Positions 1 to 64,000 of a DNA stretch of 64,000 nucleotides are shown in pieces; the first letter of the stretch is position 1; each line of letters begins with the position of its first letter. Both the position numbers and the translations under genes were made by a program. Under the pieces are notes generated by a model. It made no database searches, had not been told where the DNA came from, and was given only the letters and a program-made list of their open reading frames with translations. Source of the stretch: Roseobacter fucihabitans. GTDB lineage: Bacteria; Pseudomonadota; Alphaproteobacteria; Rhodobacterales; Rhodobacteraceae. The stretch spans positions 1,890,501 to 1,954,500 of the forward strand of contig NZ_CP143423.1 of assembly GCF_014337925.2 (NCBI RefSeq). The letters run 5' to 3'.

Positions 1-54
1 TTGACCTTTCGGATGGTTCGGCCATCTGGTAGCGCGATGTAGACGGAGGGTATG

Positions 55-660
55 ATGGAAGAAAGAACCGGTAAATTTGCGGGCAATGACCCGTTCCAGA
101 TCGCGCGTGATTGGCTGGCAGAAGCGGAGAAAAGCGAACCTAACGATCCCAATGCCATCGCGCTGAGCACGGTAGACGGTCAGGGGTTGCCGAACGTGCG
201 CATGGTGCTGCTCAAGGATATCGAGGCGGATGCTTTTGTTTTTTATACCAATTACGAAAGCGCCAAGGCGGGCGAATTGGAAAGCGCGGGCAAGGCCGCC
301 TTTGTAATGCATTGGAAATCCTTGCGCCGCCAGATCCGTGTGCGCGGGCTTGTGTCGCGCGAGGATGGGCCACCCGCTGATGCATATTACGCCTCGCGCT
401 CTCTTAAAAGCCGCCTGGGTGCCTGGGCGTCGCGGCAATCGCGTCCGCTCTCAAGCCGGGCCGCCCTTCTGGCAGAAGTTGCCAAGGTAACGGCAAAACA
501 TGGCCCCAACCCCAAGCGCCCCCCATTTTGGGGCGGCTTCAGACTCCAGCCGGTGGAGATCGAGTTTTGGGCGGATGGTGAGTTCCGTCTTCATGACCGA
601 TTTCGTTGGCAGCGGGCGGGGTTACAGGACGACTGGTCGATTTCGCGGCTCAATCCCTGA
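55..660 (+). CDS. pdxH: Pyridoxamine/pyridoxine 5'-phosphate oxidase
   Basis: Cytosolic FMN enzyme that oxidises pyridoxamine or pyridoxine 5'-phosphate to pyridoxal 5'-phosphate, the last step of vitamin B6 synthesis and salvage. The 201-residue product has the full family layout: an N-terminal FMN-binding strand (RMVLLKDI near residue 48), FYTNYES, the RRQIRVRG segment near residue 92, and the C-terminal substrate and FMN motif RLHDRF followed by the terminal LNP. ATG codons lie at 52 and 55. The Shine-Dalgarno GGAGG at 45-49 is five bases from the second, so I prefer 55. The gene appears complete and monocistronic. Confidence 0.95.
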
Positions 661-900
661 TTAAGGTCACACATCAAAGGGGAATTAAAAACAGTGTTTG
701 TAAGCGCACACATTTATGTGCAAAGATTATAACTGTGTTGGAATGTCAGGTGTTTACCCCAAGAAATTAAACCCTGGCGGGTAAATGTGGTGTTTTTGAG
801 GCGACAGTGTGCTTGTATTGGCCAATTTTGTTGCTTACCCGAAGGTATCGGTGCATTTTTTGTTTTAAAGTGAGAGAATGAAGTTATTTCGTCTGATACC
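661..900. other. AT-rich leader region of the cold-shock gene
   Basis: This 240-bp gene-free stretch is clearly AT-richer than the neighbouring genes and ends directly at the cold-shock ATG without an obvious Shine-Dalgarno sequence. A long structured 5' leader is typical of cold-shock mRNAs, which is the inference here. A reverse-strand open frame from 1070 to 714 covers it, but it overlaps the start of the cold-shock gene and resembles nothing I know, so I treat it as spurious. Confidence 0.4.
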
Positions 901-1473
901 ATGTTAAATAAATTTACGGCGGCTGAAAGTTTGCGTGTGAGCGATACCGAAGATATATCCCCCCGCGTGTCAGGGTTGGTTAAGTGGTTTGATCCGGTGA
1001 AAGGGTTCGGCTTCGTCGTATCTGATGCGGGTGGTCCGGATATTTTGTTGCATGTTAACGTCTTGCGCAACTTTGGACAAAGTTCCGTGGCCGATGGCGC
1101 GCGCGTCGAACTTGAAGTTCAAAAAACCGACCGGGGTGTTCAGGCGACGCATGTGATCGCGTTGCAGCCGCCCGAAACGGGTGAATCGGTAGGGCTGTCG
1201 GATATCGCAGCGCTGGATCCGGCCACCGTTGCCGCCGCACCATTAGAACCGGCGCGGGTCAAATGGTTCGACAAAGGCAAGGGTTTTGGGTTTGCGAATG
1301 TCTTTGGGCGGCGCGACGATATTTTCCTGCATATGGAAGTGCTGCGCCGCTCGGGCCTGTCTGATCTGGCACCGGGCGAGGCGCTGGCCTTGCGCGTGAT
1401 CCAGGGCAAGCGCGGACACATGGCGGCCGAAGTATTTGCCTGGGAAGCCGCGCTGGATACTTCCGACGCATGA
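901..1473 (+). CDS. Double cold-shock-domain protein
   Basis: RNA/DNA-binding protein of 190 residues with two cold-shock domains in tandem, twice the length of a single CspA. Domain 1 (about residues 25-88) shows GLVKWFDPVKGFGFVV and the RNP2-like DILLHV. Domain 2 (about 115-182) shows ARVKWFDKGKGFGF and DIFLHM. Both keep the aromatic residues that bind single-stranded nucleic acid. The family is thought to melt mRNA structure or act as antiterminators. The stop codon overlaps the start of the DUF192 gene (ATGA), so the two are probably cotranscribed. No strong ribosome-binding site is visible. Confidence 0.93.
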   Translation: MLNKFTAAESLRVSDTEDISPRVSGLVKWFDPVKGFGFVVSDAGGPDILLHVNVLRNFGQSSVADGARVELEVQKTDRGVQATHVIALQPPETGESVGLSDIAALDPATVAAAPLEPARVKWFDKGKGFGFANVFGRRDDIFLHMEVLRRSGLSDLAPGEALALRVIQGKRGHMAAEVFAWEAALDTSDA

Positions 1474-1931
1474 TCCTGCGCGCGGCGGTTGTGTTTTGCG
1501 CTTTGGGGACCGCGGGTCTCGCGCAGACCTGTCGCGAGGATGCAGTTTTTCTCAAGGGCGACTGGGGGCAGGCGCGGTTTTCTGTCGAAATCGCCGATGA
1601 TGCCGCCGAGCGGGCGCAGGGCTTGATGCACCGCGCGTTCATGCCGAGCAGTTCGGGCATGTTATTCGTCTATGAACGCCCGCAGGCTTTGTCTTTCTGG
1701 ATGCGCAACACGCTCATCCCGCTCGATTTGTTGTTCTTGGATGCTTCGGGGACGGTCAAATCCATTCACCATTCCGCGCAGCCGCTGGATGACACACCGA
1801 TTCCCGGCGGGCGCGACCTGACCCATGTGCTGGAAATCAACGGCGGGCTCGCAAAAGCGATGGGAATTGTGCCCGGCACCGTGATGCGCCACCCAACATT
1901 TTCCGGTCTTGAGGCGGTTTGGCCCTGTTAG
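1470..1931 (+). CDS. DUF192 family exported protein
   Basis: A 153-residue protein with a short N-terminal signal peptide (MILRAAVVFCALGTAGLAQ) followed by a DUF192 domain. Visible family features are the GLMHR motif near residue 51, the LSFWMRNTLIPLDLLFLD core and the GRDLTHVLEING segment. DUF192 proteins are small periplasmic or surface beta-barrels of unknown biochemical role. In Rhodobacterales they commonly follow a cold-shock gene. The start overlaps the preceding stop codon by four bases, implying translational coupling. Confidence 0.88.
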   Translation: MILRAAVVFCALGTAGLAQTCREDAVFLKGDWGQARFSVEIADDAAERAQGLMHRAFMPSSSGMLFVYERPQALSFWMRNTLIPLDLLFLDASGTVKSIHHSAQPLDDTPIPGGRDLTHVLEINGGLAKAMGIVPGTVMRHPTFSGLEAVWPC

Positions 1932-1972
1932 GGCTTTTCAAACCCGCGCGCCCCGTCTAAAGAGTGCTTCGT

Positions 1973-2049
1973 CGGAGCGTGGCGCAGCCTGGTAGCGCAC
2001 CTGTTTTGGGTACAGGGGGTCGGAGGTTCGAATCCTCTCGCTCCGACCA
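1973..2049 (+). tRNA. tRNA-Pro (anticodon TGG)
   Basis: A full 77-nt cloverleaf: acceptor arms cggagcg and cgctccg, D-arm gcgcagcctggtagcgc, anticodon stem cctgt/acagg around loop TTTGGGT, T-arm ggttcgaatcc, discriminator A and an encoded CCA end. Anticodon TGG reads CCA and other proline codons. No duplicated tRNA 3' end that would mark an integrated element is visible downstream. Confidence 0.97.
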
Positions 2050-2178
2050 TTTTCCAGTCTTTGAATTTGTTGATGTGGGCTGCGGTGATCCGCGCCGCAT
2101 CGTGGTGCCTTGTGGTTGTTGTCCGTCGTGGCCTGCCTTGATCCCGCGTGACAGGGAATCGTCTGCGACTCACCACGT

Positions 2179-2194
2179 CCACAACATCTAGTGG
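2179..2194. promoter_or_regulatory. Palindromic box, candidate NrdR site (distal)
   Basis: The 16-mer ccacaacatctagtgg is an imperfect dyad. It recurs with a single difference at 2610-2625, in the leader of the class II ribonucleotide reductase gene. The shape (CACAACAT-TAGTG) resembles operator boxes of the ribonucleotide-reductase repressor NrdR. The assignment is inferred from position and likeness only. Confidence 0.35.
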
Positions 2195-2452
2195 ATGCCC
2201 CGAGGGCCGAGCGGCGAACCCGCTAGATATGGGGATGCCTGCGGGCATGATCAGCGGTCAGATGCCATAAAACTGTAACATGGCGTGAATATGGTTAAGG
2301 GTTGAAAGGCGCGCGCGCCTGCAGCGTCAAATTGTATCTCTGCGCCTCGCGACTGTGGATTAATTCAAGTGCTACATCAACCTGCGTTGCTAAAGGGGCC
2401 TATCCATTGGGGTATTGGGCACCATAGGCACCGAAGGCGTTAACCGCCCGCT

Positions 2453-2475
2453 TGTGGATATTAACTTTGCATTAA
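2453..2475. promoter_or_regulatory. Overlapping DnaA-like box and CtrA-type site upstream of nrdJ
   Basis: Positions 2453-2461 (tgtggatat) are one base off the reverse DnaA box TGTGGATAA. From 2461, ttaactttgcattaa fits the alphaproteobacterial CtrA consensus TTAA-N7-TTAA exactly. The same two kinds of site recur at 28.6-28.7 kb. Their location about 350 bp before the ribonucleotide reductase start suggests cell-cycle control of dNTP supply. Binding is inferred from motif match only. Confidence 0.4.
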
Positions 2476-2603
2476 TATGTTGAATCACACGCGCTGGCTG
2501 GGTGCTCAAAACGGACAGGCCGTCAAGCGGTCGTCTGTCAAAAAAACTGTAAAAATTTCGTTGACCGGATAGGGTCCAATACGTCAGATTGTGGAGGCCG
2601 ACG

Positions 2604-2720
2604 ATGACGCCACAACATGTAGTGGTTAAACGCACAGAGGTGCATCGACGGACCAAGGGCAGACAGACGAAACATACCATCGTTCTGACGCAAACCGGCA
2701 GCACCCTATCGCGGTGCTGA
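2604..2720 (+). CDS. Candidate short basic leader peptide (38 aa)
   Basis: An open frame of 38 codons beginning MTPQHVVVKRTEVHRRTKG, rich in Arg, Lys, His and Thr, with a good Shine-Dalgarno GGAGG at 2593-2597 placed correctly for the ATG. It ends 100 bp before the ribonucleotide reductase start, so it could be a small leader or regulatory peptide. Against this, it overlaps a candidate operator box (2610-2625) and I recognise no homologue. Low confidence. Confidence 0.3.
   Translation: MTPQHVVVKRTEVHRRTKGRQTKHTIVLTQTGSTLSRC
2610..2625. promoter_or_regulatory. Palindromic box, candidate NrdR site (proximal)
   Basis: ccacaacatgtagtgg is a near-perfect dyad differing by one base from the copy at 2179-2194. 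A weaker related dyad (ccaatacgtcagattgtgg, 2578-2596) lies about 32 bp away centre to centre. That roughly three-turn spacing is typical of paired NrdR boxes. The target would be the ribonucleotide reductase gene starting at 2821. Inferred, not proven. Confidence 0.42.
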
Positions 2721-2820
2721 TCGAGTTTGGTTTACCGCCCCGGGTCCACGGCATGAGTGAGGCGTTCTGCTATGGCAGGATCGGCTCTTTGATGAAGACG
2801 CTGAAGATGAGGCAGCTAAA

Positions 2821-5800
2821 ATGAAAATTGAACGTAAATTCACCAAAGTCGACCATGACGCCTATTCAGAGCTGGATTTTGTGACGACCGCGTCCGAAAT
2901 CCGCAACCCGGATGGCACCATCGTGTTCCGCCTGGACGATGTCGAGGTCCCCTCCTCCTGGAGCCAGGTCGCCAGTGACGTGATCGCGCAGAAATATTTC
3001 CGCAAAGCGGGCGTCCCATCGGCCACGAAAAAGGTCAAAGAAAAAGGCGTTCCCGAATTCCTGTGGCGCTCTGTCCCGGCTGAAGGCGCGGAAATGGGCG
3101 GTGAAACATCCTCCAAGCAAGTGTTCGACCGGTTGGCCGGTGCCTGGGCCTATTGGGGTTGGAAAGGTGGCTATTTCACCACCGAATCCGATGCGCGCGC
3201 CTATTTTGACGAAATGCGCCACATGCTGGCCAGCCAACGCGCCGCACCGAATAGCCCCCAGTGGTTCAACACGGGTCTGCATTGGGCCTACGGCATCGAC
3301 GGCCCCGCACAGGGCCACCATTACGTCGATTACAAAACCGGCAAATTGACCAAATCAAAGTCCTCATACGAACACCCACAGCCCCATGCGTGCTTTATCC
3401 AGTCAGTCTCAGACGACCTCGTAAATGACGGTGGCATCATGGATCTGTGGGTGCGCGAAGCGCGGCTGTTCAAATACGGCTCCGGAACCGGAACGAACTT
3501 CTCCTCCTTGCGCGGCGCCGGGGAAAGCCTGTCAGGCGGGGGTAAATCCTCCGGCCTGATGGGTTTCCTCAAAATCGGGGACCGCGCGGCGGGCGCGATC
3601 AAATCGGGTGGCACCACGCGGCGTGCGGCGAAAATGGTAATCGTGGATGCGGATCACCCCGACATCGAGGATTTCATCAACTGGAAGGTGATTGAGGAGC
3701 AGAAAGTGGCGAGCATCGTCGCAGGCTCCAAGATGCATGAACAAAAACTGAACCTCTTGTTCGCGGCGATCAAAGCATGGGACGGCGCGGTTGAAGACGC
3801 CTATGACCCGGCCAAGAACGACGCGCTGAAGCAGGCGGTCCGCGAGGCGAAAAAGGTTTCGATCCCAGAGACATATGTAAAACGCGTACTGGATTATGCC
3901 AAGCAGGGTCACACCTCGATTGAATTCCCGACCTATGACACCGATTGGGACTCCGAGGCCTATAATTCGGTCTCCGGGCAAAACTCCAACAATTCGATCC
4001 GCGTGACCAACGCTTTCCTGACCGCCGTTGAAAAAGACGCCGATTGGGAATTGATCAACCGGGTCAACGGCAAGGTTACAAAGACCGTCAAGGCGCGTGA
4101 ACTCTGGGAACAAATCGGCCATGCCGCATGGGCCTGCGCTGATCCGGGCATCCAATATCACGATACGGTCAACGACTGGCACACCTGCCCCGAGGACGGT
4201 GCCATTCGCGGATCGAATCCCTGCTCGGAATACATGTTCCTCGATGACACGGCCTGTAACCTGGCATCGATGAACCTGCTGACCTTCCTCAAGGATGGTG
4301 TGTTTCAGGTCGAGGATTATATGCATGCGGCGCGTCTGTGGACCGTGACGCTGGAAATTTCCGTGATGATGGCGCAATTCCCGTCCAAGGAAATCGCGCA
4401 ACGGTCTTATGATTTCCGCACATTGGGTCTGGGCTATGCCAACATCGGCGGCTTGCTGATGAACATGGGGTATTCCTATGACAGCTCTGAGGGGCGTGCC
4501 CTTTGTGGTGCGCTGACGGCGATCATGACGGGTGTGTCCTATGCGACCTCTGCCGAAATGGCGGGCGAGTTGGGACCGTTTCCGGGCTATGAAAAGAACA
4601 GCGCGCATATGCTGCGGGTGATCCGCAATCACCGTGCTGCGGCCAATGGCAAACTTGACGGTTATGAAAGCCTGGCGGTCAATCCGGTGGCGCTAGATCA
4701 TCGCAGCTGCCCCGATCAGCGTCTGGTCGAAATTGCGCGCAGCAGCTGGGATCATGCCTTGGAGTTGGGCGAAAAGCACGGCTACCGCAATGCGCAGGTT
4801 TCTGTGATCGCGCCAACCGGCACCATCGGTCTGGTCATGGATTGCGACACCACGGGCATCGAGCCGGATTTCGCCCTGGTGAAGTTCAAGAAACTCGCGG
4901 GGGGTGGATACTTCAAGATCATCAACCAATCCGTCCCCGGTGCGCTTGAAAAGCTCGGCTATGGTTCCGCGCAGATCGAAGAAATCGTATCCTATGCGGT
5001 CGGTCACGGCACCATCGGCAACGCACCCGGCATCAACCACACGTCGCTCGCCGGGCATGGTTTTGGTCCCAATGAATTGGCCAAGGTGGATGGCGCGTTG
5101 GCCTCGGCCTTTGACATCCGGTTTGTGTTTAACCAATGGACGCTGGGCGAAGCGTTCTGCACGCAGGTGCTGGGGATCCCAGCGGCAAAGCTGAATGATC
5201 CGACGTTTGATTTGTTGCGTCATCTGGGGTTCTCCAAGAAAGACATTGATGCGGCCAATGATCACGTTTGTGGCACCATGACGCTCGAAGGTGCGCCTTT
5301 CCTCAAGGATGAGCACCTGAGCATCTTTGATTGCGCCAACCCCTGCGGCAAGAAGGGCAAGCGGTATCTGTCGGTTAACAGCCACATCCACATGATGGCC
5401 GCAGCACAGTCGTTCATTTCCGGCGCGATCTCCAAAACGATCAACATGCCCAATGATGTGACCATCGAGGATTGCCAGAAGGCCTATGAACTCAGCTGGT
5501 CGCTGGGTGTCAAAGCCAATGCGCTCTACCGCGACGGCTCCAAACTCAGCCAACCGCTCGCCGCATCGCTGGTGGAGGATGATGAGGACGCCCAGGAGGT
5601 GCTCGAAAGCGGTAATGCCCATGAAAAGGCCGCCGTTCTGGCCGAAAAGATCGTCGAGAAAATCATCGTCAAGGAGATCGTGAAGTCGCATCGTGAAAAG
5701 ATGCCGCAGCGTCGTAAAGGCTACACGCAAAAAGCCATCGTCGGCGGGCATAAGGTCTATTTGCGCACCGGCGAATACGAGGACGGCAAGATCGGTGAGA

Positions 5801-6471
5801 TTTTCATCGACATGCATAAGGAAGGCGCGGGTTTCCGGGCGATGATGAACAACTTTGCGATCGCGGTCTCCGTGGGTCTGCAATATGGCGTGCCGCTGGA
5901 GGAGTTCGTGGACGCCTTCACCTTCACCAAATTCGAGCCCGCGGGCATGGTGCAGGGCAATGAGACCATCAAGAACGCCACCTCGATCCTGGACTATGTG
6001 TTCCGCGAATTGGCCGTATCCTATCTGGATCGCACGGATCTGGCGCATGTCGCCCCCGCGGGTCACACGTTCGACGATCTGGGCCGGGGCGAGGAGGAAG
6101 GCGTGAGCAACGTCTCCGAATTGTCCGAAACGGCGGCGGCGAAGTCGTTGGAAGTGCTCAAGCAAATCAGCTCAACAGGGTATCTGCGCAACCGGATGCC
6201 ACAGGAGTTGGTGGTTTTGCAGGGCGGTCAGGGGTTTGCCGACCGGGCGGTCGCCTTTGACGGGCTGTCGCCTGTTGCTGAGGGTAATGTCGCCGTGGCC
6301 ATGGCGAGCACGGCTATCGCCAGCGGATCCATCAGCATGGACGCGCGCACCAAGGCCAAGATGCAGGGCTATGAGGGCGAGGCTTGCGGCGAATGTGGCA
6401 ACTACACGCTGGTGCGCAACGGGACTTGCATGAAGTGCAACACCTGTGGCGGGACGTCTGGGTGTAGCTGA
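2821..6471 (+). CDS. nrdJ: Class II (adenosylcobalamin-dependent) ribonucleoside reductase
   Basis: Reduces ribonucleotides to deoxyribonucleotides with adenosylcobalamin as radical source, so no oxygen-dependent NrdB partner is needed. The 1216-residue product has the usual length of alphaproteobacterial NrdJ. It carries the active-site signature NPCSEYMF (about residue 464), a second catalytic segment APTGTIGLV (about 664), [10 protein letters not shown], and a cysteine-rich tail with [10 protein letters not shown] and CMKCNTCGG that probably binds zinc and recycles the active-site disulfide. The ATG follows GAGG with normal spacing. The leader has candidate CtrA, DnaA and NrdR sites. No cobalamin riboswitch was recognised. 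Confidence 0.97.
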
Positions 6472-6483
6472 GGGGGGCATGTT

Positions 6484-6972
6484 ATGAGTAGGATGAACTA
6501 CGACAATCTGCCTGAAAATACGGCGATCAACGAAGAAGGGATGAAAAGAAAGAAATCGGTTGGAGTCAGTCTCGATAATCGCAAATATATCACTCTAAAT
6601 AATCCCAACATCAAAAACTATGACATCGCTATTGATGCGACAAACTCTCATCACGTAGTTGTAAACGGTTTGAAGACTGAGGATTGCCGAGTTTCTCTAG
6701 TGGGTCACGGTACGAATAACCTCACGATGCTAAACATGGAGATCAATGGCTTTAAGCTAACTGACTTCACTGGAGATTTTGATTTTCTATCGGTGACTTC
6801 GGCTGACGAAATATTATTTCTCGGTGAAATCCTGACGACTGCGGACTTCAGAGATCGTCTGGAACTTCTGAAATCCAGTAAACTTGGTTTCTTTCTTAGA
6901 GATAGAGACTTTGGTGATTGGATTGGTTTGGCAGGGCTCCTCATTGGATTGAGTCAGTGTGTGAAGGGATAA
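6484..6972 (+). CDS. AT-rich orphan protein of unknown function
   Basis: A 162-residue protein I do not recognise. The middle section alternates short beta strands with Asn and Gly turns (for example HHVVVNGLKTEDCRVSLVG and NNLTMLNMEINGF), reminiscent of one or two turns of a right-handed beta-helix. The end is a short hydrophobic segment (DWIGLAGLLIGLS). No signal peptide is visible. The start is well supported by a GGGGGG Shine-Dalgarno six bases upstream. Base composition is far more AT-rich than nrdJ, only 12 bp upstream, and codon usage differs, so the gene is probably a recent acquisition. Confidence 0.7.
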   Translation: MSRMNYDNLPENTAINEEGMKRKKSVGVSLDNRKYITLNNPNIKNYDIAIDATNSHHVVVNGLKTEDCRVSLVGHGTNNLTMLNMEINGFKLTDFTGDFDFLSVTSADEILFLGEILTTADFRDRLELLKSSKLGFFLRDRDFGDWIGLAGLLIGLSQCVKG

Positions 6973-7382
6973 TAAGAACACGTGCCGGCAATGGCGCGTA
7001 GGGGTGTCGGCTGACCAAGACCGGTCGGCATCCTGACGAAACAGAAGCGGGTAGAGTTAATGCTCTTTTGCGTTCAACATTGGAGGGGTGAGACTACGCA
7101 GAAAACGAAGTCGTTTTCCGCTCTGTCTCACTCGTCGGAAATTCTTCGGATTTCCAACGTGATTGGGGACGGGCAGGGTGGGACCTTGGCCTCTCTAATA
7201 TCCAGCGGAGAGAGACAGAGTAGGTTTTTTTTGCCGAAAACCCGCTCTGTTTCTTTCCACGAAAAATCTTTGGATTTTTCATGGGACAAGGGAGCGGATG
7301 CGTTCGTTCCTGGCGACGTTCAGGCCGCAGGCAAAAAAATACCGAGCGGTTAATATATTGAGCCTGAACGGCGAAACTGAAT
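6973..7382 (+). ncRNA. Hairpin-rich gene-free stretch, candidate structured RNA
   Basis: No convincing gene lies here. The sequence holds several short hairpins: gaaaacgaagtcgttttc near 7099, ggaaattcttcggatttcc near 7138, and gaaaaatctttggatttttc near 7260. There is also a longer inverted repeat pairing agacagagtaggtttt with aaaacccgctctgtttct (about 7211-7256). The blocks at about 7110-7175 and 7235-7300 look like diverged tandem copies. The stretch ends at the strong terminator at 7383. I infer a structured transcript. It does not match tmRNA, RNase P RNA, 6S or SRP RNA as far as I can see, and the strand is inferred from the terminator. Confidence 0.35.
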
Positions 7383-7409
7383 GGGGCTCTGCGGGGCCCC
7401 ATTTTTTTT
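7383..7409 (+). terminator. Rho-independent terminator
   Basis: GC-rich hairpin ggggctctgcggggcccc followed by an A and a run of eight T. This is the clearest intrinsic terminator in the window. It closes a 410-bp stretch with no recognised gene. Confidence 0.85.
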
Positions 7410-7453
7410 GTGCGGTACCCAAAATCGAGGGGTGTGTTTGGAAGGTGCTGTTT

Positions 7454-7526
7454 GCAAAGGTGGCCTGAAAGCCCACCCTACGGTGCATAAGAATAGCCGT
7501 AAGGTGGGCTTTCAGGCCACCTTTGC
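7454..7526. repeat. Long inverted repeat, family A copy 1
   Basis: Thirty-base arms beginning gcaaaggtggcctgaaag and ending gggctttcaggccacctttgc flank a 13-base loop, with one mismatch. A related copy sits at 14076-14130 with the same internal asymmetry (CTACGG in the left arm, CCGTAAGG in the right). This one lies just 3' of the sigma factor gene and may act as its terminator. Confidence 0.85.
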
Positions 7527-7530
7527 TCGG

Positions 7531-8034
7531 CTAGAACAATTCCGAAACAGGTGCTTTCTGTTTCAACCCCATCTCCTTGCGCAGCTTTGCCCTTGCCCGC
7601 GCCAAACGCGACATGACCGTTCCGACGGGTAGGCCTGTGAGCCGTGCCAACGACGCAGGGCTGGTTTCGCCCGCCGCGATCATCTGGATCAAAAGGGCCT
7701 GGTTTTCAGGCAGACGGCCAACAGCAGCGACGATCTCGGCAAAGGCCATGCGCGTTGGCGCATCCGGCAAAACGGCCATACTGTCCTCTTCCAGCGGATC
7801 GGTGGGTCTTTCAGATCGCCATTTCTGCCGTGCCAGATTGCGCAGAACCGTCATGGCATAGCGTTCGAGATCTTCCACCTCGGTGCCACTATGCAGCGCA
7901 GACCATAATTTCAGCGCCGCCTCCTGCGCCAGATCATCGGCATCGCTCTGGCTGTCACTCAGACGCTTTGCCCGCGTTGCCAGGCGTGGCAGCAGAGCGT
8001 TCAGATCATCGGGTTGTCTGTGAAGATCATGCAT
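7531..8034 (-). CDS. ECF-family RNA polymerase sigma factor
   Basis: A 167-residue sigma-70 family protein of the extracytoplasmic-function class. Region 2 (about residues 10-75) includes DADDLAQEAALKLW and the YAMTVLRNLARQKWR segment expected to contact the -10 element. Region 4 (about 100-155) ends with TGLPVGTVMSRLARARAKLRK, the helix-turn-helix for the -35 element. No anti-sigma gene is adjacent. The only close neighbour is a divergently transcribed EF-hand protein, a possible target. The target promoter cannot be read from the sequence. Confidence 0.88.
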   Translation of the reverse strand: MHDLHRQPDDLNALLPRLATRAKRLSDSQSDADDLAQEAALKLWSALHSGTEVEDLERYAMTVLRNLARQKWRSERPTDPLEEDSMAVLPDAPTRMAFAEIVAAVGRLPENQALLIQMIAAGETSPASLARLTGLPVGTVMSRLARARAKLRKEMGLKQKAPVSELF

Positions 8035-8298
8035 GTCGCGTTCCTTTTTGCCGGGACTGGATCAAACATGGCATGTCTGGCGCAGGTCACCAGATGGGGG
8101 GATTTTGCCGATGGCACCTTTGCGCTCTTTTTCGGCAACGCCTTGCCACCCCGGCGGGCGGGGATCGGCGGGGAATGGCGCGATAGCACCACGTACCACT
8201 GGGGCAGGGACGCAACCGGCGCTTCCCGCATCTTACTGGGTGAGGCGCATGAGAGCGCCTTGGAACACTTATGTTCAAACTTTAACGGGAGATCCCAC

Positions 8299-8535
8299 AT
8301 GACACTGTTCAACAAACCAACCATCGCTCTGATCGCTCTGATGTCGGCTTCTGGCGCAGTGGCCGCGCTGAGTGCGGACACGAATGGGGACGGCGTTTTG
8401 ACCATCGACGAGGTGCAGGCCGTATACCCGGACGTGACGGCTGAGGCTTTCTCCACGATGGATCTTAATGCGGATGGCGCGCTGGACGAAGCAGAAGTGC
8501 AATCGGCGCAGGAAGCAGGGCTGATGCCAGCCTAA
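8299..8535 (+). CDS. Small exported EF-hand calcium-binding protein
   Basis: A 78-residue protein with an N-terminal hydrophobic signal-like segment (TIALIALMSASGAVAALSA) and two canonical 12-residue EF-hand loops, DTNGDGVLTIDE and DLNADGALDEAE. Each starts with Asp and ends with Glu, so calcium binding is likely. The open frame extends upstream to 8014, but the ATG at 8299 follows GGGAG at good spacing and starts a plausible signal peptide, so I use it. It is divergent from the ECF sigma gene and may be periplasmic. Confidence 0.8.
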   Translation: MTLFNKPTIALIALMSASGAVAALSADTNGDGVLTIDEVQAVYPDVTAEAFSTMDLNADGALDEAEVQSAQEAGLMPA

Positions 8536-8595
8536 ATCGCCGAAAGCCTGAGCTTGTCCGACCCTCACTGATCGGCGAGCATATCAGGATCAACG

Positions 8596-8629
8596 TGCCC
8601 GGTTCCACCCCCAGGAACCGGGCATTTTC
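8596..8629. terminator. Terminator hairpin between convergent genes
   Basis: tgcccggttcc and ggaaccgggca form an 11-bp perfect stem with a 7-base loop, followed by tttt. It lies between the EF-hand gene and the oppositely oriented methyltransferase gene and could serve the EF-hand transcript. Confidence 0.75.
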
Positions 8630-8635
8630 GTGTAA

Positions 8636-10174
8636 TCAGGTGGGTAAATATATCCTGAATCGCGCCCGAATCTGTGCATCCAGATGCGGGTCAAATCGCG
8701 CTGCCGAGCGTTGCGCGAGGATTTCCTCCTTACGTACAGTGGCTTTTTCAATGAGGTCTGGCTTGCCGCGCTCCACCCATTCCTTGGGCGAGGTGCGATC
8801 CCCAAAGGTGGGGTATACATGGTCCTGCTCCATGCGCCCGAGCGTCTGTTCGGTGCCCAGGTAATGCCCCGGCCCGCCGATACAGACCTCCCTGATCTGT
8901 TCCAGCGACAGAGTATCGGGCGTGACCTCGATCCCGCGGATGCAACGCATCGCCTGTCCGATCAGATCATTGCCCAATATCAGCGATTCATGGCAAAATC
9001 CCAGCAAAGACGCATGCATCCCGGCAGCTTCATAAACCATGTTCAACCCCGACAGACCGGCCATCACGTTGGAGCACATCTGCTCCCACCCCGCCTGCAT
9101 GTCGGGCAGTTTGGAATCCGTAATGCCGGCAGCGGCCCCGCCCGGCAGGTCGTAGTATTTATGCATCTGCGCGCAGCCGGCCGTCAGCAAAGCCTGCTCA
9201 CCCGACCCGCCCGTCATCGCGCCGGTGCGCAGATCAAGACCAAAGGGCCAGGTGCCAAAAACCGCCGGGTGTCCCGGTTTGACCGCGTTCACATAGACCA
9301 GACCGGCGAGACATTCGGAAACGGCCTGCACAATCGCGCCCGCAACCGTCGAGGGGGCCGTCGCACCGGCCATGCCCGCCGATAGCAGCAGCACGGGTAT
9401 GCCCGCCTTGATGCATTCCTCCATGACTTCGCAGGACTCAGTGGCAAATTTCATTGGCGGCACGACGAAACAATTGCTGTTGCTGACAAAGGGCCTTTCG
9501 CGCCATTTATCCTCGCCCCCTGCAATCATATGCAGCATTTCAATGCCATGCTTGACGAAGCCGGGCTCGGTGAAAGAAACGCCAATGTGTTTCGTCGTTC
9601 CCGCACAGCAAGCATAGATGGAATTATAATCCATCTCCAGATTGTCGGTGATGTCGCGGCATACCATCGGGCGTTGCAAGAAGTGGATGTTATCGAGCGT
9701 ATCCGCAATGCGCGCAGCATCATGCAGGTCCTGAACGCCACATTCGCGGTAATTGCGCCCGTCGGCCTCCACCAGATGCACGGCGGCCCCGGCAGTGCCA
9801 TAATGCACGCGGTGCCCGGAAAGTTGCAGATCATGCTGGGGGTCGCGCGCCATCAGCGTGACCGAGCGATTGGCCCGCGCAATCGTGTCCTCAATCAGGG
9901 CGCGCGGAAAGCGGATACGCCCGTCATCGCCGAGAATTGCCCCCGCGCCGGTCAAATAGGCAATGCCGGAGGCGGGCGCATCCGCCAGGCCGATCTGCTC
10001 AAGCGCATCCAGTGCCGTGGCGTGTATCTGATCCATCTGAAGGGGGGTGAGCGGGGTGTAGGCCCCTCCGGGCATTCCCGGTCTGATTGGGCGCAGGTGC
10101 GAGGCGAGGGGAGCGGCACGCGCGGCACGGCGCGCAGCACGGCCCCCGCTGCGGATTTGTGTTCGTTGTGTCAT
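8636..10174 (-). CDS. MttB-family trimethylamine/betaine-type corrinoid methyltransferase
   Basis: A 512-residue TIM-barrel protein of the MttB superfamily, which transfers a methyl group from a quaternary or tertiary amine to a corrinoid protein. Recognisable stretches include HYGTAGAAVHLVEADGR, VFGTWPFGLDLRTGAM and the C-terminal YPTFGDRTSPKEW. The frame has no in-frame TAG, so this is a non-pyrrolysine member. Such proteins in other bacteria act on glycine betaine or related compounds, and the substrate here is unknown. No corrinoid protein or second methyltransferase gene is adjacent. The N-terminus (QIRSGGRAARRAARAAP) is unusually basic. Confidence 0.85.
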   Translation of the reverse strand: MTQRTQIRSGGRAARRAARAAPLASHLRPIRPGMPGGAYTPLTPLQMDQIHATALDALEQIGLADAPASGIAYLTGAGAILGDDGRIRFPRALIEDTIARANRSVTLMARDPQHDLQLSGHRVHYGTAGAAVHLVEADGRNYRECGVQDLHDAARIADTLDNIHFLQRPMVCRDITDNLEMDYNSIYACCAGTTKHIGVSFTEPGFVKHGIEMLHMIAGGEDKWRERPFVSNSNCFVVPPMKFATESCEVMEECIKAGIPVLLLSAGMAGATAPSTVAGAIVQAVSECLAGLVYVNAVKPGHPAVFGTWPFGLDLRTGAMTGGSGEQALLTAGCAQMHKYYDLPGGAAAGITDSKLPDMQAGWEQMCSNVMAGLSGLNMVYEAAGMHASLLGFCHESLILGNDLIGQAMRCIRGIEVTPDTLSLEQIREVCIGGPGHYLGTEQTLGRMEQDHVYPTFGDRTSPKEWVERGKPDLIEKATVRKEEILAQRSAARFDPHLDAQIRARFRIYLPT

Positions 10175-10209
10175 GGGATCATCCTGAGAAAAGCGTTGCT
10201 GAAAACCGG

Positions 10210-10302
10210 TTATTCCAGCGGGGGGCGGCCCCGTGCTGCGCGCCCACGCTCAGCGCCGATCGTGCGCACCACCAAATTGATTTTGCTCAGATCATCCTGC
10301 AT
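10210..10302 (-). CDS. Candidate 30-aa open frame in the 10175-10580 intergenic region
   Basis: The gene-free stretch 10175-10580 separates the divergent methyltransferase and outer-membrane genes. On the reverse strand it holds a short frame starting MQDDLSKINLVVRTIGAERG, with a weak purine-rich stretch before the ATG, ending 36 bp before the methyltransferase start. It may be a leader peptide or chance. Apart from divergent promoters for the flanking genes I recognise nothing else in the region. Confidence 0.22.
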   Translation of the reverse strand: MQDDLSKINLVVRTIGAERGRAARGRPPLE

Positions 10303-10580
10303 GGCGCGCGCCCCTTTCTCGCGTCGATTAGCGGCGGGAATTCGGGATCGGTCAAGCTTGTTTGCGACACCGTGTCGTTATTGGAATGAGCCGTCTGAGG
10401 GCGCAGGGGGCGGAGCCTTGCCGTTTTGAGCCAGATGTCTGCGCAGCTTATGGCCGGTTTTCGTCCAATCACAGATCAACGCGCAAATGTGTATTGAACC
10501 AAGCCCGCTGTTCACCAGTTTGGGGATCAAGGGCGCGCGGAAAAGCAAAAGCGCCCGAAACATAGACCGAGGATATCAGA

Positions 10581-11198
10581 ATGAAGAACATCTTGAGTGC
10601 AGCAGCCGCCATCGTCGTCACGCTTGTGGCAAGCACCCCCGCCTTTGCCGGTGCGCTGAATGAACCGGTGATCGCGCCCGCCCCCGTCGCCCCCCCGCCA
10701 GCGCCTGTTTACACGGGCGGCGATTGGACCGGCTTCTATGGCGGTGCCCAGATCGGCAATTTGGATGTGGATGGCAAAAACGGCCTTGCGGGTGTTGGTG
10801 GTGATGACACAACCTTCGGTGTGCATGCCGGGTATAATTATGACTTTGGGGCCTGGGTTCTGGGGGGCGAGGTCGATTATGATGATGCGAGTGTCGATCT
10901 GGAATCGGCGGGCGCGCCGATTGGTCAATCCGTTGATTCGGTATGGCGCGCCAAGCTGCGCGGCGGCTATGACTTCGGTCGTACGCTGCTTTATGGCACG
11001 GTGGGGCTTGCGGATGTTGACACCAGCGTCGGGGGCGATACCGGCGATTTCTACGGCGTCGGCCTGTCCTATAAAGCCACGGAGCAGGTGATCATCAGCG
11101 GTGAATACCTCAAGCACAGCTTCAGCGATCTGGGCGGAACATCCGGTCAGGACGCGGATGCGGATACCTTCACCCTGCGTGCCTCCTGGCAGTTCTGA
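10581..11198 (+). CDS. Small outer-membrane beta-barrel protein
   Basis: A 205-residue porin-like protein. A signal peptide of about 23 residues (ending STPAFAG) is followed by a Pro/Ala-rich linker (APAPVAPPPAPVYTGG) and then an eight-strand-type barrel. Typical strand patterns are WTGFYGGAQIG, FGVHAGYNYDFG, WVLGGEVDYDD, KLRGGYDFGRTLLYGTVG and the C-terminal DTFTLRASWQF ending in Phe, the usual outer-membrane assembly signal. It resembles the OmpA/Omp25-like barrels of alphaproteobacteria. GAGG precedes the start. Confidence 0.88.
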   Translation: MKNILSAAAAIVVTLVASTPAFAGALNEPVIAPAPVAPPPAPVYTGGDWTGFYGGAQIGNLDVDGKNGLAGVGGDDTTFGVHAGYNYDFGAWVLGGEVDYDDASVDLESAGAPIGQSVDSVWRAKLRGGYDFGRTLLYGTVGLADVDTSVGGDTGDFYGVGLSYKATEQVIISGEYLKHSFSDLGGTSGQDADADTFTLRASWQF

Positions 11199-11215
11199 TC
11201 GCGGATCGCACAAGC

Positions 11216-11247
11216 GTGAACCCGCCGCCGTGATTGGGCGGGTTCAC
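11216..11247. terminator. Bidirectional terminator hairpin
   Basis: gtgaacccgcc pairs perfectly with ggcgggttcac across a 10-base loop. It lies between the 3' ends of the outer-membrane gene and the convergent aminotransferase gene and could serve both. There is no long T run. Confidence 0.6.
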
Positions 11248-11252
11248 CGATG

Positions 11253-12428
11253 TCAGCGGCGGCTCAGGGCGTCGGCATGCGCGCAAAGGGTTTGCAGCGC
11301 CTGTTCGAAACCCGCATCCTCGATGGTCATGGCGACGCGGATATGGCCCGCCGCGCTACTCCCGAAGCTCTCGCCGGGCATGACGGCGATGTGGTGTTCG
11401 GCCAGCAGATCATAGGCAAATGCCTCGCCGCTCATGCCCGTCGCGCGGATGTCCAGCATCAGATACATCGCCCCCTGCGCCGGGATCAACCCGACCGTGT
11501 TCTGGCGCGCCAGAACCCCCTTGGCGAGGGCGCGCCGTCGTTTGAAGGGGGCCGCGATTTCGGCCTCGAACGCCTCACCTTGATCCAGCGCGAATTTGGC
11601 GGCGTCCTGGATGAAGCCCGGCACGCCGTATGTCGTATGGGTCGCCAGTGTGATCAGGTTGGCGATGGCGTCTTGGGGTCCGATGATCCAGCCGCAGCGC
11701 GATCCGGTCATGGCGTGGGATTTCGACATCGACCCGACCACAAGCGTGCGTTCGGCCATGCCGGGCAGGGCGCGGGGGGATAGATGGTGCCCTTCCCAGA
11801 CCTGCGTGTCATAGACCTCATCCGAAATCAGCCACAGGTCGTCCTCTCTGCAGATATCGGCAATCGCGTTCAGCGTTTCATCGGAATAAACTACGCCTGT
11901 GGGGTTGTTGGGCGTGTTGATCAACAGCGAGCGCGCCGCTTTTGAATGCGCCCTGAGGGCCGCAGCGCGCGGTTGAAAGGCATCCAGCGCTCGCGTTTCG
12001 ATCACCTGCGGCATGGCCCCCGCGCCGCGAATTGTGCCGGGGTAGGTGGCATAATAGGGGTCGAAATAAAGTGCGGTATCGCCCGGATCGCAGGCCGCCA
12101 TATGGGCGGCAAAAAGGGCCGCTTGCCCGCCCGGTGTGATCAACACGTTGTCCGGCGTGGTTGCAACATCCGTACGCGCCTGCACCCGCGCCGCCACCGT
12201 TTGACGCAAAGCGCGCGTGCCAGGCACAGCGGCATATCCGGTATGCCCGTTCATCGCCGCGGCGTGCATGTCCCGCAGTATGGGGGCTGCGGTGCGAATG
12301 TCATGCTCCCCGATGGTCAGTTCGGTAACATTGATGCCCTTCGCGATCATCGCGCGCGCCTTGAGGAACACATCCCACCCGTCAGAGCCGCCGCCCGTCA
12401 GGCCGGTAATACGTGTGGAGAGTTGCAT
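11253..12428 (-). CDS. PLP-dependent class I/II aminotransferase
   Basis: A 391-residue fold-type I aminotransferase. Visible motifs are the YDPYYATYPG-type region (FDPYYATYPG), the NTPNNPTGVVY loop that contacts PLP, ISDEVYD with the PLP aspartate, and VVGSMSKSHAMTGSRCGW with the Schiff-base lysine. It belongs to the aspartate aminotransferase-like group, and the amino donor cannot be deduced. The frame is open further upstream, but the ATG at 12428 has a good GGAAGG Shine-Dalgarno and begins the conserved domain. It ends beside a shared terminator hairpin. Confidence 0.9.
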   Translation of the reverse strand: MQLSTRITGLTGGGSDGWDVFLKARAMIAKGINVTELTIGEHDIRTAAPILRDMHAAAMNGHTGYAAVPGTRALRQTVAARVQARTDVATTPDNVLITPGGQAALFAAHMAACDPGDTALYFDPYYATYPGTIRGAGAMPQVIETRALDAFQPRAAALRAHSKAARSLLINTPNNPTGVVYSDETLNAIADICREDDLWLISDEVYDTQVWEGHHLSPRALPGMAERTLVVGSMSKSHAMTGSRCGWIIGPQDAIANLITLATHTTYGVPGFIQDAAKFALDQGEAFEAEIAAPFKRRRALAKGVLARQNTVGLIPAQGAMYLMLDIRATGMSGEAFAYDLLAEHHIAVMPGESFGSSAAGHIRVAMTIEDAGFEQALQTLCAHADALSRR

Positions 12429-12650
12429 GGCGGGTTCCTTCCCTGATCCCGGCGCAGGGGGGCAGAGCGGCTTTGATTCGTCAATCGCCCTTGACCCGCG
12501 AGGCATCTGCGGGTTACCCATGCGCCATGACCCAAACCGCTCCCATTTGCTGTATTATTTGCTGATCGCATTCCGCGGGCGGTTTCAGGTCGTTTTCATG
12601 CCTCCACAAGATTGCCAAGCCCGCGTCACCCCTGCGCAAGGACGCCTGCC

Positions 12651-14066
12651 ATGACGACATTGAAGCTCTACAACACCAAAACCCGCTCCAAAGAAGAGTT
12701 CGTGCCCATTGATCCCGAAAACGTGCGCATGTATGTCTGCGGCCCAACGGTCTATGATCGCGCGCACCTGGGCAACGCGCGCCCGGTGATCGTGTTTGAT
12801 GTGCTCTATCGTCTGTTGCGGCATGTCTATGGCGAAGATCATGTTAAATATGTGCGCAATTTCACAGATGTGGATGACAAGATCAACGCGCGCGCAGCCG
12901 AAAGTGGACGGTCCATCGGCGAGATCACGGATGAAACCAGCCGTTGGTTTTTGGAGGATATGGCCGCCGTTGGGGCGCTGGAGCCGAACGCGATGCCGCG
13001 CGCGACGCAATACATCCCGCAGATGGTCAAGATGATCGAGCAGTTGATCGCCAAGGATCATGCCTATGCCAAGGAAGGCCATGTGCTGTTCCGGGTGCGC
13101 TCTTATAAGGGCTACGGGAGGCTGTCGGGCCGGTCCGTCGATGATATGATCGCGGGGGCGCGGGTCGAAGTGGCCCCGTTTAAAGAAGATCCGATGGATT
13201 TCGTCCTTTGGAAGCCTTCCGATGCGCAAACCCCCGGTTGGGACAGCCCTTGGGGGCGGGGGCGTCCGGGCTGGCATATCGAATGCTCTGCCATGGCGCG
13301 CGAGTTGTTGGGACCCACGTTCGACATACACGCGGGCGGCAATGATCTGATGTTCCCGCATCACGAGAATGAGATCGCCCAAAGCTGCTGTGCCAATGAG
13401 ACAGAGATGATGGCCAATGTCTGGCTGCACAATGAGATGTTGCAGGTCGAGGGCAAGAAGATGTCCAAATCGCTGGGGAATTTCTTTACTGTGCGCGATT
13501 TGCTGGACCAGGGTGTGCCGGGCGAAGTGATCCGCTTCGTGATACTGTCGACGCATTACCGCAAGCCAATGGATTGGACTGAGAAGAAGCGGGAGGAGGC
13601 GGAGGCAACACTGGTAGATTGGTATTCTAAAACAGATGGCATTGAACCGAACTCGGAGTTTGATTGCAATCTCGCGCGCGCGCTCGGTAACGATTTGAAT
13701 ACGCATCAAGCAATTCAGGAAATGCATTTTTGGGCAAGATCAAATATACCTAAAAGCGGTGAATATCTGAAATCAATGATGAACCTGATCGGCTTCAACG
13801 ATGCCGAAAATACAAAGTGGTTTCGTGAAAAACAGGGTTCATCTTCTTGGTTCTCATACACGGGCTCTAAAGAACCCGATGTCAGAGTTCTTGAAGGGTT
13901 GATGCAAGAATGGCACAGTTTGCGGGCACGTAAAGACTATGCAGCCGCAGATGTTCTAAAGTCAAAAATTGAGAATGCCGGTTTGCAATTGAGCGTAAGT
14001 TCAATCGGGCCACACGCATCCCTTGCCTTAGACTTCGACCCCGCCAAACTCAAGGACCTGAAATGA
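12651..14066 (+). CDS. cysS: Cysteinyl-tRNA synthetase with a divergent, AT-rich C-terminal third
   Basis: Charges tRNA-Cys with cysteine. The 471-residue product has the class I signatures [13 protein letters not shown] (the HIGH motif as HLGN) and [11 protein letters not shown] (KMSKS), and zinc-ligand-type segments such as [10 protein letters not shown] and HHENEIAQS. The start at 12651 follows AAGGA. From about base 13600 (residue 317 on) the DNA becomes strikingly AT-rich and codon usage changes, while the protein remains in frame with a plausible helical anticodon-binding domain. This looks like a chimera produced by homologous replacement of the 3' third. Confidence 0.95.
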
Positions 14067-14075
14067 CCGGCGGAA

Positions 14076-14130
14076 GGTGGCCTGAAGCCCACCCTACGGC
14101 ACGCCCCCGTAAGGTGGGCTTCAGGCCACC
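14076..14130. repeat. Long inverted repeat, family A copy 2
   Basis: ggtggcctgaagcccaccc...ctacgg and ccgtaaggtgggcttcaggccacc form a stem of about 24 bp around a short loop. It has the same core and same imperfection as the copy at 7454-7526. It sits between the cysS stop and the cimA start and probably also works as a terminator. Confidence 0.85.
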
Positions 14131-14148
14131 GCTGGTCGGGGAGCTGTC

Positions 14149-15768
14149 ATGAGCGAACGGCTTTATCTTTACGACACGACCCTGCGGGATGGCCAGCAGA
14201 CGCAGGGCGTGCAGTTCTCCACAGAAGAAAAACGCGCCATCGCTGAGGCGCTCGACAGCCTGGGCGTGGATTACATCGAAGGCGGCTGGCCGGGGGCAAA
14301 CCCGACCGACAGCGCCTTTTTCGAGGATGCGCCCCAGACCCGCGCGACCATGACGGCTTTTGGCATGACCAAACGCGCGGGGCTTTCAGCGCAGAACGAC
14401 GATGTGCTGGCCGCCGTCATGAACGCAGGCACGCCTGCCGTTTGCCTCGTGGGCAAAACGCATGACTTTCATGTCAGCGCGGCACTTGGTATCTCGCTGG
14501 AGGATAACACCGACAATATCGCGCGCTCCATTGCCCATCTCAAGGGCGCCGGTCGTGAGCCACTTTTTGATGCGGAACATTTCTTTGATGGCTATCGTAC
14601 CAATCCCGACTATGCTCTCACGGCGGTGCATGCGGCTTACGATGCGGGCGCGCGCTGGATCGTTTTATGCGACACGAACGGTGGTACCATGCCGCAGGAG
14701 GTGGGCGATATCACCGCTCAGGTCATCGCCTCGGGCATTCCCGGCGATCGCTTGGGGATTCACACCCATAACGACACGGAAAACGCCGTGGCCTGTACGC
14801 TGGCCGCCGTCGATGCGGGCGCGCGACAGATCCAAGGCACCCTGAACGGTCTGGGTGAGCGCTGCGGCAATGCCAACCTGACCGCGCTCATCCCCATCTT
14901 GCTGCTCAAGGAACCCTACGCCAGCCGCTATGACATCAATGTCACCAAAAAGGCGCTCAAGACCCTGACCCGCACGAGCCGGATGCTGGATGAAATCCTT
15001 AACCGCGTGCCCTTCCGGCAGGCGGCCTTTGTCGGATCTTCGGCATTCGCGCATAAGGCCGGGCTGCATGCCTCCGCGATCCTCAAGGACCCTACTACCT
15101 ACGAACATATCGACCCCGGCGATGTCGGCAACGCACGCATTATCCCCATGTCCAATCAGGCCGGGCAATCCAATCTGCGCCAACGGCTCAAGGACGCCGG
15201 GATCAAGGTGGCCAAGGGCGATCCGGCTCTGGGTTTGATCCTGGATCAGATCAAGACACGCGAGGCGGAGGGGTATGCCTATGACACCGCACAGGCGAGT
15301 TTCGAGTTGTTGGCGCGTGAGGCTTTGGGGAAAATGCCCACGTTTTTCGAGGTAAAGCGCTACCGGGTGAGCGTGGAGCGGCGCAAGAACAAATACAATA
15401 AGATGGTCAGCCTGTCCGAGGCCGTGGTCGTCGTCAAAGTGGATGGCATCAAGAAGCTCTCGGTCAGCGAATCCATGGATGAAACCGGTTCCGATCGCGG
15501 TCCGGTCAACGCGTTGGCCAAAGCTTTGGCCAAGGATCTGGGTCCCTATCAGGGGATCATCGACGACATGCGTCTGGTGGATTTCAAGGTGCGCATCACC
15601 CAGGGCGGCACCGAGGCCGTCACCCGCGTGATCATCGATTCCGAGGACGGGCAGGGGCGGCGTTGGTCCACCGTGGGCGTGTCCGCCAACATCGTGGATG
15701 CCTCTTTTGAAGCACTTCTGGATGCGATCCGCTGGAAGATTCTGCGTGACCGGAGCAAACCGGCATGA
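14149..15768 (+). CDS. cimA: Citramalate synthase
   Basis: Condenses pyruvate with acetyl-CoA to (R)-citramalate, the entry to the threonine-independent isoleucine route. The 539-residue product has the LeuA-like TIM barrel with the metal motif DTTLRDGQQTQGV at residue 9, LGIHTHNDTENAVA, and GTLNGLGERCGNANL. It ends with the LeuA-type allosteric dimer domain (about residues 400-530, VKVDGIKKLSVSESMD onward). Length and order fit CimA rather than 2-isopropylmalate synthase. It is followed with a four-base overlap by a methyltransferase gene. Confidence 0.9.
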   Translation: MSERLYLYDTTLRDGQQTQGVQFSTEEKRAIAEALDSLGVDYIEGGWPGANPTDSAFFEDAPQTRATMTAFGMTKRAGLSAQNDDVLAAVMNAGTPAVCLVGKTHDFHVSAALGISLEDNTDNIARSIAHLKGAGREPLFDAEHFFDGYRTNPDYALTAVHAAYDAGARWIVLCDTNGGTMPQEVGDITAQVIASGIPGDRLGIHTHNDTENAVACTLAAVDAGARQIQGTLNGLGERCGNANLTALIPILLLKEPYASRYDINVTKKALKTLTRTSRMLDEILNRVPFRQAAFVGSSAFAHKAGLHASAILKDPTTYEHIDPGDVGNARIIPMSNQAGQSNLRQRLKDAGIKVAKGDPALGLILDQIKTREAEGYAYDTAQASFELLAREALGKMPTFFEVKRYRVSVERRKNKYNKMVSLSEAVVVVKVDGIKKLSVSESMDETGSDRGPVNALAKALAKDLGPYQGIIDDMRLVDFKVRITQGGTEAVTRVIIDSEDGQGRRWSTVGVSANIVDASFEALLDAIRWKILRDRSKPA

Positions 15769-16493
15769 CCCAGAGTTACGAAGAAGCATTTTTTACCCTG
15801 CACCGCGACTTGCCGCGTGAAGGTCCGGGCGAGGCCGCGGATATCGAGTGGGCGGCGCAGGTTGCGGGCCTTAAACCGGATGCGCGGATTTGCGATGCCG
15901 CCTGCGGACCGGGCGCTGATATTGCAACCCTGCGCGGGGTGGCCCCACAGGGCCATATCACGGGCATGGATAAAACCGACGCCTTTATCGCACAGGCCCG
16001 CAAACGGCGTGGGTCGGATCCGAATGTGACGCTGTCTACCTGCGATATGACGGCGCTCACCGGTCCGTTTGACATGATCTGGTGCGCCGGGGCGCTGTAT
16101 TTTCTTGGCACCACAGAAGGCTTGCGCGGGTGGCGTCACGCCGTGGCACCGGGCGGTGTGATAGTCTTTTCCGAAGTCTGCTGGTTTGGAGAGGCGCGCC
16201 CTGCGGCGGCGGTGAAGCTTTGGGAGGAATACCCGGCGATGACCGATATTGAGGGCGTGGCGGCTCACGTGCAGGCGGCGGGTTTTGAGACGTTGGCGAC
16301 ACGGCGGCTTGGCGACAACGCTTGGGAAGATTATTTCGGTCCGCTTGATGCGCGTATTGCTCAATTGCGCCCTAAAGCGCGTGGCGCTTTGGCGCAGGTC
16401 CTGGATGAAGCAGAAGCCGAGGCCGCTTGCTGGCGGGCGCATCGCGACAGTTTCGGATACCTTTTGAGCGTGGTGCGCCCGCATGAGCTTTGA
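15765..16493 (+). CDS. Class I SAM-dependent methyltransferase
   Basis: A 242-residue Rossmann-type methyltransferase. Motif I reads ICDAACGPGADIATLRG (about residue 42), followed by the acidic ribose-binding position in ITGMDKTDAF and the post-II segment FDMIWCAGALYFLG. It is closest in style to Methyltransf_11/25 small-molecule enzymes. The substrate is unknown. The start overlaps the cimA stop (ATGA) and the end overlaps the next start, so it is part of an operon with cimA and the phytoene-synthase-like gene. Confidence 0.85.
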   Translation: MTQSYEEAFFTLHRDLPREGPGEAADIEWAAQVAGLKPDARICDAACGPGADIATLRGVAPQGHITGMDKTDAFIAQARKRRGSDPNVTLSTCDMTALTGPFDMIWCAGALYFLGTTEGLRGWRHAVAPGGVIVFSEVCWFGEARPAAAVKLWEEYPAMTDIEGVAAHVQAAGFETLATRRLGDNAWEDYFGPLDARIAQLRPKARGALAQVLDEAEAEAACWRAHRDSFGYLLSVVRPHEL

Positions 16494-17253
16494 GCCAGAC
16501 CTGACCGCTTGCGCGGCGCTGGTGGAAAAGGGCGACCCGGATCGCTTTGCCGCCACAATGGCCAGCCCGGTTGCCGCGCGGCGCGTCCTGTTTCCGCTTT
16601 ATGCGTTCAACATCGAAGTGTCGCGCGCGCCTTGGGTGACGCAGGAGCCGATGATCGCCGAGATGCGCCTGCAATGGTGGCGCGATGCGCTGGAGGAAAT
16701 CGCCACAGGCGATACCGTGCGCCGCCACGAGGTTGTCACGCCCTTAGCCGCCATATTGGACGCCGATGGGGCCAGGGTGCTGGACCGGCTGGTCGCGGCG
16801 CGGCGCTGGGATATCTACAAGGAGGCCTTTGAGGGCGCTGCGCATTTCGAGAGTTATCTCAATGACACGGCGGCGGGGTTGATGTGGGTGGCGACGCGCG
16901 CTTTGGGCGGGACCGATGCGCATTTCGAAACGCCGGTGCGCAAGCTGGGGCGCGCCACGGGCCTTGCGCGATTCCTGCAAGCGGTCCCGGCGCTTGAGGC
17001 GCAGGGGCGTATTCCGCTGGTGGATGGGCGTGCGCAGGCCATCGGGGTTCTGGCAGAGGTTACGCGCGGGGCTTGCCCGTCGGTTCGTGAGATCAAAACG
17101 CTATTGCCCGCAGGTGCGCGTCCGGCTTGCAGTGAGGCGTTTTTGACGCAGGACCTGCTGGATTTGGTCGTAAAGCGACCGCAGCGCGTGGCCGAGAGTG
17201 CGATCACGCTGAACCCTTTGAAACGGTCCTATCTGCTGTGGAAATGGTCCTGA
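16483..17253 (+). CDS. Squalene/phytoene synthase-like protein (NDUFAF6 type)
   Basis: A 256-residue all-helical protein of the squalene/phytoene synthase fold. The stretch FPLYAFNIEVSRAPWV followed by AEMRLQWWRDALEEIATG matches the alphaproteobacterial group related to the complex I assembly factor NDUFAF6 better than true carotenoid enzymes. The first aspartate-rich motif of real prenyl synthases is not seen, so synthase activity is doubtful. It overlaps the preceding methyltransferase gene by 11 bp and ends three bases from the convergent MFS gene. Confidence 0.78.
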   Translation: MSFEPDLTACAALVEKGDPDRFAATMASPVAARRVLFPLYAFNIEVSRAPWVTQEPMIAEMRLQWWRDALEEIATGDTVRRHEVVTPLAAILDADGARVLDRLVAARRWDIYKEAFEGAAHFESYLNDTAAGLMWVATRALGGTDAHFETPVRKLGRATGLARFLQAVPALEAQGRIPLVDGRAQAIGVLAEVTRGACPSVREIKTLLPAGARPACSEAFLTQDLLDLVVKRPQRVAESAITLNPLKRSYLLWKWS

Positions 17254-17255
17254 GA

Positions 17256-18479
17256 TCAGGCCGCTTGTGTCTTGGGGCGCAGCATCAGCCAGATCAGCGC
17301 GCCACCCGCCAGCACCAGAAACGGCACCATGGCGATGTTGACCGCGGCCCAGCCTTCTTGCGGTGTGCCGCCCGAGCAATTCATCAACCCGCCGGAGGAC
17401 AGCGACGCCAGCGTCACGCCGCCAAAGACCAGCAGGTCGTTTACCCCCTGCATCCGGCCGCGTTCTTCGGGCCTATGCGCGCCCGCCAACATGGTGGTCG
17501 CGCCGATGAAGCCGAAGTTCCAACCCAAGCCAAGCAGGACAAGCGCGACAAAGAAATGCTCAAGTTCCACACCGGAAAGCGCCACCAGACCTGCCGCGCC
17601 CAGGATCAACAGCCCAAGCCCCATAATCCGCTCCACGCCAAACCGCACAATCAGATGCCCGGTGAAGAAAGAGGGCGCGAACATCGCCAGCACATGCCCG
17701 GTGACCACGTTGGACGCATCCGCCACAGCAAAGCCGCAGCCCACCACCGCAAGCGGTGTCGAGGTCATCACCAGGTTCATCAGCGCATAGGAGACCATCG
17801 CGCAGATCACCGCGACGGCGATGCGCGGGGTCTTCAACAGTTCGATCAGCGATCGCCCATGCGGGCTATCGACGGTCGGTTTGGGGGGTTTGGGGATGTC
17901 CAGAAACGCAAAGAGGAACATGCCCATGACGTTCAGGACCATGGCGGCGATATAGACCGGGAAAAACCGCATCACGGTTGCGTCCGGGTTGGTGCTGGTC
18001 AGGTATCCGACCAGTTGCGGGCCGATGATCGCCGATAAAAGCCCCCCCGCCATGACATAGGAAATTGCCTTTGGGCGGAACCCTTCAGAGGCGGTATCCG
18101 CAGCGGCAAAGCGAAAAAAACCTTGTGAAGACATGTAGATACCGGTCAGGTAGCTGCCCACAAGAAAGATCCAGAAATTCGATAGCGTCAGTGCATAAGC
18201 GCAGATCGCCGCCCCGATCAGACCGCCCAGAGCCCCGACGATAAAGCCCGCGCGCCGTCCAAAGCGATGCATCAGTCCCGACAGCCAGGGCGCGGTGGTC
18301 ATGGAGCCAAAGACGATCATCGAAATCGGCAGTGTCGCAAGGCAGGCGTTGACCGCCATTTGTTGCCCGGCCAGCCCGCCGATCACGAAAATCATGGTGA
18401 TCTGGCTGCCCAGAAAGGCCTGTGCCATGACCAGAACGGCCACATTGCGTTTTGCGCGGGTATCATCGACTTCTTGCAT
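17256..18479 (-). CDS. MFS transporter
   Basis: A 407-residue major facilitator with about twelve hydrophobic segments, for example VLVMAQAFLGSQITMIFVIGG (split by short loops), WIFLVGSYLTGIYMSSQGFF, and VALVLLGLGWNFGFIGATT. The cytoplasmic loop HRFGRRAGFIVG near residue 70 is the family's GxxxDRxGRR-like signature, and HRPEERGRMQGVNDLL lies in the later half. Substrate unknown. Transcribed toward the phytoene-synthase-like gene, with a short intergenic space before cobK. Confidence 0.88.
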   Translation of the reverse strand: MQEVDDTRAKRNVAVLVMAQAFLGSQITMIFVIGGLAGQQMAVNACLATLPISMIVFGSMTTAPWLSGLMHRFGRRAGFIVGALGGLIGAAICAYALTLSNFWIFLVGSYLTGIYMSSQGFFRFAAADTASEGFRPKAISYVMAGGLLSAIIGPQLVGYLTSTNPDATVMRFFPVYIAAMVLNVMGMFLFAFLDIPKPPKPTVDSPHGRSLIELLKTPRIAVAVICAMVSYALMNLVMTSTPLAVVGCGFAVADASNVVTGHVLAMFAPSFFTGHLIVRFGVERIMGLGLLILGAAGLVALSGVELEHFFVALVLLGLGWNFGFIGATTMLAGAHRPEERGRMQGVNDLLVFGGVTLASLSSGGLMNCSGGTPQEGWAAVNIAMVPFLVLAGGALIWLMLRPKTQAA

Positions 18480-18630
18480 GGGCCTTGCGTAATCCTGTTG
18501 GCGAGACTGGGCAAGGGGTCATGCGTCTCTTGCCTGATATGGATACTGATATGGGTAAGTCCTGTTGCGTGTCTCGCGCGATGTGGCCACGCCCTCTTGC
18601 GCATCGCGTGATCTGCCATAAGGTCTCGAT

Positions 18631-19374
18631 ATGAAAGAGGATCAGACAACCTTGGTGATGGCGGGCGCGCGCGAGGCGCATGGCGTGATTGCGGGGCTAT
18701 TGGGGCGCGGACGGCGCGTGATCGCGAGCCTGCCGGAACCGGAACGGGTGTTTGAGCCGATACCGGTTCCGACCCGTATCGGGGGCTTTGAACAGGCGGA
18801 TGATATGTGCGCCTGGTTGCAACAAAATGGCGTGGGCTGCGTGATTGATGTGAGCCACGCGTTTGACGCTGAGGTTTCGGATATGGCAGCGCAGGTCAGT
18901 GGCGCGCAGAAGGTGCGCTATATGCGCTTGCTGCGCCCCAGCTGGCGCGCGACCCGTCAGGATGGATGGGAATTCTATGACACCATATCCGCGGCCGCGC
19001 GTGATGTTCCGCAAGCCGCCCGCGTCTTCAGCAATACCGGGCGCGCGTCGCTGCCCGCGTTTGCCGATTTTTCGGGTCAGGCCCTGTTTCTGCGTCAGAC
19101 CGGACCCTCGCAGCATCCACCGCCCTATCCCTTTGTGAAATATATTGTGGGCACGCCGCCATTCTCGCAAAAGAGTGAAGAAATACTGTTTCAGGAACTG
19201 CGCATATCGCGGTTGATCTGTCGCAACGTTGGGGGGGCTGCAAGCAGATCAAAGCTGCTGGCGGCACGGCGGCTGGGAATACGCGTTTCGATGATTGAAC
19301 GCCCGCCCGCACCCGAAGGCATGCCGCAGGTGTCAACCGTGGCAGAGGCGCTGGCGTGGGAGGCCAACCCTTGA
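18631..19374 (+). CDS. cobK: Precorrin-6A reductase
   Basis: NADPH-dependent reductase of the aerobic cobalamin pathway (precorrin-6A to dihydro form). The 247-residue product shows the N-terminal nucleotide-binding strand LVMAGAREAHGVI, CVIDVSHAFDAEVS, RYMRLLRPSW, the central FSNTGRASLPAF and the C-terminal NVGGAASRSKLLAARRLGI. No other cob genes are in the window, but the organism's need for cobalamin fits the B12-dependent nrdJ at 2.8 kb. It overlaps the following glycosylase start. Confidence 0.87.
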   Translation: MKEDQTTLVMAGAREAHGVIAGLLGRGRRVIASLPEPERVFEPIPVPTRIGGFEQADDMCAWLQQNGVGCVIDVSHAFDAEVSDMAAQVSGAQKVRYMRLLRPSWRATRQDGWEFYDTISAAARDVPQAARVFSNTGRASLPAFADFSGQALFLRQTGPSQHPPPYPFVKYIVGTPPFSQKSEEILFQELRISRLICRNVGGAASRSKLLAARRLGIRVSMIERPPAPEGMPQVSTVAEALAWEANP

Positions 19375-20003
19375 GTGTGGGGCGCATCATACGGACGGAC
19401 GCGGATGTGAGCGAGGGTGCCGCATGGCTTGCGCAACACGATCCCGTGCTGGCGCGCGCATATGCGGCAACCGGACCTTTGCCGCTGCGCCGCAGGCCGG
19501 ATGGCTTTGGTCAACTACTGAGCGCGATTGTCAGCCAGCAGGTGTCAACGGCCTCGGCGCGCGCGATATGGGGCCGGTTGCAGGATGCAGGCGTCGATAC
19601 TGTCCAAGGCGTAAAGGCGCTGGATGAGGCCGAGTTGCGCGCGCTCGGGCTCAGCCGCCAAAAAGCGCGCTATGCCCAGGCGCTGGCTGCGGCGGAGATC
19701 GATTTTGACGCGCTGCGTGAACAGCCCGACGACCACGTGATCAAGACGCTCACGGCGGTGACGGGGATTGGGGTGTGGACGGCAGAAATCTATGTCATGT
19801 TCTCCCTGGGGCGCGCCGATGTGTTTGCGCCCGGCGATCTGGCGCTGCAAGAGGCCGCGCGCGTCCTTTACGATCTGCCCGAGCGGCCAAAAGAACGCGC
19901 GCTTCGGCAGATGGCGCAAAATTGGTCGCCCTGGCGGTCGGTTGCGGCGCGGCTGCTCTTTGCCTACTACAGACACGCAAAACAAAGGGACGGGATTTCA
20001 TGA
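19371..20003 (+). CDS. DNA-3-methyladenine glycosylase II (AlkA-like)
   Basis: Base-excision repair glycosylase of the HhH-GPD superfamily, about 210 residues. Visible are SAIVSQQVSTASARAIWGRL, the helix-hairpin-helix TAVTGIGVWTAEIYVMFSL and the catalytic aspartate region ADVFAPGDLALQEA. The TTG at 19371 overlaps the cobK stop and follows GGGAGG at seven bases, so I prefer it to a GTG at 19356. It removes alkylated purines. It has no AraC/Ada part and lacks the longer N-terminal domain of E. coli AlkA. It overlaps the next gene. Confidence 0.88.
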   Translation: MSVGRIIRTDADVSEGAAWLAQHDPVLARAYAATGPLPLRRRPDGFGQLLSAIVSQQVSTASARAIWGRLQDAGVDTVQGVKALDEAELRALGLSRQKARYAQALAAAEIDFDALREQPDDHVIKTLTAVTGIGVWTAEIYVMFSLGRADVFAPGDLALQEAARVLYDLPERPKERALRQMAQNWSPWRSVAARLLFAYYRHAKQRDGIS

Positions 20004-20665
20004 CACGGGTATTGAATGCAGAACGCCGCGCGCCGGTGTCGGGAGACACACGTTCGGTTGTGGTGTTCCTGCATGGCTATGGTGCCAATGGGGCGGACCT
20101 TCTGGGGCTGGCCGATCCGCTGGGTGAACATTTGCCAGACACGCTTTTTATCGCCCCGGATGCGCCGGAGGATTGCGCCGGTGCGCCGATGGGGTTCCAG
20201 TGGTTCCCGATCCCGTGGATTGACGGCTCCTCAGAGGAGGAATCCATGCGCGGGATGGCGCAATCGGTTGCGGATCTGAATGCCTTTCTGGATGCGTTGA
20301 TGGTGGATGAGGATGTATTGCCCGAGCAGGTGGTGTTGTTCGGGTTTTCGCAAGGCACGATGATGGCCTTGCACGTGGCCCCGCGCCGGGAAGATGAGAT
20401 CGCCGGGGTTGTCGGGTTTTCGGGGCGCCTGCTGAGCCCAGAAGCTCTCGCGGATGACGTGGTTGTGCGCCCGCCGATCCTGCTGGTGCACGGGGATGCC
20501 GATGACGTCGTGCCGCCTCAATCCTTGCCACAGGCGGCGGAAGCCTTGCAGGAAGCGGGTTGGAAAGACGTCTTTGCCCACATCATGAAGGGTACGGGTC
20601 ACGGCATCGCGCCTGACGGTCTTTCTGTGGCACTGGCCTTCATGCGCGACAAGCTGAGCCTCTAA
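20000..20665 (+). CDS. Phospholipase/carboxylesterase (alpha/beta hydrolase)
   Basis: A 221-residue serine hydrolase of the carboxylesterase/phospholipase family (YpfH/acyl-protein-thioesterase type). The oxyanion segment is VVVFLHGYGANGADL, the nucleophile elbow GFSQGTMMA, the acid HGDADDVVP and the histidine GTGHGIAPDG. All three catalytic residues are present. The start overlaps the glycosylase stop by four bases, so it is cotranscribed with cobK and the glycosylase gene. Natural substrate unknown. Confidence 0.88.
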   Translation: MTRVLNAERRAPVSGDTRSVVVFLHGYGANGADLLGLADPLGEHLPDTLFIAPDAPEDCAGAPMGFQWFPIPWIDGSSEEESMRGMAQSVADLNAFLDALMVDEDVLPEQVVLFGFSQGTMMALHVAPRREDEIAGVVGFSGRLLSPEALADDVVVRPPILLVHGDADDVVPPQSLPQAAEALQEAGWKDVFAHIMKGTGHGIAPDGLSVALAFMRDKLSL

Positions 20666-20847
20666 TTCTCGGCCAAAACCGCTCCAAAACGACGCCCTCT
20701 TTCAGTGGATAAATAAGGCTGGTTGGCGACCGGACCCATTGTTGCGGGCGTTTTTCCGCGCAAAGTCGAAAGGCGTAGTCCAAATGGATCATGACCCGGC
20801 GCGCGCGGGTCGTGTAGTTTTCAAAGACATTTCATTTGGAGAAAAAC

Positions 20848-21327
20848 ATGATTTTTAAATCACTGAAGGGTGCGATCATTATCGCAACATTTGTATTTTC
20901 CGGGAGCGTCGCGCTGGCGGATAAGAAACCACGTGCGTCAAAACCCGCGGATCCGAATCAGATCATTCAGACCTATCTGGGCAATACCTGGGTCTGGTCG
21001 CGCGGCGGGTCTTACTGGGGTGGTGGCGGCACATTTCAGGCAGTCTGGACCAGCGAGAAGAACGGCAGCAAGTCTTATGCAGATGGAAAGTGGTATGTGA
21101 CCTCAAAAGGGACGCTTTGCTATGAGGCCGTTTGGGAATGGAAAGACAAAGAGGAAGCGGACAAGGTTGAGAAAAATTGCTGGCAACATGTAGTCGATAA
21201 GGAAGGGCAGGTTTGGCAACGCCATCACGAAAAAGAAGAATGGTACAAGCCCGGCCCGGAAAAGATAAAGAGCGGTAACGCGATCAAAGCGGAGTACAGA
21301 AAACACCGCAAAGCCGTTGGTGGATAG
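20848..21327 (+). CDS. Exported DUF995-like protein
   Basis: A 159-residue protein with a clear signal peptide (IIATFVFSGSVALA, cleavage after ALA) and a tryptophan-rich domain (IQTYLGNTWVWSRGG, GGTFQAVWTSEKNG, KWYVTSKGTLCYEAVWEW, NCWQHVVDKEGQVWQRHH). This looks like the DUF995 family, whose function is unknown. Two cysteines (in TLCYE and ENCWQ-like positions) could form a disulfide. GGAG lies six bases before the ATG. It is monocistronic behind a 180-bp intergenic region in which I saw no defined element. Confidence 0.72.
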   Translation: MIFKSLKGAIIIATFVFSGSVALADKKPRASKPADPNQIIQTYLGNTWVWSRGGSYWGGGGTFQAVWTSEKNGSKSYADGKWYVTSKGTLCYEAVWEWKDKEEADKVEKNCWQHVVDKEGQVWQRHHEKEEWYKPGPEKIKSGNAIKAEYRKHRKAVGG

Positions 21328-21419
21328 GGGCCTGTCTGCTGATGTGAGGGCACCTTAGCAACCCGTTTTGGGACGAGCATATGCCGCCCATGCTATTTCA
21401 ATGACCCGCAGCCCGGCGC

Positions 21420-22421
21420 TTAGCCCTTGCGGTATGCGCCGGGGCTTTGCCCGTATACGCGTTGAAATTCAGTATAGAAATTTGACCGGGTCAAAAAACC
21501 CGACGCCTCACCGATGATGCCAACGGGGTCCTTGGTGTCGCGCAATAATTGCGCGGCCTGACGCACCCTAAACCCGTTGATGAATTGCGACACATTGGTG
21601 CCGGTCTGGCGGTTGACGGCTGATGATAACGCCCGGTCCGTTACACCCAGACGCCGCGCCAGGCGGGTCAGGGAGAGGTCCGGGTCGGTAAACAGCTGGC
21701 TTTGCGTCAGAAATTCCTCCGCTTGGCGCAGGATGGCGGCGCTGTCATCGGTCTGTGGGGCACCGGGATGTGCGGAGTGGGCCGGGGTTTTCGCAACCCA
21801 GAACACCGCCCCCGCAAAGAGTGTGATCAATGCAAGGCTGCCAAAGGACAGGAGGCGAGACACGTTTTCCCCCTGATTTCTGGCAAAATCGACGGCGATG
21901 ACCGCATCCATCACACAGGTTATGGCCAGCAACATGATGCCCAGAAGCATAAGGCGGCGCATCTTGGGAACATGGGCGACGGCCAGATGCGACAAGCGAT
22001 CCGGACCGCCTCGCCACAGGCGCATGAGTAAAATCGCATAGGCGGCGTAGCTGAGCCCGATCATCAGATCGAGCGCAATGCGGGTCTGCGGTATGGCGGC
22101 GGTGATCGTGCTCAGGGCGAGCGCAACGCCCAAATGTTTCAAGACTGTTCGCGCCAAAACGTCGCTGTGATCCGACAAGGTCACAAAGCCGAGGTAGAGC
22201 AGGGGGCCGATCCAGAAGGGCAGGAGGCGTTGCAGAACGAGAACGCCCTCGATCTGATAGGCAAAACGCAACGCCACCAGGATGGTCTCGACCATGATCA
22301 CGCCGACAAGGGCGACAAAAAACGTCTTGGCCCCGCGCATCAACCAGGGCCGCGTGAGGATCAGCAGCCCCATCAATGCCGCACATAGTGTCAGAAAAAG
22401 GGGAAGGGGGATGGAAATCAC
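21420..22421 (-). CDS. Membrane-anchored AraC-family transcriptional regulator
   Basis: A 333-residue protein with about seven hydrophobic segments in the N-terminal two thirds (ISIPLPLFLTLCAALMGLL at the start, then others to about residue 215). It ends in an AraC-type double helix-turn-helix (about 235-333: LTRLARRLGVTDRALSSAVN and the signature GEASGFLTRSNFYTEFQRVY). It likely senses a membrane-proximal or lipophilic signal. It is divergently transcribed from the secreted alpha/beta hydrolase at 22548, which is the obvious candidate target. No known ligand. Confidence 0.87.
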   Translation of the reverse strand: MISIPLPLFLTLCAALMGLLILTRPWLMRGAKTFFVALVGVIMVETILVALRFAYQIEGVLVLQRLLPFWIGPLLYLGFVTLSDHSDVLARTVLKHLGVALALSTITAAIPQTRIALDLMIGLSYAAYAILLMRLWRGGPDRLSHLAVAHVPKMRRLMLLGIMLLAITCVMDAVIAVDFARNQGENVSRLLSFGSLALITLFAGAVFWVAKTPAHSAHPGAPQTDDSAAILRQAEEFLTQSQLFTDPDLSLTRLARRLGVTDRALSSAVNRQTGTNVSQFINGFRVRQAAQLLRDTKDPVGIIGEASGFLTRSNFYTEFQRVYGQSPGAYRKG

Positions 22422-22547
22422 TGTTTTTCCTGCATTCTGTGGCGCGAACCTGTCCTGAAACGGCTTTCAGGACATGCCCCCCATTGCCTGAAATAGGGCG
22501 GCGGCTCAAGTCAGGAGCATCCCCAAACCAATGCAAGGATGTTTGAT

Positions 22548-23609
22548 ATGAACCGTAAACTCACCCCTCTCGTTGCTGCCTTTGGCCTGGTCATGTTGAC
22601 GCAGATGCCGGTTGCGGCAGAGATCCAGACCTTTCGCCCCGCCGTTGCCGAATTTACCGCAGCGCACCCCTCCCCCGAACGCCGGTTAGACGGTCATGTT
22701 TGGTATCCGACGCTGGCAGAAGGCGAGGAGGGATTGTTACGCGCCAGTGCCGTCTGGCGCGATGTCACGGCGCATCTGGACGCGCGCATCGCTCCCGGTG
22801 TCTTTCCGGTCGTGCTGATTTCACACGGCATGTATGGTAATTCGCTCAATCAGGCGTGGCTGGCCAAACGGTTGGCCGCGGAGGGTATCATCTCGATCAT
22901 GCCAAACCATCCGGGCACGACAAGCTTTGGCCGGGACCCCGAACAGGCCCGGCAATTGTGGCTGCGCGCAACCGACCTCAGTGTCAGCTTTGATACGCTG
23001 CTGAGCGATCCGCGTGTGGCGGATCATATGGACCCGACGCGGGTTGCGGCGGTGGGTCATTCCCTTGGCGGATACACCGTGATGGCGGCGGCCGGCGCGC
23101 GCCATGATGTGGCCCATTTCAATCAAAGCTGTGTGAATGCCGCCGAGCGCGCCGATTGCAACGCGCTTGAGATGTGGAAAGTGGGTCATAGCCCGGATGA
23201 TCTCGACATGCTGCAAAGTGACCGTTCCGATCCGCGCATTCGCACCGTCATTCCTCTTGATCTGGGCGGGGCGCAGACCTTTGATCCGGCCAGTCTGGGG
23301 GCGATTGACATGCCGGTGCTGGTGCTGGGGTCGGGGCGCCAGGACATGCTCGATCAGGACGTCGAGTCGCGCGCGCTTGCCAAGGCGCTCCCGGCTGACC
23401 TTGTCACCCATGAGGAGATCGCGCAGGCGGGACACTTCGATTTCATGGGCCTTTGCGTGGAGGGCGGCTATGACATCCTCAAGCAGGAGGAGCCTGGCGA
23501 TGAGATCGTGTGTCTGAAGGGCATGACCGAGCGCGCTGCACGTCATCAACAGATTTTCGATCTGATCATGGTGCATCTGAAAAACACCGGCGTGCTTAAG
23601 AACGGCTGA
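22548..23609 (+). CDS. Secreted alpha/beta hydrolase (dienelactone-hydrolase-like)
   Basis: A 353-residue exported esterase-like protein. The signal peptide (PLVAAFGLVMLTQMPVAAE) precedes an alpha/beta hydrolase with FPVVLISHGMYGN, the nucleophile elbow VAAVGHSLGGYTVMAA, and a late histidine AGHFDFMG. The cysteines in QSCVNAAERADC suggest a periplasmic disulfide. AAGGATG before the ATG at 22548 decides this start over the ATG at 22539. Divergent from the AraC regulator, it probably forms a two-gene sensing and hydrolysis unit. Substrate unknown. Confidence 0.85.
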   Translation: MNRKLTPLVAAFGLVMLTQMPVAAEIQTFRPAVAEFTAAHPSPERRLDGHVWYPTLAEGEEGLLRASAVWRDVTAHLDARIAPGVFPVVLISHGMYGNSLNQAWLAKRLAAEGIISIMPNHPGTTSFGRDPEQARQLWLRATDLSVSFDTLLSDPRVADHMDPTRVAAVGHSLGGYTVMAAAGARHDVAHFNQSCVNAAERADCNALEMWKVGHSPDDLDMLQSDRSDPRIRTVIPLDLGGAQTFDPASLGAIDMPVLVLGSGRQDMLDQDVESRALAKALPADLVTHEEIAQAGHFDFMGLCVEGGYDILKQEEPGDEIVCLKGMTERAARHQQIFDLIMVHLKNTGVLKNG

Positions 23610-23614
23610 GAGAT

Positions 23615-23646
23615 AAACTGCCCGTCTTCACGGGGACGGGCAGTTT
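23615..23646 (+). terminator. Terminator hairpin after the secreted hydrolase
   Basis: aaactgcccgtc and gacgggcagttt pair perfectly over 12 bp with an eight-base loop, starting five bases after the hydrolase stop codon. The stem ends in T residues, as in intrinsic terminators. Confidence 0.8.
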
Positions 23647-23809
23647 GACGCATCCCTGTCATGCTGGCGTTACCAAAACACTCTATCCAGCCTGCGACAT
23701 GTTGTGGTCCACGAGGGGCTTGCCAGACGCAAACCACGAGATATAGTCACACTATCGGCGGGAAGGTCCCGCCGGACCGGACGCGGAACGGCAGAGGGTA
23801 CGTTTGACG

Positions 23810-24394
23810 ATGGATGGCAATTTCAGAACGGAATTCACGCGTAACCCGGCAAGCCTGCGGCATCGCCCAGCACTTGTTCTCAACGCGGATTATCGCCCGT
23901 TGAGTTATTATCCGCTGTCGCTTTGGCCCTGGCAGGACGCGATAAAAGCCGCCTGGCTGGACCGGGTGGATATCGTCGCGGAATATGACGATATCGTGCG
24001 CAGCCCCAGTACACAGATACGGATTCCGTCGGTCGTGGTCCTCAAAGACTATGTGAAACCGCAAAAACGTGTGGCTTTCACGCGCTTTAATTTATTTCTG
24101 AGGGATGAATTCAATTGCCAATATTGCGGTGCAAAGGGCGAGTTGACCTTTGACCACGTCGTGCCGCGTGCCAATGGCGGCGTGACGAGTTGGCAGAATG
24201 TTGTCGCCGCTTGTAGCCCTTGTAACCTTAAGAAAGGGTCAAAACCGCTGCACCGGACCGGTATGAATCTGCGCAAACCGCCGCGCCAGCCCGGTGCCGA
24301 AGAGCTGCGTAACATGGGGCGCAAATTCCCTCCCGGCCATCTGCACGAAAGCTGGATGGATTTTCTCTATTGGGACGCTGAACTGGAAGCATGA
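23810..24394 (+). CDS. HNH endonuclease family protein
   Basis: A 194-residue protein common in Rhodobacterales. The HNH module is complete: CQYCGAKGELTFDHVVPR (zinc CxxC, then the D-H of the H-N-H core) followed by RANGG and WQNVVAACSPCNLKKG with the second CxxC-like pair and the Asn. The N-terminal region (RPALVLNADYRPLSYYPLSLW) is typical of this chromosomal group, whose role is unknown, perhaps DNA repair rather than restriction. I use the ATG at 23810. A TTG six bases earlier is possible. It borders the transposon remnant. Confidence 0.87.
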   Translation: MDGNFRTEFTRNPASLRHRPALVLNADYRPLSYYPLSLWPWQDAIKAAWLDRVDIVAEYDDIVRSPSTQIRIPSVVVLKDYVKPQKRVAFTRFNLFLRDEFNCQYCGAKGELTFDHVVPRANGGVTSWQNVVAACSPCNLKKGSKPLHRTGMNLRKPPRQPGAEELRNMGRKFPPGHLHESWMDFLYWDAELEA

Positions 24395-24469
24395 TGCCCT
24401 CTGCCGCGACCAGGCTGCGAATGGAACCATAGTTTTCACAATAGCGGGGTTTTTGGTTCCACACAGGAA

Positions 24470-24484
24470 GCATCGGATTTACCG
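24470..24484 (+). repeat. Left-end repeat of the Tni-type transposon remnant
   Basis: gcatcggatttaccg is the inverted counterpart of cggtgaatccgatgc at 27447-27461 (14 of 15 positions). The pair flanks the tniA and tniQ remnants, so these are probably transposase-binding end repeats. The 24395-24639 stretch around it contains no recognised gene. Confidence 0.5.
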
Positions 24485-24639
24485 AAGCTTGCTGTGAAAA
24501 ATATATCGTTGAAGATCAGTTGGAACTTCTTCGCTCTAATAGTTTGAGTTTGAGGCGTTGCTAAGCCAGTTCCGGCTTTCTTAAGCCGCAGAATCCTTTC
24601 ACGGTCACAACCTGAGGTATTCATCGAAAAGGCATATTG

Positions 24640-24816
24640 ATGAAAAAAATGTTCCGCACGCTCCGTCATCGTATGAGTTGGACGAATGCAAAGAAGCTGC
24701 TCAACCCGGCGGGAATATCGATGAGCCATGGGTGGGATGGCACGCTCAAGAAACTCGATGCATCACCCCAGGAATTCGATATGGAAAAGATCGAACACGG
24801 ATTGGCGGCATATTGA
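24640..24816 (+). CDS. Small hypothetical protein (58 aa) abutting the IS3 element
   Basis: A 58-codon frame beginning MKKMFRTLRHRMSWTNAKK, basic at the N-terminus and acidic at the end (DMEKIEHGLAAY). AAGG lies eight bases before the ATG. Its stop is two bases before the left end of the IS3 element. It may be a truncated cargo gene of the transposon. I do not recognise it. Confidence 0.35.
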   Translation: MKKMFRTLRHRMSWTNAKKLLNPAGISMSHGWDGTLKKLDASPQEFDMEKIEHGLAAY

Positions 24817-24875
24817 GGTGCCCCTAGATTTCTAGACGCTTTGCTTGGTAATTTTGGAACCAAGGGGAGACGGAT

Positions 24876-25073
24876 ATGAGTAAGGGAATACGGTTTACGG
24901 ATAGGTTCAAGCAGGACGCTGTGGCGCAAGTTGTTGAGCGTGGATATGCGGTCAGCGAAGTAGCTGAGCGACTCGGGATTAGCACCAAGTCGCCGTACAC
25001 TTGGAAGGCGCAGTTTGCGAAGTGGCCACGTGTCAGATCGGAGGTTGCGCGGCAATGTCGCGAGAGGGTCTAA
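24876..25073 (+). pseudogene. IS3 transposase OrfA, frameshifted
   Basis: Begins MSKGIRFTDRFKQDAVAQVV with the typical helix-turn-helix GYAVSEVAERLGISTKSPYTW. The frame breaks after EVARQCRERV. The expected remainder (LKRELARVTEERTILKKATAY) continues in another frame to about 25153, including the TTAAAAAAGG slippery site used by IS3 elements for -1 frameshifting. A small deletion near 25050 explains the shift. Confidence 0.82.
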
Positions 25074-25149
25074 AGCGCGAGCTGGCCCGGGTGACCGAGG
25101 AGCGGACAATCTTAAAAAAGGCGACCGCGTACTTCGCGCGCGAGTCTCA

Positions 25150-25685
25150 GTGAAATACGCGTTTATTCACTGCCCGGCAGGGTATTGTGCAGCAATATCC
25201 CGAGAGGGGAGGCCCATCGTGCAGAGTTTTCTGTACGGTCGATGTGTCGCGTGCTGGCTGTGCATTTCAGTGGGTTCTATGCATGGCTTAAGGAACCGTT
25301 AAGCCAACGTGCGCTTGAAGATGCACGGCAAACCGATCTGATCCAACAAGCATGGACGGATAGCGGCAAAGTATATGGATACCGCAAGCTGCAGGATGAT
25401 CTACTTGATCAAGGTGAGATCTGTTCTGAGAACCATGTTGCGCGGTTGGCCAGTCTCGCGGGCATCACGGCGCAAATCGGCTACAAACGGTGACCTGGTC
25501 GTTATGGCGGCAAACGGGAGCGGATCAGGCGACGAACGTACCTCACACGCGACGCAGCAAGGCAAGACGTGTTCGACTACATCGAGATGTTCTACAACCC
25601 TACACGCAAGCACACGAACAATAGCATGCAGTCACCGGTTGACTATGAAATGGAACAGCAGAGAATGAACAAGGCAAGCGTCTAG
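25150..25685 (+). pseudogene. IS3 transposase OrfB with hairpin insertion and catalytic-core deletion
   Basis: The start GTGAAATACGCGTTTATT is interrupted after six codons by a 41-nt hairpin element. The frame then resumes with EAHRAEFSVRSMCRVL and continues through VHFSGFYAWLKEPLSQRAL to GITAQIGYKR. A stop follows, and the sequence jumps from PGRYGGK to RERIRRRTYLTRDAARQDVF, so the DDE core with its first two acidic residues is gone. The C-terminus DYIEMFYNPTRKHTNN is intact. It is inactive as encoded. Confidence 0.88.
25168..25208 (+). repeat. Mobile hairpin element copy 1 (41 nt), in IS3 orfB
   Basis: Starts CACTGCCCGGCAG and ends GAGAGGG, with a central ggtattg/caatatcc palindrome. Excising these 41 bases joins tttatt to gaggcccat and restores F-I-E-A-H. 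The insertion point in orfB matches that of copy 2 in a different IS3. Confidence 0.92.
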
Positions 25686-25699
25686 GAAACTAGGGGCAC

Positions 25700-26092
25700 G
25701 TCAAAGAACGGGCTCGCCAGTGGGCGGAGCTCGAGCAAAGGGAACTGAATGGTGAGTGCATTTCGGATGCTGAGCGCGACGCTGTCGAAAGAATACAGCC
25801 TCCTTCGATCAAAACCGTCAGGAGTTGGATTGCCGCTCTTTCGCCGCTGGAGGCATTACTGACAGGGAAGGGACCGGATTTCATTCTTCAGAATTGTCTT
25901 GCCGTCGGTATGGGATTGAAGGTCGAACGTGCTGGTCAGATTGTGATGATTGACGAGTATCCCGCGGATCTTATGACCATCACCCCCTTTGGTTTTATGT
26001 TTCATTGGCTGGGGCACGAAAAGGTGAAAAGGCTTGGGATTACTGCAGATAAGCCTTTGAGGGTGATGATCTTGGCGATGATTGATGCCTAA
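25700..26092 (+). pseudogene. TniA/Mu-type DDE transposase fragment
   Basis: An open stretch of 130 codons following directly on the IS3 end: VKERARQWAELEQREL, then PPSIKTVRSWIAALSPLEAL, then VERAGQIVMIDEYPADLMTI and RLGITADKPLRVMILAMIDA before a stop. The last parts resemble the start of the Mu/TniA catalytic domain, where IDEYPADLM holds the first catalytic Asp and IDATTR follows in intact proteins. The N-terminal DNA-binding domains and the rest of the core are missing. The IS3 insertion probably caused the 5' loss. Confidence 0.65.
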
Positions 26093-26113
26093 ACCGCGAG
26101 CTACAGTGCAAAC

Positions 26114-27371
26114 ATGACAGCCCAGTGGCTTCAGCCGACAATCCCTTTCAATGATGATGAAGTTACTCAAGGGTATTTCGCGCGTATCGGTCATTTCCAA
26201 ACTGGTGTAGATGCTGGCCGTTTATGTCGCTTCTTTGACCTTGCCCGTGCCGATTTTCGCGATGGCAACAACCAATGCGTCGAAGTTATCGCTGCCACAT
26301 CCGGCGAGAGTTCATCCCGTCTCGAACATAACGGTCATTCAGCAAGATACAAGCGACATGTTGAGGTTGCGAGGCGAGAGTCTTGGATTGTCGATGGTCA
26401 GGTGGGTTTCTGTTAGATTTTGCCCACGTTGCCTTATGGCGGACGAGGATAAGGTTCCCTCCTTGGGAAGGGCCGCTTGGCGGTTTCGATGGAGTTGGCT
26501 TCTAAAGCCCGTGGTTGCATGTCCCGTCCACAACATCGCTCTTGTCACGGCTCCGGCGAAAGACCCGGTGAATGCATTTGACCTGCAGAAGCTCTCCGCG
26601 CAAAGTCACCTCGACCTTGCCCCACAAGAAAATCCAGAGCCTCTCTCACCTGGATCACTGCAGCGATACGTGCTCTCCCGCCTAAGTGGCCATGTCCCCA
26701 TGACGGAAGGGGATGTCGGCTTGACCCGCGGTAATTTCAATCTGGATGATCTATCTGATTTTCTGGATGGCGTCTGCGCCGACACGCAGGTCATTACAGA
26801 TGAAGCCGACGGTTTCGTTGACCTGACGCATGCGGCGCGTGGCCGTTCTTCAACCGCTGAGATCATTGGATGGCAGGTTACGGGGAAGTTGAAAGAAACG
26901 GGTCTCTTGAAAGGTTTCAAGCGGCTCGACCATCTGCGGTTTCGCCTTTCTGAAATCCGACAGCTGGTAGATGTCTCGCGTTGGCACGATTTGCACCGTC
27001 TTACAGCTGTAGCGCAAATCCTTGGCACCAATCTGGGCGCGGTAAAGCTTTTGATCTCCGGGAAAAGGGGTGGGGCTTGGCTAGCTGCTGCTCTGGCCAA
27101 AATGACCCGGGGTCTTCCCGGCTCCGCATATGTTTCGTCGACTGAGATCGAGTGCTTCAAAGAACGATATACAGCTCTCGGACTTGTCGGCAGGTCATTC
27201 TGTTTGAACCACCGCAAAGCAAGAACGGTGGTTGAGGCAAATGGGGTTGAGCCGGTGATCGATCCAGACTGGCTCGGTGCGAGGGTTTACCTGCGCGCCG
27301 ATGTAGACGCGCAGGCAGACAATTTGTTTCAGGTAACAGCCGAAAAGTTTGCTGCGAGGCCAGAAGTCTAG
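26114..27371 (+). pseudogene. tniQ: TniQ family protein, frameshifted
   Basis: TniQ is the targeting subunit of Tn5053/Tn7-like transposons. The N-terminal part starts MTAQWLQPTIPFNDDEVTQG and runs to SSRLEHN. A frameshift near 26330 then leads into TVIQQDTSDMLRLRGESL, the zinc-finger-like FCPRCLMADEDK and VACPVHNIALV, and a long C-terminal helical region ending KFAARPEV at 27371. No TniB (AAA+ ATPase) gene is present, so the transposon is defective. The protein would be about 419 residues if the shift were repaired. Confidence 0.75.
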
Positions 27372-27425
27372 GCAACGCCCGAAACTGCTTCTTTCGGTGC
27401 CAAAAAGGCTAAAGTGACGTAATTT

Positions 27426-27461
27426 GGGGAATCCGATGGTTCCATCCGGTGAATCCGATGC
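27426..27461 (-). repeat. Right-end repeats of the Tni-type transposon remnant
   Basis: Two direct copies of a GAATCCGATG motif, ggggaatccgatgg (27426-27439) and cggtgaatccgatgc (27447-27461). The second is the inverted match of 24470-24484. Short multiple repeats at the ends are typical of TniA/TnsB binding arrays. The rest of 27372-27677 shows no gene I can support. Confidence 0.5.
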
Positions 27462-27677
27462 TACTCTTGTTTGAATGATGGCCCACCGAGATGTTGAAAA
27501 TCAACGACTTAGGGTATCAACATTGTGAATATTATGCTACCTTTCACAGAGGCGTGTTTTGGTCTGTTCGTAAGTGAGGGGCGGTGCGCGCTTTCGAAAC
27601 GAACGCGTCAAGCTGTGCGTGACTTTTCGATCGGAATTCTGCCCACCGCTGCCGTCTTAATCGCTCACAACAAAGGG

Positions 27678-28460
27678 CTACGCCGCCAGATCAACCCAAA
27701 CCGGCACGTGATCGGATGGCTTGTCGCGCCCGCGCACGTCTTTGTCGATGGCACAATCCACAAGCATATCTGCCGCTTGTGGGCAAAGTAGAAAGTGGTC
27801 AATACGGATGCCATTGTTGCGGTTCCAGGCACCCGCTTGATAATCCCAGAAGCTGTAATGCCCCGGACCGGGCGTGCGCGCACGGAAGGCTTCGGTCAGC
27901 CCCAGGTTGATCAATTTGCGAAAAGCGGCGCGACTTTCTGGTCGGAACAGCGCGTCCTCGCGCCAGCTGTCGGGCTTGGCCGCGTCTTCCGCTTGGGGGA
28001 TGATGTTGTAATCGCCCGCCATCAGAAAAGGGGTCTCTTCGGCGAGCAGGGTTTTTGTGCGCTCCAACAGTCGCGCCATCCAGTCGAGTTTGTAATCAAA
28101 CTTGGGGCCGGGTGCCGGATTGCCGTTGGGAAGATAGAGCCCACAGATCCGCAGCGGCTGTTTTTCGCCGATAATAGTGGCCTCAATCCACCTGGCCTGC
28201 GCGTCATCGGGATCACCGGGCAGGCCGCGTGTCACGTCTTCAAGGGGGTGCTTGGAGAGTATGGCGACGCCGTTGAAACTCTTTTGTCCATGGGTTTCCA
28301 CGTTATATCCGCGCTCTTCGAAAATCTCCGTCGGGAAGGCCTCATCGACCGATTTGATTTCCTGCAACAGCGCCACATCCGGCTGGGCCTGATCCAACCA
28401 CTCGGGCAAGGCATTGATGCGCGCCTTGATTCCGTTGATATTGAAAGTGGCAATCTTCAT
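27678..28460 (-). CDS. xthA: Exodeoxyribonuclease III
   Basis: AP endonuclease and 3'-5' exonuclease of base-excision repair. The 260-residue product starts MKIATFNINGIKAR and carries the expected catalytic segments: LLQEIKSVDEAFP (metal-binding Glu), CGLYLPNGN, LMAGDYNIIPQAEDA (Asp/Asn pair), RIDHFLL and the final SDHVPVWVD (Asp-His). The frame extends 14 codons further upstream, but the conserved start is at 28460. Complete and monocistronic, it faces the transposon remnant. Confidence 0.94.
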   Translation of the reverse strand: MKIATFNINGIKARINALPEWLDQAQPDVALLQEIKSVDEAFPTEIFEERGYNVETHGQKSFNGVAILSKHPLEDVTRGLPGDPDDAQARWIEATIIGEKQPLRICGLYLPNGNPAPGPKFDYKLDWMARLLERTKTLLAEETPFLMAGDYNIIPQAEDAAKPDSWREDALFRPESRAAFRKLINLGLTEAFRARTPGPGHYSFWDYQAGAWNRNNGIRIDHFLLCPQAADMLVDCAIDKDVRGRDKPSDHVPVWVDLAA

Positions 28461-28605
28461 GTGAACGCTCCCGATCCCGTAGGCTGTACCGCTATCGCGC
28501 AATGGGGGCTGTTGGGCAAGTGCTTAGCCGGATTCGAGGCTTCAGGGCTCCATTTTACCATGTGATTCTCGTTAAACGTTAACGTTAACACCCTCCAAAA
28601 GGTTA

Positions 28606-28634
28606 ATATCCACAGGTTTCGCCTCTGTGGATAA
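28606..28634. promoter_or_regulatory. Inverted pair of DnaA boxes
   Basis: atatccaca (28606-28614, one mismatch) and tgtggataa (28626-28634, perfect reverse DnaA box) face each other around tttcgcc, forming the inverted repeat tatccacag/ctgtggata. The surroundings are AT-rich with several GTTAAC motifs (28571-28605 and downstream). DnaA binding is inferred from consensus match. Confidence 0.5.
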
Positions 28635-28701
28635 AAAAAAATTAACCAAATTTCCCAGGATGAGTTTTGTGGCCGCCCCGCCGGCTATATGCGGTTTCTC
28701 G

Positions 28702-28710
28702 TGTGGATAA
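28702..28710 (-). promoter_or_regulatory. DnaA box
   Basis: tgtggataa is a perfect complement of the consensus TTATCCACA. It lies 8 bp before a CtrA-type site and about 95 bp upstream of the repeat-peptide start codon. Confidence 0.5.
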
Positions 28711-28717
28711 CTGATGG

Positions 28718-28733
28718 TTAACATATTATTAAC
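28718..28733 (+). promoter_or_regulatory. CtrA-type binding site upstream of the repeat-peptide gene
   Basis: ttaacatattattaac fits TTAA-N7-TTAAC exactly. It is centred about 80 bp upstream of the ATG at 28806, a reasonable promoter-proximal position for activation by the alphaproteobacterial cell-cycle regulator CtrA. Inferred from motif only. Confidence 0.5.
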
Positions 28734-28805
28734 ACGGAATAATCTTGGTTTCTCAGATCAATCGGGCAAGCGTTAAGGTGCAAACTTCATTTGAAAGGGA
28801 TAACC

Positions 28806-29099
28806 ATGAAGAGCAACGCAATGAGCGCACAGCCAGCAACACAAGAGATTTTCAACAAGGTTAACGATCTGCACAATGGTGGCGGCACGGATCTGTTTGT
28901 TTCCGCTTCCGTTGAGCAGGGCTCGTCGGTTTTGCACGGTGCCGGAACAGGGCTTTTCGTTTCCGCATCGGTGGAGCAGGGCTCAACCACATTGAGCGGT
29001 GCCGGGACGGGCATGTTCGTTTCGGCCTCTGTGGAGCAGGGTTCGACCACGTTGAATGGTGCCGGCACGGGCCTGTTTGTCTCTGCTTCTGAGGAATAG
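28806..29099 (+). CDS. Tandem-repeat peptide with leader-like N-terminus (97 aa)
   Basis: A 97-residue protein without a Sec signal. Residues 1-30 form a plausible amphipathic leader (QPATQEIFNKVNDLHNGGG, ending in a Gly-Gly run). The rest is three and a half near-identical 20-residue repeats of the form GAGTGLFVSASVEQGSTTLS (60 bp in DNA), rich in Ser, Thr, Gly and Val and free of Cys. AAGGG precedes the ATG at 28806. This architecture recalls RiPP precursors with multiple cores, or a short beta-stacking repeat protein. CtrA and DnaA sites lie upstream. The function is unknown. Confidence 0.82.
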   Translation: MKSNAMSAQPATQEIFNKVNDLHNGGGTDLFVSASVEQGSSVLHGAGTGLFVSASVEQGSTTLSGAGTGMFVSASVEQGSTTLNGAGTGLFVSASEE

Positions 29100-29161
29100 G
29101 GGCGCGCTAGGGCTGACGTTCTGAAAACCAAAGCGTGCAGCCCCCCCCTAAGACCACCCAA

Positions 29162-29203
29162 AAAGCCGGTATCATGGATGCTGTTCTGGGTTCCGGCTAT
29201 TTT
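29162..29203 (+). terminator. Possible attenuator hairpin between the repeat peptide and its downstream gene
   Basis: aaagccgg and ccggct form a short stem around about 22 bases, followed by attttct. It lies within the 140-bp gap before the 29240 gene. It could partially terminate transcription and so favour expression of the upstream peptide. Weak as a terminator. Confidence 0.35.
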
Positions 29204-29239
29204 CTCTGCGGCAAATTCATCGTTGAAAGGAAGACCCCC

Positions 29240-30283
29240 ATGTCAAACGTCATCTCTTTGGGTTTGCCGCACAGACCAAATCTGGCACAACGCCAGGCTC
29301 TCTTGATGCATAATTTTGCGCACAACCGCCGCGGCAAGGAGGATGTTTTCTGGCTCAAGGAAAACGCCGAAATCCTGAATATGCTTGCGACCAGCGGCGC
29401 ACTTCTGGGGACTGAGGCGCTCGCGCCTTATCGCGATATCTATGACAGCCTCGAAGAGAAGTTGAAGTTCTTTCCGCAGTATTACCGATTTCTGATGTCG
29501 ATCTGCCTCGACCTCGAAGATCTCGGAATGGGGAGTGGCAAGGGGACGGCTCTGTGTGACTGGGCCGTTCGGTCGGGCTTGGCAGAGGCAGAACTCTCTG
29601 ATTTACAACGCGCGGAGGCCTTACGCCTTGTGGCACGGCGCGGTTTCAAAGGCGATGACCCGGCCCTCACAGAGCGGCTGCATCGTTTTATGAACCGGCC
29701 GCAGACCTTCGTGCTGCCAAATAAAAAGGCGGCCTATGAGCTGACCCATATCGTTTTTTACCTGTCGGACTATGGGGTTGTTAATCCCCAGCTGAGCCCG
29801 GCGGCGATCACCAGCCTCGAATTTGTCGGGCTGCTGGCTTATCTGGATCAGGATCTTGATCTGCTCGCAGAGGTCTGTGTGGCCCTGCGATTTGCCGGAC
29901 ACCTTCCCAGCGCGATCTGGGAGGATTGGGTTGGCGCAGAGATGAGCGGATTTATCCTGCAATCGCAAGGGAGCGGGCAGGGGGACGTCTATCACACCTA
30001 TTTGGTGACGTCCTGGTGGGCCGAATTCGCGGAGCGCCCTAGCTTTCCCGGTGTGCCCGCCCAGAACGGATTGCACATCACCCGCCACGCGAGCCGACAG
30101 GGGCCCTTGCGCGCGATGTCAGAATATATGTTTAATCTCGGTACAGCGCGGCGCGGCGACTGGGAGGTCATGCGCCAGGAAATGTCGGATATTGTCGGTC
30201 AGGACGGTTTGGACATCCTATGTGGTGCGGAACAATCCTGCGAGAGATTCGGTGAATTCTTTGAAGGGTTTGCCCGGTATTGA
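29240..30283 (+). CDS. Helical protein of unknown function paired with the repeat peptide
   Basis: A 347-residue, mostly alpha-helical soluble protein I cannot assign firmly. It may belong to a Rhodobacterales DUF (possibly DUF6902), but I am not sure. Notable stretches are FWLKENAEILNMLATSG, KFFPQYYRFLMSICLDLEDL and the His-Thr-Phe/Tyr segment YELTHIVFYLSDYGVVNP near residue 168, which looks like a functional core. The start at 29240 follows AAGGA. It is transcribed in the same direction as the tandem-repeat peptide and only 140 bp downstream, suggesting a partner or processing role. No membrane segments or nucleotide-binding loop. Confidence 0.72.
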   Translation: MSNVISLGLPHRPNLAQRQALLMHNFAHNRRGKEDVFWLKENAEILNMLATSGALLGTEALAPYRDIYDSLEEKLKFFPQYYRFLMSICLDLEDLGMGSGKGTALCDWAVRSGLAEAELSDLQRAEALRLVARRGFKGDDPALTERLHRFMNRPQTFVLPNKKAAYELTHIVFYLSDYGVVNPQLSPAAITSLEFVGLLAYLDQDLDLLAEVCVALRFAGHLPSAIWEDWVGAEMSGFILQSQGSGQGDVYHTYLVTSWWAEFAERPSFPGVPAQNGLHITRHASRQGPLRAMSEYMFNLGTARRGDWEVMRQEMSDIVGQDGLDILCGAEQSCERFGEFFEGFARY

Positions 30284-30299
30284 TTTATAAATCAATACC
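30276..30299. repeat. Perfect 24-bp palindrome over a stop codon
   Basis: ggtattgatttataaatcaatacc (12-bp arms, no loop) includes the TGA stop of the 29240 gene. It lies between that gene and the convergent Fe-S carrier gene. It could be a weak bidirectional terminator or a protein-binding dyad. There is no T run. Confidence 0.7.
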
Positions 30300-30318
30300 T
30301 TGTGACCCGATGTTCATG

Positions 30319-30642
30319 TCACATCGAAAACGATGTACCACAACCGCAGGAGCTTGAGGCGTTCGGATTGTTGATGACAAACCGCGCGCCGATCAACTCT
30401 TCGGTGAAATCGATAACGGCCCCTCCCAGGAACGGCAGGGACACGGCATCCACGACGACTTTCTGGCCTGACCCTTCGAGAATGAGGTCATCCTCGCGCG
30501 GATCATCCAGCTCAATCTCATATTGAAAACCGGAACACCCACCGCCCTCTACCGCAATACGCAGGGCCTTGCCGTCCTGTGCGGCTCCGATCTCAGCGAG
30601 GCGATCAAAGGCGCGCGGGGTCACTGTGGGAGGAAGTTGCAT
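30319..30642 (-). CDS. erpA: HesB/IscA-family iron-sulfur cluster carrier
   Basis: A-type Fe-S carrier of 107 residues that delivers clusters to apo-proteins. The three conserved cysteines are present, GGGCSGFQYEIEL (about residue 36) and the C-terminal SSCGCGTSFS. FIDF-like AVIDFTEELIGARFVINNPNA precedes the C-terminal pair. Placement in the ErpA subgroup is likely but not certain. IscA is the alternative. It is divergent from dgt with an 83-bp gap. Confidence 0.88.
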   Translation of the reverse strand: MQLPPTVTPRAFDRLAEIGAAQDGKALRIAVEGGGCSGFQYEIELDDPREDDLILEGSGQKVVVDAVSLPFLGGAVIDFTEELIGARFVINNPNASSSCGCGTSFSM

Positions 30643-30725
30643 ATGCGTGCTCGCTCAATCGGTTTCATTAAGTCTTCCGTTGCAATATAGAAACTCTCGA
30701 CACAGGCGACAAGGACCAGCCCAAA

Positions 30726-31865
30726 ATGACGGCTCCATATGCCTCCAATCCGCTGCATACCCGGGGACGGTACGTGCGGGAAGAGGAAAGCACGTTTCGA
30801 TCCTGCTTTCAGCGGGACCGCGACCGGATCATCCATGCCAGCGCGTTTCGCAGGCTTAAACACAAGACGCAGGTCTTCATCGAACATGAGGGCGATTATT
30901 ATCGCACGCGGCTGACCCATTCGATTGAGGTCGCACAGGTTGCGCGCACGATCTCGGGGGCCTTGCAGCTTAACCCCGAACTGACCGAGGCGGTGGCGCT
31001 GGCGCATGATCTTGGGCACACACCTTTTGGTCACACCGGGGAGGACGCATTATCGGTGCTGATGCGGCCTTACGGCGGATTTGACCACAACGCCCAGGCC
31101 ATTCGGATTGTGACCGATCTTGAACGCCATTACGCTGATTTCGATGGGCTTAACCTGACCTGGGAAACACTGGAGGGTCTTGCGAAACACAATGGTCCTG
31201 TTACCGGCGATATCCCCTGGGCGCTGGAGGCGTATAATGCGCACCATGATCTGGAATTGCACAGCTATGCCAGTGCGGAGGCGCAGGTTGCCGCGATCGC
31301 GGATGACGTCGCCTATAATCACCATGACCTGCATGATGGCCTGCGTGCGGAGCTGTTCTCCACGGATGAGCTGGCGGCCCTGCCGATCCTGAACGCCTGT
31401 TTTGAAGAGGTCGACACGAAATATCCCGGCCTGAATTATTACCGCCGCCGTCACGAGGCCCTGCGGCGGTTCTTTGGTGTGCTGGTAGAGGATGTGATCG
31501 GCTTTGCTCAGGCGCGCCTGATGGACATGCAACCGCAATCGGTCGATGACATCCGCGCGGCCGGACGCACGATCATCCGCTTTTCTGATGATGTGTTTGC
31601 CGATTTGAAGGTTATCCGCTCCTTTCTGTTTGATCGCATGTACCGCGCTCCCAGCGTGGTCAAGATGCGCACTCAGGTAACGCAGGTGGTTGAGGAGCTT
31701 TTCCCGTATTTCATGGCGCACCCGGATCAATTGCCCAAACAATGGCGCAAGGATGTCGAAGCCGCACAGGATGAAACCGCGCTGGCGCGTATTGTGTCGG
31801 ATTACATTTCCGGCATGACCGACCGCTTTGCCCTGCAAGAACATGAGCGGCTTGTCGGCGGTTGA
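30726..31865 (+). CDS. dgt: dGTP triphosphohydrolase-like HD protein
   Basis: Hydrolyses dGTP or other dNTPs to the nucleoside and triphosphate, limiting dNTP pools. The 379-residue product has the HD phosphohydrolase signature: RLTHSIEVAQVAR (His), ALAHDLGHTPFGHTGED (His-Asp and following His), and the later ADDVAYNHHDLHDG (Asp). The RDRDRIIHASAFRRLKHKTQ N-terminal segment is typical of the type 2 deoxyguanosinetriphosphate triphosphohydrolase-like group. It is followed after 77 bp by argS, probably in the same operon. Confidence 0.93.
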   Translation: MTAPYASNPLHTRGRYVREEESTFRSCFQRDRDRIIHASAFRRLKHKTQVFIEHEGDYYRTRLTHSIEVAQVARTISGALQLNPELTEAVALAHDLGHTPFGHTGEDALSVLMRPYGGFDHNAQAIRIVTDLERHYADFDGLNLTWETLEGLAKHNGPVTGDIPWALEAYNAHHDLELHSYASAEAQVAAIADDVAYNHHDLHDGLRAELFSTDELAALPILNACFEEVDTKYPGLNYYRRRHEALRRFFGVLVEDVIGFAQARLMDMQPQSVDDIRAAGRTIIRFSDDVFADLKVIRSFLFDRMYRAPSVVKMRTQVTQVVEELFPYFMAHPDQLPKQWRKDVEAAQDETALARIVSDYISGMTDRFALQEHERLVGG

Positions 31866-31942
31866 TCCACGCGGCGGCCATGTGTGGTTGACCCGGCCTT
31901 GGGGCGTGATAAACCGCGCAAAGCTTCTATAGGAACCGTATC

Positions 31943-33685
31943 ATGAACCTTTTTGCCGATATCCGCGCGCTTGTGCTTGACTGTTTGCAAGACATGACAA
32001 CCTCCGGCCAACTGCCCGAGGGCTTGGCCACGGGCAATGTGACGGTTGAGCCGCCCCGCGATGCGGCGCATGGCGATATGGCGACCAATGCGGCGATGGT
32101 TCTGGCCAAACCGGCCGGTTTGAAACCGCGCGACATCGCAGAGGCTCTGGCCGAACGGCTGATCAAGGATGCACGGATCGCCACTGCCGAGGTTGCGGGG
32201 CCGGGCTTTTTGAACCTGCGCCTCGCACCTGTGGTCTGGCAGGGCGTTGTCTCTGCCGTATTGGCGGAGGGGACTGATTTTGGCCGGGCCGCTTTGGGGC
32301 AGGGCAAGAAGGTTAACGTGGAATATGTCTCGGCCAATCCGACCGGGCCGTTGCATGTGGGCCATACGCGCGGCGCGGTTTTCGGGGATGCGCTGGCCTC
32401 TCTGCTGGATTTCGCCGGCTACGATGTGACGCGGGAATATTACATCAATGACGGCGGCGCGCAGGTCGATGTGCTCGCGCGCTCGGTCTATTTGCGCTAC
32501 CTCGAAGCGCATGGGCAGGAGGTCGCCTTCCCTGATGGAACCTATCCGGGCGATTACCTCATTGCGACCGGCGTGGCGCTCAAGGAAAAGGTGGGCGATG
32601 CCTATCTCGACAAAGGCGAACAATTCTGGCTGCAAGAGGTGCGTAGTTTTGCCACCGAGGCGATGATGGATTTGATCCGCGCGGATCTCAAAGCGCTGGG
32701 TGTCGAGATGGATGTGTTCTATTCGGAAAAATCGCTCTATGGCACCGGTCGCATTGAGGCCGCGATTGAGGATTTGCGCGGCAAAGGTTTGATCTATGAG
32801 GGCGTGCTGGAGCCCCCCAAAGGCAAGAAGCCCGAAGATTGGGAGCCGCGCCAACAGACGTTGTTCGCCTCCACCGAGCACGGCGATGATGTGGATCGCC
32901 CGGTGCAGAAATCGGACGGCAATTGGACTTATTTCGCGCCCGATATTGCCTATCATTTTGATAAGGTCAGCCGGGGATATGACCAGTTGATCGACGTTTT
33001 CGGCGCGGATCATGGCGGGTATGTCAAACGGATGAAGGCGGCGGTTTCCGCGCTCTCAGAGGGTCAGGTGCCGCTGGATATCAAGCTGACGCAATTGGTG
33101 AAGCTGTTCAAAAACGGTGAACCTTTCAAGATGTCCAAGCGGGCAGGGACCTTTGTGACCCTGCGCGATGTGGTCGATCAGGTGGGCTCTGATGTGACGC
33201 GGTTTGTGATGTTGACGCGCAAAAACGACGCGATGCTCGATTTTGATTTCGACAAGGTGATGGAGCAAAGCCGCGAAAACCCGGTGTTTTACGTTCAATA
33301 TGCCCATGCGCGGGTGGCCTCCGTGATGCGCAAGGCAACCGAGGCCGGGATTGCGGTGGATGAGGCGACCCTGCGGGGTGCGGACCTCAGCCTGCTGGAT
33401 CATGAGGCGGAATTGGGTCTGGCGGCCAAGCTGGCCGAATGGCCGCGTCTGGTTGAAACCGCCGCGCGCAGCAATGAACCGCATAGGGTCGCGTTTTACC
33501 TTTATGAGCTTGCGGGAACTTTCCATGCGCTCTGGAACAAGGGCAATGACGTGCCATCGTTGCGTTTCGTGCAGGATGACCCAAAAGTCACAGCGGCGAA
33601 AATCGCCCTTGCGCGTGCCACCAGCGTTGTAATTGGCGCAGGTCTTGGTATTCTCGGCGTCACACCGGCTGAGGAAATGCGGTAG
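31943..33685 (+). CDS. argS: Arginyl-tRNA synthetase
   Basis: Class I synthetase charging tRNA-Arg, 580 residues. It has the N-terminal Add1 domain (about 1-110), the HIGH signature in [20 protein letters not shown], and [15 protein letters not shown] as the KMSKS-like loop. The C-terminal DALR anticodon-binding domain includes [26 protein letters not shown] precedes the ATG. It is followed after 78 bp by the SPOR-domain gene in the same direction, so an operon dgt-argS-SPOR-nagZ-scpA-scpB is likely. Confidence 0.96.
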
Positions 33686-33763
33686 CAAATCGCGCCCTCC
33701 GCCAGAGCAGAGCATTCCAAGACAGACCACCGGGGCATGTATCCCGGCGGCAGCGAGGCGAAG

Positions 33764-34711
33764 ATGGCGGATATTCAATTCTCCCATGGTATGGGGGCCT
33801 ACGGAAACGATTCCGATGGCACGAAGGCGGATGAGTATTCATCCAACTCCCTGACTTTCATGACAAATATTGCAGGTGCGCTGGTGTCGCTTGCCCTGAT
33901 CGCCGGGGTCGGCGTGTGGGGGTACAAGCTGATGGTACGCGATGTCAGTGGGGTCCCCGTGGTGCGCGCGGTTGCTGGCGAAATGCGTGTGCGTCCCGAA
34001 ACGCCGGGCGGGCAAATGGCCCGCCATCAGGGGTTGGCGGTCAACGCCGTGGCCGCCGAAGGGCAAGCCGCAGGTCCGGTTGACAGTGTCATGTTGGCCC
34101 CCCAAAATACCGATCTTGCGCAGGAAGACCAACCCATTCGCGTCACGAGCGTTGCCCCTGTGACGCAGCCCGCGCCGCTCGCGCCCGCATCCGAGACCTT
34201 TGGCACGGATAAAGCCCCCCAGACGCGCCTGTCGCAGGATTTGCAAAACGGCGATATTGATGCGGTGGTGGCAGAGTTGATCGCCGGTACGGATCCCCTG
34301 GGCGGTCTTTCCGAGCCGCCGGAAAACGTCTCGCAAACCGAAAAATCACAGCGCACAGTTGCGCGCCCGAAATTGCGCCCCGCGAATATCGCGACATTGC
34401 AGGCGGCGGCCTTTGTCCCGAATGCGCCGGCTTCCGAAATCGACGCGGCGTCCATCCCCGCAGGCACGCGCCTTGTGCAGCTTGGGGCCTTTGACAGCGC
34501 CGATGTCGCGCGGGCAGAATGGGCGCGTCTGGACGCGCGGTTCGGGGATTACATGCAAGATAAATCGCGCGTCGTACAAGAAGCGCAATCGGGCGGGCGT
34601 ATCTTCTATCGGTTGCGCGCCATGGGTTTTGTCGATCTTGGCGATGCGCGTCGTTTCTGTTCCGCTTTCAAGGCGGAGGGGGTGGATTGCATCCCCGTTG
34701 CGGTTAAGTGA
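33764..34711 (+). CDS. SPOR-domain membrane protein
   Basis: A 315-residue bitopic inner-membrane protein. A cytoplasmic N-terminus of about 35 residues is followed by one transmembrane helix (IAGALVSLALIAGVGVWGY), a long Pro/Ala/Thr-rich periplasmic linker, and a C-terminal SPOR domain (about 240-315: LVQLGAFDSADVARAEWARL). SPOR domains bind denuded septal peptidoglycan, so a cell-division role is likely. GAGG lies just before the ATG at 33764. An ATG at 33737 is an alternative. The stop overlaps the nagZ start. Confidence 0.88.
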   Translation: MADIQFSHGMGAYGNDSDGTKADEYSSNSLTFMTNIAGALVSLALIAGVGVWGYKLMVRDVSGVPVVRAVAGEMRVRPETPGGQMARHQGLAVNAVAAEGQAAGPVDSVMLAPQNTDLAQEDQPIRVTSVAPVTQPAPLAPASETFGTDKAPQTRLSQDLQNGDIDAVVAELIAGTDPLGGLSEPPENVSQTEKSQRTVARPKLRPANIATLQAAAFVPNAPASEIDAASIPAGTRLVQLGAFDSADVARAEWARLDARFGDYMQDKSRVVQEAQSGGRIFYRLRAMGFVDLGDARRFCSAFKAEGVDCIPVAVK

Positions 34712-35706
34712 GCCACTTCGGCGCCACAATCCTGGACGCGGAGGGGCTGCGCCTGAGTGGTGCGGAAAAGACGTTTTTTCGTGAGGCCAACCCGTTCGGT
34801 TTCATTCTGTTTGCGCGCAACATCGACACGCCGGATCAGGTGCGCGCGCTTTGTGCGGAAATGCGCGACAGTGTTGGGCGCGAGGCTTTGATCACCATTG
34901 ATCAGGAGGGCGGTCGGGTCCAACGTCTGCGCGCACCGCAGTGGACGGAGTGGCCTGCACCGCTTGATTTTGTGACGGCCAGCGGGGAGGCGGCGGAACA
35001 GGCGATGTTCCTGCGCTACCGGCTGATCGCGGCGGAGCTCAAGGCCATCGGAATTGACAGCAATTGCGCGCCCATGGTCGATCTGGCCGGGCCTCAAACT
35101 CATGATTTCCTACGCAATCGCTGTTACGGGTCTGATCCGGGACGGGTCGCCGCCTTGGGGCGGGCTGTGGCGCGGGGCTTGCTGGAGGGCGGCGTTCTGC
35201 CGGTGTTGAAACACATCCCCGGACATGGGCGCGCGAGCCTGGACAGCCACAATGATCTGCCGCATGTCAGTGCGGATCACGCCAGCCTGAGCGCGCAGGA
35301 TTTCGCGCCTTTTGCCCTGCTGAACGATCTGCCGATGGGGATGACGGCGCATCTGGTGTATGAGGCGCTGGATGATCGCCCGGCTACGCTCTCGCCCAAG
35401 GTCATGCGTGTGATCCGCGAAGAGATCGGGTTCGACAATCTGATCATGACCGATGATATCAGCATGAAGGCCCTGACCGGATCCTTGACCCAGATCAGTA
35501 GGGACGCGCTGGCTGCTGGTTGCGATGTGATCCTCTATTGCAATGGTCCGCTGGCGGGGCGACGCGAAGTGGCCGAGGCCGCCGGTGTGATGAACGCGGC
35601 GGCCCAGACCCGCGCGGAACGGGCGCTAAAGATGCGCAAAGCCCCCGTTGATATTGACATTGAGGCCGTACGCGCGCAGCTTGACAGGCTGTTGAACAAG
35701 GCGTGA
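34708..35706 (+). CDS. nagZ: Beta-N-acetylhexosaminidase
   Basis: Family 3 glycosidase that removes GlcNAc from muropeptides during peptidoglycan recycling, cytosolic, 332 residues. Key segments are ITIDQEGGRVQRLRAP (substrate Asp), FLRNRCYGSDPGRVAALGRA, KHIPGHGRASLDSHNDLP with the catalytic His of the KH(F/I)PGHG loop, and IMTDDISMKALTG with the nucleophile Asp. It starts at a GTG overlapping the SPOR-gene stop (GTGA). It works in the same pathway as anmK at 50 kb. Confidence 0.94.
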   Translation: MSHFGATILDAEGLRLSGAEKTFFREANPFGFILFARNIDTPDQVRALCAEMRDSVGREALITIDQEGGRVQRLRAPQWTEWPAPLDFVTASGEAAEQAMFLRYRLIAAELKAIGIDSNCAPMVDLAGPQTHDFLRNRCYGSDPGRVAALGRAVARGLLEGGVLPVLKHIPGHGRASLDSHNDLPHVSADHASLSAQDFAPFALLNDLPMGMTAHLVYEALDDRPATLSPKVMRVIREEIGFDNLIMTDDISMKALTGSLTQISRDALAAGCDVILYCNGPLAGRREVAEAAGVMNAAAQTRAERALKMRKAPVDIDIEAVRAQLDRLLNKA

Positions 35707-35715
35707 AAACTGGCC

Positions 35716-36507
35716 ATGGCTGAGGATTCCTTTGAAGAGGATAAGGTAAGCGTCGCGGATCGCCTTGCCGCTGAGGCGCTGATCGTTGATGTCGACGGGT
35801 TTGAGGGGCCGCTGGATTTATTGCTGACGCTCAGCCGAACCCAAAAGGTCGATCTGCGCAAGATTTCCGTGCTGGCCCTGGCCAAACAATACCTTGCCTT
35901 TGTGGAGCAGGCCAAGGCGCTCCGGCTGGAACTGGCGGCGGATTATCTGGTGATGGCGGCCTGGCTGGCCTTCTTGAAATCACGGCTTTTACTGCCGCCG
36001 GACCCCACGGAAGACGGTCCCTCTGGCGAGGAGCTTGCCGCCCATCTCGCCTTTCAACTCGAACGGCTGCAAGCCATGCGCGATGCCGCCGCGCGCCTTA
36101 TGGGGCGGGACCGGTTGGGGCGTGATTTTTTCGCACGCGGGCAGGTGCATGAGGTCACACGCACGCGCAAGGTTGAATATACCGCGACCCTGCTCGATTT
36201 GATGCAGGGCTATGCGCGCATCCGCACCCGCGATGATTTCCGCCCCTTCGTGATGGATCGCGACGCCGTATTTACCATGGAGCAGGCGCTGGAACGGATG
36301 CGTGGGCTGATCGGTTTCGCCGGAGATTGGACGGATATTTCGAGCTATCTGCCCGAGGGCTGGGAGCTTGATCCGGTGCGCCGTCGTTCGGCCACGGCGG
36401 CGACCTTTGCGGCCTCGCTGGAGCTTGTTAAAGAGGGGCATCTGGAGATACGCCAGTCAGAAATGTTCGCCCCGCTCCAGTTGCGCAAGAAGGACAAGCC
36501 GCAGTGA
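35716..36507 (+). CDS. scpA: Segregation and condensation protein A (kleisin)
   Basis: Kleisin subunit of the SMC-ScpAB chromosome condensation complex, 263 residues. The N-terminal family signature VDGFEGPLDLLLTLSRTQKV (about residue 29) and DLRKISVLALAKQYL are clear, as is LAADYLVMAAWLAFLKSRLL. The C-terminal winged helix (about 215-255) should bind the SMC head. It follows nagZ by nine bases and overlaps scpB at its stop codon. Confidence 0.95.
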   Translation: MAEDSFEEDKVSVADRLAAEALIVDVDGFEGPLDLLLTLSRTQKVDLRKISVLALAKQYLAFVEQAKALRLELAADYLVMAAWLAFLKSRLLLPPDPTEDGPSGEELAAHLAFQLERLQAMRDAAARLMGRDRLGRDFFARGQVHEVTRTRKVEYTATLLDLMQGYARIRTRDDFRPFVMDRDAVFTMEQALERMRGLIGFAGDWTDISSYLPEGWELDPVRRRSATAATFAASLELVKEGHLEIRQSEMFAPLQLRKKDKPQ

Positions 36508-37166
36508 TGGATGACGCCCCCGAACCGATTGAGGAAAGCCTCTTTGAAGCGCCCCCCATGGGCGAGCAGGAGCGCATGATCGAGGCGATTCTCTTTGCCA
36601 CGGCGGAACCGATTACGCTGCGCGAATTGGCGGCGCGGATGCCGCATGGGTCGGACCCTGCCGAAGCGCTTGTGTATCTGCGCAAACGCTATGAAGGGCG
36701 GGGCGTGACGCTGTGCCGGATCGGGGATGCCTGGGCCATGCGCACCGCGCCCGATCTGGGGTTTCTGATGCAGCGCGAAACGGTGGAGACACGCAAGCTG
36801 TCACGCGCGGCGATCGAAACGCTGGCGATCATCGCCTATCACCAACCCGTCACCCGCGCCGAGATCGAAGAAATTCGCGGTGTGTCCGTCAGCCGAGGCA
36901 CGGTTGATCAGCTGTTGGAAATGGAATGGATTCGTTTCGGACGGCGCAAGATGACGCCGGGGCGGCCTGTGACCTTTGTGGTCACCGAAGAATTCCTCGA
37001 TCACTTCGGTCTTGAAAATGCACGCGATTTGCCCGGGCTCAAGGAGCTTCGCGCCGCTGGACTTTTGGAAAACCGCCCGCCCCCCGGACTTGGCGTTCCC
37101 GGACCTCGGGAGGAGGGCGAAGAGGAAAGCACGCAAGGCCAGAGCGAGCTTTTCGAGGACGATTAG
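36507..37166 (+). CDS. scpB: Segregation and condensation protein B
   Basis: Winged-helix partner of ScpA in the SMC complex, 219 residues. The first domain includes IEAILFATAEPITLRELAAR. The second carries the strong signature AIETLAIIAYHQPVTRAEIE followed by IRGVSVSRGTVDQLLEMEWI and RPVTFVVTEEFLDHFGL. The C-terminal tail is acidic. The ATG at 36507 overlaps the scpA stop (TGATG). A GTG three bases earlier is also possible. Confidence 0.95.
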   Translation: MDDAPEPIEESLFEAPPMGEQERMIEAILFATAEPITLRELAARMPHGSDPAEALVYLRKRYEGRGVTLCRIGDAWAMRTAPDLGFLMQRETVETRKLSRAAIETLAIIAYHQPVTRAEIEEIRGVSVSRGTVDQLLEMEWIRFGRRKMTPGRPVTFVVTEEFLDHFGLENARDLPGLKELRAAGLLENRPPPGLGVPGPREEGEEESTQGQSELFEDD

Positions 37167-37235
37167 GTCCCGCCTCAAAACTGCCGTTTTTTGTGTCTAG
37201 GATATCTGTGAAGCGAAGCAATCACGGATTTTATC

Positions 37236-37358
37236 ATGGAAAGAGTATTTACAATGATCCTGCGTCGGATCACCTGGCGTCTGATTTCAAAAACTACGAA
37301 AACGGGTGCGCGCCGAGGACAAAATCACCAAAGACGCATCGACGATCTGCGGACTTAG
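37236..37358 (+). CDS. Small basic protein (40 aa), candidate
   Basis: A short frame starting MERVFTMILRRITWRLISKT and continuing with Lys/Arg-rich sequence (TGARRGQNHQRR). It would form an amphipathic, strongly basic helix, a type seen in several tiny Rhodobacterales proteins. It lies in the 240-bp space between scpB and the convergent dcd gene. The Shine-Dalgarno is weak, so this may be chance. Confidence 0.35.
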   Translation: MERVFTMILRRITWRLISKTTKTGARRGQNHQRRIDDLRT

Positions 37359-37407
37359 GCGCGTCGTGGCACAAACGTAAGAGCCCCGCAGGGGATCCCA
37401 TCCGATA

Positions 37408-38484
37408 TCAAGCTGGTTTGAAATGCTTGCTCAATTTCAATCCCTGACCTTGATAGTTCGAGGCAATCCCCACCCCATAAAGTTGGGTTGGCGTTTCGCT
37501 CATGTGTTCATAGACCAGTCGCCCCACAACCTGCCCGTGTTCCAGAACAAACGGTGCTTCGTGGCAGCGCACTTCCAACACGCCGCGCGATCCGGCACCC
37601 CCGGCGGCGTCATGCCCGAAACCGGGATCGAAAAACCCCGCATAATGCACGCGGAACTCGCCCACCATCGCGAGGTAGGGGGCCATTTCGGCGGCATATT
37701 CGGGCGGGATCGTGACCGCCTCGCGGCTGACCAGAATATAGAACGCGCCGGGGTCCAGAATGATCTGGCCATTGTCGCTATGAACTTCTTCCCAATAGGC
37801 GGCGGGCGCGTAGTGGTTGATCAGATCAAGATCAATCACACCGGTGTGCGGCTTGGCGCGGTAGCCCACAAGCGTGGTGTCGGGCAGCCGCAAATCCACA
37901 GAAAAGCCCAAGCCATCGTCGATCACGGGCGCCCCATCCACAAGCGGGGTTTGCGCATGCAGGGCGCGCAGGGCGTTATCATCAAGCACTGCTTGCCCGT
38001 CGCCGAAACGGATCTGGTTCAACCGCATGCCCGGACGCACCAGCACCGAAAAAGAACGGGGGCAGATTTCTGCATAAAGCGGGCCAGCGTATCCCGGCGC
38101 GATCCGGTCGAACTCGGTGCCGCCATCGGTGATCAGCCGGGTCAGAAGGTCCAGCCGCCCGGTGGAGCTTTTGGCATTGGCCACAGCCTGAATGCCCTCG
38201 GGCAGGGCGAGCGATTCCATTAAGGGCACGACATAGACGCAGCCCTTTTCCAGCACCGCACCATCACTTAGATCCACGCGGTGCATTTCAAACGCCGCGA
38301 TGCGATCCGAAACCCGCTCACCGTGACCTGCCAGAAACGAGGCGCGTACGCGGTAGGCCATCGTGCCAAGGCGCAGATCAAGGCTTGCCGGTTGGATTTG
38401 GGCCGCGCTGATGGGACGGGTCGAGGCGATTTGACCCTGAGCGATCATGGCGGTGATATGTTGGTTTGGCAGCACGCCGCTCAT
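37408..38484 (-). CDS. dcd: dCTP deaminase family protein, two-domain form
   Basis: Deaminates dCTP to dUTP for dTTP synthesis. At 358 residues it is nearly twice the length of the E. coli enzyme and consists of two dUTPase-like beta domains in tandem, the form usual in many alphaproteobacteria. The first half includes QIQPASLDLRLGTMAYRV and VANAKSSTGRLDLLTRL (the phosphate and catalytic SSxGR type motif). The second half includes ILDPGAFYILVSREAVTIPP and EMAPYLAMVGEFRVHYAG. It sits between scpB and tRNA-Pro(GGG). Confidence 0.9.
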   Translation of the reverse strand: MSGVLPNQHITAMIAQGQIASTRPISAAQIQPASLDLRLGTMAYRVRASFLAGHGERVSDRIAAFEMHRVDLSDGAVLEKGCVYVVPLMESLALPEGIQAVANAKSSTGRLDLLTRLITDGGTEFDRIAPGYAGPLYAEICPRSFSVLVRPGMRLNQIRFGDGQAVLDDNALRALHAQTPLVDGAPVIDDGLGFSVDLRLPDTTLVGYRAKPHTGVIDLDLINHYAPAAYWEEVHSDNGQIILDPGAFYILVSREAVTIPPEYAAEMAPYLAMVGEFRVHYAGFFDPGFGHDAAGGAGSRGVLEVRCHEAPFVLEHGQVVGRLVYEHMSETPTQLYGVGIASNYQGQGLKLSKHFKPA

Positions 38485-38551
38485 GTGGTTTCCCCTTGAT
38501 GTGCAAAGGCCCGCGCGAAGGTTGCGCGGGCACTTGGCATATGTCGGATGT

Positions 38552-38628
38552 TGGTCGGGCTAGCAGGACTCGAACCTGCGACCTTCCGTCCCCCAGACGG
38601 ACGCGCTACCAGGCTGCGCCATAGCCCG
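38552..38628 (-). tRNA. tRNA-Pro (anticodon GGG)
   Basis: On the reverse strand a 77-nt cloverleaf: acceptor cgggcta/tagcccg, D-arm with gcgcagcctggtagcgc, anticodon stem tccgt/acgga around loop CTGGGGG (anticodon GGG), T-arm ggttcgagtcc, and encoded CCA. It reads CCC/CCT proline codons and complements the TGG isoacceptor at 2 kb. Confidence 0.96.
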
Positions 38629-38684
38629 ACATTAGCCGCTTCATACCCGATCTGCGGGCCGAGGCAAGCATCATTTTCCATGCG

Positions 38685-40157
38685 TCAATCTTTGGCGACA
38701 TCTTTGGCCGCGCCGTCCATCGTCGTACGCAGGCGGATCAGCTCATCAAGCAGGGGCTGGATCGCTTCATGCTGATCGGAATTCAACGCATTCACGCGCG
38801 ACAGGGCGGAAAGGGCTGCGGGTTTTGCCGGGATATCCGCCTCGGCGGGGGGGAGCGGCGCGTCCACCACGCGCGGTTTGACCTGGGGCTCCTCCGGTGC
38901 GTCTAAGGCGGCTTCCTCCATCGGGGCATCGGGGGTCTCGGACGGTTTGCCCTCGGGTGTTGCCGCTTCGGTGTCATCATACTCCGCCGGGGCATCTTGC
39001 GGGATTGGTTCCGGCGTTTGAGATGTCGCGGGTGCGTCTGGCGTCACGGGCGCATCGGCACTGGACGGCGGTGCGGCCTCACCCTCATCGGGCAGGGTGC
39101 GCGCACGGCGCACAAAGCTTGGCGTTGCATCTGGTGATGAGTCTGCCTCCGAGCTTTCTTGCGGGCTTTCGGTGACCTCCGGCGCGTCCGGTTCGACCAG
39201 CGGTTCTTCTTGGGGGGGGCGCTCGGCTTCGGCCTCTGCGTCTGCGGGCTTTGCACAGCTTGGGTCTGTTTCACGGGTCGCGCTATCAGACGGGGCTGCG
39301 GCGTCGGAAACGGGTGGCGTTTGTGCGATCTCGTGCGGGGGCGCGGGAGGTGCCGTGATCTCTGCGTCAGTAACGACGGCCTCCGGCTCGGTTTCCTCGG
39401 ATGCCGTGCTGCCCTCGTTCGTTTCGGGTTCCGTCTGCGTGATCACGTCAGGTACGGCTTCCTCAGACGCGGAGCGATCCTCGTTGGTTCCGGGTTCCAT
39501 TTCCGGCTCCGCCAAAATCTCCGTCGGCTCTGCCGCCATATCATCGGTCTGAGGTGGTGGTGGGGAATCGTGCGGCTCGGCAGTCGCCTGCTGCGGTTCC
39601 TGCTCAAGCGGTTCAGGGGAACCCTCAGAGCTCGGCTCTTGAACGGCTGAGTCCTCCTCCTGCTGTTGCTCTGGCGGGTCTGCCTCGAGCGATGCAGGCG
39701 CGTCCATTTCTACCGGGGGCGTACCCCCCTCAGGTTCACCAGGCTCATCGGGCAGCTCCTCGGAGGTCTCTTCTTCATGAAGGTCTTCGGCCATTTCGGC
39801 AGCAATCTGTGCAGCGACGGCCTCCCGGCCTTCTCCAGATTCGAACGCGTCACCGCCCTGGATCACCGCCATGGTCAAATCATCCAGCGCCTGAGATTGA
39901 TCGGCGACATGAGGCAGACCTTGTTCGCGCAGGATTTTCTGCACGCCCTTTATCGTAAGCCCATCATCATGGAGTAATTTCTTGATGCCGCCCAGCAGCA
40001 GCATGTCAGCGGGGCGATAATAACGCCGACCGCCCGCACGTTTGATCGGTTTGACCTGCGCGAATTTGCTCTCCCAAAAGCGCAGCACATGAGCCTGCAC
40101 GCCCAGCCAGTCAGCGACCTCCGAGATCGTGCGAAAAGCGTCAGGAGACTTTGACAT
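38685..40157 (-). CDS. MerR-family regulator with a very long acidic tail
   Basis: A 490-residue protein whose first 75 residues are a MerR winged helix-turn-helix ([40 protein letters not shown]). About residues 120-420 are low-complexity, dominated by Glu, Pro, Ala, Asp and Ser, with loosely repeated ETEPE/EGSxASEE-type units. The end ([20 protein letters not shown]) is helical. MerR genes beside ihfA are common in Rhodobacterales. The length of the disordered tail is unusual. It is the last gene of the operon downstream of ihfA (4-bp gap). Confidence 0.9.
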
Positions 40158-40161
40158 CAGA

Positions 40162-40464
40162 TCAGGACTTGTTCCCGTCTGCCACGCGATCCTTCATCAG
40201 GTGCGAGGGGCGGAAGGTCAGAACGCGGCGCGGATTGATTGGAACTTCTTCGCCGGTTTTCGGGTTCCGCCCGATACGGGCCGACTTATCGCGTACGGAA
40301 AAGGTTCCAAATGAAGAGATTTTAACCTGCTCGCCCCGTACCAACGCGTCCGACAGATGCTCCAGCACCGATTCGACAAGCTGCGCGCTTTCGTTGCGCG
40401 ATAAACCCACTTCGCGGAAGACGGCCTCACTCAGATCCATTCGTGTCAAAGTCTTCTCGGCCAT
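40162..40464 (-). CDS. ihfA: Integration host factor subunit alpha
   Basis: DNA-bending nucleoid protein, 100 residues, the standard length. Motifs: [20 protein letters not shown] at the N-terminus, [20 protein letters not shown] (start of the DNA-binding arms) and [17 protein letters not shown] with the conserved RNP-K tip. The start at 40464 follows GAGGGGG. The frame extends nine codons upstream without support. It is co-oriented with fabH and plsX upstream and the MerR gene downstream. Confidence 0.95.
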
Positions 40465-40562
40465 GGTTGTCCCCCTCTTGGTTTTCAACAACCATAGGGC
40501 GGTAGGATTTTCAGAGTCAATATCAATGGCTTGGCGGATGGCGTTTAGGCAGGATTTATCCC

Positions 40563-41534
40563 CTACCAGCGCAGCACAACCGCCCCCCAGGCCAGACCCC
40601 CGCCGATGGCCTCGGTGACGATGACGTCGCCCTCCTTGATTTGGCCGCGTGCGCGCCCGACTGAGAGCGCCAGGGGAATCGAGGCTGCGGAGGTGTTTCC
40701 GTGATCCTGAACCGTCACCACGACCTTTTCCATGGGCAGATCAAGCTTTTTGGCCGTGCCCTGAATGATGCGGATATTGGCCTGGTGGGGCACGATCCAA
40801 TCGACATCTGCCGGGGATATGCCTGCGCGCTCCATGGCCTTGGTGGCGGTGGAGGCGAGTTTTTCGACCGCATGGCGGAACACCTGATTCCCCTGCATCC
40901 GCAAATGGCCCGTCGTCCCGGTGGACACGCCCCCATCCACATAAAGCAGGTCCTTGTGGCGACCGTCCGAATTCAGATCCGTTGACAGGATCCCGCGGTC
41001 CTGCGCCGTGCCCGCGCCGCTTTGTGCTTCAAGGATCAAGGCACCAGCCCCATCCCCAAACAGCACACAGGTCCCGCGATCCGTCCAATCCATGATGCGG
41101 CTGAAGGTCTCCGCACCGATCACCATAACGCGTGTCGCCTGACCCGCCAGGATCAGCGCATTGGCGGTGCTCAGGGCGTATATGAACCCCGCACAAACCG
41201 CCTGTATGTCAAAGGCAAAGCCGTTTTCCATGCCCAGTTCCGCCTGCACCATGGTGGCCGCAGAGGGGAAGGTCAGATCGGCCGTCGATGTTGCCACGAT
41301 GATCGCATCAACGTCTGACGCCGCAAGGCCTGCGTCCTTGAGCGCCGCACGCGCCGCAGCACTGGCCATGGAGGAGGTGGTCTCCCCTTCTGCCGCGAAA
41401 TGGCGCCGCTCAATCCCCGAACGCGCGCGAATCCATTCGTCGTTGGTATCCAGCGTCGCCTCGAATTCCGAATTGGGCACCACACGTTCAGGCAAATAAT
41501 GGCCAACGCCTTTTACAACCGCGCGCAGGGTCAT
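40563..41534 (-). CDS. fabH: 3-oxoacyl-ACP synthase III
   Basis: Condenses acetyl-CoA with malonyl-ACP to start type II fatty acid synthesis, 323 residues. The catalytic triad is visible: Cys in [17 protein letters not shown], His in [11 protein letters not shown] and Asn in [24 protein letters not shown] is the conserved thiolase-fold segment. The start overlaps the plsX stop by four bases, as is typical of the plsX-fabH pair. Confidence 0.96.
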
Positions 41535-42604
41535 GCTTCGCTCTCCTCTGCGGGCAGGGCCGCAACGCGCGCGGCCAGCTTGTCGGTGAATTTGATATCG
41601 GCCAGTTGCGCGGCCAGTTTGATCGCCGCGGAAACGCCGGTGGCATCCGCAGAGCCATGCGATTTGACCACCGTGCCGTTCAGCCCCAGAAATACGCCGC
41701 CATTGACACGGCGCGGGTCGATTTTCTTTTTCAGACGGTTCAGCGAGGTATAAGCCAGCACCGAAGCCAGACGCGACAGAGGCGAATATTTGAACGCTTC
41801 ACGCAGGCGATCCCCGATCAGGCGTGCCGTACCTTCGCCGGTCTTGATCGCAACATTGCCGGTGAACCCGTCCGTCACGATCACGTCACAAGCATCGCCC
41901 GAAATATCGCCACCCTCGACGAAACCTACAAATTCGAACCCCGCATCGCGGCTTTGGTCGCGAATCAGCTCATAGGCCTCCTTGAGTTCGGGGCGCCCCT
42001 TGTGTTCCTCAGTCCCCACGTTCAACAGTCCGACACGCGGATGTGGCAGATCCAGACCGTTGCGCGCATAGGACATGCCCATCAACGCATAGCGCAGCAG
42101 GTCTTCGGCATCCGCCTTCACATCCGCACCCACATCCAGCATCACATTGAAGCCTTGAGGGTTGGAGGAGGGATAAAGCACCGCGATCGCAGGACGGTTC
42201 ACGCCGGGCAATTTGCGCAGACGGATCATGGACAGCGCCATGAGCGCGCCGGTGTTGCCGCAGGAAATCGCCACCGTGGCGGCCCCATCCCGCACCGCCT
42301 CAATGGCGGACCACATGGAGGTGTCCTTGCCATTGCGCACGATATGGCTGGGCTTGTCATCCATGCTCACCACGCCGGTGGCGTCGCGGATTTCAACGCG
42401 CCCCAAAAGGGCGCGCTTGCGCTCAACGAGCGCGGAGAGTTGCGCTTCGGGTCCGTGCAAAATGAATTGAATATCAGGATTTTTGCGCGCTGAGACGTCA
42501 CATCCCGCGACGATTACCGCGGGGCCTTCATCTCCCCCCATCGCATCCACCGATAATGTGATGCGTCTGGGTTTTGCTTCTGCCTGTCCGGCCTGCGCCG
42601 TCAT
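41531..42604 (-). CDS. plsX: Phosphate acyltransferase
   Basis: Makes acyl-phosphate from acyl-ACP for phosphatidic acid synthesis, 357 residues. Family segments are LSVDAMGGDEGPAVIVAGCD near the start, AISCGNTGALMALSM, and GVFLGLNGTVVKSHGSADA near the end. It lies between rpmF and fabH in the classic lipid/ribosome operon. A short hairpin (cccttaaaacaataaggg on the coding strand) lies in the rpmF-plsX gap. Confidence 0.96.
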   Translation of the reverse strand: MTAQAGQAEAKPRRITLSVDAMGGDEGPAVIVAGCDVSARKNPDIQFILHGPEAQLSALVERKRALLGRVEIRDATGVVSMDDKPSHIVRNGKDTSMWSAIEAVRDGAATVAISCGNTGALMALSMIRLRKLPGVNRPAIAVLYPSSNPQGFNVMLDVGADVKADAEDLLRYALMGMSYARNGLDLPHPRVGLLNVGTEEHKGRPELKEAYELIRDQSRDAGFEFVGFVEGGDISGDACDVIVTDGFTGNVAIKTGEGTARLIGDRLREAFKYSPLSRLASVLAYTSLNRLKKKIDPRRVNGGVFLGLNGTVVKSHGSADATGVSAAIKLAAQLADIKFTDKLAARVAALPAEESEA

Positions 42605-42653
42605 GTACGACTGCCCCTCAAACCCGTGCCCCTTATTGTTTTAAGGGACAGGT

Positions 42654-42860
42654 TTAGGCTGCGTCGTCTTCCAGATCAATCTCTTCTGTGAGCGCGACGA
42701 TTTCTTTGTCGTCATAATGGCCACAGGCGGCACAAACGTGGTGCGGGCGCTTCAACTCACCGCAATTGGTGCATTCGTTGGGGTTCGCTGCAACCAGGGA
42801 ATCATGCGCACGACGGTTGTTGCGACGCGATTTGGAGACTTTGTTCTGTTGAACAGCCAT
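42654..42860 (-). CDS. rpmF: Ribosomal protein bL32
   Basis: A 68-residue large-subunit protein beginning [19 protein letters not shown] after the initiator. Two Cys pairs, [18 protein letters not shown], retain the zinc-binding form. It has the usual alphaproteobacterial length and an acidic C-terminus. It is located between the DUF177 gene and plsX. Confidence 0.97.
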
Positions 42861-43071
42861 TGTCTTGGGCCTTTTGTCTTTCGGGGCCGGTCGCGCAAGC
42901 GGGCGCGGGGCCGAGTTTCAATTTCGTTCCCAGCAATCGGGTGTGACGTGCGTTTAGGCCTATGCCTTCACCTTGTCCAACCCTAATTGGGTGAGCCGCG
43001 CAAAATACTGTGAAAATATCGCAACGCAAGGCGTTTTTCGCAGGGTATTTAACAGAGGTTGGAGACCTGTA

Positions 43072-43635
43072 TCAGGAGGCGTCCTCTTCGGGGTCGGACA
43101 TTTTGTTTCTGAGGGCAGCCAGGCCTGCAAAGGGGCGCGCATCCTCGTCCCGCATCGGCGTGACGCCCGGTTCGGCATGGACGCTCTCGCCCAGGGCGGC
43201 ACCTTCGCTGCGCGGATAAAGCGGCAGGGCCAGAACCAGCGCCTCGATCATCACCGCTTCGGGGTCGATCCAGGCCCCAAGGGATTCGACACTATCGTCG
43301 TCTGGCATTTCAATCTCGACGTCCTGTGCATCATCCAGGTCATTCAGATAGGTCCGGCGCACTGGCACATCAATGCGAGTCGTCACCGGTTCAAGCGTCA
43401 CGCCACAGGGCTGCACAACAGTTGCACCCAGTTTGCCCGATAAGACCCAATCAGACGCCCCCTGCGCCATAACCTCACCGTTAAAGGAGAGTTTGCGCAG
43501 AGCCAACAACCCCAGGTCGTCACCCAGAGCGTGAAGCGCCTTGGTATCGGGGCGGATCGTAAAACCGGTTGCGCTGTTTTGCTTAAGCTCCGCAACACGA
43601 AGCGCATGGGGGGCGGGGGGGATTTGCTTGGACAT
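43072..43635 (-). CDS. DUF177 (YceD) family protein
   Basis: A 187-residue protein of the YceD/DUF177 family, which in most bacteria precedes rpmF. In some systems it is linked to 23S rRNA accumulation. Visible are the central VVQPCGVTLEPVTTRIDVPV, with the conserved Cys, and the acidic run VEIEMPDDDSVESLGAWIDP ending EALVLALPLYPRSEGA. The start at 43635 begins MSKQIPPAPHAL. The open frame extends much further but lacks family likeness there. It is divergent from bamE. Confidence 0.87.
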   Translation of the reverse strand: MSKQIPPAPHALRVAELKQNSATGFTIRPDTKALHALGDDLGLLALRKLSFNGEVMAQGASDWVLSGKLGATVVQPCGVTLEPVTTRIDVPVRRTYLNDLDDAQDVEIEMPDDDSVESLGAWIDPEAVMIEALVLALPLYPRSEGAALGESVHAEPGVTPMRDEDARPFAGLAALRNKMSDPEEDAS

Positions 43636-43722
43636 CTTACACTTTCGTTTCTTGTACCATGGGCGTTGCATGGTGTAAGCGGGATAAGAGCCGACACGCA
43701 CAAGGGCAAGAGGGCACGACAT

Positions 43723-44205
43723 ATGGGTTTGGCGAGCGCAGCGATAAAAAGCACTCCCAGAGGGATGAAATGGGCGACCGTGGTGTTCCTGTGTCTGGGG
43801 CTTGCGGCGTGCAGTGGGCGATACCGCGATCATGGTTATGTGCCGCCGCCGGAAGATCTCGAACAGGTGGTCGTGGGTATTGATACGCGCGCCAGCGTGG
43901 AGCAGACATTGGGCTCCGCTTCATCGCAGTCGGTGGTTGATGATGGTAGCATTTATTTCGTGCGAAGCCGCGTGCGCACCCTTGCCATGCTGGCCCCGGA
44001 AGTGGTCGAGCGCGAGGTTGTGGCGATCAGTTTTGACGCCGGAGGTATCGTTTCCAACGTGGAAACCTTTGGGCTGGAAAAGGGTCAGGTTGTGCCGCTG
44101 GCGCGCCGGGTCACAAGTTCCGGCGTAAAGGATAAATCCTTCCTGCGTCAGCTGTTGGGCAATATCGGTCGCTTTACGCCGGGTGTGTCGTCTCTGGACG
44201 GCTAA
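43723..44205 (+). CDS. bamE: Outer-membrane assembly lipoprotein BamE (SmpA/OmlA family)
   Basis: A 160-residue lipoprotein of the beta-barrel assembly machinery. The signal peptide ends in the lipobox LAAC (VVFLCLGLAACSG). The mature part has the SmpA fold with VVVGIDTRASVEQTLGSAS and YFVRSRVRTLAMLAPEVVE. AGAGGG precedes the ATG at 43723. An in-frame ATG at 43765 would give a shorter signal peptide but lacks proper spacing. It is divergent from the DUF177 gene, the usual arrangement in this group. Confidence 0.88.
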   Translation: MGLASAAIKSTPRGMKWATVVFLCLGLAACSGRYRDHGYVPPPEDLEQVVVGIDTRASVEQTLGSASSQSVVDDGSIYFVRSRVRTLAMLAPEVVEREVVAISFDAGGIVSNVETFGLEKGQVVPLARRVTSSGVKDKSFLRQLLGNIGRFTPGVSSLDG

Positions 44206-44275
44206 TGCCTGCGCCAGATGCAAGATGGCGCAGGGCGGGCGAATCGCTGGGGTGTCGCGGGCACGGGAGTGTTGT

Positions 44276-45010
44276 GTGACATCTGCTGAAAACTACCGCT
44301 ATGGGGTTCGTTTCACGACCGACAAGGAAGATATCAAATCCGCGCAGGCCTTGCGCGCCCGATGTTTCGGGCTGGATGCTCACCTGGACCGGGACGCCTT
44401 TGATGCAGGCTGCGCGCATGTGCTGGTGTCCAGGGCTGACAGGGACGATTTGGTCTGTACCTTCCGCATGCTTGATCTGAACGGCGCGCAAATCCACAAC
44501 AGTTACGCCGCACAGTTTTACGATCTCTCCGCGCTGGCAGGCTATGAGGGGCGGATGATTGAAATGGGTCGGTTCTGCGTGGATCCGGGCCTGCGGGATC
44601 CGGACATCCTGCGGCGTGCCTGGGGGGCGATCACGGCTTATGTCGATGCCAATGATGTGAAACTCCTGTTTGGTTGTGCGTCTTTTGGCGGGACGCAAGT
44701 CGCCCCCTATATGGATGCCTTTGGCTTGCTCAAGGCGCACCATCTGGCCCCGAAACGCTGGTCACCTCGGGTCAAGGCCCCTGATGTTTTCCCCTTCGGC
44801 GCGCGTATGCACCAGAAACCGGACCTAAAACGGGCCATGGCGTTCATGCCGCCCTTATTGCGCAGCTATCTGATGATGGGGGCCTGGGTCAGTGATCATG
44901 CGGTGGTCGATCACGATATGAACAGCCTGCATGTGTTCACCGCGCTGGAGGTCAGCGCAATTTCGGCCCCGCGCAAACGCCTGCTGCGCGCGCTTTGCGA
45001 GGGGGTTTAG
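44276..45010 (+). CDS. GNAT-fold acyltransferase, ornithine-lipid OlsB type
   Basis: A 244-residue protein of the Acetyltransf_5 family, whose members transfer hydroxyacyl groups from ACP to ornithine (OlsB), the first step of ornithine-lipid synthesis. Visible segments: AQALRARCFGLDAH (the RxxxF-type start), GRMIEMGRFCVDPGLRDPD, and LLFGCASFGGTQVAPYMDAF. It starts at a GTG with GGGAG seven bases upstream. The usual partner olsA (a PlsC-type acyltransferase) is not adjacent, so OlsB function is likely but not proven. Confidence 0.75.
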   Translation: MTSAENYRYGVRFTTDKEDIKSAQALRARCFGLDAHLDRDAFDAGCAHVLVSRADRDDLVCTFRMLDLNGAQIHNSYAAQFYDLSALAGYEGRMIEMGRFCVDPGLRDPDILRRAWGAITAYVDANDVKLLFGCASFGGTQVAPYMDAFGLLKAHHLAPKRWSPRVKAPDVFPFGARMHQKPDLKRAMAFMPPLLRSYLMMGAWVSDHAVVDHDMNSLHVFTALEVSAISAPRKRLLRALCEGV

Positions 45011-45087
45011 CGCGCTGCGTGAGGAATATTGCATCAGATCGGAGAACATGCGTTGACGCTCGCGCCGATGCAGCTTAGCTGCCCGTC

Positions 45088-46896
45088 ATGGCACGTATAC
45101 CCTTATTGCAACTCAATGAAATTTCGCTGACCTTTGGGGGGGACCCGGTCTTTGCCGATCTCAGCCTGGTGGTGCAGCCCGGAGACCGTCTGGCGCTGGT
45201 CGGGCGCAACGGGTCGGGCAAATCCACCTTGATGAAGGTTATGGCTGGTCTGGTGGAGGCCGACTCCGGTGGTGTTGTGCCGGGGCCGGGGGTGTCGGTG
45301 GGGTATATGGAGCAGGACCCGGATCTGGGCGGCTTTGAGACCCTTGGGGAATTTGCCGCCCATGGGCTTGAAGCTTCCGAGATGTATCTGGTGGAGCGGG
45401 CCGGGGAGGGGTTGAAGTTTGACCCTGCACGCCCCGTTGCAACGGCCAGTGGGGGAGAGCGGCGCCGTGCGGCATTGGCACGATTGATGGCGGGCAGCCC
45501 CGATTTGATGCTGCTCGATGAGCCGACAAACCATTTGGACATCGAGGCCATTGCCTGGCTGGAAAACGAATTAAAACAAAGCCGTAAGGGCTATATCATC
45601 ATCAGCCACGACCGCGCGTTTCTGCGCGCGCTGACCCGCGCCACGCTATGGGTCGACCGCGGCGCGGTGCGCCGGCAAGAAAAGGGATTCGCGGATTTCG
45701 AGACATGGCGTGATCAGGTCTGGGAAGAGGAAGACACCCAGCGCCACAAGCTCAACCGCAAGATCAAATCCGAGGCGCGATGGGCGGTTGAGGGGATTTC
45801 TGCGCGGCGCAAACGCAACCAGGGCCGTGTGCGCGCGCTGCAAGAATTGCGCGCAGAACGCGGGGCGCAGATTAGCCGCCAGGGAACCGCGGCTATGGCC
45901 TTGGACGCAGGGCCAAAATCCGGCCGCAAGGTCGTGGAAGTTACCGATATCACCAAGGCCTTTGGCGAGAAATCCATCCTCAAACCGTTTTCCCTGACCG
46001 TTCAGCGCGGGGATCGTATCGCCTTTGTCGGGCCTAACGGCGTAGGTAAAACCACGTTGCTCAACATGCTGATCGGGCGCGAAGAGCCTGACAGCGGGAC
46101 GGTCAAACTCGGCACGAACCTTGAGATTGCGCTGTTTGATCAGGCGCGCGCGCGGCTTGATCCGGATATGAGCCTCTGGGACAGTTTGACGGGCGATCCG
46201 GACATGCGCGTGTCGGGCAAGGCCGATCAGGTCATGGTGCGCGGTATCCCCAAACATGTGGTCGGATACCTCAAGGAATTCCTCTTTGATGAGGCGCAGG
46301 CGCGCGCGCCAGTGCGGGCTTTGTCGGGGGGTGAAAAAGCGCGTCTGCTGCTGGCCAAGATCATGGCCAAGCCCAGCAACCTGCTGGTGCTCGATGAGCC
46401 GACCAATGATCTGGACGTTGAGACGCTCGATCTTATCCAGGAACTCCTCGGGACTTACGATGGTACCGTTCTGCTGGTCAGCCACGATCGGGATTTTCTG
46501 GACCGCGTGGCGGCGACCACCATCGCGATGGAGGGCGATGGCAAGGCGACGGTTTATGCCGGGGGTTGGACCGATTACATCCGCCAGCGCGGTCAGGATG
46601 ATTTTGCCGGGAGCGTGACACCTTCGAAAACATCTGCTCGTGGCGAAAAGCCTAAATCCTCGCAGAAATCAGGTTTGAGCTTTACCGAAAAACACCGCCT
46701 CGAAGCCTTGCCGGCGGAAATTGCCCGTTTGGAGGCGGAAATCGCCAAGTTGGAAGTGCTGCTGGGCGATCCGGCGCTGTTCACGGACCATCCGGTGAAG
46801 TTCCAAAAGGCGACGGATGCCCTCGTGGAGCGCCACGAGAAGTTGCAAAGCGCCGAAGAGGAATGGCTGCTGCTTGAAGAAAAAGCCGGTGCCTGA
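45088..46896 (+). CDS. ABC-F family ATPase (Uup-like)
   Basis: A 602-residue soluble protein with two ATP-binding cassettes and no membrane segments, a ribosome-associated translation factor class. Walker A: GRNGSGKSTLMKV and GPNGVGKTTLLNM. Signatures: SGGERRRAALARL and LSGGEKARLLLAK. Walker B: LLDEPTNHLD and VLDEPTNDLD. The inter-domain linker carries the Arg/Lys-rich AISARRKRNQGRVRALQELR, and the C-terminus is a coiled coil (IARLEAEIAKLEVLLGD). This matches the Uup group. Confidence 0.93.
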   Translation: MARIPLLQLNEISLTFGGDPVFADLSLVVQPGDRLALVGRNGSGKSTLMKVMAGLVEADSGGVVPGPGVSVGYMEQDPDLGGFETLGEFAAHGLEASEMYLVERAGEGLKFDPARPVATASGGERRRAALARLMAGSPDLMLLDEPTNHLDIEAIAWLENELKQSRKGYIIISHDRAFLRALTRATLWVDRGAVRRQEKGFADFETWRDQVWEEEDTQRHKLNRKIKSEARWAVEGISARRKRNQGRVRALQELRAERGAQISRQGTAAMALDAGPKSGRKVVEVTDITKAFGEKSILKPFSLTVQRGDRIAFVGPNGVGKTTLLNMLIGREEPDSGTVKLGTNLEIALFDQARARLDPDMSLWDSLTGDPDMRVSGKADQVMVRGIPKHVVGYLKEFLFDEAQARAPVRALSGGEKARLLLAKIMAKPSNLLVLDEPTNDLDVETLDLIQELLGTYDGTVLLVSHDRDFLDRVAATTIAMEGDGKATVYAGGWTDYIRQRGQDDFAGSVTPSKTSARGEKPKSSQKSGLSFTEKHRLEALPAEIARLEAEIAKLEVLLGDPALFTDHPVKFQKATDALVERHEKLQSAEEEWLLLEEKAGA

Positions 46897-46968
46897 AAGG
46901 TTTGCATTGAAATCGACCCCCGCCTTTATTGTCTGACACCAGAACGTTTCAGGCGAAACGGAATGTAT

Positions 46969-47021
46969 CGCTCGGGCACAGAGTGCCGCTTGTGATGATG
47001 CGGCACTTCAAGACCCGAGCG
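46969..47021. terminator. Nested hairpin between convergent genes
   Basis: An outer stem cgctcggg/cccgagcg encloses an inner stem gtgccgc/gcggcac, both perfect, followed by gtactttt. It sits between the ABC-F gene and the convergent SDR gene and most likely terminates both. Confidence 0.65.
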
Positions 47022-47037
47022 GTACTTTTGCGCGCGC

Positions 47038-47793
47038 CTAGCGCATGCGCAAAGCCCCGTCGATGCGGATCACCTCGCCGTTGAGATACCCCGCGCTGAC
47101 GATGAACCCGGCGAGGCGCGCGTATTCATCCGGGTCCCCCAGACGCGGCGGGCAGGGCACATCGGCGGCCAGTTGTGCCTGGACCTCCTCGCTCAAACCC
47201 GCCAGCATGGGCGTCATGAAAATACCCGGCGCGATGGTCATCACGCGGATACCGATGCGCGCCAGGTCCCGCGCCATGGGCAGACATAAGCCAACAACGC
47301 CGCCCTTGGAGGCGGCATAGGCAGCTTGGCCTTTTTGCCCGTCAAATGCGGCGATGGAGGCGGTGTTGATGATGACCCCGCGCGCACCGTCTGCTTCGGG
47401 CGCATTGCTTTGCATCGCATCCGCCGCCAGCCGCGCGACATTAAAGGTACCGACCAGGTTGATATCAATGCTGCGTTGGAAGGCGGCAAGCGAATGGGGT
47501 CCGTCCCGCCCGATGGTCTTGATCGCATCGGCGATACCGGCGCAGTTCACGGCGGCTGTGATCCGCCCCATTTTGTCGCGGGCAAAGCGTAGAGCGGCCT
47601 GGACGGAGGCTTCATCGGTGACGTCGGCTTCAGCGAAATGAGCGTTGATCTCTTGTGCGATCTGCGCACCGCGCGTGGCATCACGGTCCAACAGCGTCAC
47701 CTGCGCACCCTCATTGGCAAAATGGCGCGCCGTCGCTTCGCCCAGACCGGACGCCCCTCCGGTAATGATCGCCGCCGTCGTGTTCAGATGCAT
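47038..47793 (-). CDS. Short-chain dehydrogenase/reductase
   Basis: A 251-residue classical SDR. The cofactor loop is TGGASGLGEATARHF near residue 12, with the acidic LLDRD at the end of strand 2 favouring NAD(H). The catalytic residues are Ser in INTASIAAFDG and the YxxxK in AAYAASKGGVVG. It resembles the 3-hydroxyacyl-CoA dehydrogenase type II group. The substrate is not certain. GGAGG six bases before the ATG at 47793 decides this start over the ATG at 47805. Confidence 0.9.
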   Translation of the reverse strand: MHLNTTAAIITGGASGLGEATARHFANEGAQVTLLDRDATRGAQIAQEINAHFAEADVTDEASVQAALRFARDKMGRITAAVNCAGIADAIKTIGRDGPHSLAAFQRSIDINLVGTFNVARLAADAMQSNAPEADGARGVIINTASIAAFDGQKGQAAYAASKGGVVGLCLPMARDLARIGIRVMTIAPGIFMTPMLAGLSEEVQAQLAADVPCPPRLGDPDEYARLAGFIVSAGYLNGEVIRIDGALRMR

Positions 47794-47849
47794 CAAGGCC
47801 TCCATGGTATGAACCTGCGTTCATCTGATCACGGGAGCGGGGGAGCTGT

Positions 47850-48734
47850 CTAGATGCTGCCCATCAGGCGCCTGTCCAAATGTGCCACTGGTCGCAACAG
47901 TTGGCTGAACGGGGGCCAGTAAATCCATGTGCCGCCAAGCGGTCGCACCTGCGCCCCTGTGCCCAGCTTGAACCGCGCCAGGCCCTGACCTTCTTCGGTA
48001 TCCACAACGCCCAGTTCCAGCCGTTCGACCCCCTTGGCCTTGCACCATGTGATCGCGCTCCACAGCAACAGGGTATGGGCCGAGGCGATGCGCCCGGACG
48101 CGCGGGCGTGCCCGATGTGATAGGTCGCCGATGTGCCGTGGCGCAAAATCAGGATGGCCGCGACGGGTTCACGGCCCCAAAAAGCGGTAAACAACTTGGA
48201 CTGGCCGCGATTCTCGCGTCCATAGGCCAGCGTCAGATCGATCGGCCAGCTGCGATAGCGCCGCCGCGTTTGCTGAAGCGCGTCCGCTTGCAAAAGCCAG
48301 TGGTCGGGATCATCGGGCATGTTCTGGCGCGTCAGGCGAAGACTTTGCCTGCGGGCGTGTTTGAGACGATTGCGCCATTTCTGGTGCAGCCCTTTGTGCA
48401 GCGTGTCGATATCCGGGTTCAGATCAATCTGCGCGATGCCTGAGGGGCTCACCAGAGGCACCGCGCCGTATTTATGCAGCGGCATCGGCGTATCGGGGGC
48501 CAGAATCACCGGACCTTTTGCCTGAAGCGATTTGGCGGTCTCGATCAATTCTTGTGGGGATTGGGGCGCGGCACGTGTGATCATATGAACGGGCAGGGGG
48601 CCGAGTTGACGCTGCAAAGCCAGCGTGCCGTCCGCAAGCCGGTGTGCCGGTGTACCAAGGCTGATCAGGGCGCGCTCGAAAGCCTCGCTTTGCTGGAGCG
48701 CGCCGACATCATGCAGGGGGGCGGAATCAAACAT
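47850..48734 (-). CDS. GNAT/FemAB-like acyltransferase
   Basis: A 294-residue protein with the duplicated GNAT fold of the FemAB/Acetyltransf_6 group. Visible: LHKGLHQKWRNRLKHARRQS (a basic helix typical of this family), LFTAFWGREPVAAILILRHG, TYHIGHARASGRIASAHTLL and the C-terminal GLARFKLGTGAQV. Members attach amino acids to peptidoglycan or modify exopolymers. The role here is unknown. It is divergent from a small membrane protein gene. Confidence 0.78.
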   Translation of the reverse strand: MFDSAPLHDVGALQQSEAFERALISLGTPAHRLADGTLALQRQLGPLPVHMITRAAPQSPQELIETAKSLQAKGPVILAPDTPMPLHKYGAVPLVSPSGIAQIDLNPDIDTLHKGLHQKWRNRLKHARRQSLRLTRQNMPDDPDHWLLQADALQQTRRRYRSWPIDLTLAYGRENRGQSKLFTAFWGREPVAAILILRHGTSATYHIGHARASGRIASAHTLLLWSAITWCKAKGVERLELGVVDTEEGQGLARFKLGTGAQVRPLGGTWIYWPPFSQLLRPVAHLDRRLMGSI

Positions 48735-48780
48735 GTCCGGTATTAACCCGGCTTTTACCTAAGTACCGGTTAATGGTGCC

Positions 48781-48912
48781 ATGAAAAAAACCGTCCAAGG
48801 CGTATCCGCCCCCGCTCCTCGCATGACAAAGACCGCCGCGTTCCTGATCGCGACCGGTATGTCGGTCCCGGTATTTGTGATTATCTCTATGGTGGATTGG
48901 CTCTGGTTTTAG
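48781..48912 (+). CDS. Small single-pass membrane protein (43 aa)
   Basis: A 43-residue frame beginning [20 protein letters not shown], followed by a transmembrane segment ([20 protein letters not shown]) and a Trp-rich end (WLWF). The basic-then-hydrophobic layout and coherent composition argue for a real small protein, although the Shine-Dalgarno is weak. Its last four bases overlap the 3' end of tyrS on the other strand. Function unknown. Confidence 0.55.
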
Positions 48913-50159
48913 CCGAGCTGCACCATGGCGTGACGTTTCTTGCCTGCGCTGAGCTTGATCGGGCTTGAAAGCGCGCCCGCGTCGATCATCAGACCCGCAT
49001 TCGTCAGGGGTTGATCATCCAGCCGCGCGCCGTTTTCCGCGATCAGCCGTTTGGCCTCCTTGCCGGACCCTGCAAGGCCTGATTTTACGATCAATTGCAC
49101 GATGGAAATCCCATCGCCCAGATCGCTGGCCGATAACGTCAGGGTGGGCAGATCATCGCCAACACCGCCTTTTTCAAAAACCTCACGTGCTGTGAGTTCT
49201 GCGGTTGTCGCTGCATCCGGGCCATGCAAAAGCCCGGTAATTTCATTGGCCAATCGCACCTTGGCCGCGTTGACTTCGGACCCTTGCAATGCGCCAAGGC
49301 GCTCACATTCATCCACCGGCAATTCGGTATAGAGTTTGAGGAACCGCCCCACATCCGCATCCGTTGTATTGCGCCAGAATTGCCAGAATTCGTAAGGCGA
49401 AAGCATATCCGGGTTCAGCCAGATCGCACCGGATTGCGATTTGCCCATTTTCTTGCCATCCGATGTGGTAAGCAGGGGCGACGTCAGACCGTAAACCTCA
49501 CCATCAATCACACGGCGCGTCAGGTCGATCCCATTGACGATATTGCCCCATTGATCCGACCCCCCCATCTGCAACACACAGCCGTAGCGGCGATGAAGTT
49601 CCATAAAATCATAAGCTTGCAGGATCATATAATTGAATTCGAGAAACGACAGAGATTGCTCCCGATCCAGCCGCGATTTGACGCTCTCAAAAGACAACAT
49701 CCGGTTGATCGAGAAATGCCGCCCGATGTCGCGCAGGAACTCGAGGTAATTCAACCCGTCCAGCCATTCGGCATTGTTGATCATCATCGCGTCTGAGGCA
49801 CCATCACCATAGGTCAGATAGGCGCTGAACACCTTTTTGATGCCCGCGATATTGTCGTCAATCGCCTGCGCATCAAGGAGCGGGCGTTCATCGGCGCGAA
49901 ACGACGGATCGCCCACTTTGGTGGTGCCGCCCCCCATCAGCGTGATCGGCTTATTGCCAGTTTTTTGCAACCAGCGCAGCATCATGATCTGAATAAGCGA
50001 GCCCACATGCAGGGATTTCGCTGTGGCATCAAAGCCGATATACCCCGGTTGACCACCCTTGAGCAGCGCCTCATCCAAGCCCTGATAATCGGTGCAATCA
50101 GCGAGGAAACCGCGCTCCATCATCACGGATACGAAATCTGATTTTGGGTGGTAGGTCAT
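48909..50159 (-). CDS. tyrS: Tyrosyl-tRNA synthetase
   Basis: Charges tRNA-Tyr, 416 residues. The class I HIGH motif appears as [16 protein letters not shown] and KMSKS as [30 protein letters not shown] and [16 protein letters not shown] are typical TyrS segments. A C-terminal S4-type RNA-binding domain (about 350-416, [19 protein letters not shown]) is present. The start MTYHPKSDF is at 50159. The frame is open 53 codons further upstream but overlaps the anmK promoter region. Confidence 0.95.
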
Positions 50160-50223
50160 CTTGCTTGCTCTCGCCTTGAATTGCGCCCAACCTATAGGCG
50201 CTGGATTGACAAAGGAAAAGGCT

Positions 50224-51366
50224 TTGAAACGCAGCCTCACGAAAACCGGCCCCGTGACGGCCGTGGGCACCATGAGCGGCACCTCTCTGGACGGGGTGGA
50301 TGCGGCCGTTTTGCGCACGGATGGTCACCGGATCGAGGGTTTCGGGCGCTCGGGGTATCGCGCCTATACCGCGTCTGAGCAGGCTGTTTTGCGGGAAGGT
50401 TTGGGGCAATGGTCGGGTGCGCGCGTCCTGGCGGCAACCGCTGTGGTTGAGCAAGCGCATCTGAGCCTGCTTGAGCAATTTCAAGACGTCGATCTGATCG
50501 GTTTTCACGGCCAGACATTGGCCCATGCGCCGCGCACCTGTGGCACCTTGCAGGTCGGGGATGGTGCCGCTTTGGCGCAGGCTCTGGGCTGTCCGGTTGC
50601 TTGGGATTTCCGTTCGATGGACGTGGCACAGGGGGGCGAGGGTGCGCCGCTTGCGCCGTTTTTCCACTTCGCCTGCGCCAAATACATCAAGGCCACCGCG
50701 CCGCTGGTTTTCTTGAACCTTGGCGGCGTTGGCAACATAACTTATGTTGACCCGAATTTTGAACGACCAGAAGAGCCGGGTGCCCTGCTGGCCTTTGATA
50801 CGGGCCCCGCGAACGCGCCGCTGAACGATTTGCTGCAATCGCGCCTTGGGCTTGCTTTTGATGAGGGGGGCAAAATTGCGCGCGCTGGACAGGTGTCATC
50901 TGCCGTAGTCGCGCAGCTCCTGCAACATAGATACTTCGCGAAAAAACCGCCTAAATCGCTGGATCGAAATGATTTCCCTGAGATAACAAATTGGGTGGCG
51001 CAGCTGAGTGACGCCGACGCTGCCGCAAGCCTCACGGCCCTCTGCGTGGCCGGGGTGGTTGAAGGCATGAGGCATTGTCCCCAGACCCCGTCGCGCGTTC
51101 TGGTCACCGGCGGCGGGCGGCACAATCCGGTTATGATGGAGATGTTGGCGCGCGATGTGCCGTGTCCCGTGGCGCCTGTCGAGGCGGTTGGGCTGGACGG
51201 GGACATGTTGGAAGCTCAGGCATTTGCCTATCTTGCGGTGCGTGTTGCGCGTGGGCTTGCGACCTCCTGTCCTGCGACGACCGGCGTGGGCAGCCCGGTG
51301 AGCGGTGGGACGCTTAGTTGGCCGGATGAAACAGAAGTCGCGGGGCCGGGCGTGGCGGACACCTGA
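50224..51366 (+). CDS. anmK: Anhydro-N-acetylmuramic acid kinase
   Basis: Converts anhydro-MurNAc to MurNAc-6-phosphate in peptidoglycan recycling, 380 residues. The ASKHA-type signature [18 protein letters not shown] near residue 13, [32 protein letters not shown] and [17 protein letters not shown] are all family segments. I choose the TTG at 50224 with AAGGA six bases upstream. Other TTG starts are possible. It is divergent from tyrS and shares the recycling pathway with nagZ at 34.7 kb. Confidence 0.92.
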
Positions 51367-51384
51367 TCCAGATAAGTTTCGCCG

Positions 51385-51521
51385 TTATTCGCGCGGAATG
51401 TCGAATCTGGGCGGGGCCAGCGCGACCCCCTCAAACTGGAAACCCGGCGATACCGTGCCGTTGACCCGCAGGTATTCCCTGATCGTTTTCGTCGCCTGCA
51501 AATGTCTCTCAGGCACAATCA
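51385..51521 (-). pseudogene. C-terminal fragment of a cupin_5-type protein
   Basis: On the reverse strand a frame reads VPERHLQATKTIREYLRVNG then TVSPGFQFEGVALAPPRFDI and stops. This matches the usual C-terminus of small cupin_5 proteins (VPxxHxQA...VSPGFxFxGFxLAPP). Upstream the frame hits a stop and leaves homology at about 51520. The matching N-terminus lies at 55095-55040, so one gene was split by the intervening island. Confidence 0.7.
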
Positions 51522-51560
51522 ATTACGGTGCACCTGCGTGCAATTACGGCGCACCTGCGT
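51519..51560 (+). repeat. 21-bp tandem duplication at the island junction
   Basis: caattacggtgcacctgcgtg is followed directly by caattacggcgcacctgcgtg (one difference). A partial third copy (gcggcgcacccgcgtg) lies near 51628. It marks the left breakpoint of the insertion into the cupin gene. The rest of 51522-51773 holds no gene I recognise. Confidence 0.8.
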
Positions 51561-51836
51561 GCCAGATCAGGTCTGAGCAGATGATCTCTGGCGGGGCCTT
51601 CATCCGTTGTACTGAGTGACTGAACAAGCGGCGCACCCGCGTGAAGAGCCAGATTTCGGTGGCATCGACGGGGTGCCAATGGCGGCTCTCCGCTGCGAAC
51701 AGCAGAAAATAAAAACAGGTGTCGATTAGTCGCCCTGCGTTTTCAGTCGCGCAGGTCTGGTTTATAAGTACCCTGGACCTGTCGCGGTTTGATGCCGCTC
51801 CTTTGATAGCATTTACTGCACCAAAGGAGACGGACT

Positions 51837-52112
51837 ATGGGACTGAAACGAACGGACGAATTCCGCCAAGATGCAATGCGTATCGCATTGACCAGTGGGC
51901 TGACGCGCAAGCAGGTGGCTGACGATCTGGGTGTCGGGATGTCGACGCTGAACAAATGGATCACCGCGCACCGAGATACAGACGTGGTTTCCAAAGAGGA
52001 TTTGAGCCTCGCTCAAGAGAATGATCGACTTCGACGGGAGAACCGACTCCTGAAGGAGGAGAGGGAGATCTTAAAAAAGGCCACCCAGTTCTTCGCGGGC
52101 CTAAAGCAATGA
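51837..52112 (+). CDS. IS3 transposase OrfA
   Basis: A 91-residue protein, complete: MGLKRTDEFRQDAMRIALTS, helix-turn-helix LTRKQVADDLGVGMSTLNKW, then a leucine-zipper-like coil (LAQENDRLRRENRLLKEERE) ending ILKKATQFFAGLKQ. It overlaps orfB by four bases and contains the slippery site near its end, as in active IS3 elements. Confidence 0.93.
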   Translation: MGLKRTDEFRQDAMRIALTSGLTRKQVADDLGVGMSTLNKWITAHRDTDVVSKEDLSLAQENDRLRRENRLLKEEREILKKATQFFAGLKQ

Positions 52113-52126
52113 GATTTAGGTTTATC

Positions 52127-52162
52127 CACTGCCCGGCAGTGCATTGAAAATGCACGAGAGAG
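52127..52162 (+). repeat. Mobile hairpin element copy 2 (36 nt)
   Basis: Begins CACTGCCCGGCAGTGCATTG and ends GAGAGAG. The inner palindrome is gtgcattgaaaatgcac. It is inserted after codon 6 of orfB (tttatc|gaagaa), and removal restores F-I-E-E. It belongs to the short subtype with copies 3 and 8. Confidence 0.9.
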
Positions 52163-52297
52163 GAAGAACGCAGGTGCAGCTTCCCAGCCAACCGGTTGTG
52201 CAATGTTGTGGGCGTCAGCACAAGCGGGCTACGCGCATTCCGCAACCGTCCTGCCAGCCGAAGACGGCGGTCTGACTTGGTCACGCTTGCGCACATC

Positions 52298-52333
52298 CAT
52301 TGCCCGGCAGTGTATTGAAAATACATGAGAGGG
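52298..52333 (+). repeat. Mobile hairpin element copy 3 (36 nt)
   Basis: Begins CATTGCCCGGCAGTGTATTG and ends GAGAGGG. It is inserted at cacatc|aaggag, and removal restores A-H-I-K-E-R. It differs from copy 2 mainly by paired, compensatory changes in the stem (gtgcat/atgcac versus gtgtat/atacat). Confidence 0.93.
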
Positions 52334-52491
52334 AAGGAGCGGTCCCGTCTCAGCCCGGGCAGCTATGGTCGACCGCGCATGACTGAAGAGCTGAAGGAGA
52401 TCGGTCTGAATGTTGGCCATCGTCGTGTTGGTCGTCTGATGCGTCAGAACGGAATAACCGTGGTCAGGACCCGTAAACACAAGGTCACAAC

Positions 52492-52532
52492 CATTGCCCG
52501 GCAGGCGATTGCACAGCAATCTGCTGAGAGGG
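52492..52532 (+). repeat. Mobile hairpin element copy 4 (41 nt)
   Basis: Begins CATTGCCCGGCAGGCGATTG and ends CTGAGAGGG. It is inserted at acaac|ggacag, and removal restores V-T-T-D-S-D. Long subtype with a gattgc/gcaatc stem. Confidence 0.93.
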
Positions 52533-52788
52533 GGACAGCGACCATAAGTTCAACATAGCGCCGAACCTGCTGGATCGGGACTTCACCGCAGATGCGCCAA
52601 ATCAGAAGTGGGCTGGTGACATCAGCTACGTTTGGACCCGAGAGGGTTGGTTGTACCTGGCTGTCATCCTCGACCTGCATTCAAGGCGCGTCGTTGGTTG
52701 GGCCGTCAGTAATCGCATGAAGCGCGATCTGGCAATTAGGGCGCTGAAGATGGCGATTGCATTCCGGTTACCGCCGAAAGACTGCATT

Positions 52789-52829
52789 TATTACCCGACA
52801 GGCGATTACAAGGTAATCTGCCGAGAGGG
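52789..52829 (+). repeat. Mobile hairpin element copy 5 (41 nt)
   Basis: Begins TATTACCCGACAGGCGATTA and ends CCGAGAGGG. It is inserted at tgcatt|caccac within the DDE region, and removal restores D-C-I-H-H-T. It carries paired stem changes (gattac/gtaatc), consistent with selection for the hairpin. Confidence 0.92.
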
Positions 52830-52943
52830 CACCACACGGATCGCGGCAGCCAATATTGTTCTCATGATTATCAGAAGGTCCTGCGCCAGCATGGCTTCAA
52901 GGTATCGATGAGCGGCAAAGGAAATTGCTATGATAATGCCGCC

Positions 52944-52984
52944 CCCTCTCGGCAGATTGCTTTGCAATCGCCTGCCGGGCAATG
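52944..52984 (-). repeat. Mobile hairpin element copy 6 (41 nt), inverted
   Basis: On the reverse strand it reads CATTGCCCGGCAGGCGATTG ... CCGAGAGGG. It lies exactly at the point where orfB jumps from NCYDNA to AFERKVA, so it marks a deletion of about 70 codons, perhaps by recombination between two copies. Confidence 0.92.
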
Positions 52985-53503
52985 GTACGCTTTTGAACGG
53001 AAAGTGGCTTAAACGAGCACCTGGGGCGGCACAAAAGCGCGACAGGTCCACAATCGTCCCAGCCCGAGGATGCGTTTGAGATGCGCGAAGAGCATCTCAA
53101 CTTTCTTGCGCAGCCGCATTGAGATTGCGTATTGCTTGGTCTTGGCAATGTCGCGGGCGACCTGACGGGCGTCTTCATGTTCTTCGCGGGTAATTTTTCG
53201 CGCATCAGCATTCGGGCAGCATTGCATTTCTGACAGACAGGCCTGACACGTCTGTTTAAGGGCCTTATACTTGGCGACGCCTTTGCCGGTTGGCCCACGA
53301 TTTGGGTCAGAATAGTTGCGCCGGAATTGCTTGAGCGGCTCGCCTTCCGGGCAGATGTATTGGTTATTCTCCGCATCCCATTCAAAGTCCGCGCAAGACC
53401 ATGTGCCATCCGTGCGGCTCGCTTTATCCATAACCGGAATGTGCGGTTCGATCTTGCGATCAACCAACCACCCGAGCATCGGGCCGGAACCGTAAGCTGT
53501 GTC

Positions 53504-53543
53504 CATTGCCCGGCAGTTGATTGCAAAGCAATCAATGAGAGGG
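53504..53543 (+). repeat. Mobile hairpin element copy 7 (40 nt), antisense to the IS1182 transposase
   Basis: Begins CATTGCCCGGCAGTTGATTG and ends ATGAGAGGG. It is inserted at gtgtc|ggcgat (plus strand), and removal restores I-I-A-D-T-A-Y-G in the reverse-strand transposase. It is oriented opposite to the gene. Confidence 0.93.
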
Positions 53544-54176
53544 GGCGATAATCCATTCGGGATGCAGATCGAACGTGTCTTTGACCCGATCCAACATTGA
53601 GCGCACAGACCCGACTTCTGCTTGCCGGATTGATCGTCTGGCCTCCACATCGACGATCACGGCATGATCCGTGTCGATCAGGTAATTGGTGGAATAACTG
53701 AAGAACGCAGGGCCTTTACGGGCTGCCGTCCATTGGCTTGCAGGATCAGAATGGGACGTGAACTTGGGTTCAACCTCAGATGCTGCGCCAAAAGCTGCGT
53801 TATCCAAGACATCAAGATACTCCTTCACGGCACGCGGCGCATCGTTTGGATCGATGGCATTATGGTCCCAATCTTCCTTCGGCGTCGCGTTTTGTTTGTT
53901 CGCATCTGCCTCGATCAAACTGGCGTCTGCCGCAAGGCGCTGGCCACTCACCAAGCCATCCGCGATGCACCGAGCTACGGTCTTCTCGAACAGGTGTCGC
54001 AACAATGCACTCTCCCGGAAACGCCCATGCCGGTTCTTGGAGAACGTCGAGTGGTTCGGCACCGGATCAGATAGATCGAGGCGGCAAAACCAACGATACG
54101 CCAGTTTCAAATGCACCTCTTCACAAAGACGGCGCTCCGAGCGGATGCCAGAACAATAGCCCACGAGCAGCATGCG

Positions 54177-54213
54177 CCCTCTCATGCATGTAAACATGCA
54201 CTGCCGGGTAATA
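54177..54213 (-). repeat. Mobile hairpin element copy 8 (37 nt), sense in the IS1182 transposase
   Basis: On the reverse strand it begins TATTACCCGGCAGTGCATG and ends CATGAGAGGG, with a gtgcatgtttacatgcat palindrome. It is inserted at ctgatc|cgcatg, and removal restores E-L-L-I-R-M-L-L-V. Confidence 0.93.
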
Positions 54214-54516
54214 GATCAGCAGTTCTGGGTCGATGGACGGGCGGCCAGTGTGGCTATAAAAGTCCGCTAGGTATTGGCGGATGTCGCTTAGATCAACGAA
54301 CCTATCAATTGACCGCAGCAGGTGATCTTGGGGCACATGATCGTCAATCGAGAACTCGTAAAACAGCGCGCCTTGTGCTTCTTGCTTTGGTCCCAGCATC
54401 GAAATCACCCCCGTTGCTAAGGAAAATTGAATCAGCGAATAGCCACCCGATCAAGCAAGAGTTTTTCAACAGAATCGGCTCAGTGCGGCCTTCCAAAGCG
54501 GTCGCTTGAGAACTAG

Positions 54517-54960
54517 ATAAAGCACATAAAACCTCAAAGACCGGGCCTAGACGCAATCTGTTCAATAGCTGAGGGGATGGGTGTAAGCATCAACTGGCTT
54601 ATTGGTCGATCTGACGAACATCTGGCCCCCGAATTCCGAACAGAAGATTATGCGCTGTTCTGTCATTCTGTGGTGATACGGTTGCTGTCAGAATTAATGC
54701 CACTTGCCGAAGATACCCCAGAAGCATTCAACGGCGATTTGTACCAGATAAATGGAATTAGCCACGCTGATATCGCGGCGGCTGCCATGTTGGACTTTAT
54801 GTCGGTTGTGAACACCCAAGCAGGAAATGCGAGCCGCCCAAAGAGACACTTCGAACGTAATTTTAAATCGATCTGCGAAGCCGCCTTCAACAGCGGTATT
54901 CAATCTGATTTTTCGAAAATTTTCGAGCGTAAACCGTATACTAAAAGGTTGCCGAAATAA
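54517..54960 (+). pseudogene. Truncated XRE-family regulator (C-terminal part)
   Basis: The frame starts beside the IS1182 end with RPGLDAICSIAEGMGVSINW followed by LIGRSDEHLAPEF. This is the last helix of an XRE DNA-binding domain and the start of the linker in phage-repressor-like regulators. The rest (127 codons from the ATG at 54577) is a helical C-terminal domain ending KPYTKRLPK. The first two thirds of the helix-turn-helix are missing, presumably removed by the insertion. It is AT-rich compared with the flanks. Confidence 0.6.
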
Positions 54961-54993
54961 TTCGGCAAACATTGATTTCATTACATCTCAAAA

Positions 54994-55095
54994 TTATGGG
55001 GTGTCAGACCTACTGTCGCCGCCCAGGTCCGGGGATAGTGCCCCCTCGGGATGCGGGGAGAGGTTCAGGTGCGCGATGATCTCTTGTGCTGTCAT
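54994..55095 (-). pseudogene. N-terminal fragment of the split cupin_5-type protein
   Basis: The reverse-strand frame starts MTAQEIIAHLNLSPHPEG, the standard N-terminus of cupin_5 proteins (M-x-A-x-E-I-I-x-x-L-x-L-x-x-H-P-E-G-G). It then departs after HPEG and stops 16 codons later. The C-terminal remnant at 51385-51521 has the same orientation, so the island was inserted in this gene. Confidence 0.7.
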
Positions 55096-55141
55096 GACGG
55101 CAGGCTAGTCTGTTCCCAAATGCGGGCCAGGGGAGAATTTC

Positions 55142-56221
55142 ATGAAGGTCATCGTTGTGGGCGCGGGTATCATCGGTTCGCTCATCGCCTATCGTTTGGT
55201 GCAGGCCGGCGCAGAGGTCACCTTGATCGATGCAGGCTTGCCCGCGCATGCCGCATCCGGTGCCTCCTTCGGCTGGATCAACGCCAGCTTTTACGCGGAT
55301 AATGACCATTTCAATTTGCGCGCAGCCGGCATTGAGGCGCATCGCCGTCTGGCCGCTGATTTGGAGAGCGATGCCGTGCAATGGCCCGGATGCCTGTGTT
55401 GGGAGCATCAAGGTGATGCATTAGAATCGCAATATAAGGCCCTGAAGGATTTAGGATATACGGTCGATATCATCTCAGAGGTGACCTTCGCGCGGATCGA
55501 ACCTTTTGCTGTGGCACCGTCCAGAGCGCTGTATTTTCCGGGTGAAGGCTGTGTCGATCTGGCGGCATTGACCTGCGAGGCCATCGCAAGCGCGGCATCT
55601 GGTGGATTGCGTCTGATCATGGGCCATGCGGTTACCGGGTTGAGCGACGCGGGCGGGCGGATCAGCGGTGTAGAGACCGTTTCGGGACGGATTGCTGCTG
55701 ATCGGGTCGTTGTTGCCGCGGGTGTCGCCACGGAAGCGATCCTCAAAGGGGTTGGCGTGGCGTTGCCCATGCTGAAGCGGCCGGGCCTGATGGTGCGCTC
55801 TGAACCTCTCAAGCCCTTGTTGCGGCATATTCTGGTCAGCCCGGTGCAAGAGCTGCGCCAGACACCGCAGGGGCATTTACTTGCGCCCGCCGCGGCAAGC
55901 CATCAAAGTGATGCAAGTGAAAGCATCGATCAAACCCCCGATGTGCTGGCGGATCGAACCATGCAGCGGGTGAGCGCCTTGATCGGGCGGGATGTCGCCT
56001 GGGAACAGGTCACGCTGGCGCACCGTCCTGTGCCACACGATGGGCTGCCTGCGGTGGGGGCTTGCGGACCCGAAGGCCTGTATGTCACGACGATGCATTC
56101 TGGTGCCACGCTGGCGCCGCTCGTCGCGGAAATGGCGGCGTCGGAGATTATGCAGAACGCGCTCGGCAATGAGCAATCCGCGCTTCTGGCCCCCTACAGA
56201 CCGGCGCGATTCACAGATTGA
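55142..56221 (+). CDS. FAD-dependent oxidoreductase (DAO family)
   Basis: A 359-residue D-amino-acid oxidase/glycine oxidase-like flavoprotein. The FAD dinucleotide fold is at the N-terminus (VIVVGAGIIGSLIAYRLVQA with the acidic LIDAG), and the DAO-type ASGASFGWINASF follows. The C-terminal VGACGPEGLYVTTMHSGATL is the second FAD contact region. Members oxidise amino acids or sarcosine-like amines. The substrate is unknown. GGGGAG precedes the ATG. It ends convergent to and overlapping the GNAT gene by 11 bp. Confidence 0.88.
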   Translation: MKVIVVGAGIIGSLIAYRLVQAGAEVTLIDAGLPAHAASGASFGWINASFYADNDHFNLRAAGIEAHRRLAADLESDAVQWPGCLCWEHQGDALESQYKALKDLGYTVDIISEVTFARIEPFAVAPSRALYFPGEGCVDLAALTCEAIASAASGGLRLIMGHAVTGLSDAGGRISGVETVSGRIAADRVVVAAGVATEAILKGVGVALPMLKRPGLMVRSEPLKPLLRHILVSPVQELRQTPQGHLLAPAAASHQSDASESIDQTPDVLADRTMQRVSALIGRDVAWEQVTLAHRPVPHDGLPAVGACGPEGLYVTTMHSGATLAPLVAEMAASEIMQNALGNEQSALLAPYRPARFTD

Positions 56222-56722
56222 GTTCGTAAAACACCAGATGTTGCTCGGTATCCGGCGGAAGATCCGAGTAAGGACCACGGCGCTCAAATCCGAGCTTTTC
56301 ATAAAGCTTTTGGGCGGTGGTAAACTTCGCCGATGTATCAAGTAACAAGCGGAGATAGCCATCCGCACGGGCTTGCGCAATCAAGGCTCGTGACAACATC
56401 TCTCCGGCACCACTGCCACGTGCATCGGCACGGATGAACACGCGTTTGACCTCGCCGTCCGTCTCGCTCAAGGGCTGGATCATGCCGCAGCCAAAGGGCG
56501 TCTCACCGTCCTGGATCAGCATGATTTCTCCACGCGGGCGGGCATGTTTTACCGGTAAATCGGCCATCAGCAAGCGGTAGGCGTCTTGCGGGTAGAACGC
56601 CTCGACGATGTCGCGCATATCGGCGTCAAATCCCAGCAGGAATGCACGGTACTCCCAGCAAAGCTCCTGAACCACCGGCAGATCGCGCGGCATTTCAGCC
56701 GCGCGCACAGTCAACACGCTCA

Positions 56723-56723
<1 letters not shown>
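56211..56723 (-). CDS. GNAT family N-acetyltransferase
   Basis: A 170-residue acetyltransferase. The acetyl-CoA pyrophosphate loop is VKRVFIRADARGSGAGEML (Q/RxxGxG/A type), preceded by the strand FGCGMIQPLSE and followed by LRLLLDTSAKFTTAQKLYEK and GFERRGPYSDLPPDTEQH. Substrate unknown. Its start overlaps the enolase stop by one base, so it is cotranscribed downstream of eno. Confidence 0.85.
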
Positions 56724-58018
<1,295 letters not shown>

Positions 58019-58058
58019 TTATTTGCGTCATAGCGGGGTGCGCGCCGTAAGGGAAGGC

Positions 58059-58931
58059 TTAGGCGGTTTTGGCGCGCACATGACGTTCCCGCCAGAGTGT
58101 ATAGAGCCCGGAGCCGACAATGATTGCGGCACCGGAAAGGGTCCAGACATCCGGACGCTCGCTAAAGACCAGCACGCCGACAAAAAGTGCGAAAATAATA
58201 CGGGAGTAGCGGAAGGGGGTCACAAAGCTGACCTCACCAATGCGCATGGCGGCCACGATGCCGTAATAGGCCACCATACCGATCAGCAGCGCGAGGGTGA
58301 AGCAGAGCCAGTTCGCCAGCGATAGGGCTACGAGGCTGGATCCGTTGATCCACATCAGCACGCCAGCCGCCGGGATCAACACCAGAAAAGCCAAAAAACT
58401 CAACTGCATGGTCGAGGTTTCGCGCGGCACGCGCCGCGTTGCCAGATCGCGGATGCCCAGACCGATGACGCCTTGCACGGCAAAGAGCGACAGCCAATCA
58501 AAGCTCTCCATGCCCGGACGGATGATCATCAGCACACCGCCAAAGCCCACAAGGATCGCCGCCCAGCGTCGCCAACCGACCTGTTCCTGCAAGAACAGGG
58601 CCGCCCCGAGCGTCACGAAAAGTGGTGTTGCCTGAAGGATGGCGGATGCCGAGGAGAGTGGCGTCAGCGCGATGGCGGTCACGAACCCCAATGTGCCGAT
58701 CAATTCGCCCAGAGCGCGCAGGGCAATTGCGGGGGTCAACATGGCGCGGGTGAACAGGGGTTGTTGTTGTATCCGCAGGATAACGGCCGCTAAAAGCGCG
58801 CTGCCCAGGCCCAACATGCCGATGATCTGCCCCACGGGCAGGGCGAGCGCCATGAATTTGATCAGCATATCCTCGATCGCAAAGCCGAGCATCGCCAGAA
58901 CCATGAAGGCTGCGCCGCGTAGGTTGTCCAT
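58059..58931 (-). CDS. EamA/DMT-family transporter
   Basis: A 290-residue inner-membrane protein with ten predicted transmembrane helices in two EamA repeats, for example FMVLAMLGFAIEDMLIKFMA, LGFVTAIALTPLSSASAILQ and, in the second half, LALLIGMVAYYGIVAAMRIG and FSERPDVWTLSGAAIIVGSG. It is a drug/metabolite superfamily exporter of unknown substrate. It lies downstream of the long 58932-59222 gap, where I see no gene. Confidence 0.88.
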   Translation of the reverse strand: MDNLRGAAFMVLAMLGFAIEDMLIKFMALALPVGQIIGMLGLGSALLAAVILRIQQQPLFTRAMLTPAIALRALGELIGTLGFVTAIALTPLSSASAILQATPLFVTLGAALFLQEQVGWRRWAAILVGFGGVLMIIRPGMESFDWLSLFAVQGVIGLGIRDLATRRVPRETSTMQLSFLAFLVLIPAAGVLMWINGSSLVALSLANWLCFTLALLIGMVAYYGIVAAMRIGEVSFVTPFRYSRIIFALFVGVLVFSERPDVWTLSGAAIIVGSGLYTLWRERHVRAKTA

Positions 58932-59222
58932 GAAATGTCCTTTGAGACGCCGGAGGCGCGCCGATGGTGCGGGGCTTTCCAGAAATGCCGCGAAAGGTCA
59001 AGAAATTAGGGGGGTATCGATCGGTTTTTACGCTCTGCCGGTGCCAAATGAGGTCGAACGGAAAGAAGCGGTCCGTCGCAGTGTCGCGAGCGGGCAGGGC
59101 TGCAACACCGACGGGCTCGGCTGGTTCTGTCTGCTCAAAGCCGCCAAGGGATGCGCCGCCATAGGGAGATAAAACGCCGTGGAGCCAACCCGCCACAGGG
59201 TTTCAAAACCAAGTGATCCGCT
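58932..59222. other. Gene-free stretch between fur and the EamA gene
   Basis: About 290 bp with no coding potential I can support. It must hold the promoter of the EamA gene on the reverse strand and the 3' end of the fur transcript. I recognised no repeat, terminator with a T run or RNA gene. Confidence 0.4.
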
Positions 59223-59636
59223 TCAGTCCTTCTTAAGCGGTACGCCGTAAAGCTCGAGGCGATGCCCGCGCAACTCATAGCCAAGCTTGCGCGCAATGCG
59301 TTCCTGCAAGGCCTCGATTTCGGCGTCAACGAACTCGGTGACCTCGCCCGAATTCATGTCAATCAGGTGATCATGGTGATCGCGTTCGGCGTCTTCATAG
59401 CGCGCGCGCCCGTCGCCGAATTCCAGCTTATCAAGGATACCGGCCTCCTCGAACAGCTTCACGGTGCGGTAAACCGTCGCGATGGAAATACCCGCGTCCA
59501 CGCTGGAGGCGCGCGCATAGAGCTCTTCGACGTCGGGATGATCATCGCTGTCCTCCAGGACCTGCGCGATCACGCGCCGTTGTCCCGTCATGCGCAAGCC
59601 TTTGACCTCGCACCGTTTGATGATGGATTTGCTCAT
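59223..59636 (-). CDS. Fur-family metalloregulator (Fur/Mur type)
   Basis: A 137-residue ferric/manganese uptake regulator. The winged helix covers LRMTGQRRVIAQVLEDSDDH and GISIATVYRTVKLFEEAGIL. The metal-binding middle has RDHHDHLIDMNSGEVTEFVD. The C-terminal CxxC pairs of E. coli Fur are absent. In Rhodobacterales and rhizobia such proteins often act as Mur (manganese) rather than iron sensors, and the two cannot be separated here. Confidence 0.88.
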   Translation of the reverse strand: MSKSIIKRCEVKGLRMTGQRRVIAQVLEDSDDHPDVEELYARASSVDAGISIATVYRTVKLFEEAGILDKLEFGDGRARYEDAERDHHDHLIDMNSGEVTEFVDAEIEALQERIARKLGYELRGHRLELYGVPLKKD

Positions 59637-59981
59637 ACCCGCGCCCCTGAACCGTGGCCCGAAGGTGTAACGCTATTTTGCGCACGCATCCAGATGCGTT
59701 TTGAACGATTGGTTGACTTTCGCGCGGATAACCCCCATGTGGTGATCAAGCGAAGCCTTCTGCCGCGTGAGCAGTTCTGAGTGCCCGGGTGAAACCCCGC
59801 AAGTTGCGCTCCTATCTCAAGGCTCGTCGATGTTCCCAAAATCACGCGTGGGTCCAAACGCAACGAACAGGTTCCGGCATTTGGTCGCGCCTGTGATCCG
59901 TTTTGCGTGTCCCAAGCGGCGTCATGAATGGCGCGGCAAATATGCAATGCGTTGCCCTTTGGGCGCGCTGGAAAGAAACGA
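59637..59981. other. Divergent promoter region between fur and the helicase gene
   Basis: About 345 bp with no supported gene. Start codons face away on both sides, so it holds promoters for both. The helicase side may form a long 5' leader, as is usual for cold-induced DEAD-box genes, but I found no specific motif. Confidence 0.4.
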
Positions 59982-61289
59982 ATGAGCGATTTTGATATGA
60001 TGGACCTGCCAGCCAAACTGGTGGCACGTCTGACTGAAATGGGTCTGAAAGACCCGACCCCGATCCAGAAACAGGCGATCCCACATGCGCTGAATGGGCG
60101 CGACGTGATGGGTCTGGCCCAGACAGGGACGGGCAAGACGGCAGCCTTTGGCGTACCGATCGTGGCGCAGATGATGGCGCTTGAAGGGCGCCCGGCACCC
60201 AAATCGGTGCGCGGTCTGGTGTTGGCACCGACCCGTGAATTGGCCACACAGATCAGCGTCAACCTGCGCGCCTTTGCCGAAGGCACCCCAATTAAGGTGG
60301 CGATGGTCGTCGGTGGGCAATCAATTAACAACCAAATCAAGAGGTTGGAGCGCGGTGTTGATCTTCTGGTGGCGACACCGGGACGCCTGCTCGACCTGAT
60401 GGATCGCCGCGCGGTGCGGCTGAATGAAGCGGTGTTTCTGGTGCTGGACGAGGCGGATCAGATGCTCGACATGGGCTTCATCCATGATCTGCGCAAAATC
60501 GCCAGCGTGATCCCCAAGGAACGCCAAACCATGCTGTTTTCGGCCACCATGCCCAAGCAGATGAACGAACTGGCCCAAAGCTATCTGCGCAGCCCGATCC
60601 GGGTGGAAGTCTCGCCGCCGGGCAAAGCCGCCGATAAGGTCACGCAGGAAGTGCATTTTATCGCCAAATCCGAAAAACCCGCGCTGTTGATCGAAATGCT
60701 GGATAAGCACCGCGAAGAACGCGCGCTGGTATTTGGGCGTACGAAACACGGCTCTGAAAAGCTGATGAAAAACCTTGTCAAAGCCGGGTATGCCGCCGGA
60801 TCCATCCATGGCAATAAATCCCAAGGTCAGAGGGACCGCGCGATTGCCGCCTTTAAATCAGGTGAAATTAAGGTGTTGGTTGCAACGGATGTTGCCGCGC
60901 GCGGCCTGGACATCCCGGATGTGAAACACGTCTATAATTTTGATCTGCCCAATGTGCCGGATAATTATGTACACCGGATCGGGCGGACGGCGCGGGCCGG
61001 TAAAGACGGCGCGGCCATTGCCTTTTGCGCCCCCGATGAGATGGGCGAGTTGAAGGCCATTCAAAAGACCATGGGGGTCAGTATCCCGGTCGGGTCTGGA
61101 CGCCCGTGGGAAGGCGCGGATATTCCCGAAGGCACCAAGCCCAAGGGAAGGGGTCGCGGACGCGGTGGACGACCACAGGGCGGCGGTAACGGTGGCGGGG
61201 GCCAACCGGCACAGGGTCAAAAGCCCGGTGGTGGACGCAATCGTCGTCGCGGCGGCAAACCCGGTGGTGGCGGTCAACGCGCCGCCTGA
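59982..61289 (+). CDS. DEAD-box RNA helicase (RhlE-like)
   Basis: A 435-residue ATP-dependent RNA helicase. Motifs in order: Q motif (GLKDPTPIQKQAIPHAL), I (AQTGTGKTAAFG), Ia (APTRELATQI), Ib (TPGRLLDLMD), II (VLDEADQMLDMGF), III (SATMPKQ), then VATDVAARGLDIP and VI (YVHRIGRTARAGKDG). The C-terminus is a Gly/Arg-rich RGG-type tail (GRGRGRGGRPQGGGNGGGG) expected to bind RNA. The start MSDFDMMDL at 59982 follows GGAAAG. An in-frame upstream ATG is unlikely. Confidence 0.94.
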   Translation: MSDFDMMDLPAKLVARLTEMGLKDPTPIQKQAIPHALNGRDVMGLAQTGTGKTAAFGVPIVAQMMALEGRPAPKSVRGLVLAPTRELATQISVNLRAFAEGTPIKVAMVVGGQSINNQIKRLERGVDLLVATPGRLLDLMDRRAVRLNEAVFLVLDEADQMLDMGFIHDLRKIASVIPKERQTMLFSATMPKQMNELAQSYLRSPIRVEVSPPGKAADKVTQEVHFIAKSEKPALLIEMLDKHREERALVFGRTKHGSEKLMKNLVKAGYAAGSIHGNKSQGQRDRAIAAFKSGEIKVLVATDVAARGLDIPDVKHVYNFDLPNVPDNYVHRIGRTARAGKDGAAIAFCAPDEMGELKAIQKTMGVSIPVGSGRPWEGADIPEGTKPKGRGRGRGGRPQGGGNGGGGQPAQGQKPGGGRNRRRGGKPGGGGQRAA

Positions 61290-61304
61290 TCCCATCCAGA
61301 TCAT

Positions 61305-61337
61305 CCCCCGCGCCGCACAAATGGCGCGGGGGTTTGC
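61305..61337. terminator. Terminator hairpin between convergent genes
   Basis: cccccgcgcc pairs perfectly with ggcgcggggg across an eight-base loop, followed by tttg. It separates the helicase gene from the convergent DUF533 gene. Confidence 0.75.
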
Positions 61338-61339
61338 CA

Positions 61340-62125
61340 TCAGGTATAAAGCGACGGCACGCCAAGCTGGGCATGGATGTCATTGACCTCCTGCGCCTCC
61401 AGGCCATAGCCTTTGGCGAGTTTGTGCAGATATTGCGCTTCGGCCTGATCATCCAGATTGATGCCCATGACTGATACGGCATAGATCTGGGTTTCCAGGC
61501 CCTGCGGCGTTTCCTGGACCAAAGCATCGACATCCACAGGTTTTTGCATCTCGCTCTGAACGAAGGCGGCCTCATCGGCATCGACCTCATCCCCGAGCTG
61601 GCCCAAGAGCTTTTCGCGCTCAGCCTCGTCCAATGTACCGTCCGACTTTGCCGCCTGAATCATTGCGCGCAACATCAGCGCGGCGGCCGCTTCCTGATCT
61701 GCGCTGGGTTCGATTTCGCGCTGTGGCGTGGCATCAAATGCGGAATTCAGCACCTCACCGAAATTGGCGCTGCTGCTCTGGGGACGGCCCTGCATTTTGC
61801 CGCCAAGCGCACCTAGGAGGCCAGCCGCACCGGCGCCACCGGCAAGCCCAGACAGCATATCCTGCAAACCGCCGCCGCCCTTTGCGCCGCCCAGATTGTC
61901 AAGCAAACCGCCCAATCCGCCCGTCAACCCGCCCGCGGAGCCAGCCCCGGACACACCGCCTAAAAGCCCGCCAAGCATGCTCTGTAAATCACCGGATTTG
62001 CGCCCGCCTGCGCGTCCCGAAGCACCGCCCATCAGCCCGCCACCTCCGCCACGCATCACACTTTGCGCGCCCTTTGCGACAGCCACGCCAATTGCAACCT
62101 TTGCCAGCGTTTTCATGAAACTCAT
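61340..62125 (-). CDS. DUF533/TerB-like protein
   Basis: A 261-residue protein. The N-terminal half is Gly-rich low-complexity (GGGGGLMGGASGRAGG, then repeated GGLLGG and LGGLLDNLGGAKGG units), with a hydrophobic start that could associate with the membrane. The C-terminal half (about 145-261) is the TerB-like helical DUF533 domain (ALMLRAMIQAAKSDGTLDEA with the acidic metal-binding DGxLDxxE pattern, and AVSVMGINLDDQAEAQYLHK). Function unknown. It is common in proteobacteria. Confidence 0.85.
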   Translation of the reverse strand: MSFMKTLAKVAIGVAVAKGAQSVMRGGGGGLMGGASGRAGGRKSGDLQSMLGGLLGGVSGAGSAGGLTGGLGGLLDNLGGAKGGGGLQDMLSGLAGGAGAAGLLGALGGKMQGRPQSSSANFGEVLNSAFDATPQREIEPSADQEAAAALMLRAMIQAAKSDGTLDEAEREKLLGQLGDEVDADEAAFVQSEMQKPVDVDALVQETPQGLETQIYAVSVMGINLDDQAEAQYLHKLAKGYGLEAQEVNDIHAQLGVPSLYT

Positions 62126-62286
62126 GTCGAAAATCCCTCATTTTGAATACTCTGCCTGATACTGTGCCATCAATCGATCCGTGGGTAGTGGGAATAATCC
62201 GCGCGCAGCAGCTTTTTGCCTGCCGCAGGATCAATGAGGGGACCGCGCGCGATTGACATTCCCCCGCACGCGTCGCCAGTTGAGGC

Positions 62287-63174
62287 ATGGAACAGAAATC
62301 TCACATGGATGCATTTGGCGCCGCAGCCTTGATCGCGTTTGCCCTGCATCTTGCCTTTAACCAGATCGTGATCAAATTCACCAACGGTGGGTTTGGCCCG
62401 GTTTTTGCCGCAGGGCTGCGCTCGGCGGGGGCGGTGATTGTTTTGCTGATCTGGATGCGCTTGCGCGGGGTCAGTTTTCGGGTGCCGCGCAACGCAGTTC
62501 CGGCGGGTGTTTTCACCGGGTGCCTGTTTGGTCTTGAGTTTATGTGTCTTTTTTCGGCGCTGGACTTCACGACCGTAAGCCGCGCTTCGGTCATTTTTTA
62601 TTCGATGCCGGTCTGGCTCGCGGTCGCCAGCCATTTTCTGAACCCGTCGGACCGGCTTAGCGGTCTGCGCAGCGTTGGTCTGTTGATGGCCATGGCGGGC
62701 GTGGCGCTGGCGCTGCTGGATCGCAGCGACACAACGGCAAGCCTATGGGGCGATATCCTCGCGCTCACTTCTGCGTTTTGCTGGGCCGGGATCGTGCTTT
62801 GCGTCAAAATCACGCCGCTGAGCAAGGTCCCACCGGCGCAACAACTGCTGTTCCAACTGATCATCTCCGCGCCTCTCCTCTTGCTGGCTGCGGTGTTTTT
62901 CGGGGATTTTATCCGGGACCTGCGCCCCATCCACATCGCGGGCCTCCTGTTCCAGATCATCGCCATCGCCAGCCTTGGTTTCCTCGCCTGGTTCTGGCTG
63001 ATGTCGATTTATCCGGCCTCCTCCGTCGCCTCCTTCAGCTTCCTGTCACCGGTTTTCGCGGTGATCCTGGGGTGGCTGTTGTTGGATGAAACCGTGAGCC
63101 TAAAGGTCTGGATCGCCCTGAGCCTGGTGGCGGGCGGCATCTATCTCATCAACCGCCGCCCCAGATTTGCCTGA
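62287..63174 (+). CDS. EamA/DMT-family transporter
   Basis: A 295-residue membrane protein with ten hydrophobic segments in two EamA repeats: AALIAFALHLAFNQIVIKF, FSALDFTTVSRASVIFYSMP (conserved in the family), SVGLLMAMAGVALALLDRS and, at the end, ASFSFLSPVFAVILGWLLLD followed by VWIALSLVAGGIYLINR. Substrate unknown. It is not similar enough to the 58.1-kb transporter to be a recent duplicate. Confidence 0.88.
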   Translation: MEQKSHMDAFGAAALIAFALHLAFNQIVIKFTNGGFGPVFAAGLRSAGAVIVLLIWMRLRGVSFRVPRNAVPAGVFTGCLFGLEFMCLFSALDFTTVSRASVIFYSMPVWLAVASHFLNPSDRLSGLRSVGLLMAMAGVALALLDRSDTTASLWGDILALTSAFCWAGIVLCVKITPLSKVPPAQQLLFQLIISAPLLLLAAVFFGDFIRDLRPIHIAGLLFQIIAIASLGFLAWFWLMSIYPASSVASFSFLSPVFAVILGWLLLDETVSLKVWIALSLVAGGIYLINRRPRFA

Positions 63175-63176
63175 TC

Positions 63177-64000
63177 TCAGGTGCCACAAAAGGTGGCGGG
63201 CACGCGTTGGGACTGCGTTGGGGGGCGCATCAGCTCGGTGTCCTGCGTGGTGTAGGGCGATGTCGTCGCCGCAAGTAATCGGGTAAAGGGCTGATAGTCG
63301 CCCCCCACAGCCGCCGCGATCATCTCCTCAATGCGATGGTTGCGCGGGATCACCCTGGGGGAGGCGGCCTGCATCGTTGTTTGCGCAGAGGTTTCATCCG
63401 CGATCCGGGCCCGCCACTTGACGCTCCAGGCGTCAAACGCCTCCCTGTCGGTAAATTGATCGCGTGCATCGCCGCGTGCCAGCGCGTCAAAAGTATTGGT
63501 GAAATCCGCGCCCTGCTGTTGCATCAGCGCCAGCAGGGTTTCGATCAATTCAGCATCCTGTGGCGTGGGATCGCAAATTCCGAGCTTTGCGCCAAACCGC
63601 TTGCGCCAGGCCGTGTCTATCTGCTCGGGCATCGCGTGTACGATCTCGGTTGCCTCTTCCACAGCGGTGCCGGGCTCTTCATAAAGCTGCAACAGGCAGG
63701 TCGCCAGTTGCGCCATATTCCACACAATGATGCGCGGTTGGTTCGAATAAGCATAGCGCGCGGTTTGATCAATCGAGCTGAAGACCGTATCAGCGTGATA
63801 TTCATCCATGAAAGCGCAAGGCCCATAGTCGATGGTTTCACCGCAGATTGTGCAATTATCGGTGTTCATCACACCATGAATGAAGCCGACCGACATCCAG
63901 GCCGCAATCAGTTCCGCCTGCGCGCGACAGACTTCGCGCAGCAATCCCATCGGCCCGTCTGCCTCTGGGAAATGCCGGTCAATTGCGTAATCGGTCAGGC
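63177..64000 (-). CDS. selO: SelO/YdiU protein adenylyltransferase (partial, N-terminus beyond the window)
   Basis: The C-terminal 274 residues of a pseudokinase-fold enzyme that attaches AMP to protein Ser/Thr/Tyr. The frame is open to the window end and reads LTDYAIDRHFPEA, SVGFIHGVMNTDNCTICGE (active-site region with the HGVMNTDN loop), IDYGPCAFMDEYHADTVFSS (the DFG-like GP-A-FMD segment) and WNMAQLATCLLQL. It ends at 63177 with the expected ATTSPYTTQDTELMRPPTQS and a final Cys-containing tail (VPATFCGT) that resembles the redox Cys of the family. Confidence 0.92.
   Translation of the reverse strand, partial: LTDYAIDRHFPEADGPMGLLREVCRAQAELIAAWMSVGFIHGVMNTDNCTICGETIDYGPCAFMDEYHADTVFSSIDQTARYAYSNQPRIIVWNMAQLATCLLQLYEEPGTAVEEATEIVHAMPEQIDTAWRKRFGAKLGICDPTPQDAELIETLLALMQQQGADFTNTFDALARGDARDQFTDREAFDAWSVKWRARIADETSAQTTMQAASPRVIPRNHRIEEMIAAAVGGDYQPFTRLLAATTSPYTTQDTELMRPPTQSQRVPATFCGT

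Follow-up and report, generated by a model that had tools for sequence, protein, structure and literature searches.

Short elements in insertion sequences of the window

The window, the whole stretch of 64,000 nucleotides of Roseobacter fucihabitans DNA that was analysed, contains eight short hairpin elements associated with transposase genes of insertion sequences (ISs) of the IS3 and IS1182 families. The genome holding the window is referred to as G000. The relevant features are:

25168–25208, plus strand: element of 41 nt, within orfB of an IS3-family IS, shortly after the orfB start (VKYAFI^EAHRAEF)
51774–53050, plus strand: IS-A, an IS3-family IS of 1277 bp with inverted ends TGGACCTGTCGCG and CGCGACAGGTCCA, containing five elements
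51837–52112, plus strand: orfA of IS-A
52127–52162, plus strand: element 1, 36 nt, in orfB of IS-A (MRFRFI^EE); site empty in copy D of this IS type
52298–52333, plus strand: element 2, 36 nt, in orfB of IS-A (LAHI^KERS); site empty in copy D
52492–52532, plus strand: element 3, 41 nt, in orfB of IS-A; site empty in copy D
52789–52829, plus strand: element 4, 41 nt, in orfB of IS-A (DCI^HHTDRGSQ); site empty in copy D, element present in copy C
52944–52984, minus strand: element 5, 41 nt; lies where a deletion of some 150 bp has taken the C-terminal part of orfB
53051–54408 (approximate ends), minus strand: IS1182-family transposase gene, open once two elements are removed
53504–53543, plus strand: element 6, 40 nt, antisense to the IS1182-family gene; exact empty site in 29/29 loci
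54177–54213, minus strand: element 7, 37 nt, sense to the IS1182-family gene; exact empty site in 29/29 loci

The initial annotation had placed eight copies at these positions, and all eight were confirmed there with lengths of 36–41 nt. The end pattern CCCGRCAG N10-30 GAGAGRG has eight matches in the window, against 0.01 expected by chance, and the element at 25168 has a second copy at C1:3272219. Transposase frames were set by homology, longest-ORF calling being misleading for antisense frames. Removal of the element restores the transposase reading frame exactly at seven of the eight window sites, as had been claimed; the exception is the element at 52944, beside the deletion in orfB.

Exactness of insertion

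In copy D, elements 1 to 4 are exactly absent. For elements 6 and 7, the IS1182-family gene with the elements removed was compared with loci from other genomes that are 75–85% identical to it. Both junctions are gap-free, with no gap within 14 nt, in 29 of 29 loci, these being the best-matching ones and thus a selection. The IS1182 copies of genomes G007 and G067 carry an element at one of the two window sites. Within G000 itself, the IS200 copy interrupted at 436966 has its exact empty counterpart in an uninterrupted IS200 gene. Comparison of occupied and empty sites in relatives therefore bears out insertion without target duplication: the exact empty sites are real, none of them keeps the element sequence, and the element ends are not ordinary parts of the transposases. 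Exact restoration of the frame is not universal, as site 22 (C1:2696552) keeps one extra C. Both orientations occur, as initially noted, with 55 elements sense and 72 antisense to the transposase gene according to automatic frames. A MITE of a DDE transposon was considered as the identity of the elements and rejected, because there is no duplication in the 29/29 loci and there are no terminal inverted repeats beyond CCC/GGG.

Anatomy and fold of the element

The element is laid out as YAYTG-CCC-GGCA-(core stem, loop of 3–4 nt, stem)-GAGA-GGG, in which the left end is either YAYTG or TRYYA, followed by CCC; apart from CCC/GGG, the two ends are not inverted repeats of each other. Over 147 distinct elements, the core is very variable yet paired, with 434 G-C, 306 T-A, 215 C-G and 158 A-T pairs and, on the top strand, 80 G.T and 10 A.C wobbles, the last two counts being biased towards a top-strand reading by a stem filter that took G.T but not A.C. 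The earlier proposal of a mobile hairpin family, with a core kept paired through changes, is supported. For 54 of the 147 elements the fit improves if a single nucleotide close to the core's foot is allowed to bulge; in 49 of these it is a T. The common loops GCA, AAA, GAA, TTTA and CTTG are of kinds known as stable DNA mini-hairpins.

In a recount that dispensed with the stem filter and scored both wobbles alike, elements were chosen solely by their ends. Of these 138, 137 have the stem, and its outer six pairs contained 63 G.T against 8 A.C. The first pair supplies 44 and 3 of these, respectively; beyond it the excess is modest (19 against 5). Divided by orientation, the G.T to A.C ratio in the filtered set is 29:5 for sense and 44:6 for antisense elements (automatic frames). 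Because G.T on the top strand corresponds to A.C on its complement, the top strand appears to be the one that folds. As it does so in both gene orientations, the bias argues for folding of single-stranded DNA and against a signal read in the host mRNA.

Bases 1 and 5 of the element (E1 and E5) covary as C-G or T-A (z = 26.6, 153 elements). They are Watson-Crick in 142 of 147 elements, compared with 81% expected from composition, and in 137 of 145 when no filter is applied to these bases. Neither base has a partner within the linear element, but when the ends are joined the sequence GGG-C-AYT-G-CCC forms a perfect small hairpin. The covariation thus suggests that joined ends would form a second hairpin, and a circular single strand of 36–44 nt, folded as a dumbbell, is the predicted form of the element. 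DNA folding of the rotated, joined-end sequence gave two hairpins in all three elements tried, at lower energy than the linear form (−5.9 versus −3.7, −11 versus −9.4 and −7.3 versus −6.1 kcal/mol).

The target and its relation to the element ends

The target logo, drawn from 43 sites in G000 and 126 sites in all, has a preference for C-A-T-C in the four bases to the left of the insertion and for G to the right. The insertion point is CATC^G, which puts the element on the 3′ side of a tetranucleotide resembling CATC. The base that follows an element is mostly G when its ends are C..G (103 of 129) and C when they are T..A (10 of 13). In different genera, the core TGCATGTTTACATGCA is combined with CACTG ends where G follows and with TATTA or TGTCA ends where C follows, so the end bases follow the target more than the lineage of the core. 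This is what would be expected were element bases to take part in target choice. In IS608, target choice is likewise linked to bases of the element. The covariation of E5 with R1, the target base to the right of the insertion, is not of the Watson-Crick kind, and a guide mechanism, with the CCC/GGG clamp present, is therefore only suggested.

Occurrence across genomes

The family is larger than first noted. The whole G000 genome (4.85 Mb in six contigs) has 120 strict matches and none to a reversed control pattern. A relaxed finder, applied to the stretches fetched from it, gave 132 elements at 43 distinct insertion sites, and element lengths across the family are 36–44 nt. Strict matches were present in 202 of 394 scanned genomes of the same family, nearly all of different genera. 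A lone match per genome is often chance coding sequence, and the control pattern also matches, up to four times per genome. At least six matches were found in 27 of the 394 genomes besides G000, with a maximum of 35 (our own count). Of 385 genomes of the class, 13 matched, five of them being G000 and members of its family; among the other eight, palindromic cores were seen by eye only in G586 (three matches) and G508 (two).

Plasmid record searches returned 12 and 73 matching records, the second set including 43 from Pseudosulfitobacter plasmids, with carriers among Leisingera, Phaeobacter, Sulfitobacter, Dinoroseobacter shibae DFL 12, Roseobacter litoralis (Och 149) and Octadecabacter arcticus; from the named carriers, the host family is Rhodobacteraceae/Roseobacteraceae, a group with many marine members. 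A plasmid search with neighbouring chromosomal DNA as query gave no match, and a phage collection gave none to the one element used as query. The 117 elements taken from records other than G000 occupy 95 distinct sites, so spread of a few insertions by the ISs is not what makes the elements visible. Identical cores are found at unrelated sites and in different genera.

Location in transposase genes

In G000, 43 of 43 sites are in transposase or IS genes, as judged by eye and in some cases by motif only. For 127 distinct sites in all, the flanking half-genes were chosen by codon score, and the resulting 116 distinct peptides were scanned together. They matched 37 Pfam families, of which the 25 listed are transposase, integrase-core, IstB or helix-turn-helix families, and 35 NCBIfam families, of which the 25 listed are transposase or IstB families. 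The latter include IS3 (38 peptides), IS481 (20) and IS1182 (15), with peptides overlapping between families, and there are further matches to IS5, IS21, IS66, IS630, IS982, IS6, IS256, IS110, IS91 and others. By homology, these matches show the hosts of the elements to be transposase genes of at least ten IS families.

Because such a pooled scan shows only the peptides that match, 40 of the 77 non-G000 sites, taken as every second list entry plus one more, were also checked individually: 34 match transposition families, four are unmatched and two are apparently in other DNA. NCBIfam matched an IS family at 28 of the 40, the few non-IS matches being weak second ones, and Pfam, with another frame or flank, matched transposition families at six of the remaining 12, one of them only at E = 0.004. 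The four unmatched sites (L172, L282, L297 and L306) have, by eye, the appearance of worn transposase genes. Site L309 falls within a fragment similar to an RHS gene (E = 0.008), with an acyl-CoA synthetase gene next to it, and L304 adjoins an FAD oxidoreductase gene, with no IS recognised; both are probably outside any IS. An element was found at five of six named plasmid loci, all five transposase-like, two at weak E-values. The proposal that the elements are inserted only in transposase genes thus holds for the window and for G000, and is contradicted elsewhere by at least one, perhaps two, of 40 sites; the location is almost, not strictly, exclusive. Target availability does not explain it, since the median true site is equalled or exceeded in score by 1615 window positions, of which just 73 are in the two IS stretches that hold all eight elements.

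Recurrence, and fate of the element-bearing ISs

By our own count, there are nine pairs of homologous ISs from different genomes in which one site is occupied by elements with different cores; in seven of the pairs, every flank that was aligned agrees in register. The istB genes of G000 and G067 are one example, and the IS1182 copies of G000 and G055 another; at the latter site R. litoralis has, by eye, a third element. The identical 37-nt element 7 is inserted at the same base in the IS1182 copies of G000 and G007, which are 77% identical. Repeated insertion is the simplest explanation of sites shared between diverged ISs.

IS-A is present in G000 as five full-length copies, 0–6 nt apart and all with the same five elements, and as truncated copies that retain the elements they span. 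The C-terminal part missing from its orfB, beside element 5, holds, to judge by its motif, the third catalytic residue, and IS-A, being without it, must be moved in trans; its five full copies indicate that broken ISs do move. About a dozen element-bearing IS types are multicopy in G000, and several elements are present in 31 of 55 clusters, repeated copies and neighbouring ISs included. The IS type of copies A, C and D alone has seven element sites. A near-identical empty IS copy was not listed in G000 by 43 joined empty-site queries, for which 40 of 123 candidates were scored; the empty copies listed were only 84–92% identical. The candidate on contig C3 for an element-free helper of IS-A is broken.

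Some elements are common to copies A, C and D, whose coding differences fall on the three codon positions as 9:8:39 between A and C and as 14:12:47 between C and D (115 codons). This third-position bias could mean that the element-bearing genes still work. Given the recurrence at sites, it may only reflect insertion after divergence. Ancient insertion followed by selection, considered on the basis of the codon bias, is weakened by the re-hit sites and by the identical element in ISs that are 77% identical.

Search for a mobilising transposase

If the elements were moved by a Y1 (HUH) transposase, its gene should be constantly co-present, as the initial annotation had proposed to check. Twenty of the 27 genomes with six or more matches were tested, and Y1_Tnp (PF01797) was found in five, one of them barely over the cut-off, compared with two of 20 element-free genomes. 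The 15 element-rich genomes from which it is missing include G067, with 32 element matches, and G013, with two contigs. G000 has ten Y1_Tnp matches; at the eight of these loci that were scanned there is no complete element, save one that interrupts its tnpA. Neither a mobilising gene for the elements nor a circle was found. The resemblance to IS200/IS605 or REP/RAYT systems that had been pointed out is thus upheld for a single-strand type of transposition and not for actual membership: Y1 is absent from those 15 of 20 genomes, and the elements are not extragenic and carry no tag of the REP kind.

Proposed mode of movement and alternatives

We regard the elements as non-autonomous mobile elements of 36–44 nt that move as a folded single strand via a trans-acting enzyme, a reading to which we give a probability of roughly 0.55. 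The family is real and widespread and its insertion precise; the anatomy suggests that what moves is a single DNA strand in folded form. Excision or copying would yield a single-stranded circle whose second hairpin (GGGC-AYT-GCCC) would arise where GGG meets CATTGCCC, completing the dumbbell. A strand-transfer enzyme supplied in trans would then open both the circle, at GGG^C, and the target, at CATC^G, and exchange the ends. The mode would resemble IS200/IS605 single-strand transposition; the enzyme is probably not a Y1_Tnp protein. Insertion would break the transposase gene by stops or frame changes in most copies, and the broken element-bearing ISs could then be spread by transposases acting in trans.

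The reading of the ends as a conserved stretch of normal transposases, or as a product of chance, may apply to the single strict matches in many genomes, which are chance coding matches; for the family it is practically untenable, as the sequence is exactly absent from the 29 IS1182 loci and common to unrelated IS families. The elements might instead be minimal IS200/IS605 or REP-type derivatives mobilised in trans by a Y1 transposase. Such an origin would suit the lack of duplication, the subterminal hairpin, the tetranucleotide target, the end-target covariation and the single-strand fold, as well as the ten Y1_Tnp matches in G000, and the elements could have come on ISs from enzyme-bearing hosts. 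We nevertheless consider it unlikely, given the distribution of PF01797 described above, the lack of a GTAG/CGTC tag and the location within genes; moreover, element ends flank none of the eight Y1 loci scanned in G000, barring the interrupted tnpA.

Improbable, and more so than a Y1-driven origin, is an intron-like or bypass function, in which RNA removal, translational skipping or precise excision would keep the transposase working while the ISs multiply. The multicopy element-bearing ISs, the frequent clusters with several elements, the third-position bias between diverged copies with shared elements and the lack of a near-identical element-free copy among the 40 scored candidates are what it would lead one to expect. 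Against it stand the occurrence of both orientations, the fold leaning to the element's top strand in either of them, lengths that are not multiples of three and, in the sites read by eye, no matching take-off and landing codons; the shared sites are explicable by recurrent insertion, and IS-A is broken anyway. Classical ribosome bypass was rejected because of orientation, fold strand and codons. A stronger contender, if still on the doubtful side, is random insertion without targeting, ISs mostly surviving as the home of the elements because they are dispensable and amplified. Broken ISs tolerate more insertions, IS copies multiply their cargo, and sites L309 and L304 turned up in a sample of 40. 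Intergenic DNA, however, is equally dispensable, and at most one of these 40 sites is perhaps intergenic; the small share of good window targets that is in the IS stretches, the distribution of the 117 elements from other records over 95 sites and the seven element sites in one IS type also speak against it.

For movement as a folded single strand via a trans-acting enzyme, our preferred reading, the preference for transposase genes would have one of three causes. Targeted insertion and a tolerated, continually re-amplified home seem to us equally probable, each somewhat short of an even chance, and hidden removal much less so. The one or two non-IS sites made us rate targeting slightly lower than before, and insertion without targeting higher. 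It is rather unlikely, and after those sites a little more so, that a dedicated system, be it a host defence or a parasite, inserts single-stranded DNA hairpins preferentially into the transposase genes of any IS family, with mobility rather than sequence as what it recognises and jumping genes switched off family-wide as the result. We know of no mechanism that recognises transposase genes of unrelated families, and nothing here shows one.

Relation to known systems

The very small mobile repeats of cyanobacteria reportedly described by Elhai in 2008, tens of nucleotides long and with no enzyme of their own, are like the elements in size, mobility and lack of an enzyme, and differ in sequence and phylum; to our knowledge, no transposase-only location is known for them. 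The mobile translational bypass elements of yeast mitochondria are also short hairpins within genes, with lengths that are not multiples of three. Unlike them, the elements described here occur in both orientations, have no paired take-off and landing codons that we could see and fold on one DNA strand. No other mobile element, small repeats included, is known to us to favour transposase genes, and REPs and related sequences avoid genes altogether.

With REP/REPIN sequences and their RAYT proteins, the elements share short palindromes, compensatory stem changes, a predicted single-strand hairpin and a non-autonomous, non-coding nature. REPs are extragenic, with only 14 of the 16-mers (1,067 occurrences) overlapping genes according to PMC3116915, and the title of PMC3733652 names their GTAG/CGTC tag. 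The elements, in contrast, are in transposase genes, with transposition families at 34 of the 40 sampled sites; they lack the tag and a co-occurring Y1 gene, and have a single hairpin in place of a doublet. Like IS200/IS605 elements such as IS608, the subject of PMC5934647, they insert beside a tetranucleotide, cause no duplication and have a hairpin near the ends; they differ in that most hosts tested have no Y1 gene, that a hairpin of about 40 nt makes up the entire element and that their location is nearly restricted to transposase genes. A literature search, with most subscription papers beyond its reach, had no title describing these elements among those listed, and the main text of the Octadecabacter genome paper (PMC3646047) contains neither "palindrom" nor "hairpin".

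Near-confinement to transposase genes of unrelated IS families would amount to either natural transposon silencing or a parasite of parasites, and either would be new; the elements also add a further example of DNA that seemingly moves in the form of a very small, folded single strand. In genome annotation, insertion of these elements may be the one cause behind many of the broken transposases of the host family. Since the carriers include the well-known D. shibae DFL 12 and R. litoralis Och 149, these proposals are testable.

Element edges and element-free relatives

In IS-A, the IS3-family insertion sequence at 51774-53050 of the plus strand, approximately 150 bp are missing directly beside element 5 (41 nt, 52944-52984, minus strand), and the edge of this element is also the edge of the deletion (window 52930-52990; L040, L048). 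The deleted stretch is still retained by copies C and D of the same IS type. On contig C1 of the same genome (G000), two pairs of elements have one flank in common and the other different: C1:902246 (L038) versus C1:3841260 (L068), and C1:2104113 (L047) versus C1:7785 (L031). These one-sided changes suggest deletions or recombination starting at the element edge.

G000 also has about 19 copies of an IS3 element whose relatedness to IS-A is 67% (C1:3340254-3341216, L232, and 18 further places). The copy that was read is open and carries no elements; therefore, element-free ISs coexist with element-carrying ones.

Target genes and pattern variants

In G000, three copies of IS200 tnpA, itself a single-strand transposase, are interrupted by an element (C1:436639, 3626497 and 3701079; L237-L239). 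Two sites in other genomes seemingly do not lie in an IS, one being in a piece similar to an RHS gene (L309, G055) and the other adjoining an FAD oxidoreductase gene (L304, G067).

Simple pattern counts of elements are inflated by a conserved, non-palindromic coding sequence, approximately CCCGGCAGCTTGCGCCACAGCACGGGCGAGAGGG, which fits the conserved element ends in several Alphaproteobacteria (G622, G458, G733, G448; L113, L122). Element variants with an extra C (ACTGCCCCGGCAG) were observed in two genera (L389, L391).
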